From positions 806,001 to 870,000 of the forward strand of contig JAWPMV010000001.1 of NCBI GenBank assembly GCA_033391075.1: a stretch of DNA of 64,000 nt. The letters run 5' to 3'. Below, one piece after another: positions 1 through 64,000 of the stretch. The stretch is from Bacteroidia bacterium. Lineage in GTDB: Bacteria; Bacteroidota; Bacteroidia; J057. Both the position numbers and the translations under genes were made by a program. The notes under the pieces were generated by a model that made no database searches, was not told the origin of the DNA, and saw only the letters and a list, made by a program, of their open reading frames with translations. The stretch's first letter is position 1, and each line of letters starts with the position of its first letter.

Positions 1-158
1 TCCTGCTTACTTCCTGGGAGCCATATATAATCGAAGGCTTGCCTATGGGAGAAGTTGAGATCAAAATGACCCTGGTTGATGGAAAGGGAGACATGGTTCC
101 CGGACCTTTCAATACCGTTACCAGAAAAGTAACTCTGGCACCAGCTGATCCTTCGTAA
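1..158 (+). CDS. C-terminal end of an unidentified protein (partial)
   Basis: An open frame runs from the window edge to TAA at 156-158 (codons starting at base 3) and gives about 51 residues. It contains the phrase WEPYIIEGLPMGE and a later GPFNTV. This resembles the C-terminal beta-sandwich-like end seen in some Bacteroidota surface or lipoproteins, but the family cannot be named from this piece. It reads toward pyrD, whose promoter-like element lies just after its stop. Confidence 0.6.
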   Translation, partial: LLTSWEPYIIEGLPMGEVEIKMTLVDGKGDMVPGPFNTVTRKVTLAPADPS

Positions 159-191
159 ACACGAAACATTTTATATAATCAACCGGATTTG

Positions 192-199
192 TACCTTTG
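192..199 (+). promoter_or_regulatory. -7 promoter element for pyrD
   Basis: TACCTTTG fits the Bacteroidota -7 consensus TAnnTTTG and lies 19 nt before the pyrD ATG. No clear -33 TTTG is visible upstream. Confidence 0.45.
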
Positions 200-218
200 G
201 TGCAAATCCGGATTTTTT

Positions 219-1256
219 ATGTACAAATCTCTGCTGCGACCGATCTTTTTCTCTCTGGATGCTGAAAAAGCCCACCACCTTACTTTTAGCCTCTTAAAAT
301 TCTCTTTATCGCTTCCATTGGTTCGAGACCTTTTTCGAATCAATACCGAACTCAGTCTCAAAAGTCTGGAAGTCAAACAATTTGGCCTGACTTTTAAAAA
401 TCCGGTAGGATTGGCGGCGGGTTTTGATAAAGATGCCTATATCGGCGATAAATGGAAGTATATGGGCTTTGGCTTTGTAGAGTTTGGCACCGTTACCCCC
501 AGATCCCAGGCGGGTAATCCCAAACCTCGCCTCTTTCGCTTGCTGAGGGATCGTGCGGTCATCAATCGTATGGGCTTCAATAATGCAGGAGCTGATGCCA
601 TGCTGAAAAAGCTCAAAAGGATGAAGAAAGGTGACATGGTCGTTGGTATGAACATTGGCAAAAACAAGGATACCCCCAATGAAAAAGCGGTCGATGATTA
701 TGTATACTGCTTCGAATTGCTCTTTGATTATGTGGACTACTTTGTTGTGAATGTGAGTTCGCCCAATACCCCCGGATTGAGAAGTTTGCAGGAGAAAGAA
801 CCCCTGACCCAGTTATTGCTGAGGCTTCAGGATCTTAACCAGAAAAAAGAGAGTCCCAAGCCTTTACTCCTGAAGATTGCTCCAGACCTCACAGAATCGC
901 AATTGGACGATATCGTAGAAGTTGCAGAAAAGGCTCAGTTATCGGGTCTGATTGCCACCAATACTACTATATCACGAGCAGATCTTGACACTCCAGAGGC
1001 TGAGGTAGAGGCGCTGGGAGCCGGAGGTTTGAGTGGATTGCCCTTGACGCATACTTCCTGGGAGATCATGAATTATATCCACAAAAAGACGGATGGAAAA
1101 TTGCCTCTGATCGGAGTGGGAGGAATTATGGAGCCTTTGGATGCTAAAATGCGCATGCAGGGCGGGGCTTCTTTGGTGCAGGTGTATAGTGGCTATGTAT
1201 ATGAAGGGCCTGGCTTTGTCAAGCGGATTTTAAAGGCGCTGGCATTTCCGAAGTAG
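219..1256 (+). CDS. pyrD: dihydroorotate dehydrogenase (quinone), class 2
   Basis: This 345-residue FMN enzyme oxidises dihydroorotate to orotate in pyrimidine synthesis and passes electrons to quinone at the inner membrane. The full class 2 layout is visible: an N-terminal membrane-associating stretch (about 1-40, with the phrase DAEKAHHLTF), GLAAGFDKDA, GFGFVEFGTVTP, NRMGFNN, then the class 2 catalytic-serine loop NVSSPNTPGLR, followed by KIAPDL, ATNTT and the phosphate-binding GVGGI. ATG 219 was chosen over an upstream TTG at 189 because it gives the usual N-terminus and sits 19 nt after a -7 element. It is a stand-alone gene followed by a terminator and then the cassette array. Confidence 0.96.
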   Translation: MYKSLLRPIFFSLDAEKAHHLTFSLLKFSLSLPLVRDLFRINTELSLKSLEVKQFGLTFKNPVGLAAGFDKDAYIGDKWKYMGFGFVEFGTVTPRSQAGNPKPRLFRLLRDRAVINRMGFNNAGADAMLKKLKRMKKGDMVVGMNIGKNKDTPNEKAVDDYVYCFELLFDYVDYFVVNVSSPNTPGLRSLQEKEPLTQLLLRLQDLNQKKESPKPLLLKIAPDLTESQLDDIVEVAEKAQLSGLIATNTTISRADLDTPEAEVEALGAGGLSGLPLTHTSWEIMNYIHKKTDGKLPLIGVGGIMEPLDAKMRMQGGASLVQVYSGYVYEGPGFVKRILKALAFPK

Positions 1257-1351
1257 GTTCCCTCCTGAAACTGGCGAAAGGAAGTATCTTTAATTCTCTC
1301 CTGGACTCGGCAGCACAAATGCTACTTCCTTACTTTGAGAAAGTATGGAGT

Positions 1352-1394
1352 GCCTGCAAGCCAAAGAATAGCTTTGCAGGCTGCTTTTTTTTTT
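1352..1394 (+). terminator. Rho-independent terminator after pyrD
   Basis: GCCTGCAA pairs with TTGCAGGC around a short loop and is followed by a run of ten T. It lies about 95 nt after the pyrD stop and separates housekeeping sequence from the cassette array. Confidence 0.85.
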
Positions 1395-1562
1395 CGATCT
1401 TGAGTAAGACCTGAAACGCAATACCTTCCTTGAAAAAAAACATCATTTATTTTCGTGTAAACGGCACCTGCTTGAGTTTCGGGTTAGCAGAATAAATCGG
1501 CTCTGAGAGCCTGGGAAAGCGGTATAATAAGAGATAAACGAAATAACTTCGTATACACTAAT
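1395..1562. other. Spacer between pyrD terminator and first cassette boundary
   Basis: No gene is visible between pyrD (stop 1256) and 1596. The stretch after the terminator is where an attI site would lie if the array were complete. It contains a small hairpin (ACGAA / TTCGT near 1538-1552) but no full attC fold. No integrase frame exists on either strand here or in the rest of the window. Confidence 0.5.
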
Positions 1563-1569
1563 GTTATGC
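1563..1569 (+). repeat. First cassette boundary (R' box, attI- or attC-derived)
   Basis: GTTATGC matches the GTTRRRY-type crossover box except for one position. Its complement GCATAAC opens the attC at 2144. There is no complete attC fold to its left, so it may be the relic of an attI or of a truncated attC. Confidence 0.7.
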
Positions 1570-1595
1570 TCAAATAAAAAAGGGGAAATATACAA

Positions 1596-2126
1596 ATGGT
1601 AAAAATCTTTCTTATAATAATTTCACTTCTTTTCAACAGCCAAGCTTTTGGGCAAAAAAATGAAACTCCCCAAGAGCTTGGAAAAATTGTTTTTGAAGCT
1701 TTAACAAAGAAAGATTCAGCTTTATTTGAGAAAGCTAAAACGAATGAGGCAGATTTAATATTTGCAATTCAAAGAATGATGAAGAAAGTGGACAAAGAGA
1801 TTGAGGATGAAAAAATAAAAGAAACATATACAATGTATTCTACAAATTTTATGCTCAGTTTTTTAGAAACAATAAAGCAAGGAGAAAATGAAGGAATTGA
1901 ATGGTCTAAAATAACTTACTCAAAAACATATTTTAATGAAAGGCCAGATTCTGATCCAGAACATATAGAAATTGGAAGAACATATTTGGAGTTCAAATAC
2001 CAAGACAAATTTTATGTCATCAAGATTGGAGATAGCATCAAAATAAAAGGCAATTGGACGATTGAAGATAAGATTAACTGGATAGGGAAAAGGGATAAAG
2101 ATGATTCGTGGAAATCAAACAATTGA
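1596..2126 (+). CDS. Secreted protein of unknown function (cassette 1)
   Basis: The 176-residue product begins with a signal peptide (VKIFLIIISLLFNSQ, probable cleavage after FGQ near residue 20). The rest is soluble, charged and helix-rich to about residue 90, then strand-like. No family is recognised. It is the only gene of the first cassette (1564-2202), with the start 27 nt after the cassette edge, and codon use is strongly A/T-biased compared with pyrD. An envelope or periplasmic location is inferred from the signal peptide only. Confidence 0.75.
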   Translation: MVKIFLIIISLLFNSQAFGQKNETPQELGKIVFEALTKKDSALFEKAKTNEADLIFAIQRMMKKVDKEIEDEKIKETYTMYSTNFMLSFLETIKQGENEGIEWSKITYSKTYFNERPDSDPEHIEIGRTYLEFKYQDKFYVIKIGDSIKIKGNWTIEDKINWIGKRDKDDSWKSNN

Positions 2127-2143
2127 ATAAAAGAAAACTAAGA

Positions 2144-2208
2144 GCATAACAAAACCTATCCCCAATTCTCCGCTGACGCTACGAACTAGGGATAGCTAAT
2201 CGTTGTAC
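2144..2208 (+). repeat. attC site 1
   Basis: R'' GCATAAC (2144-2150), inner arms CTATCCC / GGGATAG, and R' GTTGTAC (2202-2208). R'' mirrors the R' at 1563. Confidence 0.9.
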
Positions 2209-2226
2209 AAAATGAAAAAATAGATA

Positions 2227-2706
2227 ATGAATTTTCTAGGATTCATAAGGCGGAAGAAATCTAAAATGGTTCATGTAATTAAATACCCAGACGAATTCCT
2301 TATAGAGACTGTTAATTCTTCTAATACAGGTACATGGTTACGTTCAAAATTCGTATCCCTTAAACCGGCAACTATTGGGATCATTGAATTAGGAAAAATC
2401 ATTTCTTTTCATCTTGAGAAGTCTGAAAAAGTCGATTATGAGAAATATGATTTGAAGGAAACAAATGAGAATTATAAAAAAGTATCTAAAAGAAAAACAA
2501 TTAAAGAGCAAATGATGAACGCTAAGCTTGTTTCAGTACATAGCGAGAATAATACTATAACATTAACTCCTCATATAAATGGAAGGATAAAAGGTAACTC
2601 AAGAGGGTATGAGGGTATTGAAGAAGATGAACTAATCCTTAAAAATACTGGAGATATGACTGAAATAACTAAAGCTGTAATTAGGCTACTAGAGAAGTGT
2701 AAATAA
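2227..2706 (+). CDS. Small cytosolic protein, possibly immunity-like (cassette 2)
   Basis: This 159-residue protein has no signal peptide or membrane segment. It has a basic lysine-rich middle (KYDLKETNENYKKVSKRK) and an acidic C-terminal part ending in a predicted helix (MTEITKAVIRLLEKC). The arrangement is reminiscent of CdiI/DUF1436-type immunity proteins, in which a terminal helix follows a beta-rich body. That similarity is a weak impression and not a call. It is the single gene of its cassette, starting 19 nt after the attC. Confidence 0.7.
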   Translation: MNFLGFIRRKKSKMVHVIKYPDEFLIETVNSSNTGTWLRSKFVSLKPATIGIIELGKIISFHLEKSEKVDYEKYDLKETNENYKKVSKRKTIKEQMMNAKLVSVHSENNTITLTPHINGRIKGNSRGYEGIEEDELILKNTGDMTEITKAVIRLLEKCK

Positions 2707-2712
2707 AAACCT

Positions 2713-2778
2713 GTACAACAGAACCTAAACTCCATACTCCGCTAACGCTTTGTACGAGAGTTTAGCTAGTCGTTATCG
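2713..2778 (+). repeat. attC site 2
   Basis: R'' GTACAAC (2713-2719), perfect inner arms CTAAACTC / GAGTTTAG, and R' GTTATCG (2772-2778). R'' mirrors the R' at 2202. Confidence 0.92.
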
Positions 2779-2790
2779 AGAATATATAAA

Positions 2791-3882
2791 ATGAAGAAAA
2801 CAAACAGGGCTTTATTGGTAATAGGCATAATTGTATTTGGAGCATGTAGTTCTGATACAGAGGCAGATGGCAAAATGAAAGAGCCAGGTGATCCCAAGTT
2901 TAATCAGGTCATATTTTCAGAGGAAACCCAATCATTTAGTTTTATGGCTCTAGGGCCGGATGCAAATGTGTTTCCTATAATGGATAAATTGGGACGCTTA
3001 TGGGGAGAACCAAGTATATATCCAGCTCAGTTAAGAAGAAATAAATTTGCTGACTATTTTGTTGGCGATGATCATCTGAGTAATTCATCAAGTCGCTCAA
3101 AAATTGCTACTCAAGTTTACAGTTATCTATATTGTTGGTACGAAACCAAATTTCCTAATTACGCTGGAGCAAACAATTCCATTTCTGTTTATATAAACCC
3201 TGTCGTAATCTCAAGCCCACTTTGGGAAAATATGTATCCTGAAGAATGGGACTCTTTTTTGTCATTTAGGGCGCTTGAAATAACCAAAGTAGAAATTCGG
3301 ATTTCTCCTGATAATATTTCTGGCCTAGAATTATACGAGAGTGAAATAGAGGTCATGAAAAAAGTTATTCAACCCTTGATAGATGAAGAACTTGGTCCTC
3401 CGATGGAGTTAATACCTCCTAAACAACATTTTGTCGATTTTCTGGAATTATACAAAAAAAAGGAAGATATAAAGAAACGTTTTCCTCCCGAAATGCAAGA
3501 AGGATATTTTCCCGTTGTAGGTATTCCAAGGGATAGAAATGAAATCGATTTAAGGTTGTCATATTCTTATCCAATATCTAAATCAGTAGAATACCAAATC
3601 AAAATAACTGACTCGTTAAACAACAGCTTAGATCATGTATTGTATGTATCAAATAAATGGGAGAAAAGGGAGTTAGATAAACTAATTATTCCTAAATCTG
3701 ATGCAAGTAGATCTGCAATTGATACCTATATATATCATATTCGAATTAATCAGCCTGAACTTGTGAATAAAATCTCTTTGAAGAGAAATAATGATAAAGA
3801 GTACCTTATTTATAAAAAAGGGGATCAAACCTGTTCCGGGTTTTTAATGAAGGATGTAAGTTCAATAAGTCAGGAAAAATAA
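2791..3882 (+). CDS. Lipoprotein of unknown function (cassette 3)
   Basis: The product has 363 residues. The N-terminus is a lipoprotein signal with a lipobox ending GAC (Cys about residue 19), followed by a charged linker. The mature part shows no known motif. It has a proline-rich segment (GPPMELIPPKQ, about 205-215) and a beta-rich C-terminal third (about 240-345). It is the only gene of its cassette, starts 13 nt after the attC, and is one of the longer orphan cargo genes here. Confidence 0.75.
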   Translation: MKKTNRALLVIGIIVFGACSSDTEADGKMKEPGDPKFNQVIFSEETQSFSFMALGPDANVFPIMDKLGRLWGEPSIYPAQLRRNKFADYFVGDDHLSNSSSRSKIATQVYSYLYCWYETKFPNYAGANNSISVYINPVVISSPLWENMYPEEWDSFLSFRALEITKVEIRISPDNISGLELYESEIEVMKKVIQPLIDEELGPPMELIPPKQHFVDFLELYKKKEDIKKRFPPEMQEGYFPVVGIPRDRNEIDLRLSYSYPISKSVEYQIKITDSLNNSLDHVLYVSNKWEKRELDKLIIPKSDASRSAIDTYIYHIRINQPELVNKISLKRNNDKEYLIYKKGDQTCSGFLMKDVSSISQEK

Positions 3883-3886
3883 AAAT

Positions 3887-3954
3887 CGATAACAAAAACT
3901 ATGTCGCCAGTCTCCGGCTAAAGCCTCCGACCGTCGCATAGTTCGCCGTTGTGC
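3887..3954 (+). repeat. attC site 3
   Basis: R'' CGATAAC (3887-3893), inner arms AACTATG / CATAGTT, and R' GTTGTGC (3948-3954). R'' mirrors the R' at 2772. Confidence 0.92.
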
Positions 3955-3988
3955 TCCATCAAGAAAAAAACAAAAAATCGTAAAGAGA

Positions 3989-4621
3989 TTAAGCTCCCTC
4001 AATCATAATGGCTTTACCGTCAAAAGAAGTATTGGTTAGACAATCCACAAAAAACTTAGCAACGTCAGAACGAGAAATGAATTTTGGAAAGAAAATAGTC
4101 GGTTTATCAATAATTTGATATTTTCCTTTCCCCATTTTATCAGTAAGTCCAGCAGGTCTGATAGCAATAAACGGAACACCTTTTTCTTCAAGTACTCTCT
4201 TTTCAGCTTTCTCAAAATCGTTAAATCCTTCTTTTCCACCTATGCGTTGAAGTAAAAATTTAACAAACCAAGACGAACCACCGACACCAATACTTGAAAT
4301 CATTAAACAACGTGGAGGATTAGGTTGGTCGGATGCAGCCAACATAATATTGTCATAGGCTTCTTCCATTATGAAGATTTTCTTTTTTGGTGGATTGCCT
4401 AAACAACTAACAACAATATCAACTCCTGACACAGCCTTTTCTACATCATCATAATTTGTTGCATCTCCTTTAAATACTTCAACATTGGCATTATCTGAAA
4501 GACTATATTTTTCAGGGGTTCTTACAAAGGCTCTGATTTTATACCCAGCATCCAAAGCTTGATTGACAAAATGACTGCCTAAATTGCCATTTGCACCAAA
4601 AACTAAAACTATGTTACTCAT
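3989..4621 (-). CDS. NAD(P)-binding NmrA/SDR-like protein (cassette 4)
   Basis: This 210-residue atypical short-chain dehydrogenase belongs to the NmrA/NAD(P)H-binding class. It has the N-terminal dinucleotide fold VLVFGANGNLGSHF (GxxGxxG) and FVRTPEK at the end of strand 2. DATNYDDVEKA comes next, then VSCLG, SSIGVGG and the substrate-side IRPAGL. Such proteins act as soluble quinone/NADPH sensors or reductases. It forms an operon with the DoxX-like gene (1 nt apart) and is transcribed away from the HxlR gene. It is one of the two genes in the array that face the minus strand. Confidence 0.85.
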   Translation of the reverse strand: MSNIVLVFGANGNLGSHFVNQALDAGYKIRAFVRTPEKYSLSDNANVEVFKGDATNYDDVEKAVSGVDIVVSCLGNPPKKKIFIMEEAYDNIMLAASDQPNPPRCLMISSIGVGGSSWFVKFLLQRIGGKEGFNDFEKAEKRVLEEKGVPFIAIRPAGLTDKMGKGKYQIIDKPTIFFPKFISRSDVAKFFVDCLTNTSFDGKAIMIEGA

Positions 4622-4622
4622 T

Positions 4623-4988
4623 TTAAATACTTTGTCTTATGAAATAGAATGTAGCAACAAGTACAAGAACAACAATAGGTCCGACCATTGCAGCAAAAGG
4701 TTCACTTGCTTTATATTGCAGAATTAATTCAACTACTTTCAGAACAACAAGAACCAAACAAGCCCAAGGAACAAGTTTGTCATTGAAACCACCTTTGCTA
4801 AAAAGACTGAATAGAATAACACCAGCCGCTCCCACTTCTAATCCTCCGAATGCGCTCATTAATGGTTTGGAAATTTCCAATTTATTCATCCAATCCATAG
4901 CCATTTTACCACCCAATTGTTTTCCAATTCCCGCTGCCATTTCAAAGGCAACTAATCCAAGACTTACAATCCAAAATAATATTTTCAT
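4623..4988 (-). CDS. DoxX-like four-helix membrane protein (cassette 4)
   Basis: This 121-residue protein has four hydrophobic segments (about 2-20, 45-62, 72-90, 100-117) and the DoxX-like phrase AFEMAAGIGKQLGG. DoxX-family proteins are inner-membrane proteins often linked to redox or thiol stress. It starts just inside the shared regulatory region and precedes the NmrA-like gene with 1 nt between them. HxlR, DoxX and NmrA/SDR is a known association for quinone or aldehyde stress, which supports a joint detoxification role by inference. Confidence 0.82.
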   Translation of the reverse strand: MKILFWIVSLGLVAFEMAAGIGKQLGGKMAMDWMNKLEISKPLMSAFGGLEVGAAGVILFSLFSKGGFNDKLVPWACLVLVVLKVVELILQYKASEPFAAMVGPIVVLVLVATFYFIRQSI

Positions 4989-5018
4989 TTTTTTGCTTTT
5001 TGAAAATTAACGATGACG

Positions 5019-5026
5019 CAAAACTA
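5019..5026 (-). promoter_or_regulatory. -7 element for the DoxX/NmrA operon
   Basis: On the minus strand this reads TAGTTTTG, matching TAnnTTTG, 30 nt upstream of the DoxX-like start. No consensus -33 element is seen. Confidence 0.45.
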
Positions 5027-5052
5027 TGGAACATTTACTATACATTATATAG

Positions 5053-5072
5053 CACTATACCAAAGTATAGTG
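5053..5072. promoter_or_regulatory. Probable HxlR operator (perfect inverted repeat)
   Basis: CACTATAC and GTATAGTG form a perfect 8-bp inverted repeat around CAAA, immediately before a -7 box and between divergent genes. HxlR-type regulators bind such palindromes in the intergenic region next to their own gene. The assignment is inferred from position and symmetry. Confidence 0.7.
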
Positions 5073-5080
5073 TATCTTTG
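5073..5080 (+). promoter_or_regulatory. -7 promoter element of the HxlR gene
   Basis: TATCTTTG matches TAnnTTTG, abuts the inverted repeat and lies 15 nt before ATG 5096. A regulator bound to the palindrome would block it. Confidence 0.6.
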
Positions 5081-5095
5081 CAAAAACGGATAGCA

Positions 5096-5521
5096 ATGGA
5101 TAAGGCATTAAAAGATAAAATTGAAGAGTTTAAGAGTTACAGAATAGACAAACCTCCTTTAGAAATAATCGAACATTATCGAAAGGAATTACAAGCTATT
5201 CAAGATACAATGGAGATTGTGCAAGGAAGGTGGAAAATGCCGATAATTGCATTACTCTGTAATGGAGAGTTTAGATATTCTGAATTGGAGAAAGGGATAC
5301 CGAAAATTACTCCAAGAATGTTATCAAAAGAATTGAAAGATTTAGAGATAAATGAATTGGTAAAAAGAAAAGTGTACGATACCATTCCAGTAAAAGTAAC
5401 TTATAAACTTACGGATTATGGATATACACTCGTACCTTTAATAATAGAATTGACAAATTGGGGAAAGCAACATCGAGAATATTTAATGAAAGAAAAAAGA
5501 CGAGAGCACAACAAAGGCTAA
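5096..5521 (+). CDS. HxlR-family winged-helix transcription regulator (cassette 4)
   Basis: The product has 141 residues. The HxlR domain occupies about 35-125: MEIVQGRWKMPIIALL, then the recognition part FRYSELEKGIPKITPRMLSKELKDLE, and the wing VTYKLTDYG. HxlR regulators sense electrophiles or quinones and control adjacent divergent genes. ATG 5096 follows a -7 box and a palindrome. The longer frame from 5000 would run through the promoter and is rejected. Its last codons lie inside attC 4, so the stop is provided within the recombination site. Confidence 0.9.
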   Translation: MDKALKDKIEEFKSYRIDKPPLEIIEHYRKELQAIQDTMEIVQGRWKMPIIALLCNGEFRYSELEKGIPKITPRMLSKELKDLEINELVKRKVYDTIPVKVTYKLTDYGYTLVPLIIELTNWGKQHREYLMKEKRREHNKG

Positions 5522-5573
5522 AACGGCAATAGCTCCCATACGGTCGCTACTGCGTTTAGCCAGACCGTTATCA
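5506..5573 (+). repeat. attC site 4
   Basis: R'' GCACAAC (5506-5512), arms GGCTAAA / TTTAGCC and an inner ATAGC / GCTA pair, and R' GTTATCA (5567-5573). R'' mirrors the R' at 3948. It overlaps the end of the HxlR gene. Confidence 0.92.
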
Positions 5574-5588
5574 GCTATATTTTCACTT

Positions 5589-6290
5589 ATGACTGACTGG
5601 AAAAAAGATACTGCCTGGGAAGAATTCACCGCAACAACGAATGAAATCGAAAAGATAGATACTTATGTAGATGCTTTAGATATGGAGGTCAGTTATAATC
5701 ATTTTTCTGATGGTGGATATGCCTCTTTAGCTATCAAATTAAAAGATCATAAAAAAGCTGGAATAGATTTAAGCCCTTATCTAATTCCAATCGGAAATAT
5801 CCTAACAATCAATTTAGAGAATAAATTTAAAGGTCCTAGATATTCAAAAAATCCCTATTGGTACGAAAGCCTTGGGGTAGAAAATGAAGAGATCCAGTTT
5901 GGATCAATTCTCCAGTTTATCGAATACCGAAAAGCAATAATGTTTTTTGATTTTTCTCTAGCAGAAAAGATTTTAAAGACAAATGAGCCCAATCAGATTC
6001 TTAACCTATCCCAAAGTATAGAAAGATTTTCGCCCAATACCTGGATGCATAAATGCATAGAAATTTGTTGGGAAGCCTTTGACTTAATAAGCAAACAGTC
6101 TAAGGCCTGGAGAAAGGAATTGTTATCGAAAAGAGGAAGGCTATTTGTTGAAAAGAATGAGATCCTATTTTGGGGGACTAAAGAAAATGAATATGATATT
6201 AACAATGCATTGAACCTATCATTATGGCCAAAACATAATGTATATGGAATCCTATTAGCATTATACTCAATTGAAAACGAAATTAGCTGA
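5589..6290 (+). CDS. Cytosolic protein of unknown function (cassette 5)
   Basis: This 233-residue protein has no signal peptide. It is rich in aromatic residues and Trp (WKKDTAWEEF at the start, GPRYSKNPYWYESLG near 80-95) and mostly helical in its second half. No family is recognised. It is the only gene in its cassette, with the start 16 nt after attC 4 and the stop 3 nt into attC 5. An immunity or phage-response role is possible from the setting alone and is not supported by motifs. Confidence 0.75.
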   Translation: MTDWKKDTAWEEFTATTNEIEKIDTYVDALDMEVSYNHFSDGGYASLAIKLKDHKKAGIDLSPYLIPIGNILTINLENKFKGPRYSKNPYWYESLGVENEEIQFGSILQFIEYRKAIMFFDFSLAEKILKTNEPNQILNLSQSIERFSPNTWMHKCIEICWEAFDLISKQSKAWRKELLSKRGRLFVEKNEILFWGTKENEYDINNALNLSLWPKHNVYGILLALYSIENEIS

Positions 6291-6356
6291 TAACAATCTC
6301 TACGCCGCTACCTCTCCACTGACGGTTCGATGAGAGCGTGTAGAGCGGCGTTCTCA
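6288..6356 (+). repeat. attC site 5
   Basis: R'' TGATAAC (6288-6294), arms CTCTAC / GTAGAG, and R' GTTCTCA (6350-6356), which departs from GTTRRRY. R'' mirrors the R' at 5567. Confidence 0.88.
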
Positions 6357-6416
6357 AGCATAATAAATATATCCCAATTAGGAGCACAAAAAGCTAATAT
6401 TTTCGTAAATTGGAGT

Positions 6417-6596
6417 ATGGAAAGAGTGGTAAAAATAGTTGGACTTCACGATGAGCAATCAGATTTAAAATTCTGGTTGAATAAAACTCCTGCAGAACGC
6501 CTTGCCGCCATTGAAATCCTTCGCCAGCAATATGTCAGATTCAAACGTATTCAGCCCAGACTTCAAAGAATTTGTCGAATTGCTAAATCGCCATGA
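6417..6596 (+). CDS. Small antitoxin-like partner of a nucleotidyltransferase (cassette 6)
   Basis: This 59-residue protein contains the phrase WLNKTPAERLAAIEILRQQY, typical of the small genes found directly upstream of DUF6036-type nucleotidyltransferases in Bacteroidota. It ends in a basic tail (RFKRIQPRLQRICRIAK). ATG 6417 follows GGAG and fits the usual size. It overlaps the next gene by 65 nt in another frame, which implies coupled translation. An accessory or antitoxin role is inferred from gene pairing. The in-frame upstream extension to 6330 lies in the attC and is rejected. Confidence 0.8.
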   Translation: MERVVKIVGLHDEQSDLKFWLNKTPAERLAAIEILRQQYVRFKRIQPRLQRICRIAKSP

Positions 6597-6987
6597 AGTT
6601 AATTACATGGTAACGGGAGGATATGCAGTAGGTGTATACGGATATCCTCGCTATACAGGAGATATTGACTTTTGGGTAAGTGCCTCCTTAGAAAATGGGA
6701 ATAGACTTGTCCAAGTATTTGAAGACTTTGGACTTAAATCTTTTGGTTTAACCCCAGAAGACTTTGCAAAGCCAGAACAGGTTATACAGATCGGCTATCC
6801 TCCTTTTAGAATAGATGTGTTAACAAGTATTGATGGAGTAGATTTTGTAGATGCCTATCCTAATAGGAGTACTTTTGAAATTGATGGAATCTCAGTGAAT
6901 TTTATTGGATTGGAAGACTTGAAAATAAATAAAAAAGCATCAGGTAGAGGGAAAGATATAGAGGACTTGAAGAACTTGGGGGAATAA
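6532..6987 (+). CDS. MNT-type nucleotidyltransferase, toxin-like (DUF6036/AbiEii-like)
   Basis: This 151-residue protein has a polymerase-beta-like nucleotidyltransferase fold: NYMVTGGYAVGVYGYPR (GG helix-turn motif), TGDIDFWV (catalytic DxD), a later RIDVLTSIDGVDF (third acidic residue), and a C-terminal IGLEDLKINKKASGRGKDIEDL. The family transfers nucleotides to RNA or protein and includes AbiEii and MenA-type toxins. ATG 6532 gives the usual start, while the frame from 6502 lies inside the upstream partner. Paired with the 59-residue gene in one cassette, it is a candidate addiction module stabilising the array. Confidence 0.88.
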   Translation: MSDSNVFSPDFKEFVELLNRHEVNYMVTGGYAVGVYGYPRYTGDIDFWVSASLENGNRLVQVFEDFGLKSFGLTPEDFAKPEQVIQIGYPPFRIDVLTSIDGVDFVDAYPNRSTFEIDGISVNFIGLEDLKINKKASGRGKDIEDLKNLGE

Positions 6988-6998
6988 AAAATAACGTT

Positions 6999-7063
6999 TG
7001 AGAACAAAACCTAAACTCCATACTAGGCTGTTGCTGCGTACGACCTTTAGCTGTTTGTTGTAG
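6999..7063 (+). repeat. attC site 6
   Basis: R'' TGAGAAC (6999-7005), arms CTAAA / TTTAG, and R' GTTGTAG (7057-7063). R'' mirrors the unusual R' GTTCTCA at 6350, so the odd bases travelled with the cassette. Confidence 0.9.
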
Positions 7064-7090
7064 TGCATTGTGGATATGAAAGGAAGAATA

Positions 7091-7537
7091 ATGCGAAATA
7101 TTACCCGATTAAGTCTTCACGATTCTCACATTGAAAAAATTGAGATCATTAAGAATAAGCTAATCTTGAATATAGATTGGGCTAAATTAGAGAACTATCT
7201 AGAAAAAGACATTGATGAAGGATTAATTCTTGGGAAATGTAAACTAGTTTTTGACGGAATCAATGAAGAGAGATTAAGGTTAGATTTTTCTGGAATACTG
7301 GGAAAGGAAAACATTGAACCGAAAGAAATTCAGTTTGATATTGATTTATTCAAGGATTGGTTGATTCTTGAAAACAAAGCCATCTCAAAAAACAAGTATT
7401 GTATAAGTGGTTTAATTGATCTTGATGATAGTTCTGCTTGGTTAGATTGGAGTTTTTCATTTTCTAACTTTATGTTGACATGGAGCAATTCAATTACTTG
7501 GATAGAATGGCGAAATGGAAAATTAGTAACGGAATAA
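7091..7537 (+). CDS. Cytosolic protein of unknown function (cassette 7)
   Basis: The product has 148 residues and begins with an LSLHDSHIEKIEI strand-rich segment. It continues with repeated amphipathic strands and a Trp-rich C-terminus (WLDWSFSFSNF, WIEWRNGKL). The SLHDSHI opening recalls small Imm/DUF proteins that accompany contact-dependent toxins, but no family is assigned. ATG 7091 is preferred because AAGGAAG lies about 6 nt upstream; ATG 7076 and GTG 7070 are alternatives. It is the only gene of its cassette. Confidence 0.7.
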   Translation: MRNITRLSLHDSHIEKIEIIKNKLILNIDWAKLENYLEKDIDEGLILGKCKLVFDGINEERLRLDFSGILGKENIEPKEIQFDIDLFKDWLILENKAISKNKYCISGLIDLDDSSAWLDWSFSFSNFMLTWSNSITWIEWRNGKLVTE

Positions 7538-7545
7538 AAACGACA

Positions 7546-7605
7546 CTACAACACGGAGTATAATGCATACCCTTCGGGATACGCATCATACACAGACCGT
7601 TATGC
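7546..7605 (+). repeat. attC site 7
   Basis: R'' CTACAAC (7546-7552), a long arm pair with GTATaATGC opposite GCATcATAC closed by TTCG, and R' GTTATGC (7599-7605). R'' mirrors the R' at 7057. Confidence 0.9.
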
Positions 7606-7621
7606 TCAATATAATGAATAC

Positions 7622-8017
7622 ATGAAAAAATTAATCTTTCTCTTTATATCCTATCTATTGCTATTTAGTTGTGAAAAAAAGGAGTACTCTTTGGTGCCTA
7701 AAGTTTTTATTTTGTTAGATACGGCTAAACAGGACATAGAAATTAATAATGACAGATTATACCACGTGAATAATCTTATTGAAGCATGTAATAATGAAGG
7801 GATTTTTAGTAAAGTGGTATACGGCAGGAAACTCATGCCTGAGTTAAGTGGCTTTGAAAATGAAATTGATTTAGATGATCAAGGATCGTTTGCTATGATA
7901 GTTCAAAATAAGGAAGGAAGAATTTACATAGAAAAGACTTTTGGGACCGATATAGACCTAATGTTAATAATTAAGAATTTCTTTGAAGCAGGAATAAACC
8001 AGAACTTAAAAAACTAA
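7622..8017 (+). CDS. Small lipoprotein of unknown function (cassette 8)
   Basis: This 131-residue product has a lipoprotein signal ending LLLFSC (Cys about residue 17). The mature 115 residues alternate strands and helices (VFILLDTAKQD, LYHVNNLIEACNNEG, IYIEKTFGTDIDLML). This might be a small alpha/beta fold, but no motif is diagnostic. ATG 7622 follows the cassette edge by 17 nt. It is probably exposed at the outer membrane or periplasm. Confidence 0.72.
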   Translation: MKKLIFLFISYLLLFSCEKKEYSLVPKVFILLDTAKQDIEINNDRLYHVNNLIEACNNEGIFSKVVYGRKLMPELSGFENEIDLDDQGSFAMIVQNKEGRIYIEKTFGTDIDLMLIIKNFFEAGINQNLKN

Positions 8018-8066
8018 ATCAATAAAATAGGAATTAAATAAAGTTGAGACACCAAAAATAAAATAA

Positions 8067-8131
8067 GCACAACAAAACCTAAGCTCCATACTCCGCTGAG
8101 GCTGCCTAGGAAGCTTGGATAATCCTTCTCT
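8067..8131 (+). repeat. attC site 8 (partly eroded)
   Basis: R'' GCACAAC (8067-8073, one mismatch to the R' at 7599), arms CCTAAGCT / AAGCTTGG, and right end CTTCTCT (8125-8131), a G-to-C change in R'. The last six bases mirror AGAGAA at 9765. Confidence 0.78.
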
Positions 8132-8224
8132 GCTAGCATAAAAAATCAAGATCACATTAAACCTTCACATACTTTCATAGTCTGAATGAGAACAAATAAG
8201 CTGATATAACAATAAAACAGACTG

Positions 8225-9757
8225 ATGGTGAATGTTAAATATTTCATACTCTCAATTGCGCTATTCCAATTCACATTAGTTTTTGGACAAACTGATGTCC
8301 AAAGCAAAGCGCCTTCTTCAAGTCCACTTGCTGAACAAAAGCAATCACTCTTGGAGGCTCATAGTAACCTTATCAGAAAAAACGATTCCTTTGTCACAGA
8401 TAAGCGTGAAAAGATATTCAGTCAAGAGTTAGCGCACTTTACCTTAATAATTGATTCTTTGGAGCAAAGCGTGCAGAAGCTTGTCAGGAAATCCGAAGGA
8501 AATTTTGAAGAAATAGATGCTCAAATAATTGATAGCCTATTGACGGAAACAAAATTCAAGTATAGACGATATCGATTGTTGTATCCACAAAACTATCATC
8601 GCTTCTCGGGTTTTAATAAAAAAGCAAGCGTTTCCAGTGAGTATTTTGAAAAGGTAATGAAGGGAAGTTTTGATAAGCCATCCTTATTGCAGTTTAAAGA
8701 ATATCGAAGATGTATGAATTTCTATTTTGATATTCTTTCTGCTGGAGAATACAAGTTTTCACACCTTGAATATGTTCCTGTAAAGCGTTTGGACAAGCGT
8801 TATGATGCCATAGCTGACTTGGACGCTCATCAGAGCCTGAAAGATTTTTTTATCAAGGAGCATTTTACTTCAAATATTTGGACCTATCGTGTCGAGGCTT
8901 TTGATTATGCTTTCGCGAAAGTTTTGAAAGATGTCAAAAATCAAGCGTATATAAAGGAGATTAAGGATACCTACAAAATGGGTAAAGACAGAAGGAATGA
9001 TGCTAGTGAAATAAAAATGTACAGAACTGTAAATGGCATCACCCTTAATGCTCATATTTTTTATCCGGAAAATCACGATAAAAGTCAGGCAAAACCTGCA
9101 CATTTGTTTTTTCATGGTGGCGGTTGGGCGATTGGATTACCTGAATGGAGTTATGGCGCATGTCAGGCTGCCTCAGAAGAAGGAAGAGTTGCTATCGCCT
9201 TCGATATTCGTCTTAGGAATATCCACGCTACAGATGTAAAAGCTTCGGTTAGTGATGCGCTAAGTGCAATAGCCTGGGTTAGGGAACATGCGAAGGAATT
9301 AGGCATTGACCCAAACAAGATTTTGGCAGATGGTTTTTCTTCAGGTGCACATTTAGCCTTGGTTTCGGCTATGATTGAAAAGCCTGAAGATTTTGGGGTG
9401 AAGTCAACATATAGTTCAAAACCTGACGCCATAATTTTGGGTTCCTGCCCATACGACATTGCAGGCAGAGATGTTTACAACATCAATTACGATACACGAA
9501 CAATCTCACCCCTTTATCTTATTAAGGATAATCTCCCTCCCATACTCGCCTTCCACGGTGAGGACGATCGTATGGTCAAATTCTCTGAATTTGAAAAATT
9601 CAAGGACGCCATTCAAAAAACCAATAATAGTTTCACTTCACGTTCATATGCTGGTGCAGGACATTTTTATTTTAGAGGAAGTTCTCAAAAGGATTCGGAT
9701 GAAAGAAGAAGACTTACTGAAGAATTTTTGCTAAAAAATGGTTTTAAAATAAAATAA
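8225..9757 (+). CDS. Secreted alpha/beta-hydrolase (esterase/lipase-like) (cassette 9)
   Basis: The product has 510 residues: a signal peptide to FGQ (about residue 22), a helical N-terminal region of unknown type (about 30-270), then a hormone-sensitive-lipase-like hydrolase domain. That domain has the oxyanion motif HGGGW (about 297-301), nucleophile motif GFSSG (Ser 372), acid in HGEDDRM and catalytic His in AGHFYF. It probably hydrolyses esters in the periplasm or outside. The 240-residue N-terminal extension is unusual for the family. The cassette is one of the longest here (about 1.7 kb). Confidence 0.85.
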   Translation: MVNVKYFILSIALFQFTLVFGQTDVQSKAPSSSPLAEQKQSLLEAHSNLIRKNDSFVTDKREKIFSQELAHFTLIIDSLEQSVQKLVRKSEGNFEEIDAQIIDSLLTETKFKYRRYRLLYPQNYHRFSGFNKKASVSSEYFEKVMKGSFDKPSLLQFKEYRRCMNFYFDILSAGEYKFSHLEYVPVKRLDKRYDAIADLDAHQSLKDFFIKEHFTSNIWTYRVEAFDYAFAKVLKDVKNQAYIKEIKDTYKMGKDRRNDASEIKMYRTVNGITLNAHIFYPENHDKSQAKPAHLFFHGGGWAIGLPEWSYGACQAASEEGRVAIAFDIRLRNIHATDVKASVSDALSAIAWVREHAKELGIDPNKILADGFSSGAHLALVSAMIEKPEDFGVKSTYSSKPDAIILGSCPYDIAGRDVYNINYDTRTISPLYLIKDNLPPILAFHGEDDRMVKFSEFEKFKDAIQKTNNSFTSRSYAGAGHFYFRGSSQKDSDERRRLTEEFLLKNGFKIK

Positions 9758-9764
9758 GACCTGT

Positions 9765-9896
9765 AGAGAACAATGTGTATAAGTAATAGCGGTCTGAATG
9801 ATAAAACGAAAGAGAAAATACAAAACAAAGCTTCGTGCATAGCCAAAAGATTGGGGAATAGAAATCCACTACTTCTCATACACTAGACCCTTGTGT
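9765..9896 (+). repeat. attC site 9 (long form)
   Basis: R'' AGAGAAC (9765-9771) mirrors CTTCTCT at 8125. Outer arms GTGTAT / ATACAC sit close to each end, then AGTA-TAG / CTACTT. The right end CTTGTGT (9890-9896) is provisional. At about 132 nt it is twice the usual length in this array. Confidence 0.6.
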
Positions 9897-9931
9897 CTCA
9901 TCCTGAAAACATTTAAGTGTGAACTAATTAA

Positions 9932-10468
9932 ATGAAAAGAAATATACAGGAACTCTTGTCTATAAAATTTGGAGATCTTTATGGCTCAGCCAAAGTAATT
10001 AGTGCTGAGAATAGGTCAATCAAAAAGAGTGATGAAATATTGTTATTGAATTTAGAATTGAGTGCCCCTTTTCAAGATATGTTTACAGAAATGAGAATTC
10101 GGTGTTTTAAAGGGGTTGCAACCCATTTAATGTTCAATTCTTATGTGGCTCCAAAAGCAAAATTATATCCACTGATTAACTGCTTTGTGGATGAATATGG
10201 CCCTGATCAAAATGGATTTACGACAGAAGACTGGAAAGGGAATAGCCATTATTCTTTAGGTTGGGGCTTTAGCAACGAATTGCATGAACCTGCATACGAT
10301 AATTCAGACTATAAAGGAAATTGCTTCTATTCATTTTCGATATCAAAACCTGGGGATGGTACGATTGAATTGTCTATTTTAGATTACAAAAAATTAGATA
10401 GTTTGTTTGTGGGATTAAACGATGAAATCATTCAAAGAGCTAAAGCACATCTAAAGCAAATAATTTAA
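9932..10468 (+). CDS. Cytosolic protein of unknown function (cassette 10)
   Basis: This 178-residue protein has no signal peptide. It is strand-rich, with a central aromatic segment (DWKGNSHYSLGWGF, about 108-121) and a C-terminal helix (GLNDEIIQRAKAHLKQI). No family is recognised. It is a single-gene cassette between the long attC 9 and attC 10. Confidence 0.72.
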   Translation: MKRNIQELLSIKFGDLYGSAKVISAENRSIKKSDEILLLNLELSAPFQDMFTEMRIRCFKGVATHLMFNSYVAPKAKLYPLINCFVDEYGPDQNGFTTEDWKGNSHYSLGWGFSNELHEPAYDNSDYKGNCFYSFSISKPGDGTIELSILDYKKLDSLFVGLNDEIIQRAKAHLKQII

Positions 10469-10510
10469 ATAAGGAGAAACTTAACTATAAAGGCGCAAAA
10501 AATGACGAAT

Positions 10511-10576
10511 ACATGACAAAACCTAAACTCCATACTCCGCTGACGCTACGCATGAGAGTTTAGCAAGCAACTAACG
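10511..10576 (+). repeat. attC site 10 (boxes eroded)
   Basis: The perfect arms CTAAACTC / GAGTTTAG are the same as in attC 2, and the central bases are nearly identical to attC 1 and 2. The end boxes ACATGAC and ACTAACG have drifted, and no convincing partner was found for the right box. Confidence 0.82.
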
Positions 10577-10618
10577 AAAACCATAAAACGATAGCCTCTT
10601 GTATTAAAACAAATTAAT

Positions 10619-11155
10619 ATGTACAAATTATTAATATTAGCATTTACAATTCTAATTTGTTTTGGCTGTGATGAAGATCAACCAACAACCATAGATATAC
10701 CCAATGATATAGAACTTGACTTAGACCAAGATGGGGTCTCTGATTTTGTTATCGCTTATTCACTGCGAACAGAGGGAGACCCAGTGGGAAACTACCAGGC
10801 AGTAAGGATGAATATTGAATCTTTGGATGAGGATCAAGTACTAAAGAATGAGGATCAATATCAGCTTATTTTTCTTAAGGAAACCAATGTAATAAAAACA
10901 GAAGCTGAATCTCCTTTTTTCTGGGAAACAACTAATCCATCCTCAAACATCAGCACTCCAATTGCAAGAATTAGAACTGACTACGATGAAACAACTTGGA
11001 ATGATAAATGGAAAGTCTTTAGCTTGGAAGAGAATGAAACATACCTAATTGGGTTTAAACTACTCGATGATAACAACTCTCAAATAGGCTTCATTGAGTT
11101 TTCAGTAGATACTCAAACGGGCCAATTCAATCTTTTGAAAACAGAGTTTTTATAA
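10619..11155 (+). CDS. Small lipoprotein with calcium-loop-like segment (cassette 11)
   Basis: The product has 178 residues with a lipoprotein signal ending ICFGC (Cys about residue 17). Just after it is IELDLDQDGVSDFVIAY, a D-x-D-x-D-G-type loop like those in thrombospondin-3 or EF-hand-like repeats of surface proteins. The remaining part is a beta-rich domain of unknown type. It is probably an outer-membrane lipoprotein and is the only gene of its cassette. Confidence 0.74.
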   Translation: MYKLLILAFTILICFGCDEDQPTTIDIPNDIELDLDQDGVSDFVIAYSLRTEGDPVGNYQAVRMNIESLDEDQVLKNEDQYQLIFLKETNVIKTEAESPFFWETTNPSSNISTPIARIRTDYDETTWNDKWKVFSLEENETYLIGFKLLDDNNSQIGFIEFSVDTQTGQFNLLKTEFL

Positions 11156-11181
11156 GGTCAGAGTGAATTAAAAAAGCCTAT

Positions 11182-11248
11182 GCCTAATAAAGCATAAAAC
11201 GTCAATATGGCCTAAATGGCCATACTGTGTTTATGGAAAACGTCAGAG
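11182..11248 (+). repeat. attC site 11 (second hairpin subfamily)
   Basis: Inner arms TATGGCC / GGCCATA are framed by CATAAAAC / GTGTTTATG. The right box GTCAGAG (11242-11248) matches CTCTAAC at 11735 at 6 of 7 positions. The left box GCCTAAT is degenerate. The site aligns closely with attC 14. Confidence 0.75.
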
Positions 11249-11260
11249 GAAGTGTATAAA

Positions 11261-11728
11261 ATGGAAAAGGAGATAAAACTAGAACTATTTGCTGACTATT
11301 TTCAGTTTTATCTTCAAGACGAAGAAACTGCGGAAGAAATTGAAGATGCTTGGAACAAAGCAGACCTGGATCGAAAACTCGTAGTAGATAAGGATCAAGT
11401 AATTATTGGAACGGCCAGAAATATGACAGTCCAAGTTTTACTAAAAATCTATTATGATCCACCTCCAATGAGCATAAACAGTCAGCACTCTATAGATAAA
11501 ATAAATGAATGCGATATCGAAACTGCTTCCGGAAATTTAGTAATAGCTGGATGTACTGACTATTATCCCGAAGCTAGAAGAATAAGATTAGAAAAAGATA
11601 TTTACCGATTGAGGATATACTATTATAACCTGAGTAAGCTAAGTGAAGATGGATTAGAAGGAGAAGATTTTTACGAAATCCATTTATGGAGAACGAATAA
11701 AGCTTCAGGATTGAAAATCATTAAATAA
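11261..11728 (+). CDS. Conserved hypothetical protein, FADYFQFYLQDE family (cassette 12)
   Basis: This 155-residue protein has the motif LFADYFQFYLQDE near the N-terminus. It also has a GTARNMTVQV segment, SGNLVIAGCTDYYPEA in the middle and a C-terminal YLRIYYYNLSK-like strand with EIHLWR. I recognise this order from small proteins scattered over many bacterial phyla, with no function that I know of. ATG 11261 starts just before the conserved motif; the upstream ATG at 11216 lies inside attC 11 and is rejected. Confidence 0.8.
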   Translation: MEKEIKLELFADYFQFYLQDEETAEEIEDAWNKADLDRKLVVDKDQVIIGTARNMTVQVLLKIYYDPPPMSINSQHSIDKINECDIETASGNLVIAGCTDYYPEARRIRLEKDIYRLRIYYYNLSKLSEDGLEGEDFYEIHLWRTNKASGLKIIK

Positions 11729-11734
11729 GAAATC

Positions 11735-11800
11735 CTCTAACTCAGTTGAGCAGCAGCCAGCATCTATAGGAACTTTCAGAAGTCTAATTAACCCTTAGTG
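11735..11800 (+). repeat. attC site 12 (fold eroded)
   Basis: R'' CTCTAAC (11735-11741) and right box CTTAGTG (11794-11800) are identified mainly by their matches to 11242 and 12929. The inner fold is weak. Confidence 0.6.
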
Positions 11801-11877
11801 CTAATTAAACACTTAGCCAATTTTCAATTGTAACATCTTTAAATGGCTATCGTCTTGCAATAAATTATTCTTTGCAA

Positions 11878-12954
11878 ATGAACTCTTTAAAGATTTTCTC
11901 ATTCCTTGCTATACTCTTTTTCTGTAGCAATCCAATTTTTTGTCAGCTTGATAGTGACAATTTCGAATTCGAATACAACGATATTAAGTACAAGGGATCC
12001 ATTGAATTGCCCAATCAAAAAGCCCGAGGACTGATAGTTCTTATCCCAGGCCATGGCCCTACGGATTTTGTGGAGGGAGCAGAATACAGTGAACTAAGGG
12101 ACTTCTTTAACGAAAGTGGATTTACTGTTTGTTTTTGGGACAAAGCGGGTTGTGGGCAAAGCGAAGGAATTTATGATCATAATCAATCCATTGAAAGTAG
12201 TGCCGAAGAGGCCATTGCGGCCCTATCTAAACTCAAAAGTTTAAATGTTCCAGGTTCCAGGCAAATTGGTCTTTGGGGCATTAGTAGAGCTGGTTGGATA
12301 TGTCCTTTAATAATAGAAAAAGACTCTTCCATCGCCTTTTGGATTTCGGTCAGCGGGACTGATCAGTTTGAGAACTCACGATATATGTTGGAAGCCAATC
12401 TAAGGGCGGAAGGTAGAAGTGAACCAGAAATTGATTTACTCATGAACGAATGGGATCACTATCAAAAAATTCTGGTCAGAGGTGGGGAATCACTCGAAAA
12501 TTTCCTCAATGCTATACCCAACCTTATGAAAGATCCCTATTTTAATCCAAATAACTTTCAATTCTCAGAAGAAGTATTTAACTCTATACAATATGCCTAC
12601 CAAAATAATGGTGTAAGCTATGATGATTCAACCAACCTGGCAATTATGGTTAAGGATTTTGAGAATAAGTTAAAAAGACTGGATATTCCGGTTCTGGCAA
12701 TCTTTGGGGAAAGAGACACTCAGATTGACTGGAAAAAGACGCAAATCATTTACGAAAAAACAATAGGAAGTAATTCCAAAGCTGATTTAACGATAAGTAC
12801 TTTTTCAAATTGTAATCATACCATCCAAAATTGCGAAAGTGGAGGGATAAATGAAAATTTGGAAAAATTCGGATATGCAGTTTGCGATGGCTACTACGAT
12901 ACTATGCTCATGTGGTTAAATAAACTAGCACTAACACAAAATAAACGCCATTAA
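11878..12954 (+). CDS. Secreted alpha/beta-hydrolase (cassette 13)
   Basis: The product has 358 residues with a signal peptide (LKIFSFLAILFFC to FCQ, about residue 22). The hydrolase core shows LIPGHGPTDF (oxyanion HG), DKAGCGQSEG, nucleophile elbow LWGISRAGW, acid in IFGERDTQID and His in NCNHTIQN. This is the periplasmic dienelactone/BAAT-like hydrolase type; the substrate is unknown. The start is ATG 11878. The C-terminal codons and stop lie inside attC 13, so the recombination site encodes the last residues. Confidence 0.85.
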   Translation: MNSLKIFSFLAILFFCSNPIFCQLDSDNFEFEYNDIKYKGSIELPNQKARGLIVLIPGHGPTDFVEGAEYSELRDFFNESGFTVCFWDKAGCGQSEGIYDHNQSIESSAEEAIAALSKLKSLNVPGSRQIGLWGISRAGWICPLIIEKDSSIAFWISVSGTDQFENSRYMLEANLRAEGRSEPEIDLLMNEWDHYQKILVRGGESLENFLNAIPNLMKDPYFNPNNFQFSEEVFNSIQYAYQNNGVSYDDSTNLAIMVKDFENKLKRLDIPVLAIFGERDTQIDWKKTQIIYEKTIGSNSKADLTISTFSNCNHTIQNCESGGINENLEKFGYAVCDGYYDTMLMWLNKLALTQNKRH

Positions 12955-12981
12955 AACGGGCGTTTATTCAAAAGCTTGTGT
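12929..12981 (+). repeat. attC site 13
   Basis: R'' CACTAAC (12929-12935) mirrors CTTAGTG at 11794. Perfect 10-bp arms AATAAACGCC / GGCGTTTATT follow, and the right box is CTTGTGT (12975-12981). It overlaps the end of the hydrolase gene. Confidence 0.85.
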
Positions 12982-12994
12982 GCCATAAAAGATT

Positions 12995-13855
12995 ATGATA
13001 ATAAAACATCAACAATTCAAATTATTAGAAAAGATTGTGCTGGAACGAGTGGTTTTCAGACCACCGCTTAAAGGAAATATCAACATGCAGGAAGAAGCCT
13101 GTTTTCTGCATGTTTTAAGGGGAAAGTCAACTTTGTATTTTCCCAATAGCAAGAAAAGTGTGCAAGGTCTTGACAGTGTATTAATGAAATGTGGAAGTTA
13201 TATACAGGATTGGCACAAAAATGAAGATGGTAGTGATAATGAAGCCGTTCTCATACATTTTTATCCCGATGTCGTTCAATTGGTTTTTGATAATAAAATA
13301 CCCGATTTGCTTGCCAAAAAAGGTATTAAGAAAGCACCTGAGACGATGAGCGTCCAATACGAGCAGGTGATTAAGTCCTATATAAACAGTCTTTTGATTT
13401 ACTTTGATACGCCCTCCCTGATTGATGAGGAAATTATTAAACTAAAAGTCAGGGAATTGATTATGCTTATCATTAGAAGCAGTCCGGGAGAAGAACTAGA
13501 CAATATGCTTGGCGGTCTTTTTGACCAAAACAAGTATTCGTTTAACAAAATAATTGATACCCACCTCTATGAAGACCTGAGCTTACAGGATTTAGCCATA
13601 TTGACCAACCTCAGCTTATCTTCTTTCAAACGAAAATTTACCTCTATTTATAGTGCCAGTCCTGCCAAGTACCTAAAAGAGAAAAAGCTGGAAAAAGCGA
13701 AAACACTTCTTGAAAACACTACTTTAAGAATGACTGAAATAGCCTTCGAGTGTGGGCTGCCCGATACAAAAAACTTCTCCAGATTGTTCTCCTCTGTCTA
13801 TGGTCTTTCCCCTTCCGAATACAAAAAAAGCATCTTGACCCGAAAAGAGGAATAG
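12995..13855 (+). CDS. AraC-family transcription regulator (cassette 14)
   Basis: The product has 286 residues. An N-terminal cupin-like sensing domain of the AraC_N type spans about 15-110. The C-terminal AraC double helix-turn-helix (about 185-284) contains SLQDLAILTNLSLSSFKRKF and MTEIAFECGLPDTKNFSRLF. It is the first gene of a three-gene cassette with a START-like protein and a small membrane protein, and it probably controls them. Confidence 0.92.
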   Translation: MIIKHQQFKLLEKIVLERVVFRPPLKGNINMQEEACFLHVLRGKSTLYFPNSKKSVQGLDSVLMKCGSYIQDWHKNEDGSDNEAVLIHFYPDVVQLVFDNKIPDLLAKKGIKKAPETMSVQYEQVIKSYINSLLIYFDTPSLIDEEIIKLKVRELIMLIIRSSPGEELDNMLGGLFDQNKYSFNKIIDTHLYEDLSLQDLAILTNLSLSSFKRKFTSIYSASPAKYLKEKKLEKAKTLLENTTLRMTEIAFECGLPDTKNFSRLFSSVYGLSPSEYKKSILTRKEE

Positions 13856-13967
13856 TTGAGCTTTTTTGAACCCTTTTCATCCTTAAACCATCTTTTCTTT
13901 GCAGTAACATTTACTTCAAAATTAAATGAAGTATGATCAACAATTCAGTTACTAAAAAATTAGAAAA

Positions 13968-14498
13968 ATGCAAGTAATTAAAAGAATAGAGATTAATAAA
14001 CCAATAGACGAAGTTTGGAAAGTATGGGCTGAAGAATTTGATAAAGCAGGAGTCTGGATGGCTCAGGTAAACCACACCATTCAGAAGTCTACAGGAACCA
14101 AGTTGGAAGAGGCTCCCATGATTGGAAGGGTATGTAATTTTACCCCTAATCCGGATGGCGCAAAAGCCATAGAAGATATTGTCTTATACGATGATGTTAA
14201 TTATCGATTGAATCTTGAAATAGTTCCCGAAAATGTACCGATACCCTTGGAAAGAAATATCTTTAAATCCTCCTTGAAGAAACTAGCTGACAATAAAACG
14301 GAACTTGTTGTAGAAGCCAATATAGAACTTAAATGGAAAGGATATTTTCTTTATCCAATTATTAAAAATGGCTTCAATAAAAGCTATGGCGAATTATTGG
14401 AGGAATTGAAATATTTTATTGAAGAAGGGGACGTACATCCTCGAAAACAACGGAAAAATAAAACTGCTCAAAAGGAAGTGCTGCACCTTCATAACTAA
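13968..14498 (+). CDS. SRPBCC (START/Bet v1-like) protein (cassette 14)
   Basis: This 176-residue protein has a typical SRPBCC opening (VIKRIEINKPIDEVWKVW) and a closing long helix (GFNKSYGELLEELKYFIEE). The fold binds hydrophobic ligands in a deep cavity. The tail after residue 155 is basic (RKQRKNK). It lies between the AraC regulator and the membrane protein with a 21-nt gap to the latter, so co-expression is likely. Confidence 0.85.
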   Translation: MQVIKRIEINKPIDEVWKVWAEEFDKAGVWMAQVNHTIQKSTGTKLEEAPMIGRVCNFTPNPDGAKAIEDIVLYDDVNYRLNLEIVPENVPIPLERNIFKSSLKKLADNKTELVVEANIELKWKGYFLYPIIKNGFNKSYGELLEELKYFIEEGDVHPRKQRKNKTAQKEVLHLHN

Positions 14499-14519
14499 CA
14501 ATTATCTAATTATAAAATT

Positions 14520-14912
14520 ATGATACGATTTGCTCAAATTCTTTCGGCACTTTTTGTGCTCGTTCTGGGGGCTTCTGCACTGACAACCATCTTTTCCCCC
14601 ATGTCCATTAATGAGCCAAGTGGGTTTAATGCGGTAACAAATTACGGCATTACCAATTTACGAACCCTGGGAGCTCCTACCCTAAGTTTGGCTGTAATTA
14701 CGGCTATAGGTGCTTTGAAAAAAGAATGGCTTTTAATCCTGCCTGCTTCACTTTATTTCCTCTTTAATGGTTCGGCAAGGCTTATTTCCGTTTTTGTTGA
14801 AGGGTATGAACCCATTATGTTACGTGGTTTGATTTTAACATTTACGCTTTTTGCCCTCTCGCAAGTAGCCTTACATATGTTCAAACGAAGAGACAAAATT
14901 GGAATTGCTTAG
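14520..14912 (+). CDS. Four-helix membrane protein (cassette 14)
   Basis: This 130-residue protein has four hydrophobic segments (about 5-25, 50-66, 70-88, 98-120) and a short charged C-terminus. It resembles small DUF4345-type membrane proteins, but the family assignment is tentative. It is the last gene of the AraC/SRPBCC/membrane cassette; attC 14 follows after a 129-nt spacer. Confidence 0.8.
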   Translation: MIRFAQILSALFVLVLGASALTTIFSPMSINEPSGFNAVTNYGITNLRTLGAPTLSLAVITAIGALKKEWLLILPASLYFLFNGSARLISVFVEGYEPIMLRGLILTFTLFALSQVALHMFKRRDKIGIA

Positions 14913-15041
14913 ATTAGTTTTAGAGGAAGGATTGAAAAGTACTTTTGAACCCAAAACTTAAACGAAAGTGAAAGCTGAAAACTTTAGAACATTTGAAAGA
15001 AGTTACTGGAATTCTTGAAAACTTTGTAACTTAAAAACAGC

Positions 15042-15109
15042 ACACAACAAAGTATAAAACGACAATAGCCCCTAAACGGGGCTACTGTGTTTATATGAAA
15101 ACGTTTTGC
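15042..15109 (+). repeat. attC site 14
   Basis: R'' ACACAAC (15042-15048) mirrors CTTGTGT at 12975. Inner arms are TAGCCCC / GGGGCTA, with the outer pair GTATAAAAC / GTGTTTATAT, and R' is GTTTTGC (15103-15109). No matching R'' (GCAAAAC) was found downstream. Confidence 0.88.
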
Positions 15110-15128
15110 GTCATTAAGGAAAAACAGT

Positions 15129-15296
15129 ATGGAGACAAATTTTGAAATAGAAGAAAACTATGCAGTTCAATTAAACGGAATACATATCGACCTTCACAAT
15201 AACTTTGAATTTAAAAATGTCTCATATGAATACTTTGAAGACGGAAAAGTAATTCGGATCGGTTGCGATAAGATTAAATTAGCTGCAGAAAAATAA
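15129..15296 (+). CDS. Small protein, possibly truncated (after attC 14)
   Basis: This 55-residue frame starts at ATG 15129, 20 nt after the attC edge, which is the usual spacing for cassette genes. It reads METNFEIEENYAVQLNG then IHIDLHNNFEFKNVSYE, a strand pair, and ends LAAEK. The abrupt end suggests the N-terminal part of a longer small protein. The next gene starts 9 nt later. No family is recognised. Confidence 0.5.
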   Translation: METNFEIEENYAVQLNGIHIDLHNNFEFKNVSYEYFEDGKVIRIGCDKIKLAAEK

Positions 15297-15304
15297 GTAG
15301 AAAA

Positions 15305-15721
15305 ATGGAAAAACAAGTTGGACAAACTAAAGATGTCGGTTTTCAATTTGGGTTGAGAAAAACCTTTTCCGTCTCAAAAGAAGAAATGTGGGAATTCCTT
15401 TTTTCCAAAAACGGATTAAGAATTTGGCTAGGGGAATTAAAAACGGAATTTGAGCTAAAAAAGCATTATGAAACTGAAAGTGGTATTACCGGATTTGTTC
15501 GGATTTTCAATCCATACTCACACATCCGAATTAATTGGAAAAAAAAGGATTGGAATAATCTATCAACTGTTCAAATCCGAGTAATAAGCAATAAAGAAAA
15601 ATCCACTTTTATCATTCACCAGGAAAAATTATTGGACTCAGGACAAAGAGCAGAAATGAAAGAATACTGGAATGTCATTATGAACAATGTTTTCCATGAA
15701 ATAAGTAAAGCCAGCAGCTAA
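15305..15721 (+). CDS. SRPBCC/AHSA1-like protein
   Basis: This 138-residue protein has an AHSA1-like pattern: an early SKEEMWEFLFSKNGLRIWLG segment, a central VRIFNPYSHIRINWKKKDW strand pair and a C-terminal helix (AEMKEYWNVIMNNVFHEISK). The family is a ligand-binding START-like fold; the ligand is unknown. It follows the 55-residue gene in what is probably the last recognisable cassette, but the 3' attC cannot be found. Confidence 0.82.
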   Translation: MEKQVGQTKDVGFQFGLRKTFSVSKEEMWEFLFSKNGLRIWLGELKTEFELKKHYETESGITGFVRIFNPYSHIRINWKKKDWNNLSTVQIRVISNKEKSTFIIHQEKLLDSGQRAEMKEYWNVIMNNVFHEISKASS

Positions 15722-15896
15722 GCATGTATATCAGGTTCATCGCTGCTAAAAGCAGCCAGGCCACATGACATAAGACCCTTGGCAGGAATTCGGTACGAAA
15801 AAGAGATTTGCAACTGCTAATTCAACAATTAACTTAAGGAGCAAATTTCGAGAAGTATGTTATTAGTTAAATTTTGGCTGAACTATAATTAAGAAA

Positions 15897-16325
15897 ATGC
15901 AAACAACAACATTTCTGACATTTGTAGGTGATCAATGCGGAAAAGCAGAAGAAGCGATAAATTTCTACACTTCTATCTTTCCGAACTCGGAAATCAAAAG
16001 CATAACCAAATACTCAGAAGGTGAGGCTGGAGGAACACCAGAGCTTATCAAATATGGAGTATTTACAATAAATGGGGTAGAGTACCTGGTCTCCGAAAGT
16101 AATTATAATCACCCTTGGTCATTTACACCAGGAGTATCCCTCTTCATTTCCTCCAAATCTGAAGATGAGATACAAACTTTATTCGAAAAACTATCTTCAA
16201 ATGGAGGCCAGATTATGGTTCCTCTGGACAACTACAAAGGTGTAGGTGATTACGGATTTGGTAAAAAATTCGGATGGTGTGAAGACAAGTATGGTATTTC
16301 ATGGCAATTTAATCTTTCAGAATAA
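15897..16325 (+). CDS. VOC/PhnB-like glyoxalase-fold protein
   Basis: This 142-residue protein is of the PhnB/3-demethylubiquinone-methyltransferase-like VOC class. It opens TTFLTFVGDQCGKAEEAINF (YTSIFPNSE follows), contains NGVEYLVSES and GGQIMVPLDNY, and ends FGWCEDKYGISWQFNL. Members are small dimeric metal-fold proteins of uncertain substrate. The stop is followed at once by GAATAAC-like bases resembling an R'' box, but no attC fold follows. Confidence 0.9.
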   Translation: MQTTTFLTFVGDQCGKAEEAINFYTSIFPNSEIKSITKYSEGEAGGTPELIKYGVFTINGVEYLVSESNYNHPWSFTPGVSLFISSKSEDEIQTLFEKLSSNGGQIMVPLDNYKGVGDYGFGKKFGWCEDKYGISWQFNLSE

Positions 16326-16465
16326 CTTCAAATTGTAAGATAAGTGGCTCTATTTGATGGGATAGGTAAAATGGAAAAATAACAAGTGCCAGCATGGTGT
16401 TTTCCCAGGAGGTGGTACTGCAGACCGGTATCTTGAACAGGAAAATACTTAACAAGTATAATGAA

Positions 16466-17029
16466 ATGAAAATTCTTGCCTCAATAATTATCTCTTTATC
16501 AATCCTGAATTCTCTGGATGCCAAATCCAAAATAATTTACGGGATTGTTTATAACGATTTAGGTGAAAAACTTCATGAGGTTAGCATATCCTTAAATGGT
16601 AATGAAACCTCTACTATTACAGACTGTAATGGAAAATTTCAAATTAGAGCAGAAAAAGGAGATACCTTAATTGTGTCAAAAGATGGATACCTAATCGAGA
16701 AAAGAAAAGTCAAGGTGCTTGGAAGAAATAAAATAAGACTTTGCTTTGATTATACAGGATTCAAAGAAAAAATGGAAGGATATTCATCCATTTTCCTTCC
16801 TGGAAGTCAACCCTTATTTATTCTTGATGGGAGTCCCCCTCAAAGTAGCTACTATTTGGCTGTAGCAGAGAATGCTCAGGAAGAAGATTTTTTGCCAGTA
16901 ATAGTATTAAAAGGAAAAGCAGCTACTGATCTTTTTGGAGAATGTGCCCGAAATGGCGCTATTTGGTTAAGAACAAAATGTGGGCTATTTAATCAAAAGG
17001 GTGAAAGAGTGCATTTCATAGAGCCATAA
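16466..17029 (+). CDS. Secreted mini-protein: carboxypeptidase-regulatory-like domain plus SusC-plug-like motif
   Basis: The product has 187 residues with a signal peptide (ILASIIISLSILNSLDA). Residues about 25-100 form a carboxypeptidase-D regulatory-like domain (IIYGIVYNDLGEKLHEVSI, then FQIRAEKGDTLIVS). The C-terminal part has the order seen in SusC-type TonB receptors: PLFILDGSPP, then VIVLKGKAATDLFGECARNG, then AIWLRT. No barrel or TonB box follows. It is either a free-standing plug-like protein or the remnant of a receptor. The start is ATG 16466; the frame from 16394 lacks a sensible start. Confidence 0.72.
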   Translation: MKILASIIISLSILNSLDAKSKIIYGIVYNDLGEKLHEVSISLNGNETSTITDCNGKFQIRAEKGDTLIVSKDGYLIEKRKVKVLGRNKIRLCFDYTGFKEKMEGYSSIFLPGSQPLFILDGSPPQSSYYLAVAENAQEEDFLPVIVLKGKAATDLFGECARNGAIWLRTKCGLFNQKGERVHFIEP

Positions 17030-17140
17030 AAACAAAAGGACTGGCTAAAAAACATTGATCAATACACCATCACCCTTCCAGCCAATAGCTAAAGTGGCTG
17101 TCTATGAGTATAGCTTACCCTTACAGCTAAAAAAAAAGAG

Positions 17141-18076
17141 ATGAAAACTTTTACTACTCTCCTTTTACTGTTTTTAATAAGTATTCCATTAAAAGCTCAA
17201 GAAAAAGGAAAACCAATTATTGATATGCATCAGCATGCCAGATTTAAGGTATGGCTGGATGAAACTGGAAATCCCTATCCAAGATTATGTTTCCCTTATC
17301 CATGTGATGCCGAAGCAGCAAAAGCAATAAAAGATGAAGACATTCAACATCTTACGTTGGAGGAGATGGCTAAATACAATATTGTGAAAGCAGTAGTCTC
17401 GGATGAAAATTTAGATGATGTCTACAAATGGAAATCTTCTGATCCAGAAAAATTTATTGCAGGATGCGCCTTTTTTTCTATTAAAGCTGCCGACTCTTTA
17501 AGATTTAGACAGGAACTCGAAAATGGAAATCTTCAAATCATGGGAGAAATTGGTGTCCAATATGATGGAATGGCTCCCAATAATAAAGCACTTGAACCAT
17601 ATTTTTCTCTGGCTGAAGAATTTGACGTCCCCGTTCTAATTCACTGTGAAGGAATTGGCGGGGGAGATCATAGATTTAATTTGTCTTCTGGAAATCCCTT
17701 GCTTCTACAAGAAGTATTAGTTCGACATCCAAACTTGCGAATTTATATTGAAAATGCTGCCTGGCCATTTTTGGAAGAGATTACTTCATTAATGTATAGG
17801 TATCCAAATGTATATGTGGATTTTTCAACAATAGTATGGTTAGCCCCGGAGACAAGTGTATATAAATATTTAAAAGGCCTAATTGAAAATGGATTGGGGA
17901 AAAGGATAATGTATGGTTCAGATCAAATGGAATGGCCAGAATCTATTGGAATTGGAATCGAAAGGATAAGGAAAGCAGATTTTTTAACGGAAGAACAAAA
18001 AAGAGATATATTTTATAACAATGCTGCTCGATTTTTAAAATTAAGCGATGAAGAAATCAAGAAGCACCATGAATAA
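17141..18076 (+). CDS. Secreted amidohydrolase-family metal hydrolase
   Basis: The product has 311 residues with a signal peptide (TTLLLLFLISIPLKAQ). It is an amidohydrolase-2-type TIM barrel: metal motif IIDMHQHARFK (HxH near residue 30), MGEIGVQYDG, VLIHCEG (metal His), IYIENAAWPF and the C-terminal YGSDQMEWP (acidic ligand), ending DIFYNNAARFL. The substrate is unknown. The periplasmic location follows from the signal peptide. Confidence 0.87.
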   Translation: MKTFTTLLLLFLISIPLKAQEKGKPIIDMHQHARFKVWLDETGNPYPRLCFPYPCDAEAAKAIKDEDIQHLTLEEMAKYNIVKAVVSDENLDDVYKWKSSDPEKFIAGCAFFSIKAADSLRFRQELENGNLQIMGEIGVQYDGMAPNNKALEPYFSLAEEFDVPVLIHCEGIGGGDHRFNLSSGNPLLLQEVLVRHPNLRIYIENAAWPFLEEITSLMYRYPNVYVDFSTIVWLAPETSVYKYLKGLIENGLGKRIMYGSDQMEWPESIGIGIERIRKADFLTEEQKRDIFYNNAARFLKLSDEEIKKHHE

Positions 18077-18088
18077 AAAAGCATCTGC

Positions 18089-18160
18089 CTGAAACAGGGG
18101 CCACTCGCTATCTCTCCCTTAGGCTTCGAGACTGTTGAGTAGACTTAGCTAGGGTGTCAG
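18089..18160 (+). repeat. Possible eroded attC
   Basis: CTGAAAC (18089-18095) and GTGTCAG (18154-18160) are near reverse complements (6 of 7). The middle (CTCCC..GGCTTCGAGA..GAGTAGACTTAGCTAG) resembles attC 2. No partner box is found at the other cassette ends, so this is tentative. Confidence 0.35.
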
Positions 18161-18184
18161 CAAAAAAATAAATAGATAGAATAA

Positions 18185-18760
18185 ATGAAGAAGATATTTG
18201 TATTCTTATTTGAGGGATTTTCGGATTGGGAAATAGCTTTTCTGACACCTGAAGTAAAAAAAAGTGAAAAATTTGACTTGATTTACTTTTCAGAAAAAGG
18301 AAACCCGATTTCGTCAATGGGTGGTTTGCAAATAAGGCCAGATAGGGCTTTGAAAGAGATTACTCCTGAATCCATAGATCTATTAATTCTACCAGGTGGA
18401 ACTGCTTGGGAAAAAGGAGAAAATGAAGGGATTCAACAGTTAACGAAAACTGTTTTCGAATCAGGTAAAACTGTTGCAGCAATTTGTGCAGCTACGACCT
18501 ATCTTGGCCAATTAGGAATTCTGGATAATTCAAGGCACACAAGCAATGATTTGAACTATTTAAAGGCAATCGCTCCCAATTACCGTGGGGAAAAAAATTA
18601 CGAGAACACATTAGCTACAAGGGATAAAAATCTTATTACAGCTAATGGAATTGCTCCCATTGAATTTGCCAAAGAGATATTTACGAACATAAAACTCTAT
18701 GATTCAGATCATATTGAAAAGTGGTTTCAATTGTTTAAAAACGGAATTTGGGAAGAGTAA
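18185..18760 (+). CDS. DJ-1/PfpI-family protein (type 1 glutamine amidotransferase-like)
   Basis: This 191-residue protein starts KKIFVFLFEGFSDWEIAF (conserved acidic residue in FSDWE) and contains LLILPGGTAWEKGE and the nucleophile elbow VAAICAATTYLG (Cys). It ends with HTSNDLNYLK and a helix after NGIAPIEFAKEIF. Family members include proteases, glyoxalases and chaperones; this one resembles the YdeA-like cytosolic group. Spacer sequence on both sides lacks a clear attC. Confidence 0.88.
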   Translation: MKKIFVFLFEGFSDWEIAFLTPEVKKSEKFDLIYFSEKGNPISSMGGLQIRPDRALKEITPESIDLLILPGGTAWEKGENEGIQQLTKTVFESGKTVAAICAATTYLGQLGILDNSRHTSNDLNYLKAIAPNYRGEKNYENTLATRDKNLITANGIAPIEFAKEIFTNIKLYDSDHIEKWFQLFKNGIWEE

Positions 18761-18897
18761 AGTCGAATTCATAAGAATACCGATCCGGCATCCTGTGCTT
18801 CACTACGGCCCTTCGGATAGTTAGTCAATGGATGCCATGAGAATGAAAAATTGAAGAAAGTTCGAATAATTGATAAGCTGAGAATTCAAAGCTGGCT

Positions 18898-19230
18898 ATG
18901 ACTTTATCAAATGATTTTTTTGAATTTGTTCAAGACCAATTATCTCCCTGGTGCAAGATCGATAAAAAACGAATGTTCGGTGTCTTAGGGCTTTATCGAG
19001 AGGGTTTAATGTTTGGCATTATTGCCAAGGATATTGTCTATCTGAAAGTAGATGATTCGAATAAAGATAAATACCTGGATGCGGGTTCGACCCCCCTAAA
19101 AGTCTTTAAAAATAATTCTGTAGTACCTTCTTATTATAAACTTCCTGTAGATGTCCTGGAGAATGCTGAAGAATTTATTGAATGGGCAAAAGAATCCTAT
19201 GCAATTCAAGTAAACAAAAACTTCAATTAG
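18898..19230 (+). CDS. TfoX N-terminal domain protein
   Basis: This 110-residue protein is a stand-alone TfoX-N domain: FFEFVQDQLSPW, then KRMFGVLGLYREGLMFGIIAKDIVYLKVDD, and a C-terminal SYYKLPVDVLENAEEFIEWAK. The domain is found in competence regulators and in many small proteins of unknown role. There is no TfoX-C domain. It is a typical cassette-sized gene. Confidence 0.9.
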   Translation: MTLSNDFFEFVQDQLSPWCKIDKKRMFGVLGLYREGLMFGIIAKDIVYLKVDDSNKDKYLDAGSTPLKVFKNNSVVPSYYKLPVDVLENAEEFIEWAKESYAIQVNKNFN

Positions 19231-19269
19231 TTCTTCTAACTTCTGATAGCGATGCCCTTAGCCACAATT

Positions 19270-19494
19270 ATGAGAAGAAGGATTACATTCCTGGCTTTCA
19301 TTTTCATGTGCAATTTGACCTCTTACGGGCAGATTACGCTCATTCGATAAAATCCGATGATAAAAGAACAGGAGCGAATGGGGCTTTATGAGGGCCATGT
19401 GCCCTCACCCTATTTTGAATCAGCTATGAGTTTTCTATATGCTGGATTTGGAGTGAGTGAATGTAGACTTTGTGGTAAAGCGAAAAAAAGCTGA
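19270..19494 (+). pseudogene. Remnant of a small secreted protein with in-frame stop
   Basis: ATG 19270 opens a good signal peptide (RRITFLAFIFMCNLTSYGQ) but the frame stops at TAA 19348-19350. The same frame continues as 47 further codons (NPMIKEQERMGLYEG to CGKAKKS) up to TGA 19492. One nonsense change in a short gene is the simplest reading. It could also be a 26-residue peptide followed by noncoding DNA. This explains most of the 338-nt gap between the neighbouring genes. Confidence 0.4.
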
Positions 19495-19568
19495 AACCAG
19501 CTAGCCTCCAGCCAGCAGCTGAGCAAGACAAGTTTTATCAAAAGGCATGGATCCTAATTTATAAGCTA

Positions 19569-19865
19569 ATGATACGAATCATATACAGTTGGAAAGTAGC
19601 ACCAGAAAAACGGGATCTTTTCATTGAAACCTGGAAAAAGACCACCAACCACATCCATGAAGAGGTCAAAGGAGCGAGAGGCAGTTTTATGTTGCAAGGG
19701 GAAGAGGATAGGGGAGAAATAAAAACAATCGCCAGATGGGATTCTCTCCAGGACTGGGAGAAGTTCTGGAAGGATAGCAAGCCTGATCAAATGCAATCAA
19801 TGCATGAGTTAGGGGAGCGAACCTCCGTTGAAATATTTCGGGAAGTTGAGGATTTTACCCGCTGA
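19569..19865 (+). CDS. ABM-domain (antibiotic biosynthesis monooxygenase-like) protein
   Basis: This 98-residue ferredoxin-like fold has the pattern RIIYSWKVAPEKRDLFIETW, then GSFMLQGEEDRGE and IARWDSLQDWEKFWK. The fold serves small monooxygenases and haem-degrading enzymes; the substrate is unknown. It stands alone in the eroded part of the cargo region. Confidence 0.85.
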   Translation: MIRIIYSWKVAPEKRDLFIETWKKTTNHIHEEVKGARGSFMLQGEEDRGEIKTIARWDSLQDWEKFWKDSKPDQMQSMHELGERTSVEIFREVEDFTR

Positions 19866-19964
19866 AAGGAAAGGGATTATAGATGTGAATTAGTTGTTTG
19901 GTAAGCTAAGGTGGGAACATAGATTTCACTAGATTGCAAATAAGCACTTGCAGCACTTTCCAAG

Positions 19965-20423
19965 ATGAACAACAAAAACAAAAATTTCAACTTTTGGCAA
20001 AAATGCCTGACCTATGCGAATCTTATCACCATAGGAGTAGGCCTTTTGGTAGCCTTTGCCGGGGATTCCATCTTTTTTGAATTACACAATCAGTACACAA
20101 AAGAAGTCTTTTTTGCTGGGCAGGAATTTGGACCTGATGTATTGATCTTCAAGAAATGGCTATTCGGAATAATTGGGGGAACGATTGTAGGCTTTCATTT
20201 ACTCATGGTGATGATTTCTGAGAATGCTTTCAAAAAGAAAGAAGTCTGGGCCTATAAAGCCATGTGGGGGGGACTCTTGTCCTGGTTTATGATTGATAGT
20301 GGACTTTCCCTGTATTATGGAGCCATTCACAATCTTGTACTCATAAATATTGTGGCTTTGGTTTTGATTGGGATTCCCTTAATAATGACACGAAAAGAAT
20401 TTTCTGTGCAGGCCGCCAACTGA
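19965..20423 (+). CDS. Four-helix membrane protein of unknown function
   Basis: This 152-residue protein has hydrophobic segments at about 16-33, 64-84, 96-114 and 120-140. The N-terminus is basic (NNKNKNFNFWQK) and a hydrophilic loop lies at about 35-60 (NQYTKEVFFAGQEFGPD). No family is recognised. It is the last intact gene before the decayed segment. Confidence 0.75.
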   Translation: MNNKNKNFNFWQKCLTYANLITIGVGLLVAFAGDSIFFELHNQYTKEVFFAGQEFGPDVLIFKKWLFGIIGGTIVGFHLLMVMISENAFKKKEVWAYKAMWGGLLSWFMIDSGLSLYYGAIHNLVLINIVALVLIGIPLIMTRKEFSVQAAN

Positions 20424-20527
20424 TTTAAAGCCTGTACGTTTAAAAGACTCAAATTGCCTCCAAAAACAAATAATATTTAGCAAGCATTGAAGACAGCAGC
20501 TGAAAGTAAGTAAGCAAGGAAATTTTG

Positions 20528-20815
20528 ATGGGATTGTCAGGTGAATACAAATGGAAGAAGCAAATAGATCTTTCCATCCAATATGATGATAGTAAGGGTC
20601 TAATTTCACTCTATTTCACGAATGGAGAGGAATACAAGCTTATTCCCATTCATGGTGATGAGATGGACTTTGTTAATCCAAATACCGGAGTGAAAGTTTC
20701 ATTCATTAATAAGGATGACTTTCGTTCATTTACTCTTTATGGGCAAACGGCTGGCAAGTTGAAATCTCAGACGGAAATCTCGTTGCAGACCCGAGTATTC
20801 TGGCTCGAGCTTTAG
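20528..20815 (+). pseudogene. C-terminal fragment of a serine hydrolase (DUF3471-like tail)
   Basis: The frame starts SGEYKWKKQIDLSIQYDD and continues LISLYFTNGEEYKLIPIHGD. This resembles the small beta-barrel that follows the S12 beta-lactamase-like domain in many Bacteroidota hydrolases. No catalytic domain precedes it. The last 20 residues run into the alpha/beta-hydrolase debris in the wrong frame. It is a remnant by this reading. Confidence 0.5.
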
Positions 20816-21220
20816 GAGCCCCTGCTATAAAAAAGCAAGTCCTTCTTTATCTGAGTATGGATGCCCGCCTGAATCACCCTTCCATTGAAACCTATGGGAA
20901 AGGATATTTTTTGCCCCACCCCCTGATACAATGGTTGGCGGACCCGTATAAAAGAAAAGATGAAGATATTCTCGATCCTCTGATGTCTCCTTTATTTACA
21001 GAGGATGTATCACAGCTGCCTCCTGTTTTTGTTTGTATGGCAGAAAAGATCCGCAAAAGAGGACGGTGGGGCTTATGCGAAAAGGATGTAGGAAGCAGAT
21101 AATCAGGTCAACTTTAAGGAATACCCGTAGGTTATACATGGCTTTTTCAATATGCCGAAAATCTCTAGGGTAACTTTGGTAGCGCATGCGGATGTTCGAT
21201 CCTTTTTGAACCAGGATAAC
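20770..21220 (+). pseudogene. Decayed C-terminal half of an HSL-type alpha/beta-hydrolase
   Basis: From 20770 one frame reads GNLVADPSILARALGAP, then KKQVLLYLSMDARLN and LPPVFVCMAEK. It then shifts frame near 21047 and continues as NQVNFKEYP and VIHGFFNMPK (the catalytic His region), with TAG stops between. The order matches the last 140 residues of hormone-sensitive-lipase-like esterases. The N-terminal half with HGGG and the nucleophile Ser is missing. Confidence 0.75.
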
Positions 21221-21239
21221 CTTAAGGTAAAAGTGAAAA

Positions 21240-21275
21240 AAGAGGCTAAGCTTTCACCTAGCCTCTTGAAATTTT
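21240..21275. terminator. Terminator downstream of the M36 metallopeptidase gene
   Basis: AAGAGGCTA and TAGCCTCTT form a perfect 9-bp hairpin. On the minus strand it is followed by a short T run, about 45 nt past the metallopeptidase stop. Confidence 0.75.
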
Positions 21276-21311
21276 TATAAGTTTGGTACTAATAAAAATC
21301 CCTGTCAGATC

Positions 21312-24300
21312 TTATTCGCTCGATTTGACAAACTTTTTCGCATGAACTACTTCTCCAAGACTAAACTTGAGGAAATAAATACCATCTGGTAATTTATCCA
21401 TATTTAAACGAAGGCTTTGTGGGCCTTTGTTTACTTCAATTTTCTGAATCCTCACCAATTTGCCGGTAGCATCCAGGATATGAATATCTAGCATTTCATT
21501 CGATGAGGATACCAGGTCTACGATTAATTGCTTATTCGTCGGATTAGGATGGAGTTTTACTTCGGTTTCAGCAAAACTTCCTGCTCTTTCTGAAGTATTG
21601 ATTACGGTAAAATTCAGTTTTACAGGATTACCCATTGCACCGCCTCTATTAATCTTTTCATAGGCTGTGACGCTGAGGGAGTACGCTCCTGGTTCGAGTA
21701 CTAAGGCTTCGAGGTTTGTACCTGTGTTTCCTGCAATCGCGTAAATCGGGTCGTTTTCAGTATGTTCATAGAAGCCTTCATTCAGGTTGAAATGGAAACT
21801 TGCGACCTGATCGAATTCAGCTACATTTGCAACAATGCTGATTTTATCCGTTCCGATAGATGCGAGGTCAATCACATCTCCATCATTCAACTGACCAATG
21901 GCCTGGTTATTTGAGGCATTGAATAAGGTCAGGCTGTTAATTTTCGGGACAGAGTTGATAATTTCAAAAGCTACACTAGACGGACCCATAGCTGAACCTG
22001 ATTTATTGTTGCCCGAATAAGGATAAGCCCGAACGATATGTTTGCCGGGCCCCAGATCATCTACTGAAGCATAGTTTCCTCCAGCATAGGCTCCCAGGGT
22101 AAATGGAGTTGAATTAGTGGCATGATTTTCCCCTGCTCCAACCATCAATACACTTCCAATAGCAGCATTACCTATAGATTCTGCTCGTATATTAAAGTTA
22201 GCAGTTCCTAAAGCATTCATGTCTAAAACATCTCCATCCGATAGAATGCCGATGTCCTGATTTGTTTTTGCATCGACCAGAACAAATTGCATGTTACTTT
22301 CACATCCGGGCGGCATATCAAAGGCTTCTACGCCATCAAGCCTATCAAATGAGCTTCCCTGGCTAGCACTATAACCCAAGCCACGGTCGGCAAAAGCTTT
22401 CCAGATCAGGCATTGATTTGCTCCATTATTATTGATCTGATCAGCTAGAAGGATTGCATCACGACCATCAACGAAGCCTGGATTACAGGCTTGCAATTTC
22501 ATACCATCCATGACTAATTGCAAGGCTATGTTGTTTCCTCCATTGCCGTCGTAAAAATCTTTATCAAAGCCATATACATCCACAAAAGCCCATGTCATAT
22601 CCCAGAGCATTTGGGCCCAAATGGAGCCTATTCCATGAGGCTGACTGTAAGTGGAAAAGTCAGCTACACCTCCATAAGTAGAAGGATTAATGTTGAAATC
22701 TGTAGAATAAGGGAAAGGGCGAATGCCATTTCCTTCAGGAGTTTGTCCCAAAGCGAAAGTCCCGATGCCTCTATGGTCTTCTCCTGCATCATTATTTTGC
22801 ATGGTTAGAACCAGGCCTAAGTAATCACTCCACCCTTCACCCATCTGCTCAGCATTGAATAAACAGAAGGTATTCAAGGCCCCCCCCGTAAGTCGTATAG
22901 AAACTCCATGACCGTATTCGTGCACGATGATCCCATTGTCCAGATCGCCATCCAGGAATACTCTGTCCCCCTGAATCCTTACATTTACAGTACCATTTTG
23001 CATGGCGTTCTTAAGTTCCAATCCGGTTTCGTAGCTGACCATGATGGAGGGAATGTTAATTCCAAATCCAAAGCCTCCCATCGAAAAAGGCTCTGCTCCA
23101 GGAATATTATTTACCACGATTACAGCTTCTGCACCTGTAGCTTGAGCATTGAGTACTTTGGTTGAAAATCCACATCCACCCCGGTCTATCAGAACAATTT
23201 TATTGCTATAATCTGGAACATCGAAAACAGAAACATCGTCGATGACTAAAATATATTTATCAACTGATATATTTCTGAATGCAACATATACCGTCTGATT
23301 ATTGAAGCCCAAAGCGCTCAGATCGAGCGACCTGTTTGTGAAAAAGGGATTTTCTCCGTTTACAGTCAACAAGGGCGGATTAGCCATGAAATCGGCTATG
23401 GTATTACCCGTGGTTGAAATCCTTACTTCGTAGTCGTCACTGAAGTTCTGGTCAAGTGATATAGCTCTCCAACTAAGCTGATTATTCCCTCCAAGATTTA
23501 TGGCAGGTGTAATCATCCAGTCATCCGCTTGCCCGGGAGTATCAAACCAGGAAGTACTTGCGGATATGGGGTCCCCACTTAGAAAGGCACCTAGCCAAGG
23601 GGTTCCAGGAGGTGCCCATAAGCCTTGAAGCCCTAAGTTAGCATTGTTTCCATCAACATCTATATTGCCAAGTGAAGGCGGAAGATTGGGAAAGCTGAGC
23701 AAGTTGAAATTCTCAGAATATATTTGACCTAATGGGGAGCAAGCATCTGTAGTTGGAGCTACTCCGTCATCTACCAGGACCAGGTCTCCACTTACTCCTG
23801 CGCTAGGAGCAGGACCGAAAGAAGCCAATTTTGCAGGATAATTGCCAGCGATAGCCTTAGGATCATTCACGGTAAAAAGATCATCGGGCGCAGGGCCTGT
23901 CCAATTAAACATTTGCATGCGAGGGCGGGAACCATCGGGAGGAGTAAAGAAATTTGCATTGTTAAAGCCTCCTCCGTCTTGCCCTTCAGCTCGTACATCA
24001 TCCCCTCCAATGCCTCCATTTCCGTAGTTATTTACCTGAAAGTTTCCAGCAGCTTCGTCAAAACCGTATTTGTAGAAAATGTCGTGTGAAACATTGTTCC
24101 AGTAAAACAGATTGGTAATTGAGGCATCTTCGTACACAGCCGGATCAACCTGAGCGGCAGGATCGAGCGGAAATCTGAAGTCTAGCTTCGAGCCTCCATC
24201 CGGACTATATCCAGGAGCATTAATTCCAGCTCTGTCTTCGTAAGCATGTACATTGTTACCCTGAGTTGTAGTGTATTCCGCTCCAGTCGCACCATCAATA

Positions 24301-25343
24301 TCATGCCAGCCAAAAGGCGAAGCTACAGGATCAGCAGGATTTACTTCCAGCTTCCTCCCATCGAGGGGATAAGGGTTTGTCGCATGAATCGGGCTTTCGA
24401 CCGGGACCTGATACACTTTGTATTTATTGGGATGAGGAGGAGGTGCAAAAATCATAGGTCTGGGAGAATGGTCGTAAAAGGAGACCGGCGTTTCCACATT
24501 TTCTTTATGCTCAGCTGTCCTACTTGGCGCTTCCCAGTGGTCGTGGGTAATGAGGTCTCGTTTTACCAGGCTTTCACCATTAGATGCATCTACCTGAATC
24601 AGCCAGTAATGTTGCTGATCTTTGCTCTCAAACATAAGTTCATAAGCAAGTTTCAGTTTCCCATTTTCTGTCAGATGATATACCAATTTGACAGGGAACG
24701 GTTGATTTGAAATATTTTCATCCACAATCATCTCTTCTACCCCTTTTTCTGCATCAAGTAATACAGCTTCCTTTTCTGCCGAAATCCCTCGTTTTTTCAT
24801 AGGGATTTTTTGACCATTATTATCCAGGAAATACATTTCCTGAGCTTGGTAGGGCCGCTCGTCGCTATTCGAAATGGCAGGACTTTGTGAGCCCGGTTTC
24901 AAAGATTCCTGGTAGGCAAACTGAGCAGCAGTTCTTCTGCTCAAAGAAGGCTGATCTGCACTGATTCGGTTTTTTATATCTGTTACAAATCGATTCCCTA
25001 GGTTCAGAATTCTGCCGTGTTTATCAATATTTACGTTGATCACAGCTCCTGAAATGGGTATACCCTTATAAGTCTGATTAAGGTATACATGAGTAATCCC
25101 ATTATGCTTGCTGCTGTATTCATTTGTAATAATAAGCCCTTCAATATCTGAATCGGTCAGATTGAGATCACTCATATGTGATTTTAGGTACTGTTGGACC
25201 AAGTCCAGATTAGATTGGGCTGAACTAATTGAGTAACTAAAAAGGCCTAAAAAAAGTAAAAGAAATAGAGCTTTGTGAGAAAAAAATAAAGGCGTGTGAT
25301 TAGGACCTGAAAAAGAATCAGGCCACGAAGTAGTGGGTCTCAT
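21312..25343 (-). CDS. Secreted M36 (fungalysin-like) metallopeptidase with T9SS sorting domain
   Basis: The product has 1343 residues. Order: signal anchor about 24-43; FTP-type propeptide about 45-260; M36 catalytic domain with zinc motif HEYGH (about 808-812) and the third-ligand segment GEGWSD (about 835-840). A PA domain starts SGDLVLVDDG near 518 and resumes at NKIVLIDRGGCGFSTKV near 714. Between these two parts lies a cleaved-adhesin/choice-of-anchor-J-like domain (about 541-709: YSENFN, DDWMITPAINL, VAFRN, IDDVSV). Two similar beta-modules follow (about 1018-1130 and 1134-1248). A T9SS type A domain (LHPNPTNKQLIVDL to the end) targets it to the surface or outside. It is transcribed alone. 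Confidence 0.93.
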   Translation of the reverse strand: MRPTTSWPDSFSGPNHTPLFFSHKALFLLLFLGLFSYSISSAQSNLDLVQQYLKSHMSDLNLTDSDIEGLIITNEYSSKHNGITHVYLNQTYKGIPISGAVINVNIDKHGRILNLGNRFVTDIKNRISADQPSLSRRTAAQFAYQESLKPGSQSPAISNSDERPYQAQEMYFLDNNGQKIPMKKRGISAEKEAVLLDAEKGVEEMIVDENISNQPFPVKLVYHLTENGKLKLAYELMFESKDQQHYWLIQVDASNGESLVKRDLITHDHWEAPSRTAEHKENVETPVSFYDHSPRPMIFAPPPHPNKYKVYQVPVESPIHATNPYPLDGRKLEVNPADPVASPFGWHDIDGATGAEYTTTQGNNVHAYEDRAGINAPGYSPDGGSKLDFRFPLDPAAQVDPAVYEDASITNLFYWNNVSHDIFYKYGFDEAAGNFQVNNYGNGGIGGDDVRAEGQDGGGFNNANFFTPPDGSRPRMQMFNWTGPAPDDLFTVNDPKAIAGNYPAKLASFGPAPSAGVSGDLVLVDDGVAPTTDACSPLGQIYSENFNLLSFPNLPPSLGNIDVDGNNANLGLQGLWAPPGTPWLGAFLSGDPISASTSWFDTPGQADDWMITPAINLGGNNQLSWRAISLDQNFSDDYEVRISTTGNTIADFMANPPLLTVNGENPFFTNRSLDLSALGFNNQTVYVAFRNISVDKYILVIDDVSVFDVPDYSNKIVLIDRGGCGFSTKVLNAQATGAEAVIVVNNIPGAEPFSMGGFGFGINIPSIMVSYETGLELKNAMQNGTVNVRIQGDRVFLDGDLDNGIIVHEYGHGVSIRLTGGALNTFCLFNAEQMGEGWSDYLGLVLTMQNNDAGEDHRGIGTFALGQTPEGNGIRPFPYSTDFNINPSTYGGVADFSTYSQPHGIGSIWAQMLWDMTWAFVDVYGFDKDFYDGNGGNNIALQLVMDGMKLQACNPGFVDGRDAILLADQINNNGANQCLIWKAFADRGLGYSASQGSSFDRLDGVEAFDMPPGCESNMQFVLVDAKTNQDIGILSDGDVLDMNALGTANFNIRAESIGNAAIGSVLMVGAGENHATNSTPFTLGAYAGGNYASVDDLGPGKHIVRAYPYSGNNKSGSAMGPSSVAFEIINSVPKINSLTLFNASNNQAIGQLNDGDVIDLASIGTDKISIVANVAEFDQVASFHFNLNEGFYEHTENDPIYAIAGNTGTNLEALVLEPGAYSLSVTAYEKINRGGAMGNPVKLNFTVINTSERAGSFAETEVKLHPNPTNKQLIVDLVSSSNEMLDIHILDATGKLVRIQKIEVNKGPQSLRLNMDKLPDGIYFLKFSLGEVVHAKKFVKSSE

Positions 25344-25721
25344 AAAAAATAAATTAATGAGAGAATTAGATAAATCTTTATTAAATACAATTGATGGAAA
25401 GAAAATGAACTTTCCTCCGGGGGCGTAATAAATGGCTAATTAGGCTTCAAGCCAACTGAATATTCAATGGCTTTGCACTAGTCGTGTGTGAAAAATTAGT
25501 ATGTGTGGTTTTTAATAATTGAGGTACGGGCGTCTTATGTTATTTAGGTTATATAGAAATTCAAGAGGACTATTTCATTTTTCGTATTCTATATTAACTA
25601 AATATTTAATTAATTCAAATATGCATTAATGGAATATAAAATGAATTTGTGTCAGGAGGGCTTTTTGCCTCCAGCCCAAATTTCAAGTCTTTTCCTTTTA
25701 ACAATTTATTATTGCAAAAAA
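25344..25721. other. AT-rich divergent intergenic region
   Basis: These 378 nt separate the minus-strand metallopeptidase gene from the plus-strand cyclotransferase-like gene. It must carry both promoters, but no consensus pair stands out. The open frame from 25629 runs through it, and its first 31 codons look untranslated. Confidence 0.4.
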
Positions 25722-26138
25722 ATGCTGCTTTTTTTCTACGGCTTATTTATGGATATCGACATTTTAGCTAAAAATGGTGTCAATCCCACAAATCCCCGAA
25801 AAGCCTATCTTGAAGACTATGCCTTGAAGATTGGAACTCGTGCTTCATTGATTCCTGCTAAAGGAGAAAGGGCTTATGGTTTGTTGATGAGTTTGGAAAA
25901 GGAGGCGGTAACAAAGCTTTATGCCGAGGCCAGCGTATCTGACTACCTAGCTGAAGAGGTGGAGGTTGTAATAGAAAACCAGGAATCCCGGAATGCAATA
26001 TGTTACAATCTCCCGCAGGAAGCTTTGAGCGGTACAAATGCGTCCTATGCAAAAGCCCTGTATGCATTAGCCCGGCAATTGGATTTTCCCGAAGATTACC
26101 TGGCAAAGATTAAAAAGATGACAAGCTCAGAGGCATAA
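25722..26138 (+). CDS. Gamma-glutamylcyclotransferase-like protein
   Basis: This 138-residue protein begins LLFFYGLFMDIDIL, the FYG-L-M signature of the GGCT/AIG2-like fold. It continues with GTRASLIPAKGERAYGLLM, which holds the conserved barrel and GE segment. The fold cyclises gamma-glutamyl amines; the substrate is not shown. ATG 25722 is chosen because the family begins at the FYG strand. The 31 preceding codons do not fit. Confidence 0.72.
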   Translation: MLLFFYGLFMDIDILAKNGVNPTNPRKAYLEDYALKIGTRASLIPAKGERAYGLLMSLEKEAVTKLYAEASVSDYLAEEVEVVIENQESRNAICYNLPQEALSGTNASYAKALYALARQLDFPEDYLAKIKKMTSSEA

Positions 26139-26227
26139 GGCAAATTCTGGAGGCAAAAGAGGGATTCCTCTCAAAATATCCCCTATTTTACCAGGAATAA
26201 GAAACCTACTACGAATACACTACTGCT

Positions 26228-27184
26228 ATGCAAGTCTCAAAAAAAAGCTTTGATGAAGGATTACAATCTTTTGTCTTCAGCGGTAATATGTTAGCTGCTT
26301 TGATCTCCCGAAAATGGGGGGTAAATCTCTTTCATTCGCTAACGAAAATGCTAAAAGGGAAAAATATAAAAGGGCTTCATTGTGAAGAACGTTACATCCC
26401 AAGTAGAAGTGGAGGCGATGATATCCGGGTGAGAATTTTTAAGCCTGAAAATTTTGAAGGAGAACTACCAGGCAAGCTTTACAATCATGGAGGAGGCTAT
26501 ATGCTCGGAGTGCCGGAAGTATCGCTGGAATTGCTTGAACAATATATCAAAACCAGAGCATGTGTAATTGTCGCACCCGATTATCGTAAATCTGTAAAAC
26601 AACCCTTCCCCGCCGGTTTTAATGATTGCTATGATACCTTATTATGGATGAAGGAAAATGCAAGTTCTCTCGGAATTCGGCCCTCAAAATTTATCATAGC
26701 GGGGCATAGTGCAGGAGGTGGTTTGACCGCGGCTGTGAGCCTGAAAGCCAGAGATACGGGAGACGCGGATATTGCCTTTCAAATGCCTATATATCCTATG
26801 ATTGACCATCGGCAGGAGACAGAATCGGCTAAAGCTTTTACTACTGTGCCTGTTTGGAATGGAATTACCAATAAACTGGCCTGGGATTTTTATTTGCAAG
26901 ATCAGCAAGGCAAAGTGCCGGTATATGCTTCCCCTTCCTTAAATAAAGACTACAAAGATTTCCCACCGACCATCAGCTTTGTAGGAGATATGGAACCTTT
27001 CAAAGACGAAACCATCGAGTATATTGATATGCTCAAAAAATTTAATGTGCCGACCAAATTTGAATTGTATAAGGGCGCCTTCCATGGATTTGAGTCAGTG
27101 GTCAAAAATGCTCCGATCTCCAAACAGGCAAACAAATTTCAGTTCGAAGCATATGCTGAATTTTACGATAAATATGCTCCTTGA
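26228..27184 (+). CDS. HSL-family alpha/beta-hydrolase (esterase)
   Basis: This 318-residue protein has no signal peptide. Motifs: oxyanion HGGGY (His about 87), nucleophile GHSAGG (Ser about 161), acid near SFVGDMEPFKDE and catalytic His in KGAFHGFE. It is a complete member of the hormone-sensitive-lipase type and probably a cytosolic carboxylesterase. It is a full-length relative of the fragment at 20770-21220. Confidence 0.93.
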   Translation: MQVSKKSFDEGLQSFVFSGNMLAALISRKWGVNLFHSLTKMLKGKNIKGLHCEERYIPSRSGGDDIRVRIFKPENFEGELPGKLYNHGGGYMLGVPEVSLELLEQYIKTRACVIVAPDYRKSVKQPFPAGFNDCYDTLLWMKENASSLGIRPSKFIIAGHSAGGGLTAAVSLKARDTGDADIAFQMPIYPMIDHRQETESAKAFTTVPVWNGITNKLAWDFYLQDQQGKVPVYASPSLNKDYKDFPPTISFVGDMEPFKDETIEYIDMLKKFNVPTKFELYKGAFHGFESVVKNAPISKQANKFQFEAYAEFYDKYAP

Positions 27185-27349
27185 TTTTTGATTTATATGG
27201 GAAAACCTTTTCCACACAAAAAAAGGCCTTATGCGCAGTAAGGGAAATAGGGTCTGTGGCGAAAGGCTTCCTTTAGCAAATTTATCCTAAAATTAAGGAG
27301 CAGTTATTAGACATCTGAATCTTAATCAATCAGCGAAAACGTGGTATTA

Positions 27350-27532
27350 ATGTCCACCCTGAAATTCCTGCTCTGTATCATCGGGCTTGTCATAATGATG
27401 ACGTATTTATTCAATGGGGTCTTTGGCAAAGATGAAAATGGAATTATCAAAGCGATAAAGGCCCTTTTTGTGACTGGAGGGCTACTCCTTGCGATCACAG
27501 GAATTGAGTTTTTGGTTGTGTTTTATGCTTGA
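27350..27532 (+). CDS. Small two-helix membrane protein
   Basis: This 60-residue protein has two hydrophobic segments (about 5-22 and 38-58) joined by a short charged loop (GKDENGIIKAIKA). No family is recognised. The start ATG 27350 is preferred to GTG 27341. It ends 3 nt before the next, damaged gene. Confidence 0.6.
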   Translation: MSTLKFLLCIIGLVIMMTYLFNGVFGKDENGIIKAIKALFVTGGLLLAITGIEFLVVFYA

Positions 27533-27535
27533 TAT

Positions 27536-27829
27536 ATGAGCTTTTTCTCCAAAATATTCAAAAACAAATCCAAAGGAGCGCCCCTGGTTCTGGATGCGAA
27601 TGGACTCCATAGGCTAGGAGGTAAAGCCCCTAAAGAATTTACGATGCCAGAACTGGAAAGCAGTCCCATGATCTATCTGGGTTTTATCAGTAAGCATGAC
27701 CCGGGACTGGAACTGGTTGATTTTGATTTGCACTTGGTCTTCCCCTATTCATTGACCGGCAAAATCCTGTGTTTTTCGACTATTCAAGCCCCAATCGTCC
27801 AACGCTGATCAGGGGAAATTTTGCCAAGT
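27536..27829 (+). pseudogene. Frameshifted and truncated cytosolic protein gene
   Basis: The frame from ATG 27536 encodes 90 residues (PLVLDANGLHRLGGKAPKEF, then LGFISKHDPGLELVDFDLHL). After about 27763 the natural sequence continues in the +1 frame (PVFFDYSSPNRPTLIRGNF) and then stops. One indel and a missing 3' part explain this. The intact ancestor resembles DUF1963-like small proteins; that assignment is tentative. Confidence 0.55.
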
Positions 27830-27946
27830 ATGCGGGCTGTTAAAGAATTATACAAAAGCCTGGGATTTGTAGAAATAGAGGCCTATCGCTTTAATCCCAT
27901 CCCTGGCACCATGTTTTTTGAGAAGAAGTTGAATGCTGAGCTGTGA
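27830..27946 (+). pseudogene. C-terminal fragment of a GNAT acetyltransferase
   Basis: A 38-residue frame (AVKELYKSLGFVEIEAYRF, ending PIPGTMFFEKKL) matches the last strand-helix-strand of GNAT enzymes, where LY-x-LGF marks the end of the acetyl-CoA fold. The preceding 100 residues are missing, and the fragment directly abuts the damaged gene upstream. Confidence 0.7.
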
Positions 27947-28091
27947 ATTCCTTCTTTTCGAAAAGCAAGAAATTACCATAATTGAAAATTGAATTCTATT
28001 TTATACCTTGATGGTAGATTTTTATCTATAAAACTGCCTTTCTCCAAAAGATCTATCTGTTTCCTGGATAAAAGGTAGTAACAGCTTCTAT

Positions 28092-31000
28092 ATGCTCGAT
28101 ATCAAGAACAGCCATCTTAGAAGGAGAAGGTCTATTCCTTATACATTCCGAAGTAATTACCTGCAATATTTGCTATCGGCTATCTTGCTCGTATGGCTAA
28201 GCAGTCTCCAAGGACAGAATAAGCTTGAGCAGCAAATTAAGAGGTTTACGGAAAGAGATGGATTGAATACGGTAATATTCACGGGGATTGTGCAAGACAG
28301 CTATGGTTTTATTTGGCTTTCGACTGATTTAGGGATTTATAGGTTTGACGGTCAAAATTTTGTTCAATACTCCGTTTTTCCCGCAAGTGATGGAACAAAA
28401 GGAGGCCTGATTCATTTAAATGCTGCCAGTCTCTTTTGTGATTCTCGTGACAGAATATGGACGAGTTTATTTTGGGGAGGAGTAAGTCGACTCGATAGAA
28501 ATACGGATCGTTTCATTTCTTATGAATCCTATTGGGATGATGAAGTTGAATATCCCATTAAAACCTCCCACAGGTTTATGGAACTGCCTACAGGAGAAGT
28601 CCTTTTAGAATCAGCGGGAACCATATTATACTTTGAGGAGGAGGAGAATACATTTAGGAAATGGAATGCCGGAGATTTTGGTATAGATTCCAAACCACTA
28701 GTATTTGGCTTTGAAGGGAATGGTACCTCCTGGTGGCAAACAGAGCGGCATCTAACTACTTCCTTCGATCAAAAAAAATCCCAAATTCAGCTGGCTGAAA
28801 ATATTCGCCGAATCAAGTATCTCACGATTTCCAAAAAGGGCATCTGGGTTCTTTCCTCCCAGGCTCAACTTCACTTTTATGATCTGCAGGCTAAAAGGTG
28901 GAAAAATGTGGAGAGCAGAAATGTGCAATTAAATCGTTACAAAATTTTTGATCTGCACCAGGACCGTTCCGGACGTATTTGGCTTACCCTCGAAAAGGGG
29001 ATTGTATATGGGAAAATAATTAAAGAAAACGCGGAGCAGCTTGAGCTTACATTTGAGGAATTGGTTGTTGAAGAAAAGGCCCATACCTTGATCAACTTAA
29101 ATCATACGCTGGAGGATAAAGAGGGGCGCTTATGGTTTGCAAGCCGGGGACTAGGATTAATGATGCTGGATGAGAACAAAATTCAATTTCTTTTGGGCGA
29201 AAAATCAGAAATAGAACTCGATAATCTGGGCTTTTCTTTAAGAAATAATGAAAGGGCGATCCCATTTGTTCCAGCACATAAAAAAGAAGCAGCATTGGCC
29301 CGGGTGCGAACCCTCTACGAAGATGAAGATTATTCTTTGTATGAACATGGTAGAGATGGAATGAGCTTTGTGGATCATACTGCAATTAATCCGGTTCAGT
29401 ATTACTACGAGGAAAATATTCCCTTTGTCGGTCAGATTGTTCGAGACAGGAATGGGGATCTATGGTGGAGCATGGATAGAGGTATCTATAAAAGTTCAGG
29501 CAAAGTATTGAACCCTAAAGCAGAGAATCTGGAAGCTGTTTTTCCAAACTACGTAGGCCGGAAAATTGAAATTGACCTAAGGGAAAATGTATGGATAGGT
29601 AGTTGGGCTGATGGAATAGTACGAATAAACCCGCAGACAAATCATGTCGAGCATTACAATCCTGATAAGGGTACGGGAAAAGGATTAAGGGGAATAAACG
29701 CACATCGCGTCTTGAGTTTAGCGGATAGCAGCGTTTGGGTACAAACCTCAAAAGGCTTACATAAATACACCTATGCATCTGATTCCTTTGAATTTTTTGG
29801 CCCCCGGGAAAGTTTTCCGATTCATCAAGCCAGCCTTATGATCAAAGATTATGAGGATAAGCTTTGGTTTGTGATTCCACATGGCTTCATGCGTTGGGAT
29901 CCTATTCGTTTTGAGGCTCAAATTTTTGATAAGAGTTATGGGCTTCCTGCTCTGGTGTATTGGGGGCTTAATATTTCTGAGAAAGGTATCCTCTCCGCAA
30001 CAACTGGCGAAGGACCGTTTTCTATGGACTTGAATTCTTTCTCCCGTCCTTCTGCTCCCCCCAAATTAAAATTCGTTTCTGTGAAGGTACAGACTGATTC
30101 TGTGATTCGATACATCAATCTTTTGGGCAAAAAACAACTGGAATTATCCCATAATGATGAACAGGCAGAATTTGAATTTACCGGCTTTGAGTTTGGCCAA
30201 AACGGAGAAATTGAATACGAATATCGTATAGGCGAAAGAAGCAACTGGATTAAAATAGGCTCAACGGAAAAGCTAAGAATTATAGATCCTGAGTATGGGC
30301 GACAAGCATTGGAAATTCGAAGCAGGAATGCATCATCAAATCTCTACAGCACTCCTGCGATTATGGATTTATATGTCCAGGCACCCTGGTGGGCGAGAGA
30401 TTGGGCCTTTCCTGTATACGCCTTGATTTTACTCAGCTTTATCTTTTTAAGCACAAGATGGCGAACACGTTCTCTTCTCAAAAACAAGGAAAAACTGGAA
30501 GCAACCGTTAAAGAACGAACGAAGCAAATTGCAAAGGAAAAAGACAGATCTGAGCAATTATTGCTAAATATTCTTCCAAAAGAAATCGCTGGAGAACTTA
30601 AAAAAGAAGGGCGATCACAAGCTCAATTCATGGAAGAAGTTACAGTAATCTTTACTGACTTTAGAGATTTTACCAAAATATCAGAGAAGCTGAGTCCGAA
30701 AGAATTAGTCGCTGATTTAAATGCGTATTTTTCCTCTTTCGACCTGATTATGGAAAAATACGGGATTGAAAAGATTAAAACCATCGGTGATTCCTACATG
30801 GCTGCCGGAGGCTTGCCTACGCCAAATTCCAGGCATGCTCAGGATGTCCTGCGAGCTGCTTTTGAAGTGCGTGATTACATCCGAGAAGAGAAAAGGAAGA
30901 AAAAGCTGGCAGAACATCCCTACTTTGAGATTCGAATCGGGATTCATAGTGGTCCGGTTGTCGCGGGAATTGTGGGTGTGAAAAAATTTCAATACGATAT

Positions 31001-31187
31001 ATGGGGAGATACCGTGAACACAGCCAGCAGAATGGAAAGCAGCGGAGAAATAGATCGAATAAATATCAGTGCCAGCACCTATGACCTTTTGAAAGAAGAA
31101 AAAGATTTCAACTTTCTGTCCAGAGGAAAAGTCTTTGCCAAGGGAAAAGGAGAAATGGAGATGTTTTTTGTTGAAAGAAGATCCTGA
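28092..31187 (+). CDS. Transmembrane adenylate cyclase with Reg_prop beta-propeller sensor
   Basis: The product has 1031 residues: a signal anchor (about 20-42), then a periplasmic propeller of Reg_prop-type repeats (GFIWLSTDLGIYRFDG, RIWTSLFWGGVSRLD, RLWFASRGLGLMML, NVWIGSWADGIVRI; about 50-640). A Y_Y_Y-like domain (about 655-765, YEYRIGERSNWIKIG), one TM helix (about 772-790), a short coiled coil and a class III cyclase domain (about 848-1030) follow. The metal-binding Asp are in FTDF (856) and GDSYM (900). Lys 896 and Asp 969 fit adenine selection, and Asn 976 and Arg 980 fit transition-state residues, so cAMP is the expected product. The sensor is of the kind normally joined to histidine kinases. 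Confidence 0.92.
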   Translation: MLDIKNSHLRRRRSIPYTFRSNYLQYLLSAILLVWLSSLQGQNKLEQQIKRFTERDGLNTVIFTGIVQDSYGFIWLSTDLGIYRFDGQNFVQYSVFPASDGTKGGLIHLNAASLFCDSRDRIWTSLFWGGVSRLDRNTDRFISYESYWDDEVEYPIKTSHRFMELPTGEVLLESAGTILYFEEEENTFRKWNAGDFGIDSKPLVFGFEGNGTSWWQTERHLTTSFDQKKSQIQLAENIRRIKYLTISKKGIWVLSSQAQLHFYDLQAKRWKNVESRNVQLNRYKIFDLHQDRSGRIWLTLEKGIVYGKIIKENAEQLELTFEELVVEEKAHTLINLNHTLEDKEGRLWFASRGLGLMMLDENKIQFLLGEKSEIELDNLGFSLRNNERAIPFVPAHKKEAALARVRTLYEDEDYSLYEHGRDGMSFVDHTAINPVQYYYEENIPFVGQIVRDRNGDLWWSMDRGIYKSSGKVLNPKAENLEAVFPNYVGRKIEIDLRENVWIGSWADGIVRINPQTNHVEHYNPDKGTGKGLRGINAHRVLSLADSSVWVQTSKGLHKYTYASDSFEFFGPRESFPIHQASLMIKDYEDKLWFVIPHGFMRWDPIRFEAQIFDKSYGLPALVYWGLNISEKGILSATTGEGPFSMDLNSFSRPSAPPKLKFVSVKVQTDSVIRYINLLGKKQLELSHNDEQAEFEFTGFEFGQNGEIEYEYRIGERSNWIKIGSTEKLRIIDPEYGRQALEIRSRNASSNLYSTPAIMDLYVQAPWWARDWAFPVYALILLSFIFLSTRWRTRSLLKNKEKLEATVKERTKQIAKEKDRSEQLLLNILPKEIAGELKKEGRSQAQFMEEVTVIFTDFRDFTKISEKLSPKELVADLNAYFSSFDLIMEKYGIEKIKTIGDSYMAAGGLPTPNSRHAQDVLRAAFEVRDYIREEKRKKKLAEHPYFEIRIGIHSGPVVAGIVGVKKFQYDIWGDTVNTASRMESSGEIDRINISASTYDLLKEEKDFNFLSRGKVFAKGKGEMEMFFVERRS

Positions 31188-31195
31188 ATCCGCCC

Positions 31196-31228
31196 TTTGC
31201 ACTTTCACAGGTATTGATACTATCTTTC
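31196..31228 (+). promoter_or_regulatory. Promoter of the 31249 lipoprotein gene
   Basis: TTTG (31196-31199), 21 nt, then TATCTTTC (31221-31228), and ATG 20 nt later. This is the best fit in the window to the Bacteroidota TTTG / TAnnTTTG promoter with normal spacing. Confidence 0.65.
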
Positions 31229-31248
31229 GGTAGAATAACTAACACAAC

Positions 31249-32232
31249 ATGAAGACACAAAGCACCTGCCTTTTTCTCATCTGTCCACTATTCATTTTGG
31301 TTTTTGCCTGTAACGATCCGGGACCTGATTACCGGGACAATGATCTATCATTTGTCTATACAGCCGAATACGTTGATAATTTCATTGGTCGGGCAAACCT
31401 CTTTCTGGAGGATTCCGTTTCCTACAAACAATGGTTCTCGGAGAAGCCGGAAATGTGGAGTTATTATATGCTTCTCAATCAGGAATGGCCCTCTCGCATT
31501 TTTGAAAACAGAATCGAGATTAAGCACGATAAAACAATTGAAGAGTTGACAGCCGGGGATATACAAAGGAAAATTGAGGCTGTAAGAAGTGGAAATCCGG
31601 AGGCTGGCCACTACCTTACCTACCTGGATACTTTCGATACGCAAAGCATTCATATACATACCAAAGTCAGAGAATGGAAAGACGGCAAATCCGAAGCGGT
31701 GGTAAAGTCCTCAGAGAGAATAGATTTTCAAAAAAGAAAAATCGGAGATGCATACGCCTGGATACCCATCCTGATAAATCAGAAACTCTTCAAAAGATCA
31801 GATTACTCCTGGGTTTCCTCTTATCCCAATCAGATGTACCTCAATCCAAACACACATCTACCGGAAGGGGAAATAAAGATATACTATGCAGTGGCTCAGT
31901 GCCTGAACATGAATTATTGTGAGATTAGCAGCAGGCTGAACATGTATCCCAATGGTGTCCAATATTTTTCTGGAGCAAAAATAGGAGGCCCGCTCACGAT
32001 TGGAGACATTCGAATGAAAGCGGGTGAAATAGAATTTGGGCTTATGGGCTCAAGAGTGGCTACAACTGAAAATGAATTACTACAGGGGACAAATTGGAGG
32101 GGAGTGCTTTATTGGAACAATAGCGGAAATGGAATTGATAGCCTTACCTATGCATGGGAAATGCGTTTGGATACCGCAGCTAAGCCATTTACTACCGCTC
32201 CGATTTCTCCTCTCATTAAGGATGAAGAATAA
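31249..32232 (+). CDS. Lipoprotein of unknown function
   Basis: The product has 327 residues with a lipoprotein signal ending ILVFAC (Cys about residue 21). The mature protein is aromatic-rich and mostly strand-like, with LNMYPNGVQYFSGAKIGGP in the second half and a KAGEIEFGLMGSR strand. There are no catalytic motifs. It follows the adenylate cyclase but has its own promoter and 61 nt of spacing. Confidence 0.78.
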   Translation: MKTQSTCLFLICPLFILVFACNDPGPDYRDNDLSFVYTAEYVDNFIGRANLFLEDSVSYKQWFSEKPEMWSYYMLLNQEWPSRIFENRIEIKHDKTIEELTAGDIQRKIEAVRSGNPEAGHYLTYLDTFDTQSIHIHTKVREWKDGKSEAVVKSSERIDFQKRKIGDAYAWIPILINQKLFKRSDYSWVSSYPNQMYLNPNTHLPEGEIKIYYAVAQCLNMNYCEISSRLNMYPNGVQYFSGAKIGGPLTIGDIRMKAGEIEFGLMGSRVATTENELLQGTNWRGVLYWNNSGNGIDSLTYAWEMRLDTAAKPFTTAPISPLIKDEE

Positions 32233-32263
32233 AACTCTCTAAAGAAATAAGTTCCAAAAGCAT

Positions 32264-32845
32264 ATGAATCAAAACAAAATCACAGACATACCCTCGGAAT
32301 TCCCCAAATTGGAAGCCAAATGCAAAGAGATCGGCTTTACGATGCCTTCGGACATCTATATAGGGACTCTGTTAAAAAGCCTGATTGCTTCAAAAACTCA
32401 GGCAAATATCCTCGAATTAGGAACGGGAATCGGCCTTTCCCTGGCCTGGATGATTGAGGGCCTGGATGAGTCTTCCAAACTGACCAGCATCGACAATGAT
32501 CCGCAATTGACAGATATTGCCCTGGATTTTTTTGGAAAGGATGCCCGTGTGCAAATACTGTGTGAAGATGGCAGTCAATGGATCAAAAATTATAAAGGGG
32601 AAAAGTTTGACCTGATCTTTGCGGATGCCTGGCCGGGAAAATATAGCGAACTGGTAGAGGTCCTCGAATTGATCCAGCCTGGAGGATTCTATGTCATTGA
32701 TGATATGAACCCTCAAGCCAATTGGCCGGATGGACATCAGGAGAAAGCAGAGGCTTTGGTCGCCTATTTAGAGACACGCAAAGATTTCAGCCTGACGAAA
32801 ATGAACTGGTCAACAGGGGTAATCCTGATGACAAAAAAGGGATAG
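32264..32845 (+). CDS. O-methyltransferase-like SAM-dependent methyltransferase
   Basis: The product has 193 residues with a Rossmann SAM fold: NILELGTGIGLSLAWM (motif I, about 47-62), LTSIDNDPQL (acidic residue binding the ribose), LIFADAWPGKYSEL (motif IV, as in catechol O-methyltransferase-like enzymes) and GGFYVIDDMNPQ. The order matches class I COMT-like O-methyltransferases. The substrate is unknown. Confidence 0.87.
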   Translation: MNQNKITDIPSEFPKLEAKCKEIGFTMPSDIYIGTLLKSLIASKTQANILELGTGIGLSLAWMIEGLDESSKLTSIDNDPQLTDIALDFFGKDARVQILCEDGSQWIKNYKGEKFDLIFADAWPGKYSELVEVLELIQPGGFYVIDDMNPQANWPDGHQEKAEALVAYLETRKDFSLTKMNWSTGVILMTKKG

Positions 32846-32959
32846 GGTTTTGCTTCCGAAAAAGGAATGATTCTTGGGTTAATTGAAAGGGATTTATTAC
32901 CTGAAGGTAGGATAATACTCAAGTCATCCTAATGTCTCAGTACAAGAATCACAGCTCAA

Positions 32960-33406
32960 ATGGAAGACAGACAAAAGATCGAACTCCTGCAAGCGGAGTA
33001 CCTGCATATCCAGCGGACCCTGGAAGAATATGATAGTAAGGCCCTGAACCTAAAGATCTGGGCGACTTCTGTTACGATTGTCCTTTTAGGCTTCGCTTTC
33101 TTTGCTCAAAATGAAATTCTTTTTATTCTTCCCCCACTTACTGCGGCGATTTTCTGGCTTATCGAAATTCAGTGGAAAAACTTTCAATATGCCCACTATG
33201 AACGGGCTGGCAAGATTGAATCATATTTCGCAGGAAATCTAAGCGATATTCAAGCCATGCAAATCGGAGAAGATTGGTACAAAAGCTGGAAAAAGGGGGG
33301 AATCAGTCGCTTCCTGAAAACTGCCTTACGCTCTCATGTGATTTTGCCACATGCTTTGCTTTTGCTGATTGGAATTCTTCCTTTCATACTCGGACTGGAA
33401 TTATAA
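32960..33406 (+). CDS. Small membrane protein of unknown function
   Basis: The product has 148 residues: an N-terminal amphipathic helix (DRQKIELLQAEYLHIQRTLEE), two TM segments (about 34-50 and 53-70), a soluble loop with paired Trp (GEDWYKSWKKGG) and a third TM (about 127-146). No family is recognised. Confidence 0.72.
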   Translation: MEDRQKIELLQAEYLHIQRTLEEYDSKALNLKIWATSVTIVLLGFAFFAQNEILFILPPLTAAIFWLIEIQWKNFQYAHYERAGKIESYFAGNLSDIQAMQIGEDWYKSWKKGGISRFLKTALRSHVILPHALLLLIGILPFILGLEL

Positions 33407-33513
33407 ACTTCAAGGCCAAGAGGAATTGAAAGTGAGTATACCTGAATTGATCTTCCTTAAGAGAATGATTTCTTAAGATCACAAACCTAAATTTAAAACA
33501 TACAAGATCAGAA

Positions 33514-34062
33514 ATGTCAAGCCTTAACATGCAGGAAGTCGGGCCGGAAGAACTGGATGATTTCCTTCGCTATTTAGACGAACACCTAAGAGAGAATGGA
33601 AGAGAGGGACCCTTATTTATGCCCCTTTCTGCTTCTCAACTTCAGGATGGAAGTATTCTGAGAAGTAAATTTGAAGGAAACCTGGGCAAGAAAGTAGGAT
33701 TGAAAGGCTGGCGAAAGCTCTGGCTAGCCAGAAAGGATGGAGGAAGGATCGCAGGACATATAGATATCAGGGGTCGGATGGAGGTCAATGCAGAACATCG
33801 GGTCTTATTAGGCATGGGAGTAGATAAGGCTTATCGACGAATGAACATAGGCCAGGACATGCTACTCTTTGTCATTGACTATTGCCAGAAGCATCCGGAT
33901 ATCGCATGGCTGGATTTAGAAGTCTTAGCCGAAAATATTCCTGCAAAACGACTCTATCAAAAACTCAATTTTCAGGAAGTGGGAACAGTGGAGGATATGT
34001 TTAGGATAGGGGGGGAATCTTATGGATATACCTCCATGACTTTGAAGGTTGAATCAATCTGA
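33514..34062 (+). CDS. GNAT-family N-acetyltransferase
   Basis: The product has 182 residues. The acetyl-CoA fold is clear: VLLGMGVDKAYRRMNIGQDML (motif A, R/Q-x-x-G variant RRMNIG), then AWLDLEVLAENIPAKRLYQKLNFQEVG (motif B). It probably acetylates a small molecule or a ribosomal/amino-acid amine. The RimI-like end (LEV-x-x-N-x-A--LY) is typical. Confidence 0.9.
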   Translation: MSSLNMQEVGPEELDDFLRYLDEHLRENGREGPLFMPLSASQLQDGSILRSKFEGNLGKKVGLKGWRKLWLARKDGGRIAGHIDIRGRMEVNAEHRVLLGMGVDKAYRRMNIGQDMLLFVIDYCQKHPDIAWLDLEVLAENIPAKRLYQKLNFQEVGTVEDMFRIGGESYGYTSMTLKVESI

Positions 34063-34136
34063 AATTAGGAGAAAGCACTTTTTAAATTTCCCAATTGTAA
34101 CAGTCTGCGTGCTTTTGTGTCTAAGTCGCAAAAATT

Positions 34137-34619
34137 ATGATGAAACCATTCCCTTCAATTTTTGTGACACTCTGGCTGATGCTATTTACAAGCTTTATCC
34201 AGGCCCAACAATCCACAAACATGCAAATAGAGCAAGAACAAGCAGCTGTCCTGAAGGCAGTAAAACAAATGACCCATGCCTTTCACCAAAAGGACCTGAA
34301 AGCCGTGATGAATAGTTATGAGGACCAGGCCCTGGTGGTCTTTGAACCCGAATCGCCAATAACTGATAAAGCCCTTTTGGAACAAATGTTTCAGGGAGCT
34401 TTTAGCCTCAATCCAAAATTTACGTACAGTGGGCATGAAGTATTTGTCAATGGAGATATAGCTGTCCATATCGCTCCCTGGACCATGAAGGGTAAAGCTC
34501 CTGATGGAAGCAAGGTCGAGCAAAGCGGATTGTCAATTGCAGTCCTGCGAAAACAAAAAGATGGCAAATGGCTGATGGTCTTTGACGATCCCCATGGGCA
34601 ATTCCTCATGACGCAATAA
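34137..34619 (+). CDS. Secreted SnoaL/DUF4440-like (NTF2-fold) protein
   Basis: The product has 160 residues with a signal peptide (FPSIFVTLWLMLFTSFIQAQ). The NTF2-like cone follows: VLKAVKQMTHAFHQKDLKAV, a middle SYEDQALVVFEPESP and strands GHEVFVNGDIAVHIAPW, LSIAVLRKQKDGKWLMV. The family binds small ligands; the ligand is unknown. An inverted repeat follows the gene. Confidence 0.85.
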   Translation: MMKPFPSIFVTLWLMLFTSFIQAQQSTNMQIEQEQAAVLKAVKQMTHAFHQKDLKAVMNSYEDQALVVFEPESPITDKALLEQMFQGAFSLNPKFTYSGHEVFVNGDIAVHIAPWTMKGKAPDGSKVEQSGLSIAVLRKQKDGKWLMVFDDPHGQFLMTQ

Positions 34620-34638
34620 GGAAGTGTCTTTTGACATT

Positions 34639-34671
34639 CGCCTGATAGATGAATAAATTGTCTATCAGGCG
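34639..34671 (+). terminator. Inverted repeat after the NTF2-like gene
   Basis: CGCCTGATAGA and TCTATCAGGCG form a perfect 11-bp hairpin with an 11-nt loop. The following bases are only moderately T-rich, so it is either a weak terminator or an mRNA end stabiliser. Confidence 0.6.
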
Positions 34672-34696
34672 ATTCCATTTATATACCCTCAGAGAG

Positions 34697-35833
34697 ATGA
34701 ATAAACTTAGTGTTTCCATCGGTATCATCTTACTTTTATCCTTAAATTCTTGTGAAGAAACAGGAGCCGGAGAGATACAACCTGACTTTGGTGAAGTGAA
34801 TGTTGAAGTCATGGCAAGTGGCTTTCAAATTCCCTGGAGCATTGAAGTCATTGGGGAAAATGAATTCCTTTTTACCGAGCGCCTGGGAAAATTATACCAG
34901 TACAAGGAGGGAACAACAAGTCTCATCAATTTACTCCCTATATCCGCTACGGTACGATTTGATGGATTGACTTATGGAGGTTTTATGGATGTGAGCTTGC
35001 ATCCCCGTTATGCAGATAATGGATGGGTGTACCTCGCCTATGTAAATACGGATTATCGGCTTTCGGTAGTCAGGTTTCAGGTGGAAGAGGGTTCGGCCAA
35101 AGTGAAAGAATTCATTTTTGAATCCAATGCCTTTTCTATCGGATCACGTATCGTTTGGCAGGATGAGAGGCATTTCTTTTTGACCCAGGGATTAGGAGGA
35201 AACCCATTGCCTGAACCGGGACCTCAGGATCTGACAAATGATGGAGGGAAGATTCATCGCCTGTTGGAGGACGGACAGATTCCTCCAGACAATCCCATTT
35301 TTCCCAATGCCTCCGCGCCTACAACCGTATGGAGCTATGGACATAGAGATCCGCAAGGACTTTTTTATGATGAAAATGCCGAGATCCTCTATTCTCACGA
35401 ACATGGACCTCTGGGCGGAGACGAACTAAATATCATTACCAAAGGCGACAATTTTGGTTGGCCCCTCTTTTCCTATGGCCTGAATTATGATGAGACTCCC
35501 GTTTCTAATCTTAGCGAACAGGATGCTGCAAGCAGTACCATTTTGCCTATCAAATACTGGGGAACGGATTTCCGTCTGGCACCTTCCGGCTTGCTAAAAC
35601 TGGACAACAGCAATTTTACGGATTGGAATGGTTCTTTCCTGATCGGTTCGCTGGGATTGCAAGGGCTTTTCTCTTACAATGTGCTGAGAGATGAAAGTCG
35701 TATGTTACTTGAAGGCATTGGTAGGGTCAGAGATGTTGTTCAGCTACCCAGTGGGAATTTATTGATTTCGATAGATGCTGCTAGTCCCAGGGCTGCTGAT
35801 GAAGGAAGAATCCTTAAACTTTCCCCGAAATAA
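34697..35833 (+). CDS. PQQ-dependent glucose/sorbosone dehydrogenase-like lipoprotein
   Basis: The product has 378 residues with a lipoprotein signal ending SLNSC (Cys about 17). It is a six-bladed GSDH propeller: IPWSIEVIGENEFLFTER, GGFMDVSLHPRY, TNDGGKIHRL and WSYGHRDPQGLFYDE. EHGPLGGDELNII and GDNFGWPLFSYG are the PQQ/calcium-site segments, and AEGRILKL-like bases end it. It is probably periplasmic or outer-membrane and oxidises a sugar. ATG 34697 was chosen over an earlier frame start at 34649 because it places the signal first. Confidence 0.88.
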   Translation: MNKLSVSIGIILLLSLNSCEETGAGEIQPDFGEVNVEVMASGFQIPWSIEVIGENEFLFTERLGKLYQYKEGTTSLINLLPISATVRFDGLTYGGFMDVSLHPRYADNGWVYLAYVNTDYRLSVVRFQVEEGSAKVKEFIFESNAFSIGSRIVWQDERHFFLTQGLGGNPLPEPGPQDLTNDGGKIHRLLEDGQIPPDNPIFPNASAPTTVWSYGHRDPQGLFYDENAEILYSHEHGPLGGDELNIITKGDNFGWPLFSYGLNYDETPVSNLSEQDAASSTILPIKYWGTDFRLAPSGLLKLDNSNFTDWNGSFLIGSLGLQGLFSYNVLRDESRMLLEGIGRVRDVVQLPSGNLLISIDAASPRAADEGRILKLSPK

Positions 35834-35861
35834 AGCATTGAATATTTAGATTTCCTTATCC

Positions 35862-35869
35862 TATCTTTC
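35862..35869 (+). promoter_or_regulatory. Possible -7 element upstream of glsA
   Basis: TATCTTTC fits the -7 motif, but it lies 109 nt before the start codon, implying a long leader if used. Confidence 0.3.
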
Positions 35870-35978
35870 GCAAAAATTAATTCTGCCGGAAGCAGACCTG
35901 ATATCTGCTATATCCTGGCAAAACGATTACTATAATCTAGGGATTAACTGTTATAGAGATTTAAAGATTTTTGGGTAA

Positions 35979-36905
35979 ATGACAAAGAGAATAGACTATC
36001 AGGCCATACTTGAAGACGTATTTGAAACGGTCAGTAAAGGAGAAAATCGAGGAAAAGTAGCACAATACATTCCGGACTTAGCGAAAATTGATCCAGGCAA
36101 ATTTGGGGTGTGCTTGCTCAGCCTTGAGCAAAAAGCGTATGGAGTAGGGGATTGGCAGGAAAAATTCTCGATTCAGAGTATAGCCAAAGTACTTTCTTTG
36201 AGCCTGGCCTATAAAATGTTGGGAGATGATATTTGGGGAAGAGTAGGCGTAGAACCCTCTGGAAATCCCTTCAATTCTCTGGTTCAATTAGAGACAGATA
36301 ATGGCATACCCAGAAATCCTTTTATCAATGCAGGAGCTATGGTGATTTGTGATCTGCTCATCAGTAATTTAAAGGACCCTCAAGCAGATTTTTTGGAATT
36401 TATCAGAAGCATCTGTTCAAGCCGAGAAATTAATTATTCACTAGATATCGCCAGCTCTGAGAAATCCATCGGTTACCGAAATATAGCTCTATGCAATTTC
36501 ATCAAATCATTTGGCAACCTTAAAAATGACCCTGATGAAGTCCTGGATTTTTACTTTAAGATGTGTTCATTGGAAATGAATTGCCAGGAATTGAGCCGAA
36601 CCTTCATGTTCCTGGCCGATGATAATTTCAGAACGATTGATAAGGAGCGAATCCTGAGTATCAGCCAGGCAAAAAGAATAAATGCGATCATGCAAACCTG
36701 TGGATTTTATGACGAATCCGGAGAATTCTCCTTTAAAGTTGGGCTCCCGGGAAAAAGTGGAGTAGGGGGAGGAATCCTGGCCCTTCATCCAGATAAATAC
36801 TGTATTGCGGTTTGGAGCCCCAGACTAAATGAAAAAGGAAATTCCTATAGAGGAATGAAGTTGCTGGAACTATTTACGACAAAGACAGAGTCTTCTATTT
36901 TTTGA
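35979..36905 (+). CDS. glsA: Glutaminase
   Basis: The product has 308 residues. It is a serine-dependent beta-lactamase-fold glutaminase that converts glutamine to glutamate and ammonia in the cytosol. The signature FSIQSIAKVLSLSLAY gives catalytic Ser 67 and Lys 70. EPSGNPFNSLVQLE, GIPRNPFINAGAMV and a C-terminal GLPGKSGVGGGI follow, in normal family order and length. There is no signal peptide. Confidence 0.95.
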   Translation: MTKRIDYQAILEDVFETVSKGENRGKVAQYIPDLAKIDPGKFGVCLLSLEQKAYGVGDWQEKFSIQSIAKVLSLSLAYKMLGDDIWGRVGVEPSGNPFNSLVQLETDNGIPRNPFINAGAMVICDLLISNLKDPQADFLEFIRSICSSREINYSLDIASSEKSIGYRNIALCNFIKSFGNLKNDPDEVLDFYFKMCSLEMNCQELSRTFMFLADDNFRTIDKERILSISQAKRINAIMQTCGFYDESGEFSFKVGLPGKSGVGGGILALHPDKYCIAVWSPRLNEKGNSYRGMKLLELFTTKTESSIF

Positions 36906-37046
36906 AAATTTTTGGAGGATATCAAGTCTTTTTATTTAAACTTTCTCCTGCAAAATGAGGTCTTTATGATAGAAGATAAATAAGATAGAAGTTGCTGAAA
37001 TTGCAGCGGGAATCCGTGCATTGCCACAAGCACTTTTTTACACTTT

Positions 37047-38018
37047 ATGACCATGGAAAACACAATTATCGTTCGAGGCGGTGCTTACAGAGAGGTAAAG
37101 AGAGCTTTGCAAGCATGGATCAATCTGTATGCAGATAATCTCCTGAAAGATATCTGTTTTGAAATGTACCGAAACGGAAGAGGGAATCATGTGATAAAAG
37201 CAGACAAGCGCCTGAGGAATCAAAACTTTTTCTTCCTGGTCAACTACCTGACTCATCCTATGAATATTGAGTACAAAGCTCAGGTCACAGGATATACCCG
37301 GGGAGATGATCAAAGCGATTGGACGGGACAGAATTTGATGGTCTATATCTCGGATACAGATAAGGAGGGGGATAATGTTTTTCTCCTAACCGAAGACAAT
37401 AGAACTTATAAAGTTCCCTTTGGATTGGGAGCTGAAATAGAAGAAGTAACAGATAAGAGAAGTTATCGATCACCACAGCTTTCGAACCTTATCCTTCCGG
37501 ATATACTGAGTATTCAGTCCGAGGAGATCCGTGAACTGGAAAGAGCAACTCCTGTAGAAATTGGGAAAAGAAGATTGGATATAGGGATGCAAATCTGTGC
37601 ATTTGCCTTAAGTCTAGCTTTTCTTTTGGCCTATTTAATTCCTGATCCCAAACTCTATGAGCCTATAGCTGTTTTTCTGATTCTGGGCTCAGTTATTTTA
37701 TTTTTCATTTTCCATGAATTGCTTCAACATAAGGAGATTTACTTGAGGTCTCTTGTTTTTGCAGGCGGAGTAGCTGCCTTTTCATATTTCCTGCACATCT
37801 GGTTTCGGCCAAAGCTTTCTGAATTTGTATTTGTTTGGGGCACATTTCCCTTACTCTTTTTATTGATCCAATGGCCATTACGAAGGTTATATTTACTCAT
37901 TTTTAAAAAAGAGCCGAGTTTGGATAAAACAGGCAAGCTGGGCGATTTTCTCTATTCTATGCTCTTATACATTACTCTTATTTGGGTTTTGCTGCTTTTT
38001 GGTAAACTTGTGACTTGA
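37047..38018 (+). CDS. Membrane protein of unknown function with soluble N-terminal domain
   Basis: The product has 323 residues. Residues 1-165 are soluble (IIVRGGAYREVKRALQAW, YRNGRGNHVIKADK, DWTGQNLMVYISDTD), with mixed strands and helices. About five hydrophobic segments follow (about 180-199, 205-225, 234-250, 260-277, 300-319). No family is recognised. The next gene starts 12 nt later, so the two probably form an operon. The ATG 37047 or 37053 start is unresolved. Confidence 0.75.
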   Translation: MTMENTIIVRGGAYREVKRALQAWINLYADNLLKDICFEMYRNGRGNHVIKADKRLRNQNFFFLVNYLTHPMNIEYKAQVTGYTRGDDQSDWTGQNLMVYISDTDKEGDNVFLLTEDNRTYKVPFGLGAEIEEVTDKRSYRSPQLSNLILPDILSIQSEEIRELERATPVEIGKRRLDIGMQICAFALSLAFLLAYLIPDPKLYEPIAVFLILGSVILFFIFHELLQHKEIYLRSLVFAGGVAAFSYFLHIWFRPKLSEFVFVWGTFPLLFLLIQWPLRRLYLLIFKKEPSLDKTGKLGDFLYSMLLYITLIWVLLLFGKLVT

Positions 38019-38029
38019 ATTTTGCAGAG

Positions 38030-38542
38030 ATGAATGAGCATAGATATGTGATGAGCTTGCTTCCCTACCACCTGGCCCTCAAGGATTTCGATTATGATGC
38101 AGTAGTCGATTGGGCAACAGATGTAGTAGGGCAAGGGAAAGAATCTGAAAGTATCCTGATCCTGGCTACTTTTTCAAAACCGGTATCAAGCTATGATATA
38201 AAGCCTTACATCAGAACCTATCTCCAGGAACAGGGCCTTGAAGAAGCAGAAGGGGAGCCTGTATATTGGGCAGTGATTCGCTATTATATGCAGGAAATCA
38301 TCGATGGGCGGGAAGTCCGAAAAGTGATCAAAGGTCTCTATAATTTGTATTTTGAGCAGGAGCGTTTTGGGCAGGGTAAAGATTTCGGTCTTAGCGATTT
38401 TTACCTCTTGCAGCATGCCTGGGATGACTTGAAGTATAATAATGTTACCTACTATTATGAAAATGCAACTTTAGGTAATATAAAGGATCTGTGTAAAGTA
38501 AAAGCACAGGAATGGTTGGGGAAATACGGGGAAAGGAGATAA
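38030..38542 (+). CDS. Cytosolic protein of unknown function, paired with the preceding membrane protein
   Basis: This 170-residue protein has no membrane segments and is largely helical. It contains YHLALKDFDYDAVVDWATDV, YDIKPYIRTYLQEQ and VIKGLYNLYF. It has no catalytic signature. ATG 38030 is 12 nt downstream of the previous stop, while the TTG at 38015 overlaps the stop and is rejected. Co-transcription with the membrane protein suggests a joint function. Confidence 0.72.
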   Translation: MNEHRYVMSLLPYHLALKDFDYDAVVDWATDVVGQGKESESILILATFSKPVSSYDIKPYIRTYLQEQGLEEAEGEPVYWAVIRYYMQEIIDGREVRKVIKGLYNLYFEQERFGQGKDFGLSDFYLLQHAWDDLKYNNVTYYYENATLGNIKDLCKVKAQEWLGKYGERR

Positions 38543-38545
38543 TTA

Positions 38546-38553
38546 TACTTTTG
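38546..38553 (+). promoter_or_regulatory. -7 promoter element
   Basis: TACTTTTG fits TAnnTTTG and lies 22 nt before ATG 38576. Confidence 0.45.
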
Positions 38554-38575
38554 CCCGCACCTATTGAAGGAAATC

Positions 38576-39301
38576 ATGAAAAAAATACTATTTATGCTGA
38601 GTCTGCTAGTTGCCAGCAACGCACTGTTTTCTCAATCGGAGCTCTATCAGGTTATCGCGAAAAATGGACTGATTGTAAGAGAGGCACCAGAAAGAACTGC
38701 AAAGCAAATTGGCAAGCTTTCCTTTCAATCAATTGTGAACATAACGGAAAAAACAGATCGAGGTGCCGAGATTGAGGATGAGGGAGTCTTAAAAAAAGGG
38801 ATCTGGGTCAAAGTGGCTCTTAAACTCTCGGGAGATGGTTCCTTGGAAGGTTATGTTTTTGATGCCTATTTGAAGCCCTATGATGCATTTATCTATGCAT
38901 ATCCAGATACAGCCAGTCTGAAACGAGCTGTTTTGGATGGGAATTATACGGAAAGTCTGGCTTATCTGTATTTAAAGGCAAATTACGAGCAATCTTCCAG
39001 AAAAGAGCCTCTGGAATATGCTGAATGGGATTCTGGATCAGTTTGTGCATTTCAACAGAAATTTAATCCAGATATTCAATACTATTATTGGGAATGTAAA
39101 GAGGCTAAAGGAAGCACAGAAAGTCTGGTTTTACCTAAAATGGAGCTTCCTAAAGCTCGGCAATTTGTAGAAACCTTGTTTTACAACAAGGATAATAGCT
39201 GGACCAGTGATTTTAATTATGAAGCAGATGGGGTAGGCTGCTATTATGAAATCGTACAAACTGCAACTGATACGCGTATAGAAATTTTCTGTGGGTGTTG
39301 A
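38576..39301 (+). CDS. Secreted SH3-domain protein
   Basis: The product has 241 residues: a signal peptide (ILFMLSLLVASNALFSQ), a bacterial SH3 domain (about 20-100: LYQVIAKNGLIVREAPERT, IGKLSFQSIVNIT, GIWVKVAL, GYVFDAYL) and a C-terminal domain of unknown type. SH3 domains of this class usually bind cell wall or peptides in the periplasm. A paralogue with the same layout lies at 46475-47215. Confidence 0.85.
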   Translation: MKKILFMLSLLVASNALFSQSELYQVIAKNGLIVREAPERTAKQIGKLSFQSIVNITEKTDRGAEIEDEGVLKKGIWVKVALKLSGDGSLEGYVFDAYLKPYDAFIYAYPDTASLKRAVLDGNYTESLAYLYLKANYEQSSRKEPLEYAEWDSGSVCAFQQKFNPDIQYYYWECKEAKGSTESLVLPKMELPKARQFVETLFYNKDNSWTSDFNYEADGVGCYYEIVQTATDTRIEIFCGC

Positions 39302-39306
39302 TTCCG

Positions 39307-39314
39307 TATTTTTG
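39307..39314 (+). promoter_or_regulatory. -7 promoter element
   Basis: TATTTTTG fits TAnnTTTG and lies 16 nt before ATG 39331. Confidence 0.4.
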
Positions 39315-39330
39315 GTAAAAACAAACTCCC

Positions 39331-39651
39331 ATGAATGAGAAACTCTACACCTACAGCCTTCTGGCAGTCTGTCTGCTATTCACCGCTTTCTTTATCATTG
39401 TCGTCATCCCGCCTCTTATAGAAAACCCGGACATCATCGCTGCTTTCTCCGCCGGTTTTGTCAATCCCTATTCCAGTGGCTATTCTGCTGATGTACTCTC
39501 TTGCTGGTTGATCCTCCTCATTTGGGTGATCTATGAATCTCCTAAAATCAAATACGGCTGGATTTGTCTTATGCTGGGCATTGTGCCGGGAGTTGCCGTA
39601 GGTTTCGCTTTGTATTTAATATTGAGAAGTCGCCAGTTGGCTTCCGATTGA
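39331..39651 (+). CDS. Small three-helix membrane protein
   Basis: The product has 106 residues with three hydrophobic segments (about 8-26, 50-68 and 78-98). Its layout resembles DUF2834-type proteins, with an early PP-x-IENPDI loop after the first helix and WLILLIWVIYE in the second. The family assignment is tentative. Confidence 0.72.
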   Translation: MNEKLYTYSLLAVCLLFTAFFIIVVIPPLIENPDIIAAFSAGFVNPYSSGYSADVLSCWLILLIWVIYESPKIKYGWICLMLGIVPGVAVGFALYLILRSRQLASD

Positions 39652-39744
39652 GAAAGTAGATCCGCTATTCAGAGATTAAAGCAGGATATTTGTTATTTCC
39701 CTTCTTTTTCCCATACTGTAGCTTGAATCTATTGAAACGATCGT

Positions 39745-40194
39745 ATGAATGTTCCCGTGATTATTCTTTCCCTCCTGAATGCCCTTTGGTTTGCTATGGG
39801 TTTCAGGCTCTTTTTTCTCAATTCCAGACAAGCAGCCAAATTGCTTCTTGCACCAGACAAAAGAGAAGAACCCTATTTCTCGGTATTGGCCGAAGCCTGC
39901 AAATTTTTAGGCGGGATGAATTTGGCTCTTTCTATGCTGTCAATTTTTTGCATATACTTCCTGGATAGTCTGCTGAGTCTTCCGCTTGCTTCGGGGATTT
40001 TTATAGCATTAGGCCTGGCTCACTTCAGCCAGTTTTGGGTAAACCTGCCTCATGCCCTTAAAGAACGAAAAGGACAGCAAGCCATATGGCCTGTCCTTCG
40101 AAAAACGATGCGATTCATTTTTGTGGTGGATTTCCTATTGGCGATGGCCAATCTGTTGATGGCGCTTGTATTGGGACTGAGTATGCCCGGCTAG
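39745..40194 (+). CDS. Four-helix membrane protein of unknown function
   Basis: The product has 149 residues with hydrophobic segments at about 4-22, 52-72, 76-95 and 120-145 and the phrase CKFLGGMNLALSML in the second. No family is recognised. It stands between two unrelated small genes. Confidence 0.72.
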   Translation: MNVPVIILSLLNALWFAMGFRLFFLNSRQAAKLLLAPDKREEPYFSVLAEACKFLGGMNLALSMLSIFCIYFLDSLLSLPLASGIFIALGLAHFSQFWVNLPHALKERKGQQAIWPVLRKTMRFIFVVDFLLAMANLLMALVLGLSMPG

Positions 40195-40296
40195 ACTCAT
40201 CCAGAACAAAGACAATCTATCCGAAAATTCCGGCTGGGATTTTTGAGAGAAGCAAGGATTTCGGAAATTGATGGACAGAAGAGGCATATGGATACA

Positions 40297-40725
40297 ATGA
40301 AAGACTTACAACTTACAACAAACCCGGCCGTCGAAGCAGTCTTCGACAAATATCCCCAGGCAGTCCGCCCAAAAATTGAAAAACTCCGCCGCTTGATTCT
40401 TGAATCAGCCGAGGAATTAGAAAGTGTCAATAAACTGGAAGAAACCCTCAAATGGGGAGAACCGAGCTACCTGACCAAAACGGGCAGTACCATTCGCATT
40501 GATTGGAAAGAAAAAACCCCCGATCAATATGCGATCTATTTCAAATGCACCAGCAAATTGGTTCCCAGTTTCCGAACCGCCTATGAAGAAGTCTTTTCTT
40601 TCGAAGGCAATCGAGCCATCGTCTTTCAGATGGAAGAAAAACTGCCCGAAAAAGAGCTGAAGGATTGCATCAAGGCCGGCCTGATGTATCACAAAGTGAA
40701 GCATCTACCCTTACTCGGCCTTTAG
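40297..40725 (+). CDS. DUF1801-family protein
   Basis: The product has 142 residues. The DUF1801 (YdhG-like) order is visible: EAVFDKYPQAVRPKIEKLR, then EETLKWGEPSYLTKTGSTIRI, then YAIYFKCTSKLV. The function is unknown. ATG 40297 fits the family; ATG 40288 is equally possible, and the longer frame from 40243 is not needed. Confidence 0.85.
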   Translation: MKDLQLTTNPAVEAVFDKYPQAVRPKIEKLRRLILESAEELESVNKLEETLKWGEPSYLTKTGSTIRIDWKEKTPDQYAIYFKCTSKLVPSFRTAYEEVFSFEGNRAIVFQMEEKLPEKELKDCIKAGLMYHKVKHLPLLGL

Positions 40726-40740
40726 CATATACAGAAAAGC

Positions 40741-41187
40741 ATGAACCGAAAACACATCTTGCTGTTGGGCATCCTGATTGGGCTTTTCACACTGATTGCT
40801 GCCTTTAGTTTTCAATCCATCCAGGAGCGAAAAAAGGAGATTGATAAAGAGCAGACATTACTTAAGGAAAAGAAATCTGTGGAAGAACCCAAAAAACTCA
40901 TGGACCAAGTTTTTGGTAAGAAGCTTTACAAAGATAATTGTGAATCATGTCATATTAGTAAGAGACATGGGCATTATAAGTTAGACCAGATGCATGAGAA
41001 ATTGGGGAATGAGTATTTTAGTTTATTTGTTACGAAAGAAGATTCTTTACTGGCTGCATCGGATGAACAGACGATTCATATCAATGAATCATATGGTGGG
41101 AATATATACATTCATAGTTTTGCTTTTTCGGCTCTGGAAATGCAGCAACTTATGACTTACATTCGAGACACTTTTCGGTATAAATAA
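40741..41187 (+). CDS. Membrane-anchored monohaem cytochrome c-like protein
   Basis: The product has 148 residues: an N-terminal TM anchor (about 5-25), a charged linker (about 28-50) and a cytochrome c domain with haem motif CESCH (Cys 67, Cys 70, His 71). No clear distal Met is seen in the usual place, so the sixth ligand is unassigned. It starts 15 nt after the DUF1801 gene. It is probably periplasmic electron transfer. Confidence 0.82.
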   Translation: MNRKHILLLGILIGLFTLIAAFSFQSIQERKKEIDKEQTLLKEKKSVEEPKKLMDQVFGKKLYKDNCESCHISKRHGHYKLDQMHEKLGNEYFSLFVTKEDSLLAASDEQTIHINESYGGNIYIHSFAFSALEMQQLMTYIRDTFRYK

Positions 41188-41576
41188 ATTAGCCTTTATC
41201 CCTGCATCTAAATCTTCTCATGGTAAATTCAAAGGTCGAAATTCTTTGACTTCATTCGCCCAAAAACTACAAAGACTATCTCTTGGATTTTGGAAATATG
41301 ACTATCAGTATCCTGTGAGAAAATCTGAATCGAAGGTTTAGAAAATTATTGCTGAAATAAAAGGGCTCTTAGCATCTGGTTTTCATCAGAGATTCTGGGA
41401 AGAATGCTAGAAATCATATCTAAATTTAAGTGAATTTTACTGCTACGAATCGCCTCTGGCTTTATGGAGTTAAGACGAGAATTAACCATCATCGACTCAG
41501 AACGCACGCTATTGTTCAAAAAGAAGATGGAAATGAGGTCTTGAGGCGAAGGGGCCGAAAGAAGTCAACAAAATAC
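41188..41576. other. Intergenic gap with no recognised feature
   Basis: Between the cytochrome gene and the EreA-like gene there are 416 nt with no open frame above about 26 codons that resembles a known protein. No attC, clear hairpin terminator or RNA gene was recognised. The plus-strand reading near 41263 has a short protein-like phrase (NYKDYLLDFGN) that soon stops, so decayed coding sequence is possible. Confidence 0.4.
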
Positions 41577-41584
41577 TATCTTTA
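41577..41584 (+). promoter_or_regulatory. -7-like promoter element
   Basis: TATCTTTA is close to TAnnTTTG and lies 19 nt before ATG 41604. Confidence 0.4.
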
Positions 41585-41603
41585 GTATTCCAGCTTCACG
41601 ATT

Positions 41604-42920
41604 ATGAATGAACTACGTCAATACCTCAGCTGTTTATTCAGCTTCCTTTTTATGCTTATTTCAACTCCCCTGCTTGCCCAGGAAGCACTGGATGATCTGA
41701 TTAGAGCCAATAGTTTCCCCCTGGAAATATCCGACACGGGCATAAGCGGTCCCGGATCTGACTCCTTACTCAAAGCAGCTAAAGAAACTGAACTTTTTCT
41801 TTTCGGGGAAAACCACGGAATTGTCCAAATTGCGAATTTCTCTCATATCCTGTATAAGGAGCTTTCTAAAGAGAATCCTCGATACTTTGTAACAGAAATC
41901 GGACCTGCTACAGCATCCAAAGTGGAGGAGCAAATCAGAAATGAGTCCTATGAAAGCTATATGGATGAAGGGGTAAATCTGCATGCAGTCCCATTTTTCT
42001 TTCTCAAAGAAGAAGTTCCCATACTCAAAACCCTCACCCAAAACTTTCCCAATACCTCTCCCGTCCTTTGGGGACTGGACCAGGAGTTTGTAGCTGGTGC
42101 GCCAGTCGTTTTTGATCAGTTGGAAAGTGTGCTTGAAACAGAAGCCGAAAAAGAAGCCCTGGAAGCAGCCAGACGTTCTGCTTTTTTCAATCCTTTCCTG
42201 ATTGGTATGGGAGAAGGAAAAGCTTTGGAAGAACTTCATCAAACCATGCTTACTGCTGGGAATGAAAAAGCCAGCAAAATCACTGGCCAATTGGTCCTTT
42301 CCCACAAGATTTATATCGAACAAATGGGAGGGGATAGTAAATGGTCCAATACGCGTCGTGAAGACCTTATGATGGAAAATTTCCTGGACTATGTAGAGGC
42401 TTCAGACGATAGTTCGGCTACTTATTTTTTCAAATTTGGCGCCTATCATTTGCATAGGGGAAAGTCGCCGACCGTTGAAAGGGCTTTGGGATTGCAATTG
42501 GATGAATGGGCTCAAAATCAGGGGATGTCCACGAGCAATATTTTCGTTGATGCCATCAAAGGAGAGACCCTGGATGCCCTTTTGGGAGGAACGACTGAGA
42601 TTTCGACTACAGCTTTATGGATGAAATCTCCTTTTGGTGCTTTTGTTGAAGATAAACCCATGCTTTTTTCATTGGCAGCCTTAAGAGGCCATCCAGAATT
42701 GGAAGAAACCAATTATAGAATGCGTCTATTGGTCGAAGGCTATGATTATCTCTTGCTCCTGCCAGAGGGCTCTGCCTCCGAATTTCTGGAAGGGACCCTG
42801 GTGACACATGCCTATGGAGCTGTGATATTGGTGTTGGGAATCCTTTTGCTGGTCGCCCTGATTTATGGAGTAGTTAAATTGATTAAGCGGATCAGAAAGA
42901 GGCGAAGGGCAGGTGTATAA
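41604..42920 (+). CDS. Secreted erythromycin-esterase/ChaN-superfamily-like protein
   Basis: The product has 438 residues with a signal peptide to LAQ (about residue 26) and a C-terminal TM helix (about 405-425) before a basic tail. The EreA/ChaN-like core shows LFLFGENHGIVQIANF (GE-x-HG), YFVTEIGPATA, LWGLDQEF, TRREDLMMENF and FFKFGAYHLHRG. Members are metal-free esterases or haem-binding proteins. The substrate cannot be inferred, and the membrane anchor is unusual for EreA. Confidence 0.78.
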   Translation: MNELRQYLSCLFSFLFMLISTPLLAQEALDDLIRANSFPLEISDTGISGPGSDSLLKAAKETELFLFGENHGIVQIANFSHILYKELSKENPRYFVTEIGPATASKVEEQIRNESYESYMDEGVNLHAVPFFFLKEEVPILKTLTQNFPNTSPVLWGLDQEFVAGAPVVFDQLESVLETEAEKEALEAARRSAFFNPFLIGMGEGKALEELHQTMLTAGNEKASKITGQLVLSHKIYIEQMGGDSKWSNTRREDLMMENFLDYVEASDDSSATYFFKFGAYHLHRGKSPTVERALGLQLDEWAQNQGMSTSNIFVDAIKGETLDALLGGTTEISTTALWMKSPFGAFVEDKPMLFSLAALRGHPELEETNYRMRLLVEGYDYLLLLPEGSASEFLEGTLVTHAYGAVILVLGILLLVALIYGVVKLIKRIRKRRRAGV

Positions 42921-42983
42921 TATCGAATGCAGCAGGTCTTTACTTCTTTGCGTCATGCTGGTATATAGCTTAAAACCATAGCC

Positions 42984-43406
42984 ATGAAAAAAATCATCTC
43001 TCTACTCAGCTTGCTTAGCTTTTTGCTCTTCTTCGCTTGCGAGCAAGAATTTCAGCCATCCGAAACTGAAAATTCGCTCATAGGTAGCTGGCAACTATCA
43101 GAAAGCTTTATGAGCATAGGAGGAGCGGGAAGTTGGCAGAAAGTAGAAGATGGCATGACTTATACATTTGAAAACAATGGGATTTTTCGTGTTACTAAAT
43201 TCGAAGATTGCTCGAGCGGCAGCTATATCGTAGAAGGGAATAAGATCAGAATGAAATATGATTGTGTAAATCCCCTGGCAGACTTTGAAAATGCAGCAGG
43301 CGAATTAGTGGAGCAGTTTAAGTTTGTTGGCAAATACCTCTACATAAATCCTACTTACATATTCTGTACAGAGCCTTGTGATAATCGATACCTGAGGATC
43401 GAATAG
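42984..43406 (+). CDS. Lipocalin-like lipoprotein
   Basis: The product has 140 residues with a lipoprotein signal ending LLFFAC (Cys about 19). A short lipocalin-like barrel follows: LIGSWQLSESFM, YTFENNGIFRVTKF, GSYIVEGNKIRM, ending NRYLRIE. The family is common in Bacteroidota, with no known ligand. Confidence 0.82.
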   Translation: MKKIISLLSLLSFLLFFACEQEFQPSETENSLIGSWQLSESFMSIGGAGSWQKVEDGMTYTFENNGIFRVTKFEDCSSGSYIVEGNKIRMKYDCVNPLADFENAAGELVEQFKFVGKYLYINPTYIFCTEPCDNRYLRIE

Positions 43407-43510
43407 CTTTCATCGCCCCCAAATCCCGATCAGGGAATTTGACTGAAGGAAAAGTCTCTTTTGAGGAAAATAATTTCGGTTATGCTCAATTCAATTTGAA
43501 CGGCAAGATG

Positions 43511-43518
43511 TATCTTCG
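43511..43518 (+). promoter_or_regulatory. -7-like promoter element
   Basis: TATCTTCG lies 17 nt before ATG 43536. The same octamer precedes ftsK (49348) and the xseA start region (62201). Confidence 0.35.
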
Positions 43519-43535
43519 AATTTTAATTCTGCTAC

Positions 43536-44741
43536 ATGAAGCCTGTTTATTTACTCCTTCTTTGTTTTCTCCTCCTTTCAAGTTCCTCTTTTAGCCAAAC
43601 AGATAGCATCCGTCTCTTTGTTTTTGGACATAGCCTGATTGATCACAGACCTCCGGCTATCCCGACTCCCAGCGACGAAACCAGCATTCTACATTGGATG
43701 CAGGAAATTGCAGAAGAAGCTGGCTATGGCTTTGCTGCAGGCGGACAATACGGCTTTCTACCTCAACACGACAATCTGCCTCCCATTTCTCAATGGGGCT
43801 ATGATCAGGTGCCGGGCGTTTGGGATATGGATGTCGAAGCTTTTTCGGCAGCGGAAATCAATACGATTATGCTTACCGCCGCAAATTTCATCCAATACCA
43901 GCCAGCCCATCTTGCTCATCCCATAGACAATAGTACTAGCGTCCTCCAATCCACCGAGACCATTTTTGACTGGGTAGACCAGGAGGAAGACAGTGTCCGC
44001 TTCTATATTTATGCAAACTGGCCGGAAATGGACCTTCAAAATGCCTTTCCTCCCAATCTGCCTCAAACCTCCGAAATTCTGGATTTCCATAACCAGACCA
44101 CGGGCAGCTTTTTGGATTGGTGGGTCGAATATCAGGACAGTATGCTGCTTTCACGTCCTCAATTTCAGGTTCGACTGATTCCGGTTGGTCCTATTATTTC
44201 TAAAATTTTAAGAGATCGCTTACCCGGACAAATCCCTTTTAACGAACTCTATGAGGATTCTGACCCACATGGAAGGGCAAGTTTGTATTTTCTGGCAGGC
44301 ATGATCACCTATATGGCAATCTATGAAGAAGAAATTCCCGCTACTTATATGCCCGGAACCATCGTTCATCAGGTGATCCGAGATAGTCTGCTTAGTATTC
44401 GGGAATTTATGTGGAATGAGCTCAACGCTTTCCAGAATGCAAATGGAGAAAGTCGGGTCTTCTATGGAGAAACGGCTACCAGTGTTAAGAGAAATGCATT
44501 CCCTGAGAATCAGATTCGTATGTTTCCCAATCCGGCTTCTCACTCTCTTCGTCTGGAAGGGCTTTGGCAGGGCTTGGAACTAGAAATTCTGGATAATCGG
44601 GGGAGAAATATCAGGAAGCAAAAATTGGAAGCTGGAACGCTTGAATTAGATATTCAGGAAATTCCTTCTGGCATATATTTGATTCGTTTTTACGATCCTG
44701 TTAGCCAGACTTTTCTTAGCAAAAAGTGGGTGAAATATTAG
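43536..44741 (+). CDS. SGNH-hydrolase-like T9SS-secreted protein
   Basis: The product has 401 residues: a signal peptide (YLLLLCFLLLSSSSFSQ), FVFGHSLIDH near residue 30 (the position of the SGNH Ser in GHSL), HLAHPID, and DPHGRASLYFLAGMITY near 235 (Asp and His of the triad in a D-x-H order). A T9SS type A sorting domain ends it (MFPNPASHSLRLEG to WVKY). It is probably an exported esterase or carbohydrate-active enzyme. The SGNH call rests on these short motifs. Confidence 0.75.
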   Translation: MKPVYLLLLCFLLLSSSSFSQTDSIRLFVFGHSLIDHRPPAIPTPSDETSILHWMQEIAEEAGYGFAAGGQYGFLPQHDNLPPISQWGYDQVPGVWDMDVEAFSAAEINTIMLTAANFIQYQPAHLAHPIDNSTSVLQSTETIFDWVDQEEDSVRFYIYANWPEMDLQNAFPPNLPQTSEILDFHNQTTGSFLDWWVEYQDSMLLSRPQFQVRLIPVGPIISKILRDRLPGQIPFNELYEDSDPHGRASLYFLAGMITYMAIYEEEIPATYMPGTIVHQVIRDSLLSIREFMWNELNAFQNANGESRVFYGETATSVKRNAFPENQIRMFPNPASHSLRLEGLWQGLELEILDNRGRNIRKQKLEAGTLELDIQEIPSGIYLIRFYDPVSQTFLSKKWVKY

Positions 44742-44780
44742 GGGATAATCCCTATAGATGCCTTTTTGCTCCAAAGCTTT

Positions 44781-44788
44781 TATCTTAA
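44781..44788 (+). promoter_or_regulatory. -7-like promoter element
   Basis: TATCTTAA lies 19 nt before ATG 44808, the same spacing as at pyrD and 41604. Confidence 0.3.
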
Positions 44789-44807
44789 GGTTCATAATCA
44801 CAACATC

Positions 44808-45302
44808 ATGGAGCAAAATGGAGCGAAACCCGGCCTGCTGACAAAGCTTATTCTCTTAGTTGTAATCATTTGGGGCCTTTCTGCCTTTGCCATTATGCTT
44901 GGGCTTGGTAATTGGTCAGATCGAGGAACTTTTGGAGATCTATTTGGAGCCGTAAATGCCCTCTTTTCGGGACTGGCCTTCGCAGGCTTGATTTATACCA
45001 TCATTCAGCAAAAAGAAGATTTAGAGTTGCAAAGGAAGGAGATCGCTGAAAATAAGTCCGAGTTAAAGAAGTCTGCACGGGCACAGGAACGTTCCCAAAA
45101 AGCATTGAAAGAGCAGGTAGAGCAAATGAAAATCGCGGCTCGACTCAATTCCCTAAAAACCCTGATCGACTACTACAACATCCAAATTGCCAATCCCAAT
45201 AATTCAGAAGAGATCGTTAGTAAGGCGAAAGAAAGGCGCAAGGAAACCATACGCGAAATTGATCAACTCATCAACCGCATCAGCGATGATGATTTGGAAT
45301 AG
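44808..45302 (+). CDS. Two-TM membrane protein with coiled coil
   Basis: The product has 164 residues with TM segments at about 14-34 and 44-62 (LFGAVNALFSGLAFAGLIYT) and a long coiled coil (about 65-115: QQKEDLELQRKEIAENKSEL). The phrase around the second TM (GDLFGAVNALFSGLAFAG) is known from small phage- or defence-linked membrane proteins of uncertain function. ATG 44808 is chosen because it directly precedes the first TM. Confidence 0.78.
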   Translation: MEQNGAKPGLLTKLILLVVIIWGLSAFAIMLGLGNWSDRGTFGDLFGAVNALFSGLAFAGLIYTIIQQKEDLELQRKEIAENKSELKKSARAQERSQKALKEQVEQMKIAARLNSLKTLIDYYNIQIANPNNSEEIVSKAKERRKETIREIDQLINRISDDDLE

Positions 45303-45392
45303 AGTACCTCTATTTCTGTTTGAGAAAGCTGCAATCAGCCTAAATGTATCTGGAATTGGTAAATTAGGTAAAACCACGTTCACCCCTTTCTG

Positions 45393-46478
45393 ATGAAAAT
45401 ATATTGTTACATCATTCTGGCTATCCTGCTGCTATCCTGTTCCACCAAAGTTCCTCAACTTCCGGATAAAACTTTGCCTAAGGTAGAGCGCATGAAAAAA
45501 TACCTGCAGGATTTTGAGCAAGCGGGCTTTTCAGGAAGTGTTTTGGTGGCTGAAAAAGGAGAGATTCTTTTGCGGAAAGGATATGGAGAAAGTGATCGGG
45601 CGAAAGGTATCTCGAATAAACCAGAGACCATTTTTGATATGGGTTCGATAAGTAAACAGTATACTGCTGCTGCCATCCTTAAGTTGGAAATGCAGGGAAA
45701 ATTGAAGGTAGAAGAAAAGGCTTCGAAATATTTGCCGGAATTGGAAGGGCAAAGAAAAGACATCAGCATTCATCAATTATTGACCCACACGGCGGGACTT
45801 CCTCAAGCAATCGGATCGGATGAAGAACTGATTCCTCGCTCAGATTATTTTCAACGGCTCAATAATCGCCCGCTTTTACAAGCCCCGGGAGTGAAGCATG
45901 TATATTCAAATGTGGGCTATACTTTATTGACCCTGATTATTGAAAAACAGAGTGGTCTGAGATACGAAGACTTTCTCCGAAAAGAGCTCTTTTTGCCTTC
46001 AAGAATGGAACAAACGGGTTATATCCTTCCTGAGTGGAAAGTAGATGAAATGGCGCATGGCTACCGTAATAATACCGATAAAGGCCTACCAACCGAACAG
46101 AATTGGGATGAAAATGGGCCCGGCTTACACCTTATGGGAAATGGGGGCTTATTATCGACTGTAGATGATATGTACAAATGGCATCAGGCCTTATTGGGGG
46201 AAAAAATCCTTTCAACAGAAGCAAAGGAAAAATATTATGCCCGACATACCCCAGAGGAAGGCGGACGAACATTCTATGGTTATGGTTGGGCCATTTTTCC
46301 TACCTCTTGGGAATCTACCCTCATCACCCACAATGGAGGCAATGGAATATTCTTCGCAGACTTCCTGAGATTTATCGAAGAAGATGTCTGCATCATGTTT
46401 TTTACAAATGCAGTCAATCGGGACGTAGAAAGAATTGCCTTTCGTCTGGCAAGGATAATGTTTGAAGAGAAATATTAG
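45393..46478 (+). CDS. Beta-lactamase-class-C-like serine hydrolase (lipoprotein)
   Basis: The product has 361 residues with a lipoprotein signal ending LLLSC. It is an S12 fold: SISK (Ser 85, Lys 88) in FDMGSISKQYTAAA, YSNVGY (Tyr-x-Asn) and a C-terminal HNGGNG triad. LLTHTAGLP is typical. It is probably an esterase or D-Ala-D-Ala peptidase-like enzyme of the periplasm and not a resistance enzyme. Its stop overlaps the stop of the convergent SH3 gene by 4 nt. Confidence 0.9.
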   Translation: MKIYCYIILAILLLSCSTKVPQLPDKTLPKVERMKKYLQDFEQAGFSGSVLVAEKGEILLRKGYGESDRAKGISNKPETIFDMGSISKQYTAAAILKLEMQGKLKVEEKASKYLPELEGQRKDISIHQLLTHTAGLPQAIGSDEELIPRSDYFQRLNNRPLLQAPGVKHVYSNVGYTLLTLIIEKQSGLRYEDFLRKELFLPSRMEQTGYILPEWKVDEMAHGYRNNTDKGLPTEQNWDENGPGLHLMGNGGLLSTVDDMYKWHQALLGEKILSTEAKEKYYARHTPEEGGRTFYGYGWAIFPTSWESTLITHNGGNGIFFADFLRFIEEDVCIMFFTNAVNRDVERIAFRLARIMFEEKY

Positions 46479-47215
46479 TCGGCTATGCCCAGGTCTGTAA
46501 TCCGTAAAGCATTGTGGCCTTCATTGTCTTCCTTAATAGTTACGCTATGCCCACCTCCTTCTCCACGATAGTAATAGGAGATCTCGGTGATTTTACCCTT
46601 TTCTCTTTTTACAGATAGTTCATCGCTCCAGGCATATTCGGCTTTCTCCGGATTTTCAAACTTTTCCTCATCCTTATCGCTGGCAGGAGGAAAGTATAGT
46701 TTTTGTGGAATTCTGCACAATTGTTTGGCTACTAAAAATCCTTCTTGCCATGAGTAGTCGAAAAGGAGAATACTTTCCTCATACTGGAAATAGCCATCAT
46801 AATCCCTCTCGGTTTTTTCATAATAAACTACATGCCCATCTTTCCGTAATTCATCCACGTATTTCCTGATTTCCATATTCAGGGAAGGAGCCTGATATTT
46901 GCTCATATATCCATCAAAAGCATAACCGGTAAAACCTCCATAGGAAACTTTCGCCATGCCCCCTTTTAAACCATCTACTACCAATTCTTTTTTGCCTGGA
47001 GGGCTGATTAATTCAACTTTTGCCCCATACGGGATTTTCGTCAATTTATTGTGGCTTACTTCAGGGCCTTCTCGCATGTTCAATCCATTGGGAGCAAACA
47101 CATAGAGATGTATTGGGTCTTCGGAGATTACTATTTTTAGGGAACTTAGCTGATTATCAGGGCTAAAGCTGCACAAAAAAAGGAGCAAGAATAAGGAAAT
47201 AGCCGGAAGTCTCAT
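46475..47215 (-). CDS. Secreted SH3-domain protein (paralogue of 38576 gene)
   Basis: The product has 246 residues: a signal peptide (LPAISLFLLLFLCSFS), an SH3 domain (IHLYVFAPNGLNMREGPE, LTKIPYGAKVELIS, MAKVSYGGFTGYAFDGYMSK) and a C-terminal domain ending in a strand-rich part (YYYRGEGGGHSVTIKED). The two share the SH3 core and the FDGY or FDAY end, and their C-terminal domains are comparable in size. The convergent neighbour overlaps at the stop codon. Confidence 0.84.
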   Translation of the reverse strand: MRLPAISLFLLLFLCSFSPDNQLSSLKIVISEDPIHLYVFAPNGLNMREGPEVSHNKLTKIPYGAKVELISPPGKKELVVDGLKGGMAKVSYGGFTGYAFDGYMSKYQAPSLNMEIRKYVDELRKDGHVVYYEKTERDYDGYFQYEESILLFDYSWQEGFLVAKQLCRIPQKLYFPPASDKDEEKFENPEKAEYAWSDELSVKREKGKITEISYYYRGEGGGHSVTIKEDNEGHNALRITDLGIAD

Positions 47216-47353
47216 GAAAGAAAATTTTTACGGATTTATGCAAAGGGAAATAGCAGAATAAAAAGCGCATTTAAAAATACTCCTTCACTTTCTCGAAGTA
47301 CAATAAAAAGGAATCGAAGAAGTTTAATAAAAAGCTGAAAAGATGCAGCTATC

Positions 47354-49234
47354 ATGAACAAAACCGATCTTTTGTATATGAAACCAATTCTATTTTCGCG
47401 TATTCTACTAGCGGTAGTAGGCTTTTCCCTATCGATTTCCGCTCAAGCCCAATGTGTTATTGATTCTACCGTGCTTGACAGTTTGCCAGGCATTTATCCA
47501 GCCACTCCTCCAGAAGCAGTCGGCTGTAATTTTTATGACACGGATGTAACCTTCGTTTTTCCTTCAGATACCATTGTTGACGTATTTGGAGTACCTCAAA
47601 GATTACCTTTTCTATCTTTTGAAATACTTGATATCGCAGGCCTTCCCCAAGGCATAGACTGGAAATGTAACATTGATTCCTGTTTCTATGACTTCAGGCC
47701 CAGCAATCCCGATCCGGATACAGCCGGATGCGTTCGCTTATTTGGTACACCCACCATTCCCGGTGTTTATCCCCTAAGCGTATTGGTACGGGCAGAAGTT
47801 CTCTTCCTGGGAAGCTCTACTTTCCAAAATACCACCTTTGATTATACCCTGACAGTCGGAGCCTGCCAATTCAATGCTCCCTGTTACAACTATACCGTTA
47901 GTTCCAACTGTTTGCCCGCGAGCCTGGACATCAGCAATAACATTCCCTCAAATGGAAATGCGGGATATTCCTACCAGTGGGACCTTGAAGGCCCTAATGG
48001 ACCGATTTACAGTACCACAGATGAAAATCCATTCAGTCAAATGCTTCCTGATCCGGGACAATATGTGCTTTCCTATCAGGCAGAGATTGATACCGTGGGA
48101 TTCATACTGGACAGCGTGGTAGTGGATTCTTTGGTGTGCAGCGACTTGCTGGATGCTCCTGATTTATATTGGATTTTGTTTGCTCCTGACGGTTCGGAAG
48201 TAGTAAACACCAGCGCTAATCCTGCCAGTAATTCGGGCAATAACCTTCCCTACAACCTAAGCATCAATAACCTTAGGCTGGACACCGGCACCTATGAATT
48301 GCAGGTATGGGACCAGGATGATGTCCTGGGTGATCAGGGATGTGCAACCAATGATCGAGGTTCAGGTGCCTCTGTATTTTTCACAGTACCTACTTTCAAT
48401 ACCGGCCCACAACAGATTATTCAGGGAGGTCTTGCTGTAACGATAAGCATTAGAAATCCCGTTCAGCAGATTGCATGCAGCGATACCTTTGAGGTTTCTG
48501 CTTTACCCAATGTGCCGGATATTATAGGTGATACCAGCCGCATTTGCTCTGGAGATACCTTATTCCTGAGTACGGTCAGCACCGATTCCATTCAGTGGTT
48601 CCTGGACGGTTTTCCGATCCCCAATGCCAATGACTCGGTCTATGCAGCTACCCAGGAAGGAGATTATACTGTAGTAATCACCAATAGAAATACCCTCTGT
48701 AGCTCAGAATCGATCCCCTTCCCATTGGAACTATTCGAAGTGCAGGTGCCTAGCATTGCCTTTGATGGCAACCGAACCCTGACTGTGGCCTCCCCGAATC
48801 CGGCCTATCGCTACGATTGGGTAAGGCAAAACCATGGGGTAGTTGGTAGTGGAACCCCCTTCATGATCCCCAATTCAGGAGATTATACGGCCATAGCAGT
48901 TGATACGGTAACTGGCTGTCAATCGGGACCTTCTGCCACTATAGGTATCATTTTGACTTCTTTAGCAGATTTGGATGAGGTCGCCCGGGAGGTGAAACTC
49001 TATCCCAATCCCAATGAGGGACAATTTGTACTCTCATTAGAATTACTAAAAAATAAAGACATAAGCTTTGTGATCCGAGATGCCCTCGGAAGAGAAATCC
49101 TGGGCAGAGACCTTGGCAATCGCATTGGATATACGGAATCAGCTGTCAATCTATCTCACCTTCCTGCAGGCTTTTACACCCTGAGTCTGAAACTGGATGT
49201 GCTGGTTGTGCATAAAAAATTCCTCAAAAAATAA
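47354..49234 (+). CDS. Large T9SS-secreted protein with Ig/PKD-like repeats
   Basis: The product has 626 residues: a signal peptide (about 13-32), a beta-rich body with PKD/Ig-like blocks (IPNANDSVYAATQEGDYTVVITN near 420-445, a related IPNSGDYTAIAVDTVTGC block near 500) and a T9SS type A domain (VKLYPNPNEGQFVLSL to HKKFLKK). Structural adhesin-like roles are common for such proteins. ATG 47354 is used; ATG 47378 is possible. Confidence 0.82.
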   Translation: MNKTDLLYMKPILFSRILLAVVGFSLSISAQAQCVIDSTVLDSLPGIYPATPPEAVGCNFYDTDVTFVFPSDTIVDVFGVPQRLPFLSFEILDIAGLPQGIDWKCNIDSCFYDFRPSNPDPDTAGCVRLFGTPTIPGVYPLSVLVRAEVLFLGSSTFQNTTFDYTLTVGACQFNAPCYNYTVSSNCLPASLDISNNIPSNGNAGYSYQWDLEGPNGPIYSTTDENPFSQMLPDPGQYVLSYQAEIDTVGFILDSVVVDSLVCSDLLDAPDLYWILFAPDGSEVVNTSANPASNSGNNLPYNLSINNLRLDTGTYELQVWDQDDVLGDQGCATNDRGSGASVFFTVPTFNTGPQQIIQGGLAVTISIRNPVQQIACSDTFEVSALPNVPDIIGDTSRICSGDTLFLSTVSTDSIQWFLDGFPIPNANDSVYAATQEGDYTVVITNRNTLCSSESIPFPLELFEVQVPSIAFDGNRTLTVASPNPAYRYDWVRQNHGVVGSGTPFMIPNSGDYTAIAVDTVTGCQSGPSATIGIILTSLADLDEVAREVKLYPNPNEGQFVLSLELLKNKDISFVIRDALGREILGRDLGNRIGYTESAVNLSHLPAGFYTLSLKLDVLVVHKKFLKK

Positions 49235-49252
49235 ACCCACCATCAAAAGAAA

Positions 49253-49298
49253 GGGTCTATAGGTCAGATGGCTTATAGGCCCTTTTGCTTTTTTCTAC
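49253..49298 (+). terminator. Terminator after the T9SS protein gene
   Basis: GGGTCTATAG and CTTATAGGCCC pair through an 8-nt loop and are followed by a T-rich run (TTTTGCTTTTTT). Confidence 0.75.
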
Positions 49299-49347
49299 AT
49301 TCCATCCACATTTTCCCAAATACTTTTTGGGTATGAAAAAAAAGTTG

Positions 49348-49355
49348 TATCTTCG
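49348..49355 (+). promoter_or_regulatory. -7-like element upstream of ftsK
   Basis: TATCTTCG is the same octamer as at 43511 and 62201. It lies 90 nt before the GTG start, so the leader would be long. Confidence 0.3.
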
Positions 49356-49445
49356 ACTTAGGAATGTAACTATCTCTAGTTCAGTCTGTTTTAGGCTTTG
49401 AGTTAGAGTAATGCATTAAGTGAGACAGAAATAATCAGAAATTTC

Positions 49446-52082
49446 GTGGCGAAAAATACATCCACACGACGCAAACGAAGCAGTAGCCGCAAAAAGAAGA
49501 CAACCGGACCCATCACTAGTATGAGTCAATGGTTGGGCTCTTTTCAAGACCCTGCCAGACGTCACCAAAACTGGTCCTTGTTTACCTGGATTGTAGTTCT
49601 TGTAAGTGCTGCCGCCCTGATCGCCTGTATTTCCTACTTTTTTACAGGCAATGCAGATCAATCTGAGACAGAAGTAGGAGTTGCCCAGGCCCATAAGGTC
49701 AATAATATTCTGGGCCCTATTGGTGCATGGATGGCTGATATGCTGATCCGTAAAGGATTCGGCCTATTTGGTATTCTTATTCCCATTTTTGGGCTATTCA
49801 TGGGCTTGCTCATGTTTGAGGATGATCCTGAGTATTATGGTTGGGCACGCAAACTATTCAAATACGTCGCATTCATTCTTTTCTTTGGAACCGTATTTTT
49901 CTCCTATATAGAATTGCTAATTGATCCAGCCAAAGTCTTTTGGGGTGGAGGCATAGGAGTTGCCATCAATCTGTGGCTTTTTCAATATATAGCCAAAGTA
50001 GGAGTAGCCTTCCTCCTCATTTCTTTCATTATCGTATTCATAGTCCTCAATTTCAATGTGGAGGTTAGAACCTCTTCCTTGGTAGAAAGGCTGAAAGAAA
50101 GTATGCCGGGAGCTGAAGCAAGAGGAGGGAATCATCCTGTGCGCTATAAGAAGACATTTAAGGAACGTTTAGCTTCCATGCTGGGAGTTGAGGCGGTTCC
50201 TCAAAATAAACCCATTAAATCGACTGCGAAAAAGAAAAGCACCACAGTTAAAGCTGAAAAGACAAAAGAGCCTGAAGTCAAATCTGCGAATCCAGTAACT
50301 CTGGAACTAAGTCAGCCGGGAATAGAAGAGGCTAAAAAGCAGGCAGAAAGTAATCCGGATGGCCAATTGGAGTTGACGATCGTGGAAACGGCAGATGAGC
50401 CTACGATGGAAATTGTGACTCCTCCAGTAGAAACTCCCCTCGTTCACAAAGAACTGGAACAGATTGGGGAGGATAATATTGGACTGGTAAAAGGTGCAGA
50501 AGGAAAAGTCGAAAAGATCGTTCCTAAAGAAGATCAGGAATTGGAAAATGCAGAAGAGATTTTTGCGGATGAAGATTTCGATCCTACCCTGGAACTGAGT
50601 GATTATCAGAAACCTCACCTGGAATTATTGGAAGATCATGGTTCTGGTCAGGGGCGAGAAGTTAATCGTCAGGAATTGGAAGACAATAAGAACAAGATCC
50701 TGCAAACCCTGGGGGATTATGGTATTGAAATAAAATCCATTAAGGCCACGATTGGACCTACAGTTACCCTTTATGAGATTGTTCCAGCTGCAGGGGTACG
50801 TATTTCCAAGATCAGAAACCTGGAAGATGATATCGCACTTGGCTTGGCGGCTTTAGGGATTCGTATCATTGCTCCTATGCCGGGTAAAGGTACGATCGGG
50901 ATAGAGGTGCCAAATTCCAAACCGGAAACTGTATCTCTCAGAGGGGTAATGTCCACGGAGAAATTTTTGGGCACAAAGGCAGAACTTCCCATTGCTATTG
51001 GTAGAACTATTTCCAATGAAGTTTTTGTAGGGGACCTCAATAAAATGCCTCACTTGCTGATTGCAGGTGCGACAGGCCAGGGTAAGTCGGTCGGATTGAA
51101 TACAGTCATTGCTTCAATTCTGTATAAAAAGCATCCGGCAGAAGTAAAATTTATCCTGATTGACCCCAAAAAGGTCGAGATGACTCTCTATCAATCTCTT
51201 TCTCATCACTTTCTCGCTCAGCTTCCCAATCAGGGAGATGAGCCGATTGTTACGGATGTAAGGGATGCCGTCAATGTACTGAAGAGTCTATGTATTGAGA
51301 TGGATAACCGCTATGACCTGCTGAAAAAAGCCAGAGTCCGTAACCTCAAAGAATACAACCTTAAATTTAAAAACCGCAAGCTCAATCCACGCAAAGGCCA
51401 CAAATTCCTGCCTTACATTGTGCTTGTGATAGATGAATTGGCGGATATGATGATGGTAGCGGGCAAAGAAGTGGAAATGCCGATTGCTCGTTTGGCCCAG
51501 CTTGCCCGTGCAGTAGGTATCCATCTGGTTGTCGCTACGCAGCGTCCGTCGGTAAACGTTATTACCGGTATCATCAAAGCCAACTTCCCGGCTCGGATGT
51601 CCTATCGCGTTATCTCAAAAGTAGATAGCCGCACCATCCTTGACGCCAATGGAGCAGATCAACTTGTAGGTAGGGGAGACCTCCTGCTTTCGACTGGAAG
51701 TGATCTGATCCGTATTCAAAATGCCTTTATCGATACGCCTGAAGTAGAGCGTATTGTAGATCATATTCAGAAACAAAGAGGGTACCCAGAACCCTATTTC
51801 CTTCCTGAGATTCCGACCGAAGGAGAAGAAGACGGAGGCCTAGACGAACCCTTTGAAAGAGACAGCCGATTTGATGAAGCCGCACGCATGATTGTGCGCT
51901 ACCAAATGGGCTCCGCCTCATTAATTCAAAGAAAAATGAAACTTGGATACAACAGAGCGGGTAGAATAATAGACCAGCTTGAGCGCGCAGGTATCGTCGG
52001 CCCACATTCCGGAAGTAAGGCGAGAGACGTTTTGATCCAGGATGATGCGGAGTTGGAACGGTATTTGAGCACCTTGCCGTAG
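49446..52082 (+). CDS. ftsK: DNA translocase FtsK
   Basis: The product has 878 residues: an N-terminal basic tail, four TM segments (about 47-67, 100-122, 140-160, 180-202), an acidic Pro/Glu linker (about 255-395) and a RecA-like motor. Walker A is GATGQGKS (about 541-548) and Walker B is YIVLVIDELADMM (about 657-669). A C-terminal gamma winged helix follows (about 808-870: FDEAARMIVRYQMGSASLIQRKM). It pumps chromosome ends at the septum during division. The start is GTG, and the linker and motor lengths are normal. It is followed by lolA-like genes, a pairing I know from other Bacteroidota. Confidence 0.96.
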   Translation: MAKNTSTRRKRSSSRKKKTTGPITSMSQWLGSFQDPARRHQNWSLFTWIVVLVSAAALIACISYFFTGNADQSETEVGVAQAHKVNNILGPIGAWMADMLIRKGFGLFGILIPIFGLFMGLLMFEDDPEYYGWARKLFKYVAFILFFGTVFFSYIELLIDPAKVFWGGGIGVAINLWLFQYIAKVGVAFLLISFIIVFIVLNFNVEVRTSSLVERLKESMPGAEARGGNHPVRYKKTFKERLASMLGVEAVPQNKPIKSTAKKKSTTVKAEKTKEPEVKSANPVTLELSQPGIEEAKKQAESNPDGQLELTIVETADEPTMEIVTPPVETPLVHKELEQIGEDNIGLVKGAEGKVEKIVPKEDQELENAEEIFADEDFDPTLELSDYQKPHLELLEDHGSGQGREVNRQELEDNKNKILQTLGDYGIEIKSIKATIGPTVTLYEIVPAAGVRISKIRNLEDDIALGLAALGIRIIAPMPGKGTIGIEVPNSKPETVSLRGVMSTEKFLGTKAELPIAIGRTISNEVFVGDLNKMPHLLIAGATGQGKSVGLNTVIASILYKKHPAEVKFILIDPKKVEMTLYQSLSHHFLAQLPNQGDEPIVTDVRDAVNVLKSLCIEMDNRYDLLKKARVRNLKEYNLKFKNRKLNPRKGHKFLPYIVLVIDELADMMMVAGKEVEMPIARLAQLARAVGIHLVVATQRPSVNVITGIIKANFPARMSYRVISKVDSRTILDANGADQLVGRGDLLLSTGSDLIRIQNAFIDTPEVERIVDHIQKQRGYPEPYFLPEIPTEGEEDGGLDEPFERDSRFDEAARMIVRYQMGSASLIQRKMKLGYNRAGRIIDQLERAGIVGPHSGSKARDVLIQDDAELERYLSTLP

Positions 52083-52108
52083 TGTTAGAATCTATTTAAG
52101 AAAAAGGA

Positions 52109-52771
52109 ATGAAAAATGTGATAAAACATGGCCTCCTGTGGAGTGTCGTGCTTATGCTTCTCTCTGGATTCCAGATTTTAGATGAAAAGTCCGAAAAGAT
52201 TCTTAGTGAATCGAGAACAAAAATGGAGTCTCTCAAAGACTTTTCTGCAAACCTCAGATACGAAATTAAAAACAAGAGTACCCGTCTCGCACCAGTAGCT
52301 AGAACCGGCAAGGTAAAATATAAGAAAGGAAACAAGTATGTTTTATCAATGGCCGATCAGGAAATTTATTGCGATGGTGAGACCCTGTGGCTTTACCTTC
52401 CAGAAGATAAGGAAGTAACCATCCTGAACTATGACCCTAGTGAAGAGGGAATGTCCCTCGAATCCATTTTGGGAGTCTATCAGGCCAGTGCCAGTTCACG
52501 ATATGAGGGCACTGAAGTAATACACGGAAAGAAATGTCATAAGATATATCTGGCAGTTAAGGACCAAAACCTTGAATATAATCAGGCCAATATCTGGATA
52601 AACATTTCAAGCAAGATGTTAGAAAAAGTAAGTTTGATCGACAGAAAGCAGACGGTTACGACTTATGAATTCTCTTCCATCTCAACGAATAAAGGTCTTT
52701 CAGATAAAGATTTTCAATTCGACATCAACAAGCATTCAGATGTTGATGTTTATGATGAACGGGAAGGCTAG
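52109..52771 (+). CDS. LolA-like outer-membrane lipoprotein carrier protein
   Basis: The product has 220 residues with a signal peptide (LLWSVVLMLLSGFQ). The LolA-like half barrel follows: MESLKDFSANLRYEIKN, YVLSMADQEIYCDGETLWLYLPEDKE and CHKIYLAVKDQN. The phrase DGETLWLYLPE is the family hallmark. LolA ferries lipoproteins across the periplasm. It follows ftsK by 26 nt and is followed by a terminator and a second LolA-like gene. Confidence 0.87.
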   Translation: MKNVIKHGLLWSVVLMLLSGFQILDEKSEKILSESRTKMESLKDFSANLRYEIKNKSTRLAPVARTGKVKYKKGNKYVLSMADQEIYCDGETLWLYLPEDKEVTILNYDPSEEGMSLESILGVYQASASSRYEGTEVIHGKKCHKIYLAVKDQNLEYNQANIWINISSKMLEKVSLIDRKQTVTTYEFSSISTNKGLSDKDFQFDINKHSDVDVYDEREG

Positions 52772-52787
52772 AAAAAATATCATTAAA

Positions 52788-52817
52788 AGGCTCCCCTAGA
52801 TGGGGAGCTTTTTTTTT
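52788..52817 (+). terminator. Terminator after the first LolA-like gene
   Basis: GCTCCCC and GGGGAGC flank a short loop and are followed by nine T. Confidence 0.85.
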
Positions 52818-52871
52818 GTCTGAACTTTTGCAAATTTGACCTCTTGCTCTAGGAGATTTATATTTATAGTA

Positions 52872-53531
52872 ATGAACAAAAACACCATTCCGCTGATGCT
52901 ATTAGTTTTTCTGATATCTTCAGGATTTTTAATTCATCAGGGAAGCCCCTCACTTCAGGACAAAAAAGCTGAAGAAATCATTCAGGCATCCCAGGATTTC
53001 TATTTTAATCTTGAGGATATGGAAATTGATTTTTCCTATCTGGTGAAGGGGATTTCTAGTAGGCAACGCATTCAAAGGGGGTCTATCCAGATCAAGCAGG
53101 CCAAGTACGTCATGAAAATGCGGGAACAAGAGACTTTTTGTGATGGTAAAAGGATTTGGGTATACCTGCCCGGTGTAAATGAATATATGGTATTTAGCAT
53201 GGGGGAGTGGACCTATGGAAATATTATGCAATTGATTTACAGTATGTATTTCAGCCCCTCAAAGAAAGATTATCAAGGCATCGAATTGCTGGATGATGGG
53301 ACCAGAACTCATAAGATCCGCTTCTTGATGAAATCTTCTGACCTCAATTATTCCACGGCTTACGCCTGGTATGATGAAGAGACAAAACTTCTGGCTAAGG
53401 TTACCTTCCTTGATAGACAAAGACGACAAAGGACTTTTTCTTTTTCAAATTTGAGATATAATATGGGGGTTCCGAATGAAACCTTTGTTTTCCGCCCGCA
53501 AAACTACCCGGGCATTGAATTGCGCAGATAG
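52872..53531 (+). CDS. Second LolA-like periplasmic carrier protein
   Basis: The product has 219 residues with a signal peptide (IPLMLLVFLISSGFLIHQG). It repeats the first LolA-like pattern (YVMKMREQETFCDGKRIWVYLPGVNEY, then KIRFLMKSSDLNYS). The two copies are divergent and separated by a terminator, so this is an old duplication with possibly separate control. ATG 52872 is chosen; the upstream frame from 52836 is not needed. Confidence 0.84.
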   Translation: MNKNTIPLMLLVFLISSGFLIHQGSPSLQDKKAEEIIQASQDFYFNLEDMEIDFSYLVKGISSRQRIQRGSIQIKQAKYVMKMREQETFCDGKRIWVYLPGVNEYMVFSMGEWTYGNIMQLIYSMYFSPSKKDYQGIELLDDGTRTHKIRFLMKSSDLNYSTAYAWYDEETKLLAKVTFLDRQRRQRTFSFSNLRYNMGVPNETFVFRPQNYPGIELRR

Positions 53532-53534
53532 GAT

Positions 53535-54128
53535 ATGAGGAAAGGACTATCAATTTTCTTGTCGTACTTCTTACTCTTTGCCTGTACTACTCCTGAAACA
53601 CAGGTACAGGAAGTTGTATGGTCACGAGAATTGATCGCTGAGGAAGTAGCAGAAAGAATCGCTCGCTCAGATACCCTCCCCCGGCTTCCACAAGACCTAC
53701 AGGAGGTGCTGCCCGAAAAATGGGAACCCTTTATTTCCACAGAAGAAAAAACGAATATCCCTCTATCAGGTCATATGTCCTGGACTGAAGCCCGAAAAGT
53801 ATATTTTCAGGCTGATAGAAGTTTTGTGGAGATATTTTTGATGGACTATGCCGCTGACCGAAGAGCCGTTATGCGACTTTATGAGAAATATGAAGATGCA
53901 CAGCGATCTGAGGGTAATAAGCCTAAGGTCTGGCCAGAAGAGAAATCCAGCGTATTCGCCTGGAATTGGTTTGATCAGAGAAATGAGTTACACTATGTAG
54001 AAGCTGCTGTGTCTTCACGCTTCCATATTTTGATACGAACCAACCTCCCCGAATCTCGACAGGTCCTGGAAAGTACCTGGTCGAAATTGGCTTGGAAAAA
54101 GCTGGAGGAGATGGGAGCTTTGAACTAA
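53535..54128 (+). CDS. Lipoprotein of unknown function after the LolA pair
   Basis: The product has 197 residues with a lipoprotein signal ending LLFAC (Cys about 17). The mature part is charged and helix-rich at first (ELIAEEVAERIARSD) and strand-like later (YVEAAVSSRFHILIRTN). It starts 3 nt after the second LolA-like gene and is surely co-transcribed. No family is recognised; a link to lipoprotein traffic is inferred from context only. Confidence 0.77.
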   Translation: MRKGLSIFLSYFLLFACTTPETQVQEVVWSRELIAEEVAERIARSDTLPRLPQDLQEVLPEKWEPFISTEEKTNIPLSGHMSWTEARKVYFQADRSFVEIFLMDYAADRRAVMRLYEKYEDAQRSEGNKPKVWPEEKSSVFAWNWFDQRNELHYVEAAVSSRFHILIRTNLPESRQVLESTWSKLAWKKLEEMGALN

Positions 54129-54236
54129 AAGCCTGAGTCATCTCATTTTTATTAAATCTTTTTAACGGATGACTTAAACATTTTGGCTTTCTTTGCAGTC
54201 CAAATAGTATGCATGCATAATATATTTATATAGACT

Positions 54237-55373
54237 ATGAATTTACACTTGACGGAAGAACATAATTTGATTCGCGATATGGCCCGTGAGTTTGCCGAAA
54301 CTGTTTTAAAGCCAGGGGTGATTGAGCGCGACAATGAGCAGCACTTTCCTGCTGAACTGGTAAATCAAATGGCAGAACTGGGATTCATGGGAATGCAGGT
54401 TGACCCCAATTATGGTGGAGGAGGAATGGATACGATTTCTTATGTAATAGCGATTGAAGAATTGTCCAGATGGGATGCCTCTGCTTCAGTGATCATTTCT
54501 GTAAATAATTCGCTGGTTTGTTGGGGTCTAAATGAATTTGCAACCCATGAGCAAAAGGAAAAATACCTCAAACCTCTTGCTCTGGGAGAAACTGTGGGAG
54601 CCTTCTGCCTTTCAGAACCCGAAGCGGGAAGTGATGCAACACAACAAAGGACTACCGCTATAGATATGGGAGATCATTATTTGGTGAATGGAACCAAAAA
54701 CTGGATCACAAATGGAGGGCGTGCCGATACTTATCTGGTCATGGCGCACACAGATAGAGAAAAGAAACACAAAGGGATCAACTGCCTGATTGTCGAAAAA
54801 GGTATGGAAGGCTTTGAGGTGGGGCCTAAAGAGGATAAACTTGGAATCAGAGGTTCTGATACCCATTCCTTGAACTTTAACGATGTGAAAGTCCCCAAGG
54901 AGAATCGGGTAGGAGAGGATGGCTTTGGTTTTAAATTCGCCATGAAGACCCTCAACGGAGGTCGAATCGGTATTGCTGCTCAAGCCCTAGGTATTGCAGC
55001 AGGCGCTTTTGATTTAGCTTTAGCGTATTCCAAAATCCGCAAGGCTTTTGGGACCGAGATATTCAATCACCAGGCGATACAGTTTAAATTAGCCGATATG
55101 AAGATGGAACTGGAAGCTTCCAGAGCACTTGTCTATCGTGCTGCCTGGGAAAAGGATCAGGGAATGGATTATGCAGCATCCGCAGCTATGGCAAAACTCC
55201 ATGCTTCAAAGACGGCTATGTTTTGTGCCAATGAAGCCATCCAGATCCATGGTGGAAATGGATATGTGAAAGAGTATCATGTAGAAAGGTTTCTTCGTGA
55301 TGCCAAAATCACTGAAATCTATGAAGGTACCAGTGAGATCCAAAGAATGACCATCGCAAGAGACTTGCGCTAA
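54237..55373 (+). CDS. Acyl-CoA dehydrogenase (short/medium chain type)
   Basis: The product has 378 residues. It is a FAD-dependent flavoenzyme of beta-oxidation that passes electrons to ETF. Family order is complete: helical N-domain, LGFMGMQVDPNYGGGG, CLSEPEAGSDA, NGTKNWITNGG, GGRIGIAAQALGIA and the C-terminal QIHGGNGYVKEYHVERFLRD, then IYEGTSEIQRM with catalytic Glu 363. It resembles butyryl-CoA-type enzymes. A bidirectional terminator follows. Confidence 0.95.
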   Translation: MNLHLTEEHNLIRDMAREFAETVLKPGVIERDNEQHFPAELVNQMAELGFMGMQVDPNYGGGGMDTISYVIAIEELSRWDASASVIISVNNSLVCWGLNEFATHEQKEKYLKPLALGETVGAFCLSEPEAGSDATQQRTTAIDMGDHYLVNGTKNWITNGGRADTYLVMAHTDREKKHKGINCLIVEKGMEGFEVGPKEDKLGIRGSDTHSLNFNDVKVPKENRVGEDGFGFKFAMKTLNGGRIGIAAQALGIAAGAFDLALAYSKIRKAFGTEIFNHQAIQFKLADMKMELEASRALVYRAAWEKDQGMDYAASAAMAKLHASKTAMFCANEAIQIHGGNGYVKEYHVERFLRDAKITEIYEGTSEIQRMTIARDLR

Positions 55374-55391
55374 GGATATCATGTATAACAT

Positions 55392-55428
55392 AAAAAACCT
55401 GCCTTTGTCGGAAGGCAGGTTTTTTTTC
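55392..55428. terminator. Bidirectional terminator
   Basis: AAAAAACCTGCC and GGCAGGTTTTTT form a long hairpin with A and T runs on both sides, between convergent genes. Confidence 0.9.
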
Positions 55429-55473
55429 GCTCAAATTGATGCGTACGCACCAAAACATTATGAATCTCAGGGC

Positions 55474-57054
55474 TTAGTCTGAGAAAGTATAAGCGTATTT
55501 CCCATTGAGATAAATATGAAGTTTATCTTCTGTATCCCAAAGGGCCGTTAATTTACAGTTTTGTCCAATCTGCAGATATGCTCTTTCTGCCGCAAAGGCC
55601 CGTATAGGTAAAATAGCTTCAGCCCCGGAACCTTGGGAGAGATACAAACCCTTTGCATCAGGATAGTGCTCTCCTTCCAGCCACACATTGAAGCTGAAAT
55701 CATTGCTAAGGCTCAGACTTGCATATTTTTTGCTTTTGGAAAGACCTCCTTCCCAGGGACTCATCAGAATTTCTTCCAATCCCATGATGTCTGGATTTCC
55801 ATGAACTCTGGAAACAAAAGGTGCTTCATCTGCCATTCCTGCAAGCAGGATTTTATGGTTGTCCTGGATGGTGAAATCATAAAGTTTTTCACGTCCCAGT
55901 TTGAAATTCTCATTGGTTAATTGGCCATCAGTACCAAAAGATTTATCCAGTTTGCCGTGCTCATTGATACGAACTACGGTTACTTTGTGGTTACTGGTTC
56001 CCATCAGGAGGAGATTCCCATCTTGTTGGATATGCATACCTGTCGCATATTCAGTGCCTCCCAAATCGATATAGGAGATTCCACTCCCCTCGTCTCCATA
56101 GCCTCTGTCAAGCATGCCATTTGGGAAAAGCTTGATGACTACGAAATCAAATCCACGGGCATATTGGTTGCGACGGGTATGGCCCATGAGGAGAATATTT
56201 TGGTCTTTATCCAAAGCCATTCCTTCACAAAAGCCATTTTCAACACCAATATCCATGATCTTGATCCCATCCCCGTCAAATCGTGGATCAGGATTTCCAT
56301 CTGTATCCAAACGGAAGATCGCAAACTTGGTAAATCTTTCTGGCTTGGTATATCCGCAGACGAGTATCTTTCCGTCTTCCTGTACAAGAAGATCCTGAAA
56401 AGAATCGTATTTGCCTACATCAATTCTTTTGATTCCTCCATTGCCAAATCCCCAGTCGATTGTACCATTGGGTTCAAGACGAACGATGGCAAAATCTCTT
56501 TGGATCCAGCTTTGAGCATAAGTATTACCTGCCAATAGCAGTTTCCCATCTTCCTGAAAGGTCAAGGAGCTTGCCTCGTCTGTACCGCCCAGGTTTAGAA
56601 TCTTTCTTCCCTGACTGGCAAAGTCTTTATCAATGCTTCCGTCATTATTCAGTCGGATAAGGAGAAAATCTTTGTCTTTTTTACTGGTAGTGATATATCC
56701 GGTAAGATATATGTGGCTTAGATTTGGAGCCTGGATGTCACGAATCTCACCTTCGATACCAAGGTCTACCCGACCATTGTATCCAAACTCGAGATCAACA
56801 GATCCATCTTCAAATAGGCGACTGATGAAAAGGCTTTCCTTATCATCTTTGTAAGCCTTGCCGGCAATCAGAATTTTCCCATCTGCCTGTGTTCCCAGGC
56901 AATGGGGGTCTTCGGGAGAAGCATCCTCATTCAAGCTCACAAATCCTTTCTCTCCGAACGCATGATCTACATGACCGACCAACTGGCCGAACATATTAAA
57001 GGGACTCCAAAGGAGATAACAAGAGAAGGTCAGGCATAGGTATAAAAGCTTCAC
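55474..57054 (-). CDS. Secreted delta-60 repeat protein
   Basis: The product has 526 residues from GTG 57054, which places a signal peptide at the very N-terminus (KLLYLCLTFSCYLLWSPFNMFG). Eight or so repeats of about 55 residues follow, each ending in phrases like RLNNDGSIDKDF and QEDGKLLLAGNT (delta-60 type, TIGR02608-like). A C-terminal lectin-like part ends the protein (FSFNVWLEGEHYPDAKG). The alternative start TTG 57108 adds 18 residues without function. Such proteins are usually surface or extracellular; no enzymatic role is seen. Confidence 0.83.
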   Translation of the reverse strand: MKLLYLCLTFSCYLLWSPFNMFGQLVGHVDHAFGEKGFVSLNEDASPEDPHCLGTQADGKILIAGKAYKDDKESLFISRLFEDGSVDLEFGYNGRVDLGIEGEIRDIQAPNLSHIYLTGYITTSKKDKDFLLIRLNNDGSIDKDFASQGRKILNLGGTDEASSLTFQEDGKLLLAGNTYAQSWIQRDFAIVRLEPNGTIDWGFGNGGIKRIDVGKYDSFQDLLVQEDGKILVCGYTKPERFTKFAIFRLDTDGNPDPRFDGDGIKIMDIGVENGFCEGMALDKDQNILLMGHTRRNQYARGFDFVVIKLFPNGMLDRGYGDEGSGISYIDLGGTEYATGMHIQQDGNLLLMGTSNHKVTVVRINEHGKLDKSFGTDGQLTNENFKLGREKLYDFTIQDNHKILLAGMADEAPFVSRVHGNPDIMGLEEILMSPWEGGLSKSKKYASLSLSNDFSFNVWLEGEHYPDAKGLYLSQGSGAEAILPIRAFAAERAYLQIGQNCKLTALWDTEDKLHIYLNGKYAYTFSD

Positions 57055-57223
57055 AAGGAATGGATTTTTGAAGACAACATTATGAACCCCATTTTGCTTT
57101 CTTGCCAAAAGGCGCGTTCCTCAGTACAAAAGTAATTTTTAAGACACCAAATTACCTTTTACTACGGCTGAACGGCAAGAATTGCTGTATTAATGGATTT
57201 CGTAAATTGTCAACAGTAAAATA

Positions 57224-58216
57224 TTACCATATTTTGGCATTTTTTAGCGACTGATAGAAAGTCTCGAGGTCAATATTGGAACCACAAATTAGGACGCCAA
57301 CCCGCTTCCCTGAAAGATCATTTTTCAATTTCTCTAACAAGGCCGCCATAGAGGCGGCGCCTGCAGGCTCAACGACCTGCTTCAATTCGCGAAATATCAA
57401 CTCCATGCTGCTTTTTATCATGTCGTCATCAATCAAGACAACCTTTTCCAGATTTTGCATGCAAAGCTCCATACTATATGGCATAGTAAAGGGAGCTCCC
57501 AGACTATCTGCAATGGTTCTGACCTTATCCAATCGTTCCGTGTTGCCTGATTGAAAGCTTCTGTACATGGTATCAGCCCCTACTGGTTCAACCCCATAAA
57601 TCTTGATATCCGGATTTGCCAGTTTCAAGCCTGTGGACATCCCCGCTGCCAAACCCCCACCGCCAATAGGAATGATACAGGCATCCAGTTTGGGGACTTG
57701 TTGCTGAAATTCATAACCCAGGGTCGCGGTTCCTGTAGCGGTAAGCTGCCCTTCGAAAGGATGAATAAACTTTCTGCCTTCTTTTTCCTGAATTTCCTCA
57801 ACCATACGAAATGCCTCCGTAACATCCGGAACCAGAATTACCTCAGCTCCCAATTCTTTGCACTTTTTAATTCTTGCAGGATTAGCATTGTCAGGCATCA
57901 CGACCTTTGCATGACTATTCATGAGACGGGCTGCGTAGGAAGTAGCTATTGCATGATTTCCCGCACTTACGGCAGTAACTCCTCGTTTTAATTCTTCTTC
58001 GGATAAATCTGCCATATTGATCAGAGCTCCCCGAGTCTTGAAACTCCCTCCATGTTGCAGGAGTTCCATTTTGACATAGACTTCTGTATCCTTGCCTGCC
58101 AATCGATCTTTCACCTGCCCTTCCCATTTATGAACAGGGGTTTTTACTGTCAGATTTTCCAGAAAGGAAATGGCTTTTTGTACGCTTTGGAGATCGGGAG
58201 CAATAGCAGTTGTCAT
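57224..58216 (-). CDS. Threonine dehydratase / serine racemase (fold-type II PLP enzyme)
   Basis: The product has 330 residues. The PLP lysine is in LLQHGGSFKTRGA (Lys 60), the asparagine loop in SAGNHAIA, the glycine-rich phosphate cradle in IIPIGGGGLAAGM and the C-terminal CGSNIDLE near the end. There is no ACT regulatory domain, so it is the catabolic or serine racemase type. It releases ammonia from threonine or serine, or racemises serine. The exact activity is not resolvable by sequence. Confidence 0.9.
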   Translation of the reverse strand: MTTAIAPDLQSVQKAISFLENLTVKTPVHKWEGQVKDRLAGKDTEVYVKMELLQHGGSFKTRGALINMADLSEEELKRGVTAVSAGNHAIATSYAARLMNSHAKVVMPDNANPARIKKCKELGAEVILVPDVTEAFRMVEEIQEKEGRKFIHPFEGQLTATGTATLGYEFQQQVPKLDACIIPIGGGGLAAGMSTGLKLANPDIKIYGVEPVGADTMYRSFQSGNTERLDKVRTIADSLGAPFTMPYSMELCMQNLEKVVLIDDDMIKSSMELIFRELKQVVEPAGAASMAALLEKLKNDLSGKRVGVLICGSNIDLETFYQSLKNAKIW

Positions 58217-58415
58217 ATCTTAATGAATTTTGGTAGGAATCGTAAATATGGATAAGGAGAAAGATTAAAAAAAATAAATTTCTCTTCCGATTCAGAATTA
58301 ATCGGGAGAATTATTTGATCCGTTTAGACATAAGATATCAGGGCTGAGTTGTAGGCCAAATTCAGCAAGACAGATCAGGAAAGGAAAATTTATTATAGGC
58401 CTGTATAAGCTCAGT

Positions 58416-59924
58416 TTAAGCAGTGATACGTGCCCATAAGTTTTTGGGCAGCGTCTTGAGTGCAAATAGAAGTTGTTTCCCCAGAGAAGCATAGCCTACC
58501 TCATCTATTAAATGCGCTGTCGCCTGATTGTAGGGGGGAGTAATGGCGTCAAAGGTGCCGCCTTTACCTTTTACAAAATATCCTCTGGGATTTGAGAATG
58601 CCCGGAAGGCTTCGACTCCATGATGATGTCCCATTCCACTTTCCCCAACTCCCCCAAAAGGCAGAGCGGGTTGTGCGGCTTGAAGGGCTGCGATATTGAC
58701 CGCTACTCCACCTGATTGAGTGTGGGTACTGATGGTATCTATGAAAGTCTGATTTTTTGAGAAAATATATAATCCCAGAGGCTTATCTCCTGCATTGATA
58801 TAGTCAATGGCGTCCTGTGTACTTTTGTAAGGAATGATGGGCAGGATAGGACCAAATATTTCTTCCTGCATTATCCGCAATTCCTGAGGAGGATTCACGA
58901 TGATATAAAATGGCATATTTCTATTACTGCCATCCAAATCTGAACCTATCTGAACCACTTTGGCCCCTGAGGTTTTGGCTTCATCAACCAATTCCTGCAA
59001 ACGCTTCAGATGTCTGTCGGTGATGATTCCGCAGGCATTGGCACTACAATTGTCTTCGGCAAAGTTCAGCTGGAAATGATGGATCATTCGCTGGGAGAAA
59101 TCTTCCAACTGATTCTCAGGAACCAGGCAATAATCCGTTGTAACGCACATCTGACCTCGCTTGACAACCTTTACTCCGGCAATATCAGCTATGCTTTCCT
59201 CCGAAATCCCGCTTTCATCCAGTATTACCGGACTTTTCCCTCCAAGCTCCAGCGTAACCGGAACCAGGTTTTTTGCAGCAGCTTCCATCACTTTTCGGCC
59301 CACAACTCCACTCCCTGTATAAATGAGGTGGTCCCATTTCAGGCTGGGGAAATGAATGGCCAGATCAAGGCCTCCATTTACCACTGCTAGCTGATCCTCT
59401 TCAAATGTATCAGCAATGATTTCTTCCAAAACCTTTCCACAAGCCGGAGACAGATCAGAAGGTTTGATGATTATCCGGTTTCCTGCTGCCAATAAATCCA
59501 GGGTCGGACCCAGGCCAATGTCAAAAGGGAAATTCCAGGAAACCATATTGCCGACAACTCCTTTGGGATGATATTTCAGATAAGCTTTAGAGCTACCCAA
59601 TGTAATCGGATTGACTTCCTTGCGAATGGGTTTCATCCATTTTTTTACCTGAGCGATATTGTATTTCGCCCGATCAAACATCCCCAGTATTTCGATCAAA
59701 TCTCCTTGTTGTCGGGAGTGTCCCTGAAAATCTTCTTCCAGTGCATTTAAAATTTTCTCCCTATGCTTCTTCAACATTCGCGGGATTCTTTCCATGAGCT
59801 CGATACGTTCCTGAGCACTTGGATAGGGATTTTGCTGAAAGGCTTTTTGTTGAAGTTCAAAAATGCGATGGAGGCGTTCAATGACGGCCTGATCCTTGGT
59901 GGGATGGGAGGTAGTAGTGGGCAT
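58416..59924 (-). CDS. Aldehyde dehydrogenase (class 3/coniferyl aldehyde dehydrogenase-like)
   Basis: The product has 502 residues. NAD(P) site: GNMVSWNFPFDIGLGP and IYTGSGVVGRKVM. The active site is LELGGKSPVIL (Glu 226) with RGQMCVTTDYCLVP (Cys 260), followed by EEIFGPILPI and PFGGVGESGMGHHHG. The length and the PYN tail fit the ALDH3/CALDH group that oxidises aromatic or fatty aldehydes. It is transcribed alone between two minus-strand neighbours. Confidence 0.93.
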   Translation of the reverse strand: MPTTTSHPTKDQAVIERLHRIFELQQKAFQQNPYPSAQERIELMERIPRMLKKHREKILNALEEDFQGHSRQQGDLIEILGMFDRAKYNIAQVKKWMKPIRKEVNPITLGSSKAYLKYHPKGVVGNMVSWNFPFDIGLGPTLDLLAAGNRIIIKPSDLSPACGKVLEEIIADTFEEDQLAVVNGGLDLAIHFPSLKWDHLIYTGSGVVGRKVMEAAAKNLVPVTLELGGKSPVILDESGISEESIADIAGVKVVKRGQMCVTTDYCLVPENQLEDFSQRMIHHFQLNFAEDNCSANACGIITDRHLKRLQELVDEAKTSGAKVVQIGSDLDGSNRNMPFYIIVNPPQELRIMQEEIFGPILPIIPYKSTQDAIDYINAGDKPLGLYIFSKNQTFIDTISTHTQSGGVAVNIAALQAAQPALPFGGVGESGMGHHHGVEAFRAFSNPRGYFVKGKGGTFDAITPPYNQATAHLIDEVGYASLGKQLLFALKTLPKNLWARITA

Positions 59925-60023
59925 CTCAATTACATTTATTTACAAAAGATACATATGTATCTCCAATCAAGTATAAGTTAGGAATATTATCAGAAATTTT
60001 TTGTGAAGAGCTGTTTTGAAAAG

Positions 60024-60067
60024 AAAGAGAGGAATGGAAACTTTTATGTTCCATTCCTCTCTTTTTT
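60024..60067 (-). terminator. Terminator after the polysaccharide-lyase-like gene
   Basis: AAAGAGAGGAATGGAA and TTCCATTCCTCTCTTT form a perfect 16-bp hairpin around a 9-nt loop. It is followed on the minus strand by a T-rich run. Confidence 0.85.
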
Positions 60068-60089
60068 AGATCAAATCTCTTTGCCTCAT

Positions 60090-62042
60090 TTAATTTTCTG
60101 CTTTCAGCAAACGGATAACTTTATGCTTTCCAGGAGAAAATACTTTTATAAAGTATAAACCAGGACTCCATTCCTCTCCTGGTATTTTTACATATTTCTG
60201 CTTAGCAATTAGCTTATTCTGGTAAATGACATGGCCGAGCATATCATAAACTTGAATTTCTATAGGAGTAGGATCGTTTATCGGAAGTGATACTATAAAT
60301 TCCTCCCTAAATGGATTTGGATAAGCTTTTATATCCTCCCATTCATCTGGATTAGCGAAACGGTTAGAACTGGAGGTTTGGCAGGAACTAATGGCCGATA
60401 AAGAGATACTTATATTGGGGGCATCACCGTCATAAATATCACGGAGATTAACAGTGATCTGACTTACGGCCCCATTTATATCTATATTGGCTGAATTTTG
60501 ATTGCTTCCTGAAAAAGGCCCCAGGTTCACCAAAGTGCCTGTGCCATCTAGGTAGCTAATGGAAACCTCTTCAATATACCGACTGTCAGATTTCCCTTTT
60601 GTTTTGGAGCCAATACCTGAAATGCTAAAAGAAATATTTTCCTGATTTGCGAGATTAATGCTTGTACTGCTACTTCCTGTCCCACTATGCGATAAGTTCG
60701 AATTAGGAAAACTATTTGAGACATCCTGACAGTCATCACATCCATCCGGGATACCGTCTCCATCTGCATCTTGTAAATCATCTGATCCCGGACAAACATC
60801 ATTGCCGTCGCATACTCCATCATTATCAGCATCTGAACAGGGTTCCCCATTCCCCTGGCAATAACTAACATTTGATAGGCTTATGCTCATTTGCGTGCTA
60901 CCTGTATTACCGTCAAGTTCGTCTTCGAGGCTAAGGCTGATGGATTGTACCTGCCCTGGAATATCAATATTTACATCGGAAACATTGCTCGCACTATAAC
61001 TTCCATAGGATATTGTAGAACCGGATCCATTCACATATGATACTTTGACTAATTCACTGTAATGCTTTGAGGAAGGCCCGTTTGTCCTACTGTTGATGCC
61101 AGTAATTGTAAAGTTGATATTCTCGCTATTTGCTGGCAAACTCACATGAGTTGAATTTGCTCCAGTCCCTGCATGGGTAAGAGGGTTAGGAGAAAATGAA
61201 CTACTAAGACCACAATTATTGGATACAATCTCCTCAACTGAAAAATCGGCAAAGAGTACTACCTCATCTCTCAATTGTGCACTATTATTCAGGCTGCGGT
61301 AAATCCCCCATTTAGGTCGTTGAAATTCTGCTCCGGTTTTCCACATTCTAATCGCAGGATCCTGGTAATAAAACAAGCTTGCATTATCACTAATTCTATT
61401 GAGAGAAAGTTCATAAGAACCAGTTTCCCCATAGGTAATTGTCTCTGTGGCTTCCACCCATACTCCTTTGAAATCCGATAAAGGAGCTGTAGCAAGGGTA
61501 AGCTGAGTATTACTTTCTGCATACCTCAATTCGAGATTTTCAGGACTCCCTGCTCTTGCAGTTAGGGTGATTTGTGGCATGCTGGATTCTGAACCTCCAA
61601 CTGCTTTGATCTGATGTAAGTGAGTGAAACTACTAGATGGTTGAAATCCTGCATCCAATTTGAATTTCCAGGAGTAAATTACCGTTTCACCTTCTATTCC
61701 AAGAAGATTGTCAGGGGATTGATCATAAGACTTGATCTCATTCCTTTGGCGGTCAAAATTTATGCAACGATCATCATCCTGGTCCCTATGAATAAAGAAC
61801 CTGAATACATTGCTTTGGAGTTCATTGTCGAATACTTCGTCAATATGCCTTCCAAAAGTGCCATGTGAACAATCTGGAACTTCAATTGGATTATAACCAG
61901 GAGCTAAAACGCTTTCAATCAACTCATAGGTATTCCCCGGGCCATCAGCGGAAAGAAGGGTTTGGGAAATAAGCTCTTGAGTGAAAAGGGAGAAAGATAC
62001 AAGTAATAGTACTTTGGAAAAGCATGATGCCAGTAGTCGCAT
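60090..62042 (-). CDS. Polysaccharide-lyase-like T9SS-secreted protein with repeated carbohydrate-binding-like modules
   Basis: The product has 650 residues with a signal peptide (about 5-26). Residues about 28-275 look like a beta-jelly-roll lyase of the heparin-lyase-I/PL20 type (FFIHRDQDDDRC, ETVIYSWKFKLDAGFQ, FTHLHQIKAVG, MPQITLTARAG). Two copies of a 110-residue module follow (FSPNPLTHAGTGANSTHVSL and FPNSNLSHSGTGSSSTSINL), separated by a thrombospondin-3-like calcium loop (DADNDGVCDGNDVCPG). A T9SS domain ends it (AYPNPFREEFIVSL). It probably cleaves a polysaccharide outside the cell. The PL family is not fixed by sequence alone. Confidence 0.8.
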   Translation of the reverse strand: MRLLASCFSKVLLLVSFSLFTQELISQTLLSADGPGNTYELIESVLAPGYNPIEVPDCSHGTFGRHIDEVFDNELQSNVFRFFIHRDQDDDRCINFDRQRNEIKSYDQSPDNLLGIEGETVIYSWKFKLDAGFQPSSSFTHLHQIKAVGGSESSMPQITLTARAGSPENLELRYAESNTQLTLATAPLSDFKGVWVEATETITYGETGSYELSLNRISDNASLFYYQDPAIRMWKTGAEFQRPKWGIYRSLNNSAQLRDEVVLFADFSVEEIVSNNCGLSSSFSPNPLTHAGTGANSTHVSLPANSENINFTITGINSRTNGPSSKHYSELVKVSYVNGSGSTISYGSYSASNVSDVNIDIPGQVQSISLSLEDELDGNTGSTQMSISLSNVSYCQGNGEPCSDADNDGVCDGNDVCPGSDDLQDADGDGIPDGCDDCQDVSNSFPNSNLSHSGTGSSSTSINLANQENISFSISGIGSKTKGKSDSRYIEEVSISYLDGTGTLVNLGPFSGSNQNSANIDINGAVSQITVNLRDIYDGDAPNISISLSAISSCQTSSSNRFANPDEWEDIKAYPNPFREEFIVSLPINDPTPIEIQVYDMLGHVIYQNKLIAKQKYVKIPGEEWSPGLYFIKVFSPGKHKVIRLLKAEN

Positions 62043-62213
62043 AGTAGTGTGGTATGTTAATAAAGGGTAAATAAATAGGGAGTAGATAGATCTATATAAA
62101 TAAGTCGCCCCCCAATGATTCTGCTAAAGGTAAAAAAGAATTTAAAAATAAGGGAATCTCAAAGCATGCGAAAATCCAATTACCTTATCTCTCTTTTCCT
62201 TATCTTCGTTCCT

Positions 62214-63344
62214 GTGTTTGGAAAGCCATCAGATAAAAGTTATTCGGTCAGTGAACTGACGCACTATCTCAAGCATTTGCTGGAAGAAGATAGTATTCTG
62301 CGCAATGTGCAGGTAAGTGGAGAGGTGAGCAATTTGACCTATCACCGATCGGGCCATGTGTACTTCAGCCTGAAAGATCGCGATTCTCAGCTCAATTGCG
62401 TGATGTTTAAGAGTTATGCTCAATTGGCTCCTCGAATAGCCGCAGGAGACAAAATACTGGCCAATGGAGGGATTTCTGTCTATGCTCCCAGGGGTAACTA
62501 TCAGTTGATGGTGCGATCTGTGAGAAAGCAAGGCATGGGAGATCTGTATCAGCGATTTCTCCTTTTAAAGCAAAATTTACAGGAAGAAGGCCTTTTTAAT
62601 CCTGCTATCAAAAGACCTATCCCTCAATTCCCGGAAGAGATTGCCCTTATTACTTCACCTACGGGAGCAGCTGTAAAAGATATGCTGAGAACGATTGCCC
62701 GACGATATGATCGGGTAAAAGTAGTTTTATATCCGACCGTAGTTCAGGGGGAAAGAGGAGTCTCATCCATCGTCAATAGTTTGAAATTGGCGCAGGAAAG
62801 CAAGGCAGATGTGATTCTACTGGCTCGAGGAGGAGGTTCGCTGGAAGACTTGTGGAATTTCAACGAAGAAGCTGTGGCCCGAGCCATCAGAAAGGGAGAT
62901 ATCCCCATTATCTGTGGGGTAGGACATGAGACTGATATTACCATTGCGGATTTTGCTTCAGACCTTCGCGCATCCACTCCTACAGCTGCTGCAGAGCATG
63001 CCGTTCCGGAAAAGGATGCATTTCTATATACCCTAGATCAATACGAACTCCAAATCCAGCGAGGCTTACAGTATTTCATAGACTTTAAGCGCCAGGTTCT
63101 GGATGATTATGAATATCGTTTACAGGAAAATCTCAATAAAAATCTGAGAGAAAAACGTCATGCCCTGGATTTGCTGGAAACTCAGCTCAAGGGTCTGGAT
63201 ATGACCAAATTGCTGGAAAGAGGCTATTCCCTGACCCTAAAAGATGGAGAAATTCAAAGATCTGCGGAAAATATCAAGGCTGGAGACCAAATAGAGACGA
63301 TATTTACAGATGGGCGAAAAAAATCCCGTGTAGAAGAATCATAG
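62214..63344 (+). CDS. xseA: Exodeoxyribonuclease VII large subunit
   Basis: The product has 376 residues from GTG 62214. An OB-fold domain (VQVSGEVSNLTYHRSGHVYFSLKD) is followed by the catalytic part (FPEEIALITSPTGAAVKDMLRT, LARGGGSLEDLWNFNEE, VGHETDITIADFASDLRASTPTAAAE) and a coiled-coil tail that binds XseB. It trims single-stranded DNA in repair. ATG 62166 gives a longer N-terminus (RKSNYLISLFLIFVP) that reads like a signal peptide, which is odd for this cytosolic enzyme. GTG 62214 gives the family's usual start near YSVSEL. The start is uncertain. Confidence 0.93.
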   Translation: MFGKPSDKSYSVSELTHYLKHLLEEDSILRNVQVSGEVSNLTYHRSGHVYFSLKDRDSQLNCVMFKSYAQLAPRIAAGDKILANGGISVYAPRGNYQLMVRSVRKQGMGDLYQRFLLLKQNLQEEGLFNPAIKRPIPQFPEEIALITSPTGAAVKDMLRTIARRYDRVKVVLYPTVVQGERGVSSIVNSLKLAQESKADVILLARGGGSLEDLWNFNEEAVARAIRKGDIPIICGVGHETDITIADFASDLRASTPTAAAEHAVPEKDAFLYTLDQYELQIQRGLQYFIDFKRQVLDDYEYRLQENLNKNLREKRHALDLLETQLKGLDMTKLLERGYSLTLKDGEIQRSAENIKAGDQIETIFTDGRKKSRVEES

Positions 63345-63350
63345 AATATC

Positions 63351-63944
63351 ATGGACACTTCTTATCAATTGGATCCGGAAGAATTCGGCGTTTTGGCTGA
63401 CCGTGACTTTATGCCACTCAAACAAAAGGTTTGGGTTAAGCTGGAAGGAATTCTATCGATGTTAGCCGATCGTGAATTGCAGTTATTGGATGAATACCAG
63501 GGGCTCCTGGATATTGATCTCTCTATGCCTTTCCCCAAGACCTCCCGCGGAGAGAATTATAAGTCTTATTCTTATCGGGTGTTGGATTTCCCTCGCTTAC
63601 TGGAAAAGGAAGATATTTTCCTTTTTCGCTGCATGATCCTTTGGGGACATCCGATTGGCTTTCATCTCATTTTGAGTGGGAAATACCAAAGAGCTTATTC
63701 CGAAAAATTATTGTCCGCCCGTAAGCATTTGCCTTTTCCGGCCTACTATGCTGCTCAGGAATCTCCCTGGATTTGGGAATCAGATGCAGAAGGTTTACTC
63801 GCCTTGAGTTCCAATTCGCACATTGATCATACACTCAGAGATTTTTGCAAACTTAGCAGTTTTATTCCTTTGGGGGATTATCGCAAAATTCCAGATAAAG
63901 GGGAAGACATCTTTCGGACCTGGCTCAGGTTGATTAGTTCTTGA
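63351..63944 (+). CDS. Protein of unknown function downstream of xseA
   Basis: The product has 197 residues: no signal peptide, acidic N-terminus and a helical middle. It contains PFPKTSRGENYKSYSYRVLD, LILSGKYQRAYSEKLL and AYYAAQESPWIWESD, with no known motif. It starts 6 nt after xseA and must be co-transcribed. It is much too large and unlike XseB to be the small subunit. No function is assigned. Confidence 0.75.
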   Translation: MDTSYQLDPEEFGVLADRDFMPLKQKVWVKLEGILSMLADRELQLLDEYQGLLDIDLSMPFPKTSRGENYKSYSYRVLDFPRLLEKEDIFLFRCMILWGHPIGFHLILSGKYQRAYSEKLLSARKHLPFPAYYAAQESPWIWESDAEGLLALSSNSHIDHTLRDFCKLSSFIPLGDYRKIPDKGEDIFRTWLRLISS

Positions 63945-64000
63945 GAGTGCAGAAATTTCAAGTAGGTCATCTCGAGGCTTGACTAAGCGATGGATGCTGC

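Follow-up and report, generated by a model that had tools for sequence, protein, structure and literature searches.

A predicted single-pass receptor adenylyl cyclase with an HTCS-type double-propeller sensor in a Bacteroidia bacterium

This locus raises the question of what a sensor of the HTCS type does when its output is a class III cyclase, and specifically whether it couples glycan sensing to cAMP, as a preliminary description had proposed. The gene lies within the window, i.e., the whole 64,000-nucleotide stretch of Bacteroidia DNA analyzed, and the open reading frame list gives it as intact from ATG to stop at 28092–31187 (+), encoding 1031 amino acids. We consider it probable that the product is a single-pass receptor adenylyl cyclase gated by a periplasmic ligand or partner, which is the best explanation of the following features:

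28092..31187, + strand: whole gene, encoding Reg_prop propellers, Y_Y_Y-type domain, transmembrane (TM) helix, helical linker, and class III cyclase (ORF, Pfam, model)
28155..28217, + strand: hydrophobic N-terminal stretch, approximately aa 22–42, preceded by Arg-rich residues; probable signal peptide (by eye)
28278..29189, + strand: beta-propeller region, first half, aa 63–366, approximately seven four-stranded blades (model strands, Reg_prop, Foldseek)
29304..30029, + strand: beta-propeller region, second half, aa 405–646, 6–7 blades (model strands, phmmer to 3v9f)
30063..30377, + strand: Y_Y_Y-type beta-sandwich, aa 658–762 (leave-one-out HMM, phmmer to 3v9f, model)
30399..30455, + strand: predicted TM helix, aa 770–788 (hydropathy; model helix 772–827)
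30456..30608, + strand: predicted cytoplasmic helical linker, motif LLLNILPKEIAGELK, aa 789–839 (model; HNOBA match 794–836 below cut-off)
30621..31175, + strand: class III cyclase catalytic domain, aa 844–1028 (Pfam, catalytic residues, VIA-align)
31249..32232, + strand: downstream gene of 327 aa with a start resembling that of a lipoprotein (by eye) and without a Pfam match (ORF, Pfam)

The domains, their order, the one TM segment, and the catalytic residues are predicted from the sequence itself. By hydropathy, a single stretch, aa 770–788, scores high enough to count as a TM helix; the hydrophobic N-terminal stretch scores below the threshold and was called as a signal peptide by eye alone. 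The propellers are presumably periplasmic. A Pfam scan of the cyclase protein at E ≤ 10 detected no kinase or receiver domain, and AraC, HisKA, HATPase, and GGDEF were likewise absent from its matches at this threshold. Given that no kinase or receiver was found, the best reading is that this would not be a two-component protein; the earlier term “two-component-style” therefore fits the ancestry of the sensor but not the domains that follow it. Confidence in the whole-chain model was low (mean pLDDT 65.5, pTM 0.38). Modeling the sensor alone, with three rows, gave worse results than the whole chain (pLDDT 57.0, pTM 0.39), and the sensor-alone model was excluded from the fold search.

Sequence and structure searches both relate the N-terminal region to HTCS sensors. 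Reg_prop matched above the Pfam cut-off in three stretches (E 7.9e-10), the best at aa 59–79. When the sensor alone was searched against the PDB with phmmer, four sequences were recovered at E ≤ 0.01, all from HTCS or one-component sensors: 4a2l (1e-18), 3v9f (6.1e-16), and 3va6 and 3ott (both 5.1e-5). The propeller had been proposed subject to a domain search, and the Pfam match and these four HTCS-type structures support it. In Foldseek, the best PDB match was 4a2l (793 columns), the periplasmic part of BT4663, an HTCS that senses heparin. HTCS-type or one-component sensors, represented by periplasmic or extracellular domains (4a2l/4a2m, 3v9f, 3ott, 3va6), filled all of the top 15 rows; cyclases and PorZ (5m11) came after these. 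The claimed kinship with HTCS sensors hence stands, with both programs ranking HTCS structures first. TM-scores to the HTCS structures were low (0.22–0.25, normalized to the query) and rmsd values exceeded 20 Å, and VIA-align placed 4a2l_F on residues 52–765 with a Z of 23.2 and an rmsd of 21.1 over 613 residues. An NCBIfam PorZ match lay far below its cut-off (E 1.2e-10, 40.5 of 260 bits). Because model confidence is low, the blade number (7 + 6–7) is an estimate from the strand count; it agrees with the two 7-bladed propellers given for HTCS sensors (PMC3243724).

A Y_Y_Y-type domain also appears to be present, though Pfam's own Y_Y_Y model misses it and was absent from the matches of the cyclase protein even at E ≤ 10. 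This is supported by three lines of evidence. Residues 449–767 of the protein (429–747 of the sensor piece) align by phmmer with residues 455–779 of 3v9f (HTCS BT3049). An HMM of the Y_Y_Y–TM region, built from 15 relatives with the window protein excluded, matched residues 666–785 (whole-protein E 8e-14); residues 640–766 alone, with the TM part removed, matched at E 8.9e-10. At E ≤ 10, this leave-one-out HMM matched none of 200 shuffled versions of the protein and none of 59 other cyclase rows, which include two double fetches and a few sequences truncated at contig ends. The model, in turn, contains a beta-sandwich at 658–762. The domain make-up given in the preliminary description is thus borne out, for Reg_prop and cyclase by Pfam and for the Y_Y_Y-type domain by HMM, phmmer, and model. 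We also considered a chance or misread propeller, which was rejected on the Foldseek ranking, the leave-one-out HMM, and the phmmer matches to HTCS sensors.

The linker and catalytic domain resemble those of receptor cyclases. Guanylate_cyc matched aa 844–1028 (Pfam E 8.7e-59), and VIA-align of this domain against solved cyclases gave Z values of 22.6–26.5. All six catalytic positions checked are present: D856 and D900, which we take to be the metal-binding Asp residues; K896 and D969; and N976 and R980, presumably the transition-state Asn and Arg. In alignments with mammalian adenylyl cyclase C2 domains, K896 and D969 lie opposite Lys and Asp, in line with the earlier claim, exact in both positions, that these residues fit ATP use. 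They are predicted to form an adenylyl-type specificity pair. The same D-K-D-D-N-R set occurs in all 15 other direct fusions compared with the window protein, and the string is found in 61 of 77 cyclase rows, a few of which were fetched twice. In the linker, LLLNILP shows no change across the 16 rows of a first alignment and is preserved in 13 of the 16 in a second (L146, L147, and L150 differ), and this segment is likely a signaling helix and transducer element. The ANP receptor guanylyl cyclase aligns over both linker and cyclase (query 800–1026, E 5.9e-47), and mycobacterial Rv1625c (7yz9) over residues 814–1027.

Related proteins were sought in the same family and across the phylum. No whole-protein orthologue was found at 1e-60 in 12 other genomes of the family; seven of the 12 gave matches at this threshold, all starting at residue 776 or later. 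Because no such orthologue was found, conservation of the exact fusion cannot be claimed. In a scan of genome contigs, 16 of 18 loci matched from residue 756 onward alone. Most of the chain is covered in L121, which has the same layout and comes from an Ignavibacteriota MAG (28% identity, residues 47–1028), and in L129, which spans two neighboring frames (32% identity, residues 50–1030). The sensor part matched at 1e-15 in at least 3 of 99 other genomes, at 25–32% identity. Such counts are lower bounds because the candidates scored per genome were limited (up to 10 in the sensor search and up to 13 in the same-family and phylum-draw searches) and the phylum draw used E ≤ 1e-60. Three of the four nearest sensor relatives were scanned, i.e., one AraC-type HTCS with kinase and receiver and two SpoIIE proteins. 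The fourth sits in one of the same genomes as the other three.

We selected 27 ORFs whose match reaches the Y_Y_Y region or covers most of the chain, with L145 taken for its long frame. Above Pfam cut-offs, Reg_prop and cyclase co-occur in 26 of these, Y_Y_Y and cyclase in 26, and all three domains in 25, the exceptions being L139 (Y_Y_Y below cut-off) and L129 (Reg_prop below cut-off). Among 148 genomes drawn evenly from the phylum and searched at E ≤ 1e-60, at least 13 contained a match running from Y_Y_Y to cyclase, the window genome included; the 12 other ORFs from this draw have Reg_prop, Y_Y_Y, and cyclase above cut-offs and are all among the 25. Candidates L153 and L154 lay outside the Pfam-scanned set, and L155 is by Pfam a TPR cyclase. 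The architecture is unusual within the sampled family, and not across the phylum. A unique architecture was rejected on these counts. The preliminary description had suggested searching other genomes both for the architecture and for linked glycan genes; the former is recurrent (25/27; at least 13/148), but no SusD was found near the cyclases of 22 genomes.

The relationship among these fusions was examined in a tree of 62 of 77 cyclase-domain rows; the 15 dropped comprise 12 that scored below 200 bits, two that had been fetched twice, and one whose frame is disrupted by a run of N. Membership of the direct-fusion group (16 proteins) was decided on architecture, ahead of tree building. These 16 require at least eight label changes (bootstrap 5–95% range 7–8), three of which are forced by well-supported branches, and counts from a quick tree were identical to those of the full tree. 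A single clade of direct fusions was rejected under the model used (AU p 0.00012; the bootstrap had not settled there), as was, on the same test, a single origin of the fusion. Since the fusions do not form one clade on the cyclase tree, sensor and cyclase have probably been joined more than once, with the tree reading alike for gain and loss. The window cyclase clusters (support 98/89) with six cyclases whose architecture differs; of these six, L092, L125, and L136 carry TPR above Pfam cut-offs and L122 and L124 have weak TPR matches, while L126 is cut by a contig end. The nearest cyclase domains are up to 68% identical (L124).

The window genome contains 45 cyclase matches in total. In two of its other proteins (L152 and L187), the sensor, a histidine kinase, and a receiver precede the cyclase, which is approximately 31% identical to that of the window. 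In both, as in L166, another kinase-receiver-cyclase protein of this genome, the two specificity positions are occupied by Gln and Ala.

In one clade with conserved neighbors, the cyclase is near an ECF sigma factor, FecR, and CarbopepD_reg_2 (L204 scanned; relatives L205–L208); in another, it is beside DUF3467, TPR, and T9SS-tail proteins (L200 scanned; relatives L201–L203). In the window, the downstream gene begins 61 bases after the cyclase stop and is possibly co-transcribed with it, judging from spacing alone. Promoter and terminator scans gave fewer sites than in shuffles.

On the glycan question, oligosaccharide binding by the propeller, of the kind seen in gut HTCS, might raise cAMP and so turn on polysaccharide use. 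We regard this as unlikely. It draws on the best structural match, the heparin/heparan sulfate sensor BT4663, and on the recognition of oligosaccharides by HTCS with this type of sensor (PMC3243724). Within the window, the search for other glycan genes covered 35 Pfam-scanned proteins, including the cyclase protein, and returned a T9SS-tailed protein 29 kb off with a polysaccharide-lyase match below the Pfam cut-off (60090–62042), two alpha/beta hydrolases with BD-FAE matches, i.e., one at 8225–9757 (E 1e-22) and the upstream neighbor at 26228–27184 (E 6.3e-16; Abhydrolase_3 matches better), and a glucose/sorbosone dehydrogenase (34649–35833). The two hydrolases may, we assume, be esterases of plant glycans. 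These matches are weak hints. Against them, none of the 15 SusD matches of the genome falls in the window and the nearest is approximately 393 kb away. Such linkage is detectable by the method, because one Reg_prop gene elsewhere in the genome was seen approximately 5 kb from a SusD. Nor was a cyclase gene found near SusD in the 22 other genomes with such a cyclase, many of which are drafts with contigs that limit the test: SusD was matched in 10 and not in 12, and only in G167 do SusD and cyclase gene share a contig, approximately 450 kb apart. Moreover, the sensor fold alone does not predict a glycan, because the nearest sensor relatives scanned have AraC-type HTCS or SpoIIE outputs. The proposed link from glycan sensing to cAMP is therefore not upheld, with no SusD in the window or near the cyclases of the 22 genomes; glycan sensing gains no clear support from linkage.

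The propeller could instead be an anchor or protein-contact module of a constitutive or matrix-tethered cyclase with no gating by a small ligand, which we judge quite unlikely. PorZ uses propellers at the surface, and the PorZ matches here (the NCBIfam match below cut-off and 5m11 among the structural matches) are compatible with such a role, as is the poor conservation of the sensor (3/99 other genomes at 1e-15, a lower bound). However, changing ligands would also give fast sensor change, linker and cyclase resemble those of receptor cyclases, and the order of sensor, Y_Y_Y, TM, helix, and enzyme is the layout of HTCS receptors (PMC3243724). The enzyme itself raises a further alternative, that of a guanylyl cyclase or an inactive cyclase, which appears very unlikely. 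Guanylyl cyclases are among the close matches. Class III domains switch specificity with few residues and may be inactive or need a partner. Nevertheless, the protein has the adenylyl-type pair K896/D969 and lacks none of the metal Asp, Asn, and Arg residues, whereas in L152, L187, and L166 Gln and Ala stand in place of that pair.

The favored reading, a gated receptor adenylyl cyclase, would work as follows, on the model of HTCS and receptor cyclases. A periplasmic ligand or partner would bind the double propeller and shift the Y_Y_Y domains of a dimer; each chain would relay this movement across the membrane by its single TM helix and onward by the helical LLLNILP linker. Two cyclase domains would thereby be brought into an active homodimer that makes cAMP from ATP. 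The cAMP could then act through the cyclic-nucleotide-binding proteins of the genome, for which the 33 cNMP_binding matches (32 above cut-off) are candidate readers. We infer the coupling steps beyond the domain order and residues, and the ligand, the dimer, the activity, cAMP as the product, and the downstream reader are likewise putative. Cyclic-nucleotide binding by the 33 proteins is assumed from their family, and CRP/FNR-type proteins often do not bind cAMP.

Several known systems share parts of this design. The ANP receptor has a single-pass layout, and both it and Rv1625c align with the window protein over the helical linker and class III cyclase; the window protein differs from receptor guanylyl cyclases and Rv1625c in its unrelated ligand domain, its adenylyl-type residues, and its lack of a kinase-homology domain. 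TPR–class III cyclases of related bacteria have the nearest cyclase domains, with up to 68% identity, but cytoplasmic or other TPR-type input in place of propeller and Y_Y_Y. SusC/SusD linkage is not required of all HTCS. HTCS such as BT4663 and BT3049 resemble the window protein in having a Reg_prop double propeller, a Y_Y_Y-type domain on the periplasmic side, and a TM segment that precedes the output (PMC3243724), whereas the window protein is without HisKA, HATPase, receiver, AraC, and an adjacent SusD. In Xanthomonas, GdpX2 and GdpX3 combine Reg_prop and Y_Y_Y in c-di-GMP proteins (PMC6637768). The likeness is of a sensor type feeding a nucleotide second-messenger enzyme, with GGDEF (c-di-GMP) as their output versus a class III cyclase here. 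In the literature searched, mostly non-subscription papers, we found no description of a propeller/Y_Y_Y–class III cyclase fusion. Sensor and enzyme are thus each known, and their pairing, for which no description was found, is yet recurrent in genomes.

For a wider proposal, we hold the chances to be about even. In this phylum, class III cyclases of the kind found in TPR proteins may repeatedly have been joined directly to the HTCS double-propeller/Y_Y_Y sensor, giving ligand-gated receptor adenylyl cyclases, a bacterial counterpart of receptor guanylyl cyclases. These would belong to a cAMP network apart from polysaccharide utilization loci. An HD-tailed form in this network might be able to degrade cAMP as well as synthesize it, and a further form, with kinase, receiver, and cyclase, is encoded in the window genome itself. 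To our knowledge, cAMP signaling in Bacteroidota has been little studied. The finding carries a warning that an HTCS-type sensor by itself should not be taken as glycan sensing. It also provides a handle, i.e., a recurrent sensor–cyclase fusion in which the sensor belongs to a family with solved structures and the cyclase half is directly assayable.

Two further proteins of the window's own genome, L152 (1561 aa, at approximately 5.98 Mb on contig C1) and L187 (1538 aa, at approximately 2.45 Mb on C1), have the domain order Reg_prop-Y_Y_Y-HisKA-HATPase-receiver-cyclase, with the Y_Y_Y match of L152 falling below the cut-off. This layout is that of a hybrid two-component system, except that a cyclase replaces the AraC domain. 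The catalytic string of both cyclases is DQDANR.

The same genome contains 45 cyclase matches in total, of which 12 are densely packed at C1:7290001-7328500 (loci L162 and L163). Two of these 12 were scanned against Pfam: one is a 7TMR-DISM cyclase and the other combines an N-terminal cyclase with TPR. By eye, nine further members are like the latter type and the member at 7314096 is unlike it.

Within the window, the region immediately 5' of the gene at 28092-31187 and one distal gene were also noted:
27220-28090, short frames that by eye resemble leftovers of other genes, one of them similar to the end of a GNAT acetyltransferase
60090-62042, minus strand, T9SS-tailed protein with a sub-cut-off Pfam match to a polysaccharide lyase (27.6 of 29.9 bits)

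Two families of Reg_prop-cyclases have conserved neighbours: an ECF sigma factor, FecR and a CarbopepD_reg_2 protein in L204-L208, and DUF3467, TPR and T9SS-tail proteins in L200-L203. In the loci L146-L150, Reg_prop-Y_Y_Y-cyclase chains also match an HD domain at their C-terminus, with scores close to or below Pfam's cut-off; these proteins may unite a cyclase and a phosphodiesterase within a single chain.
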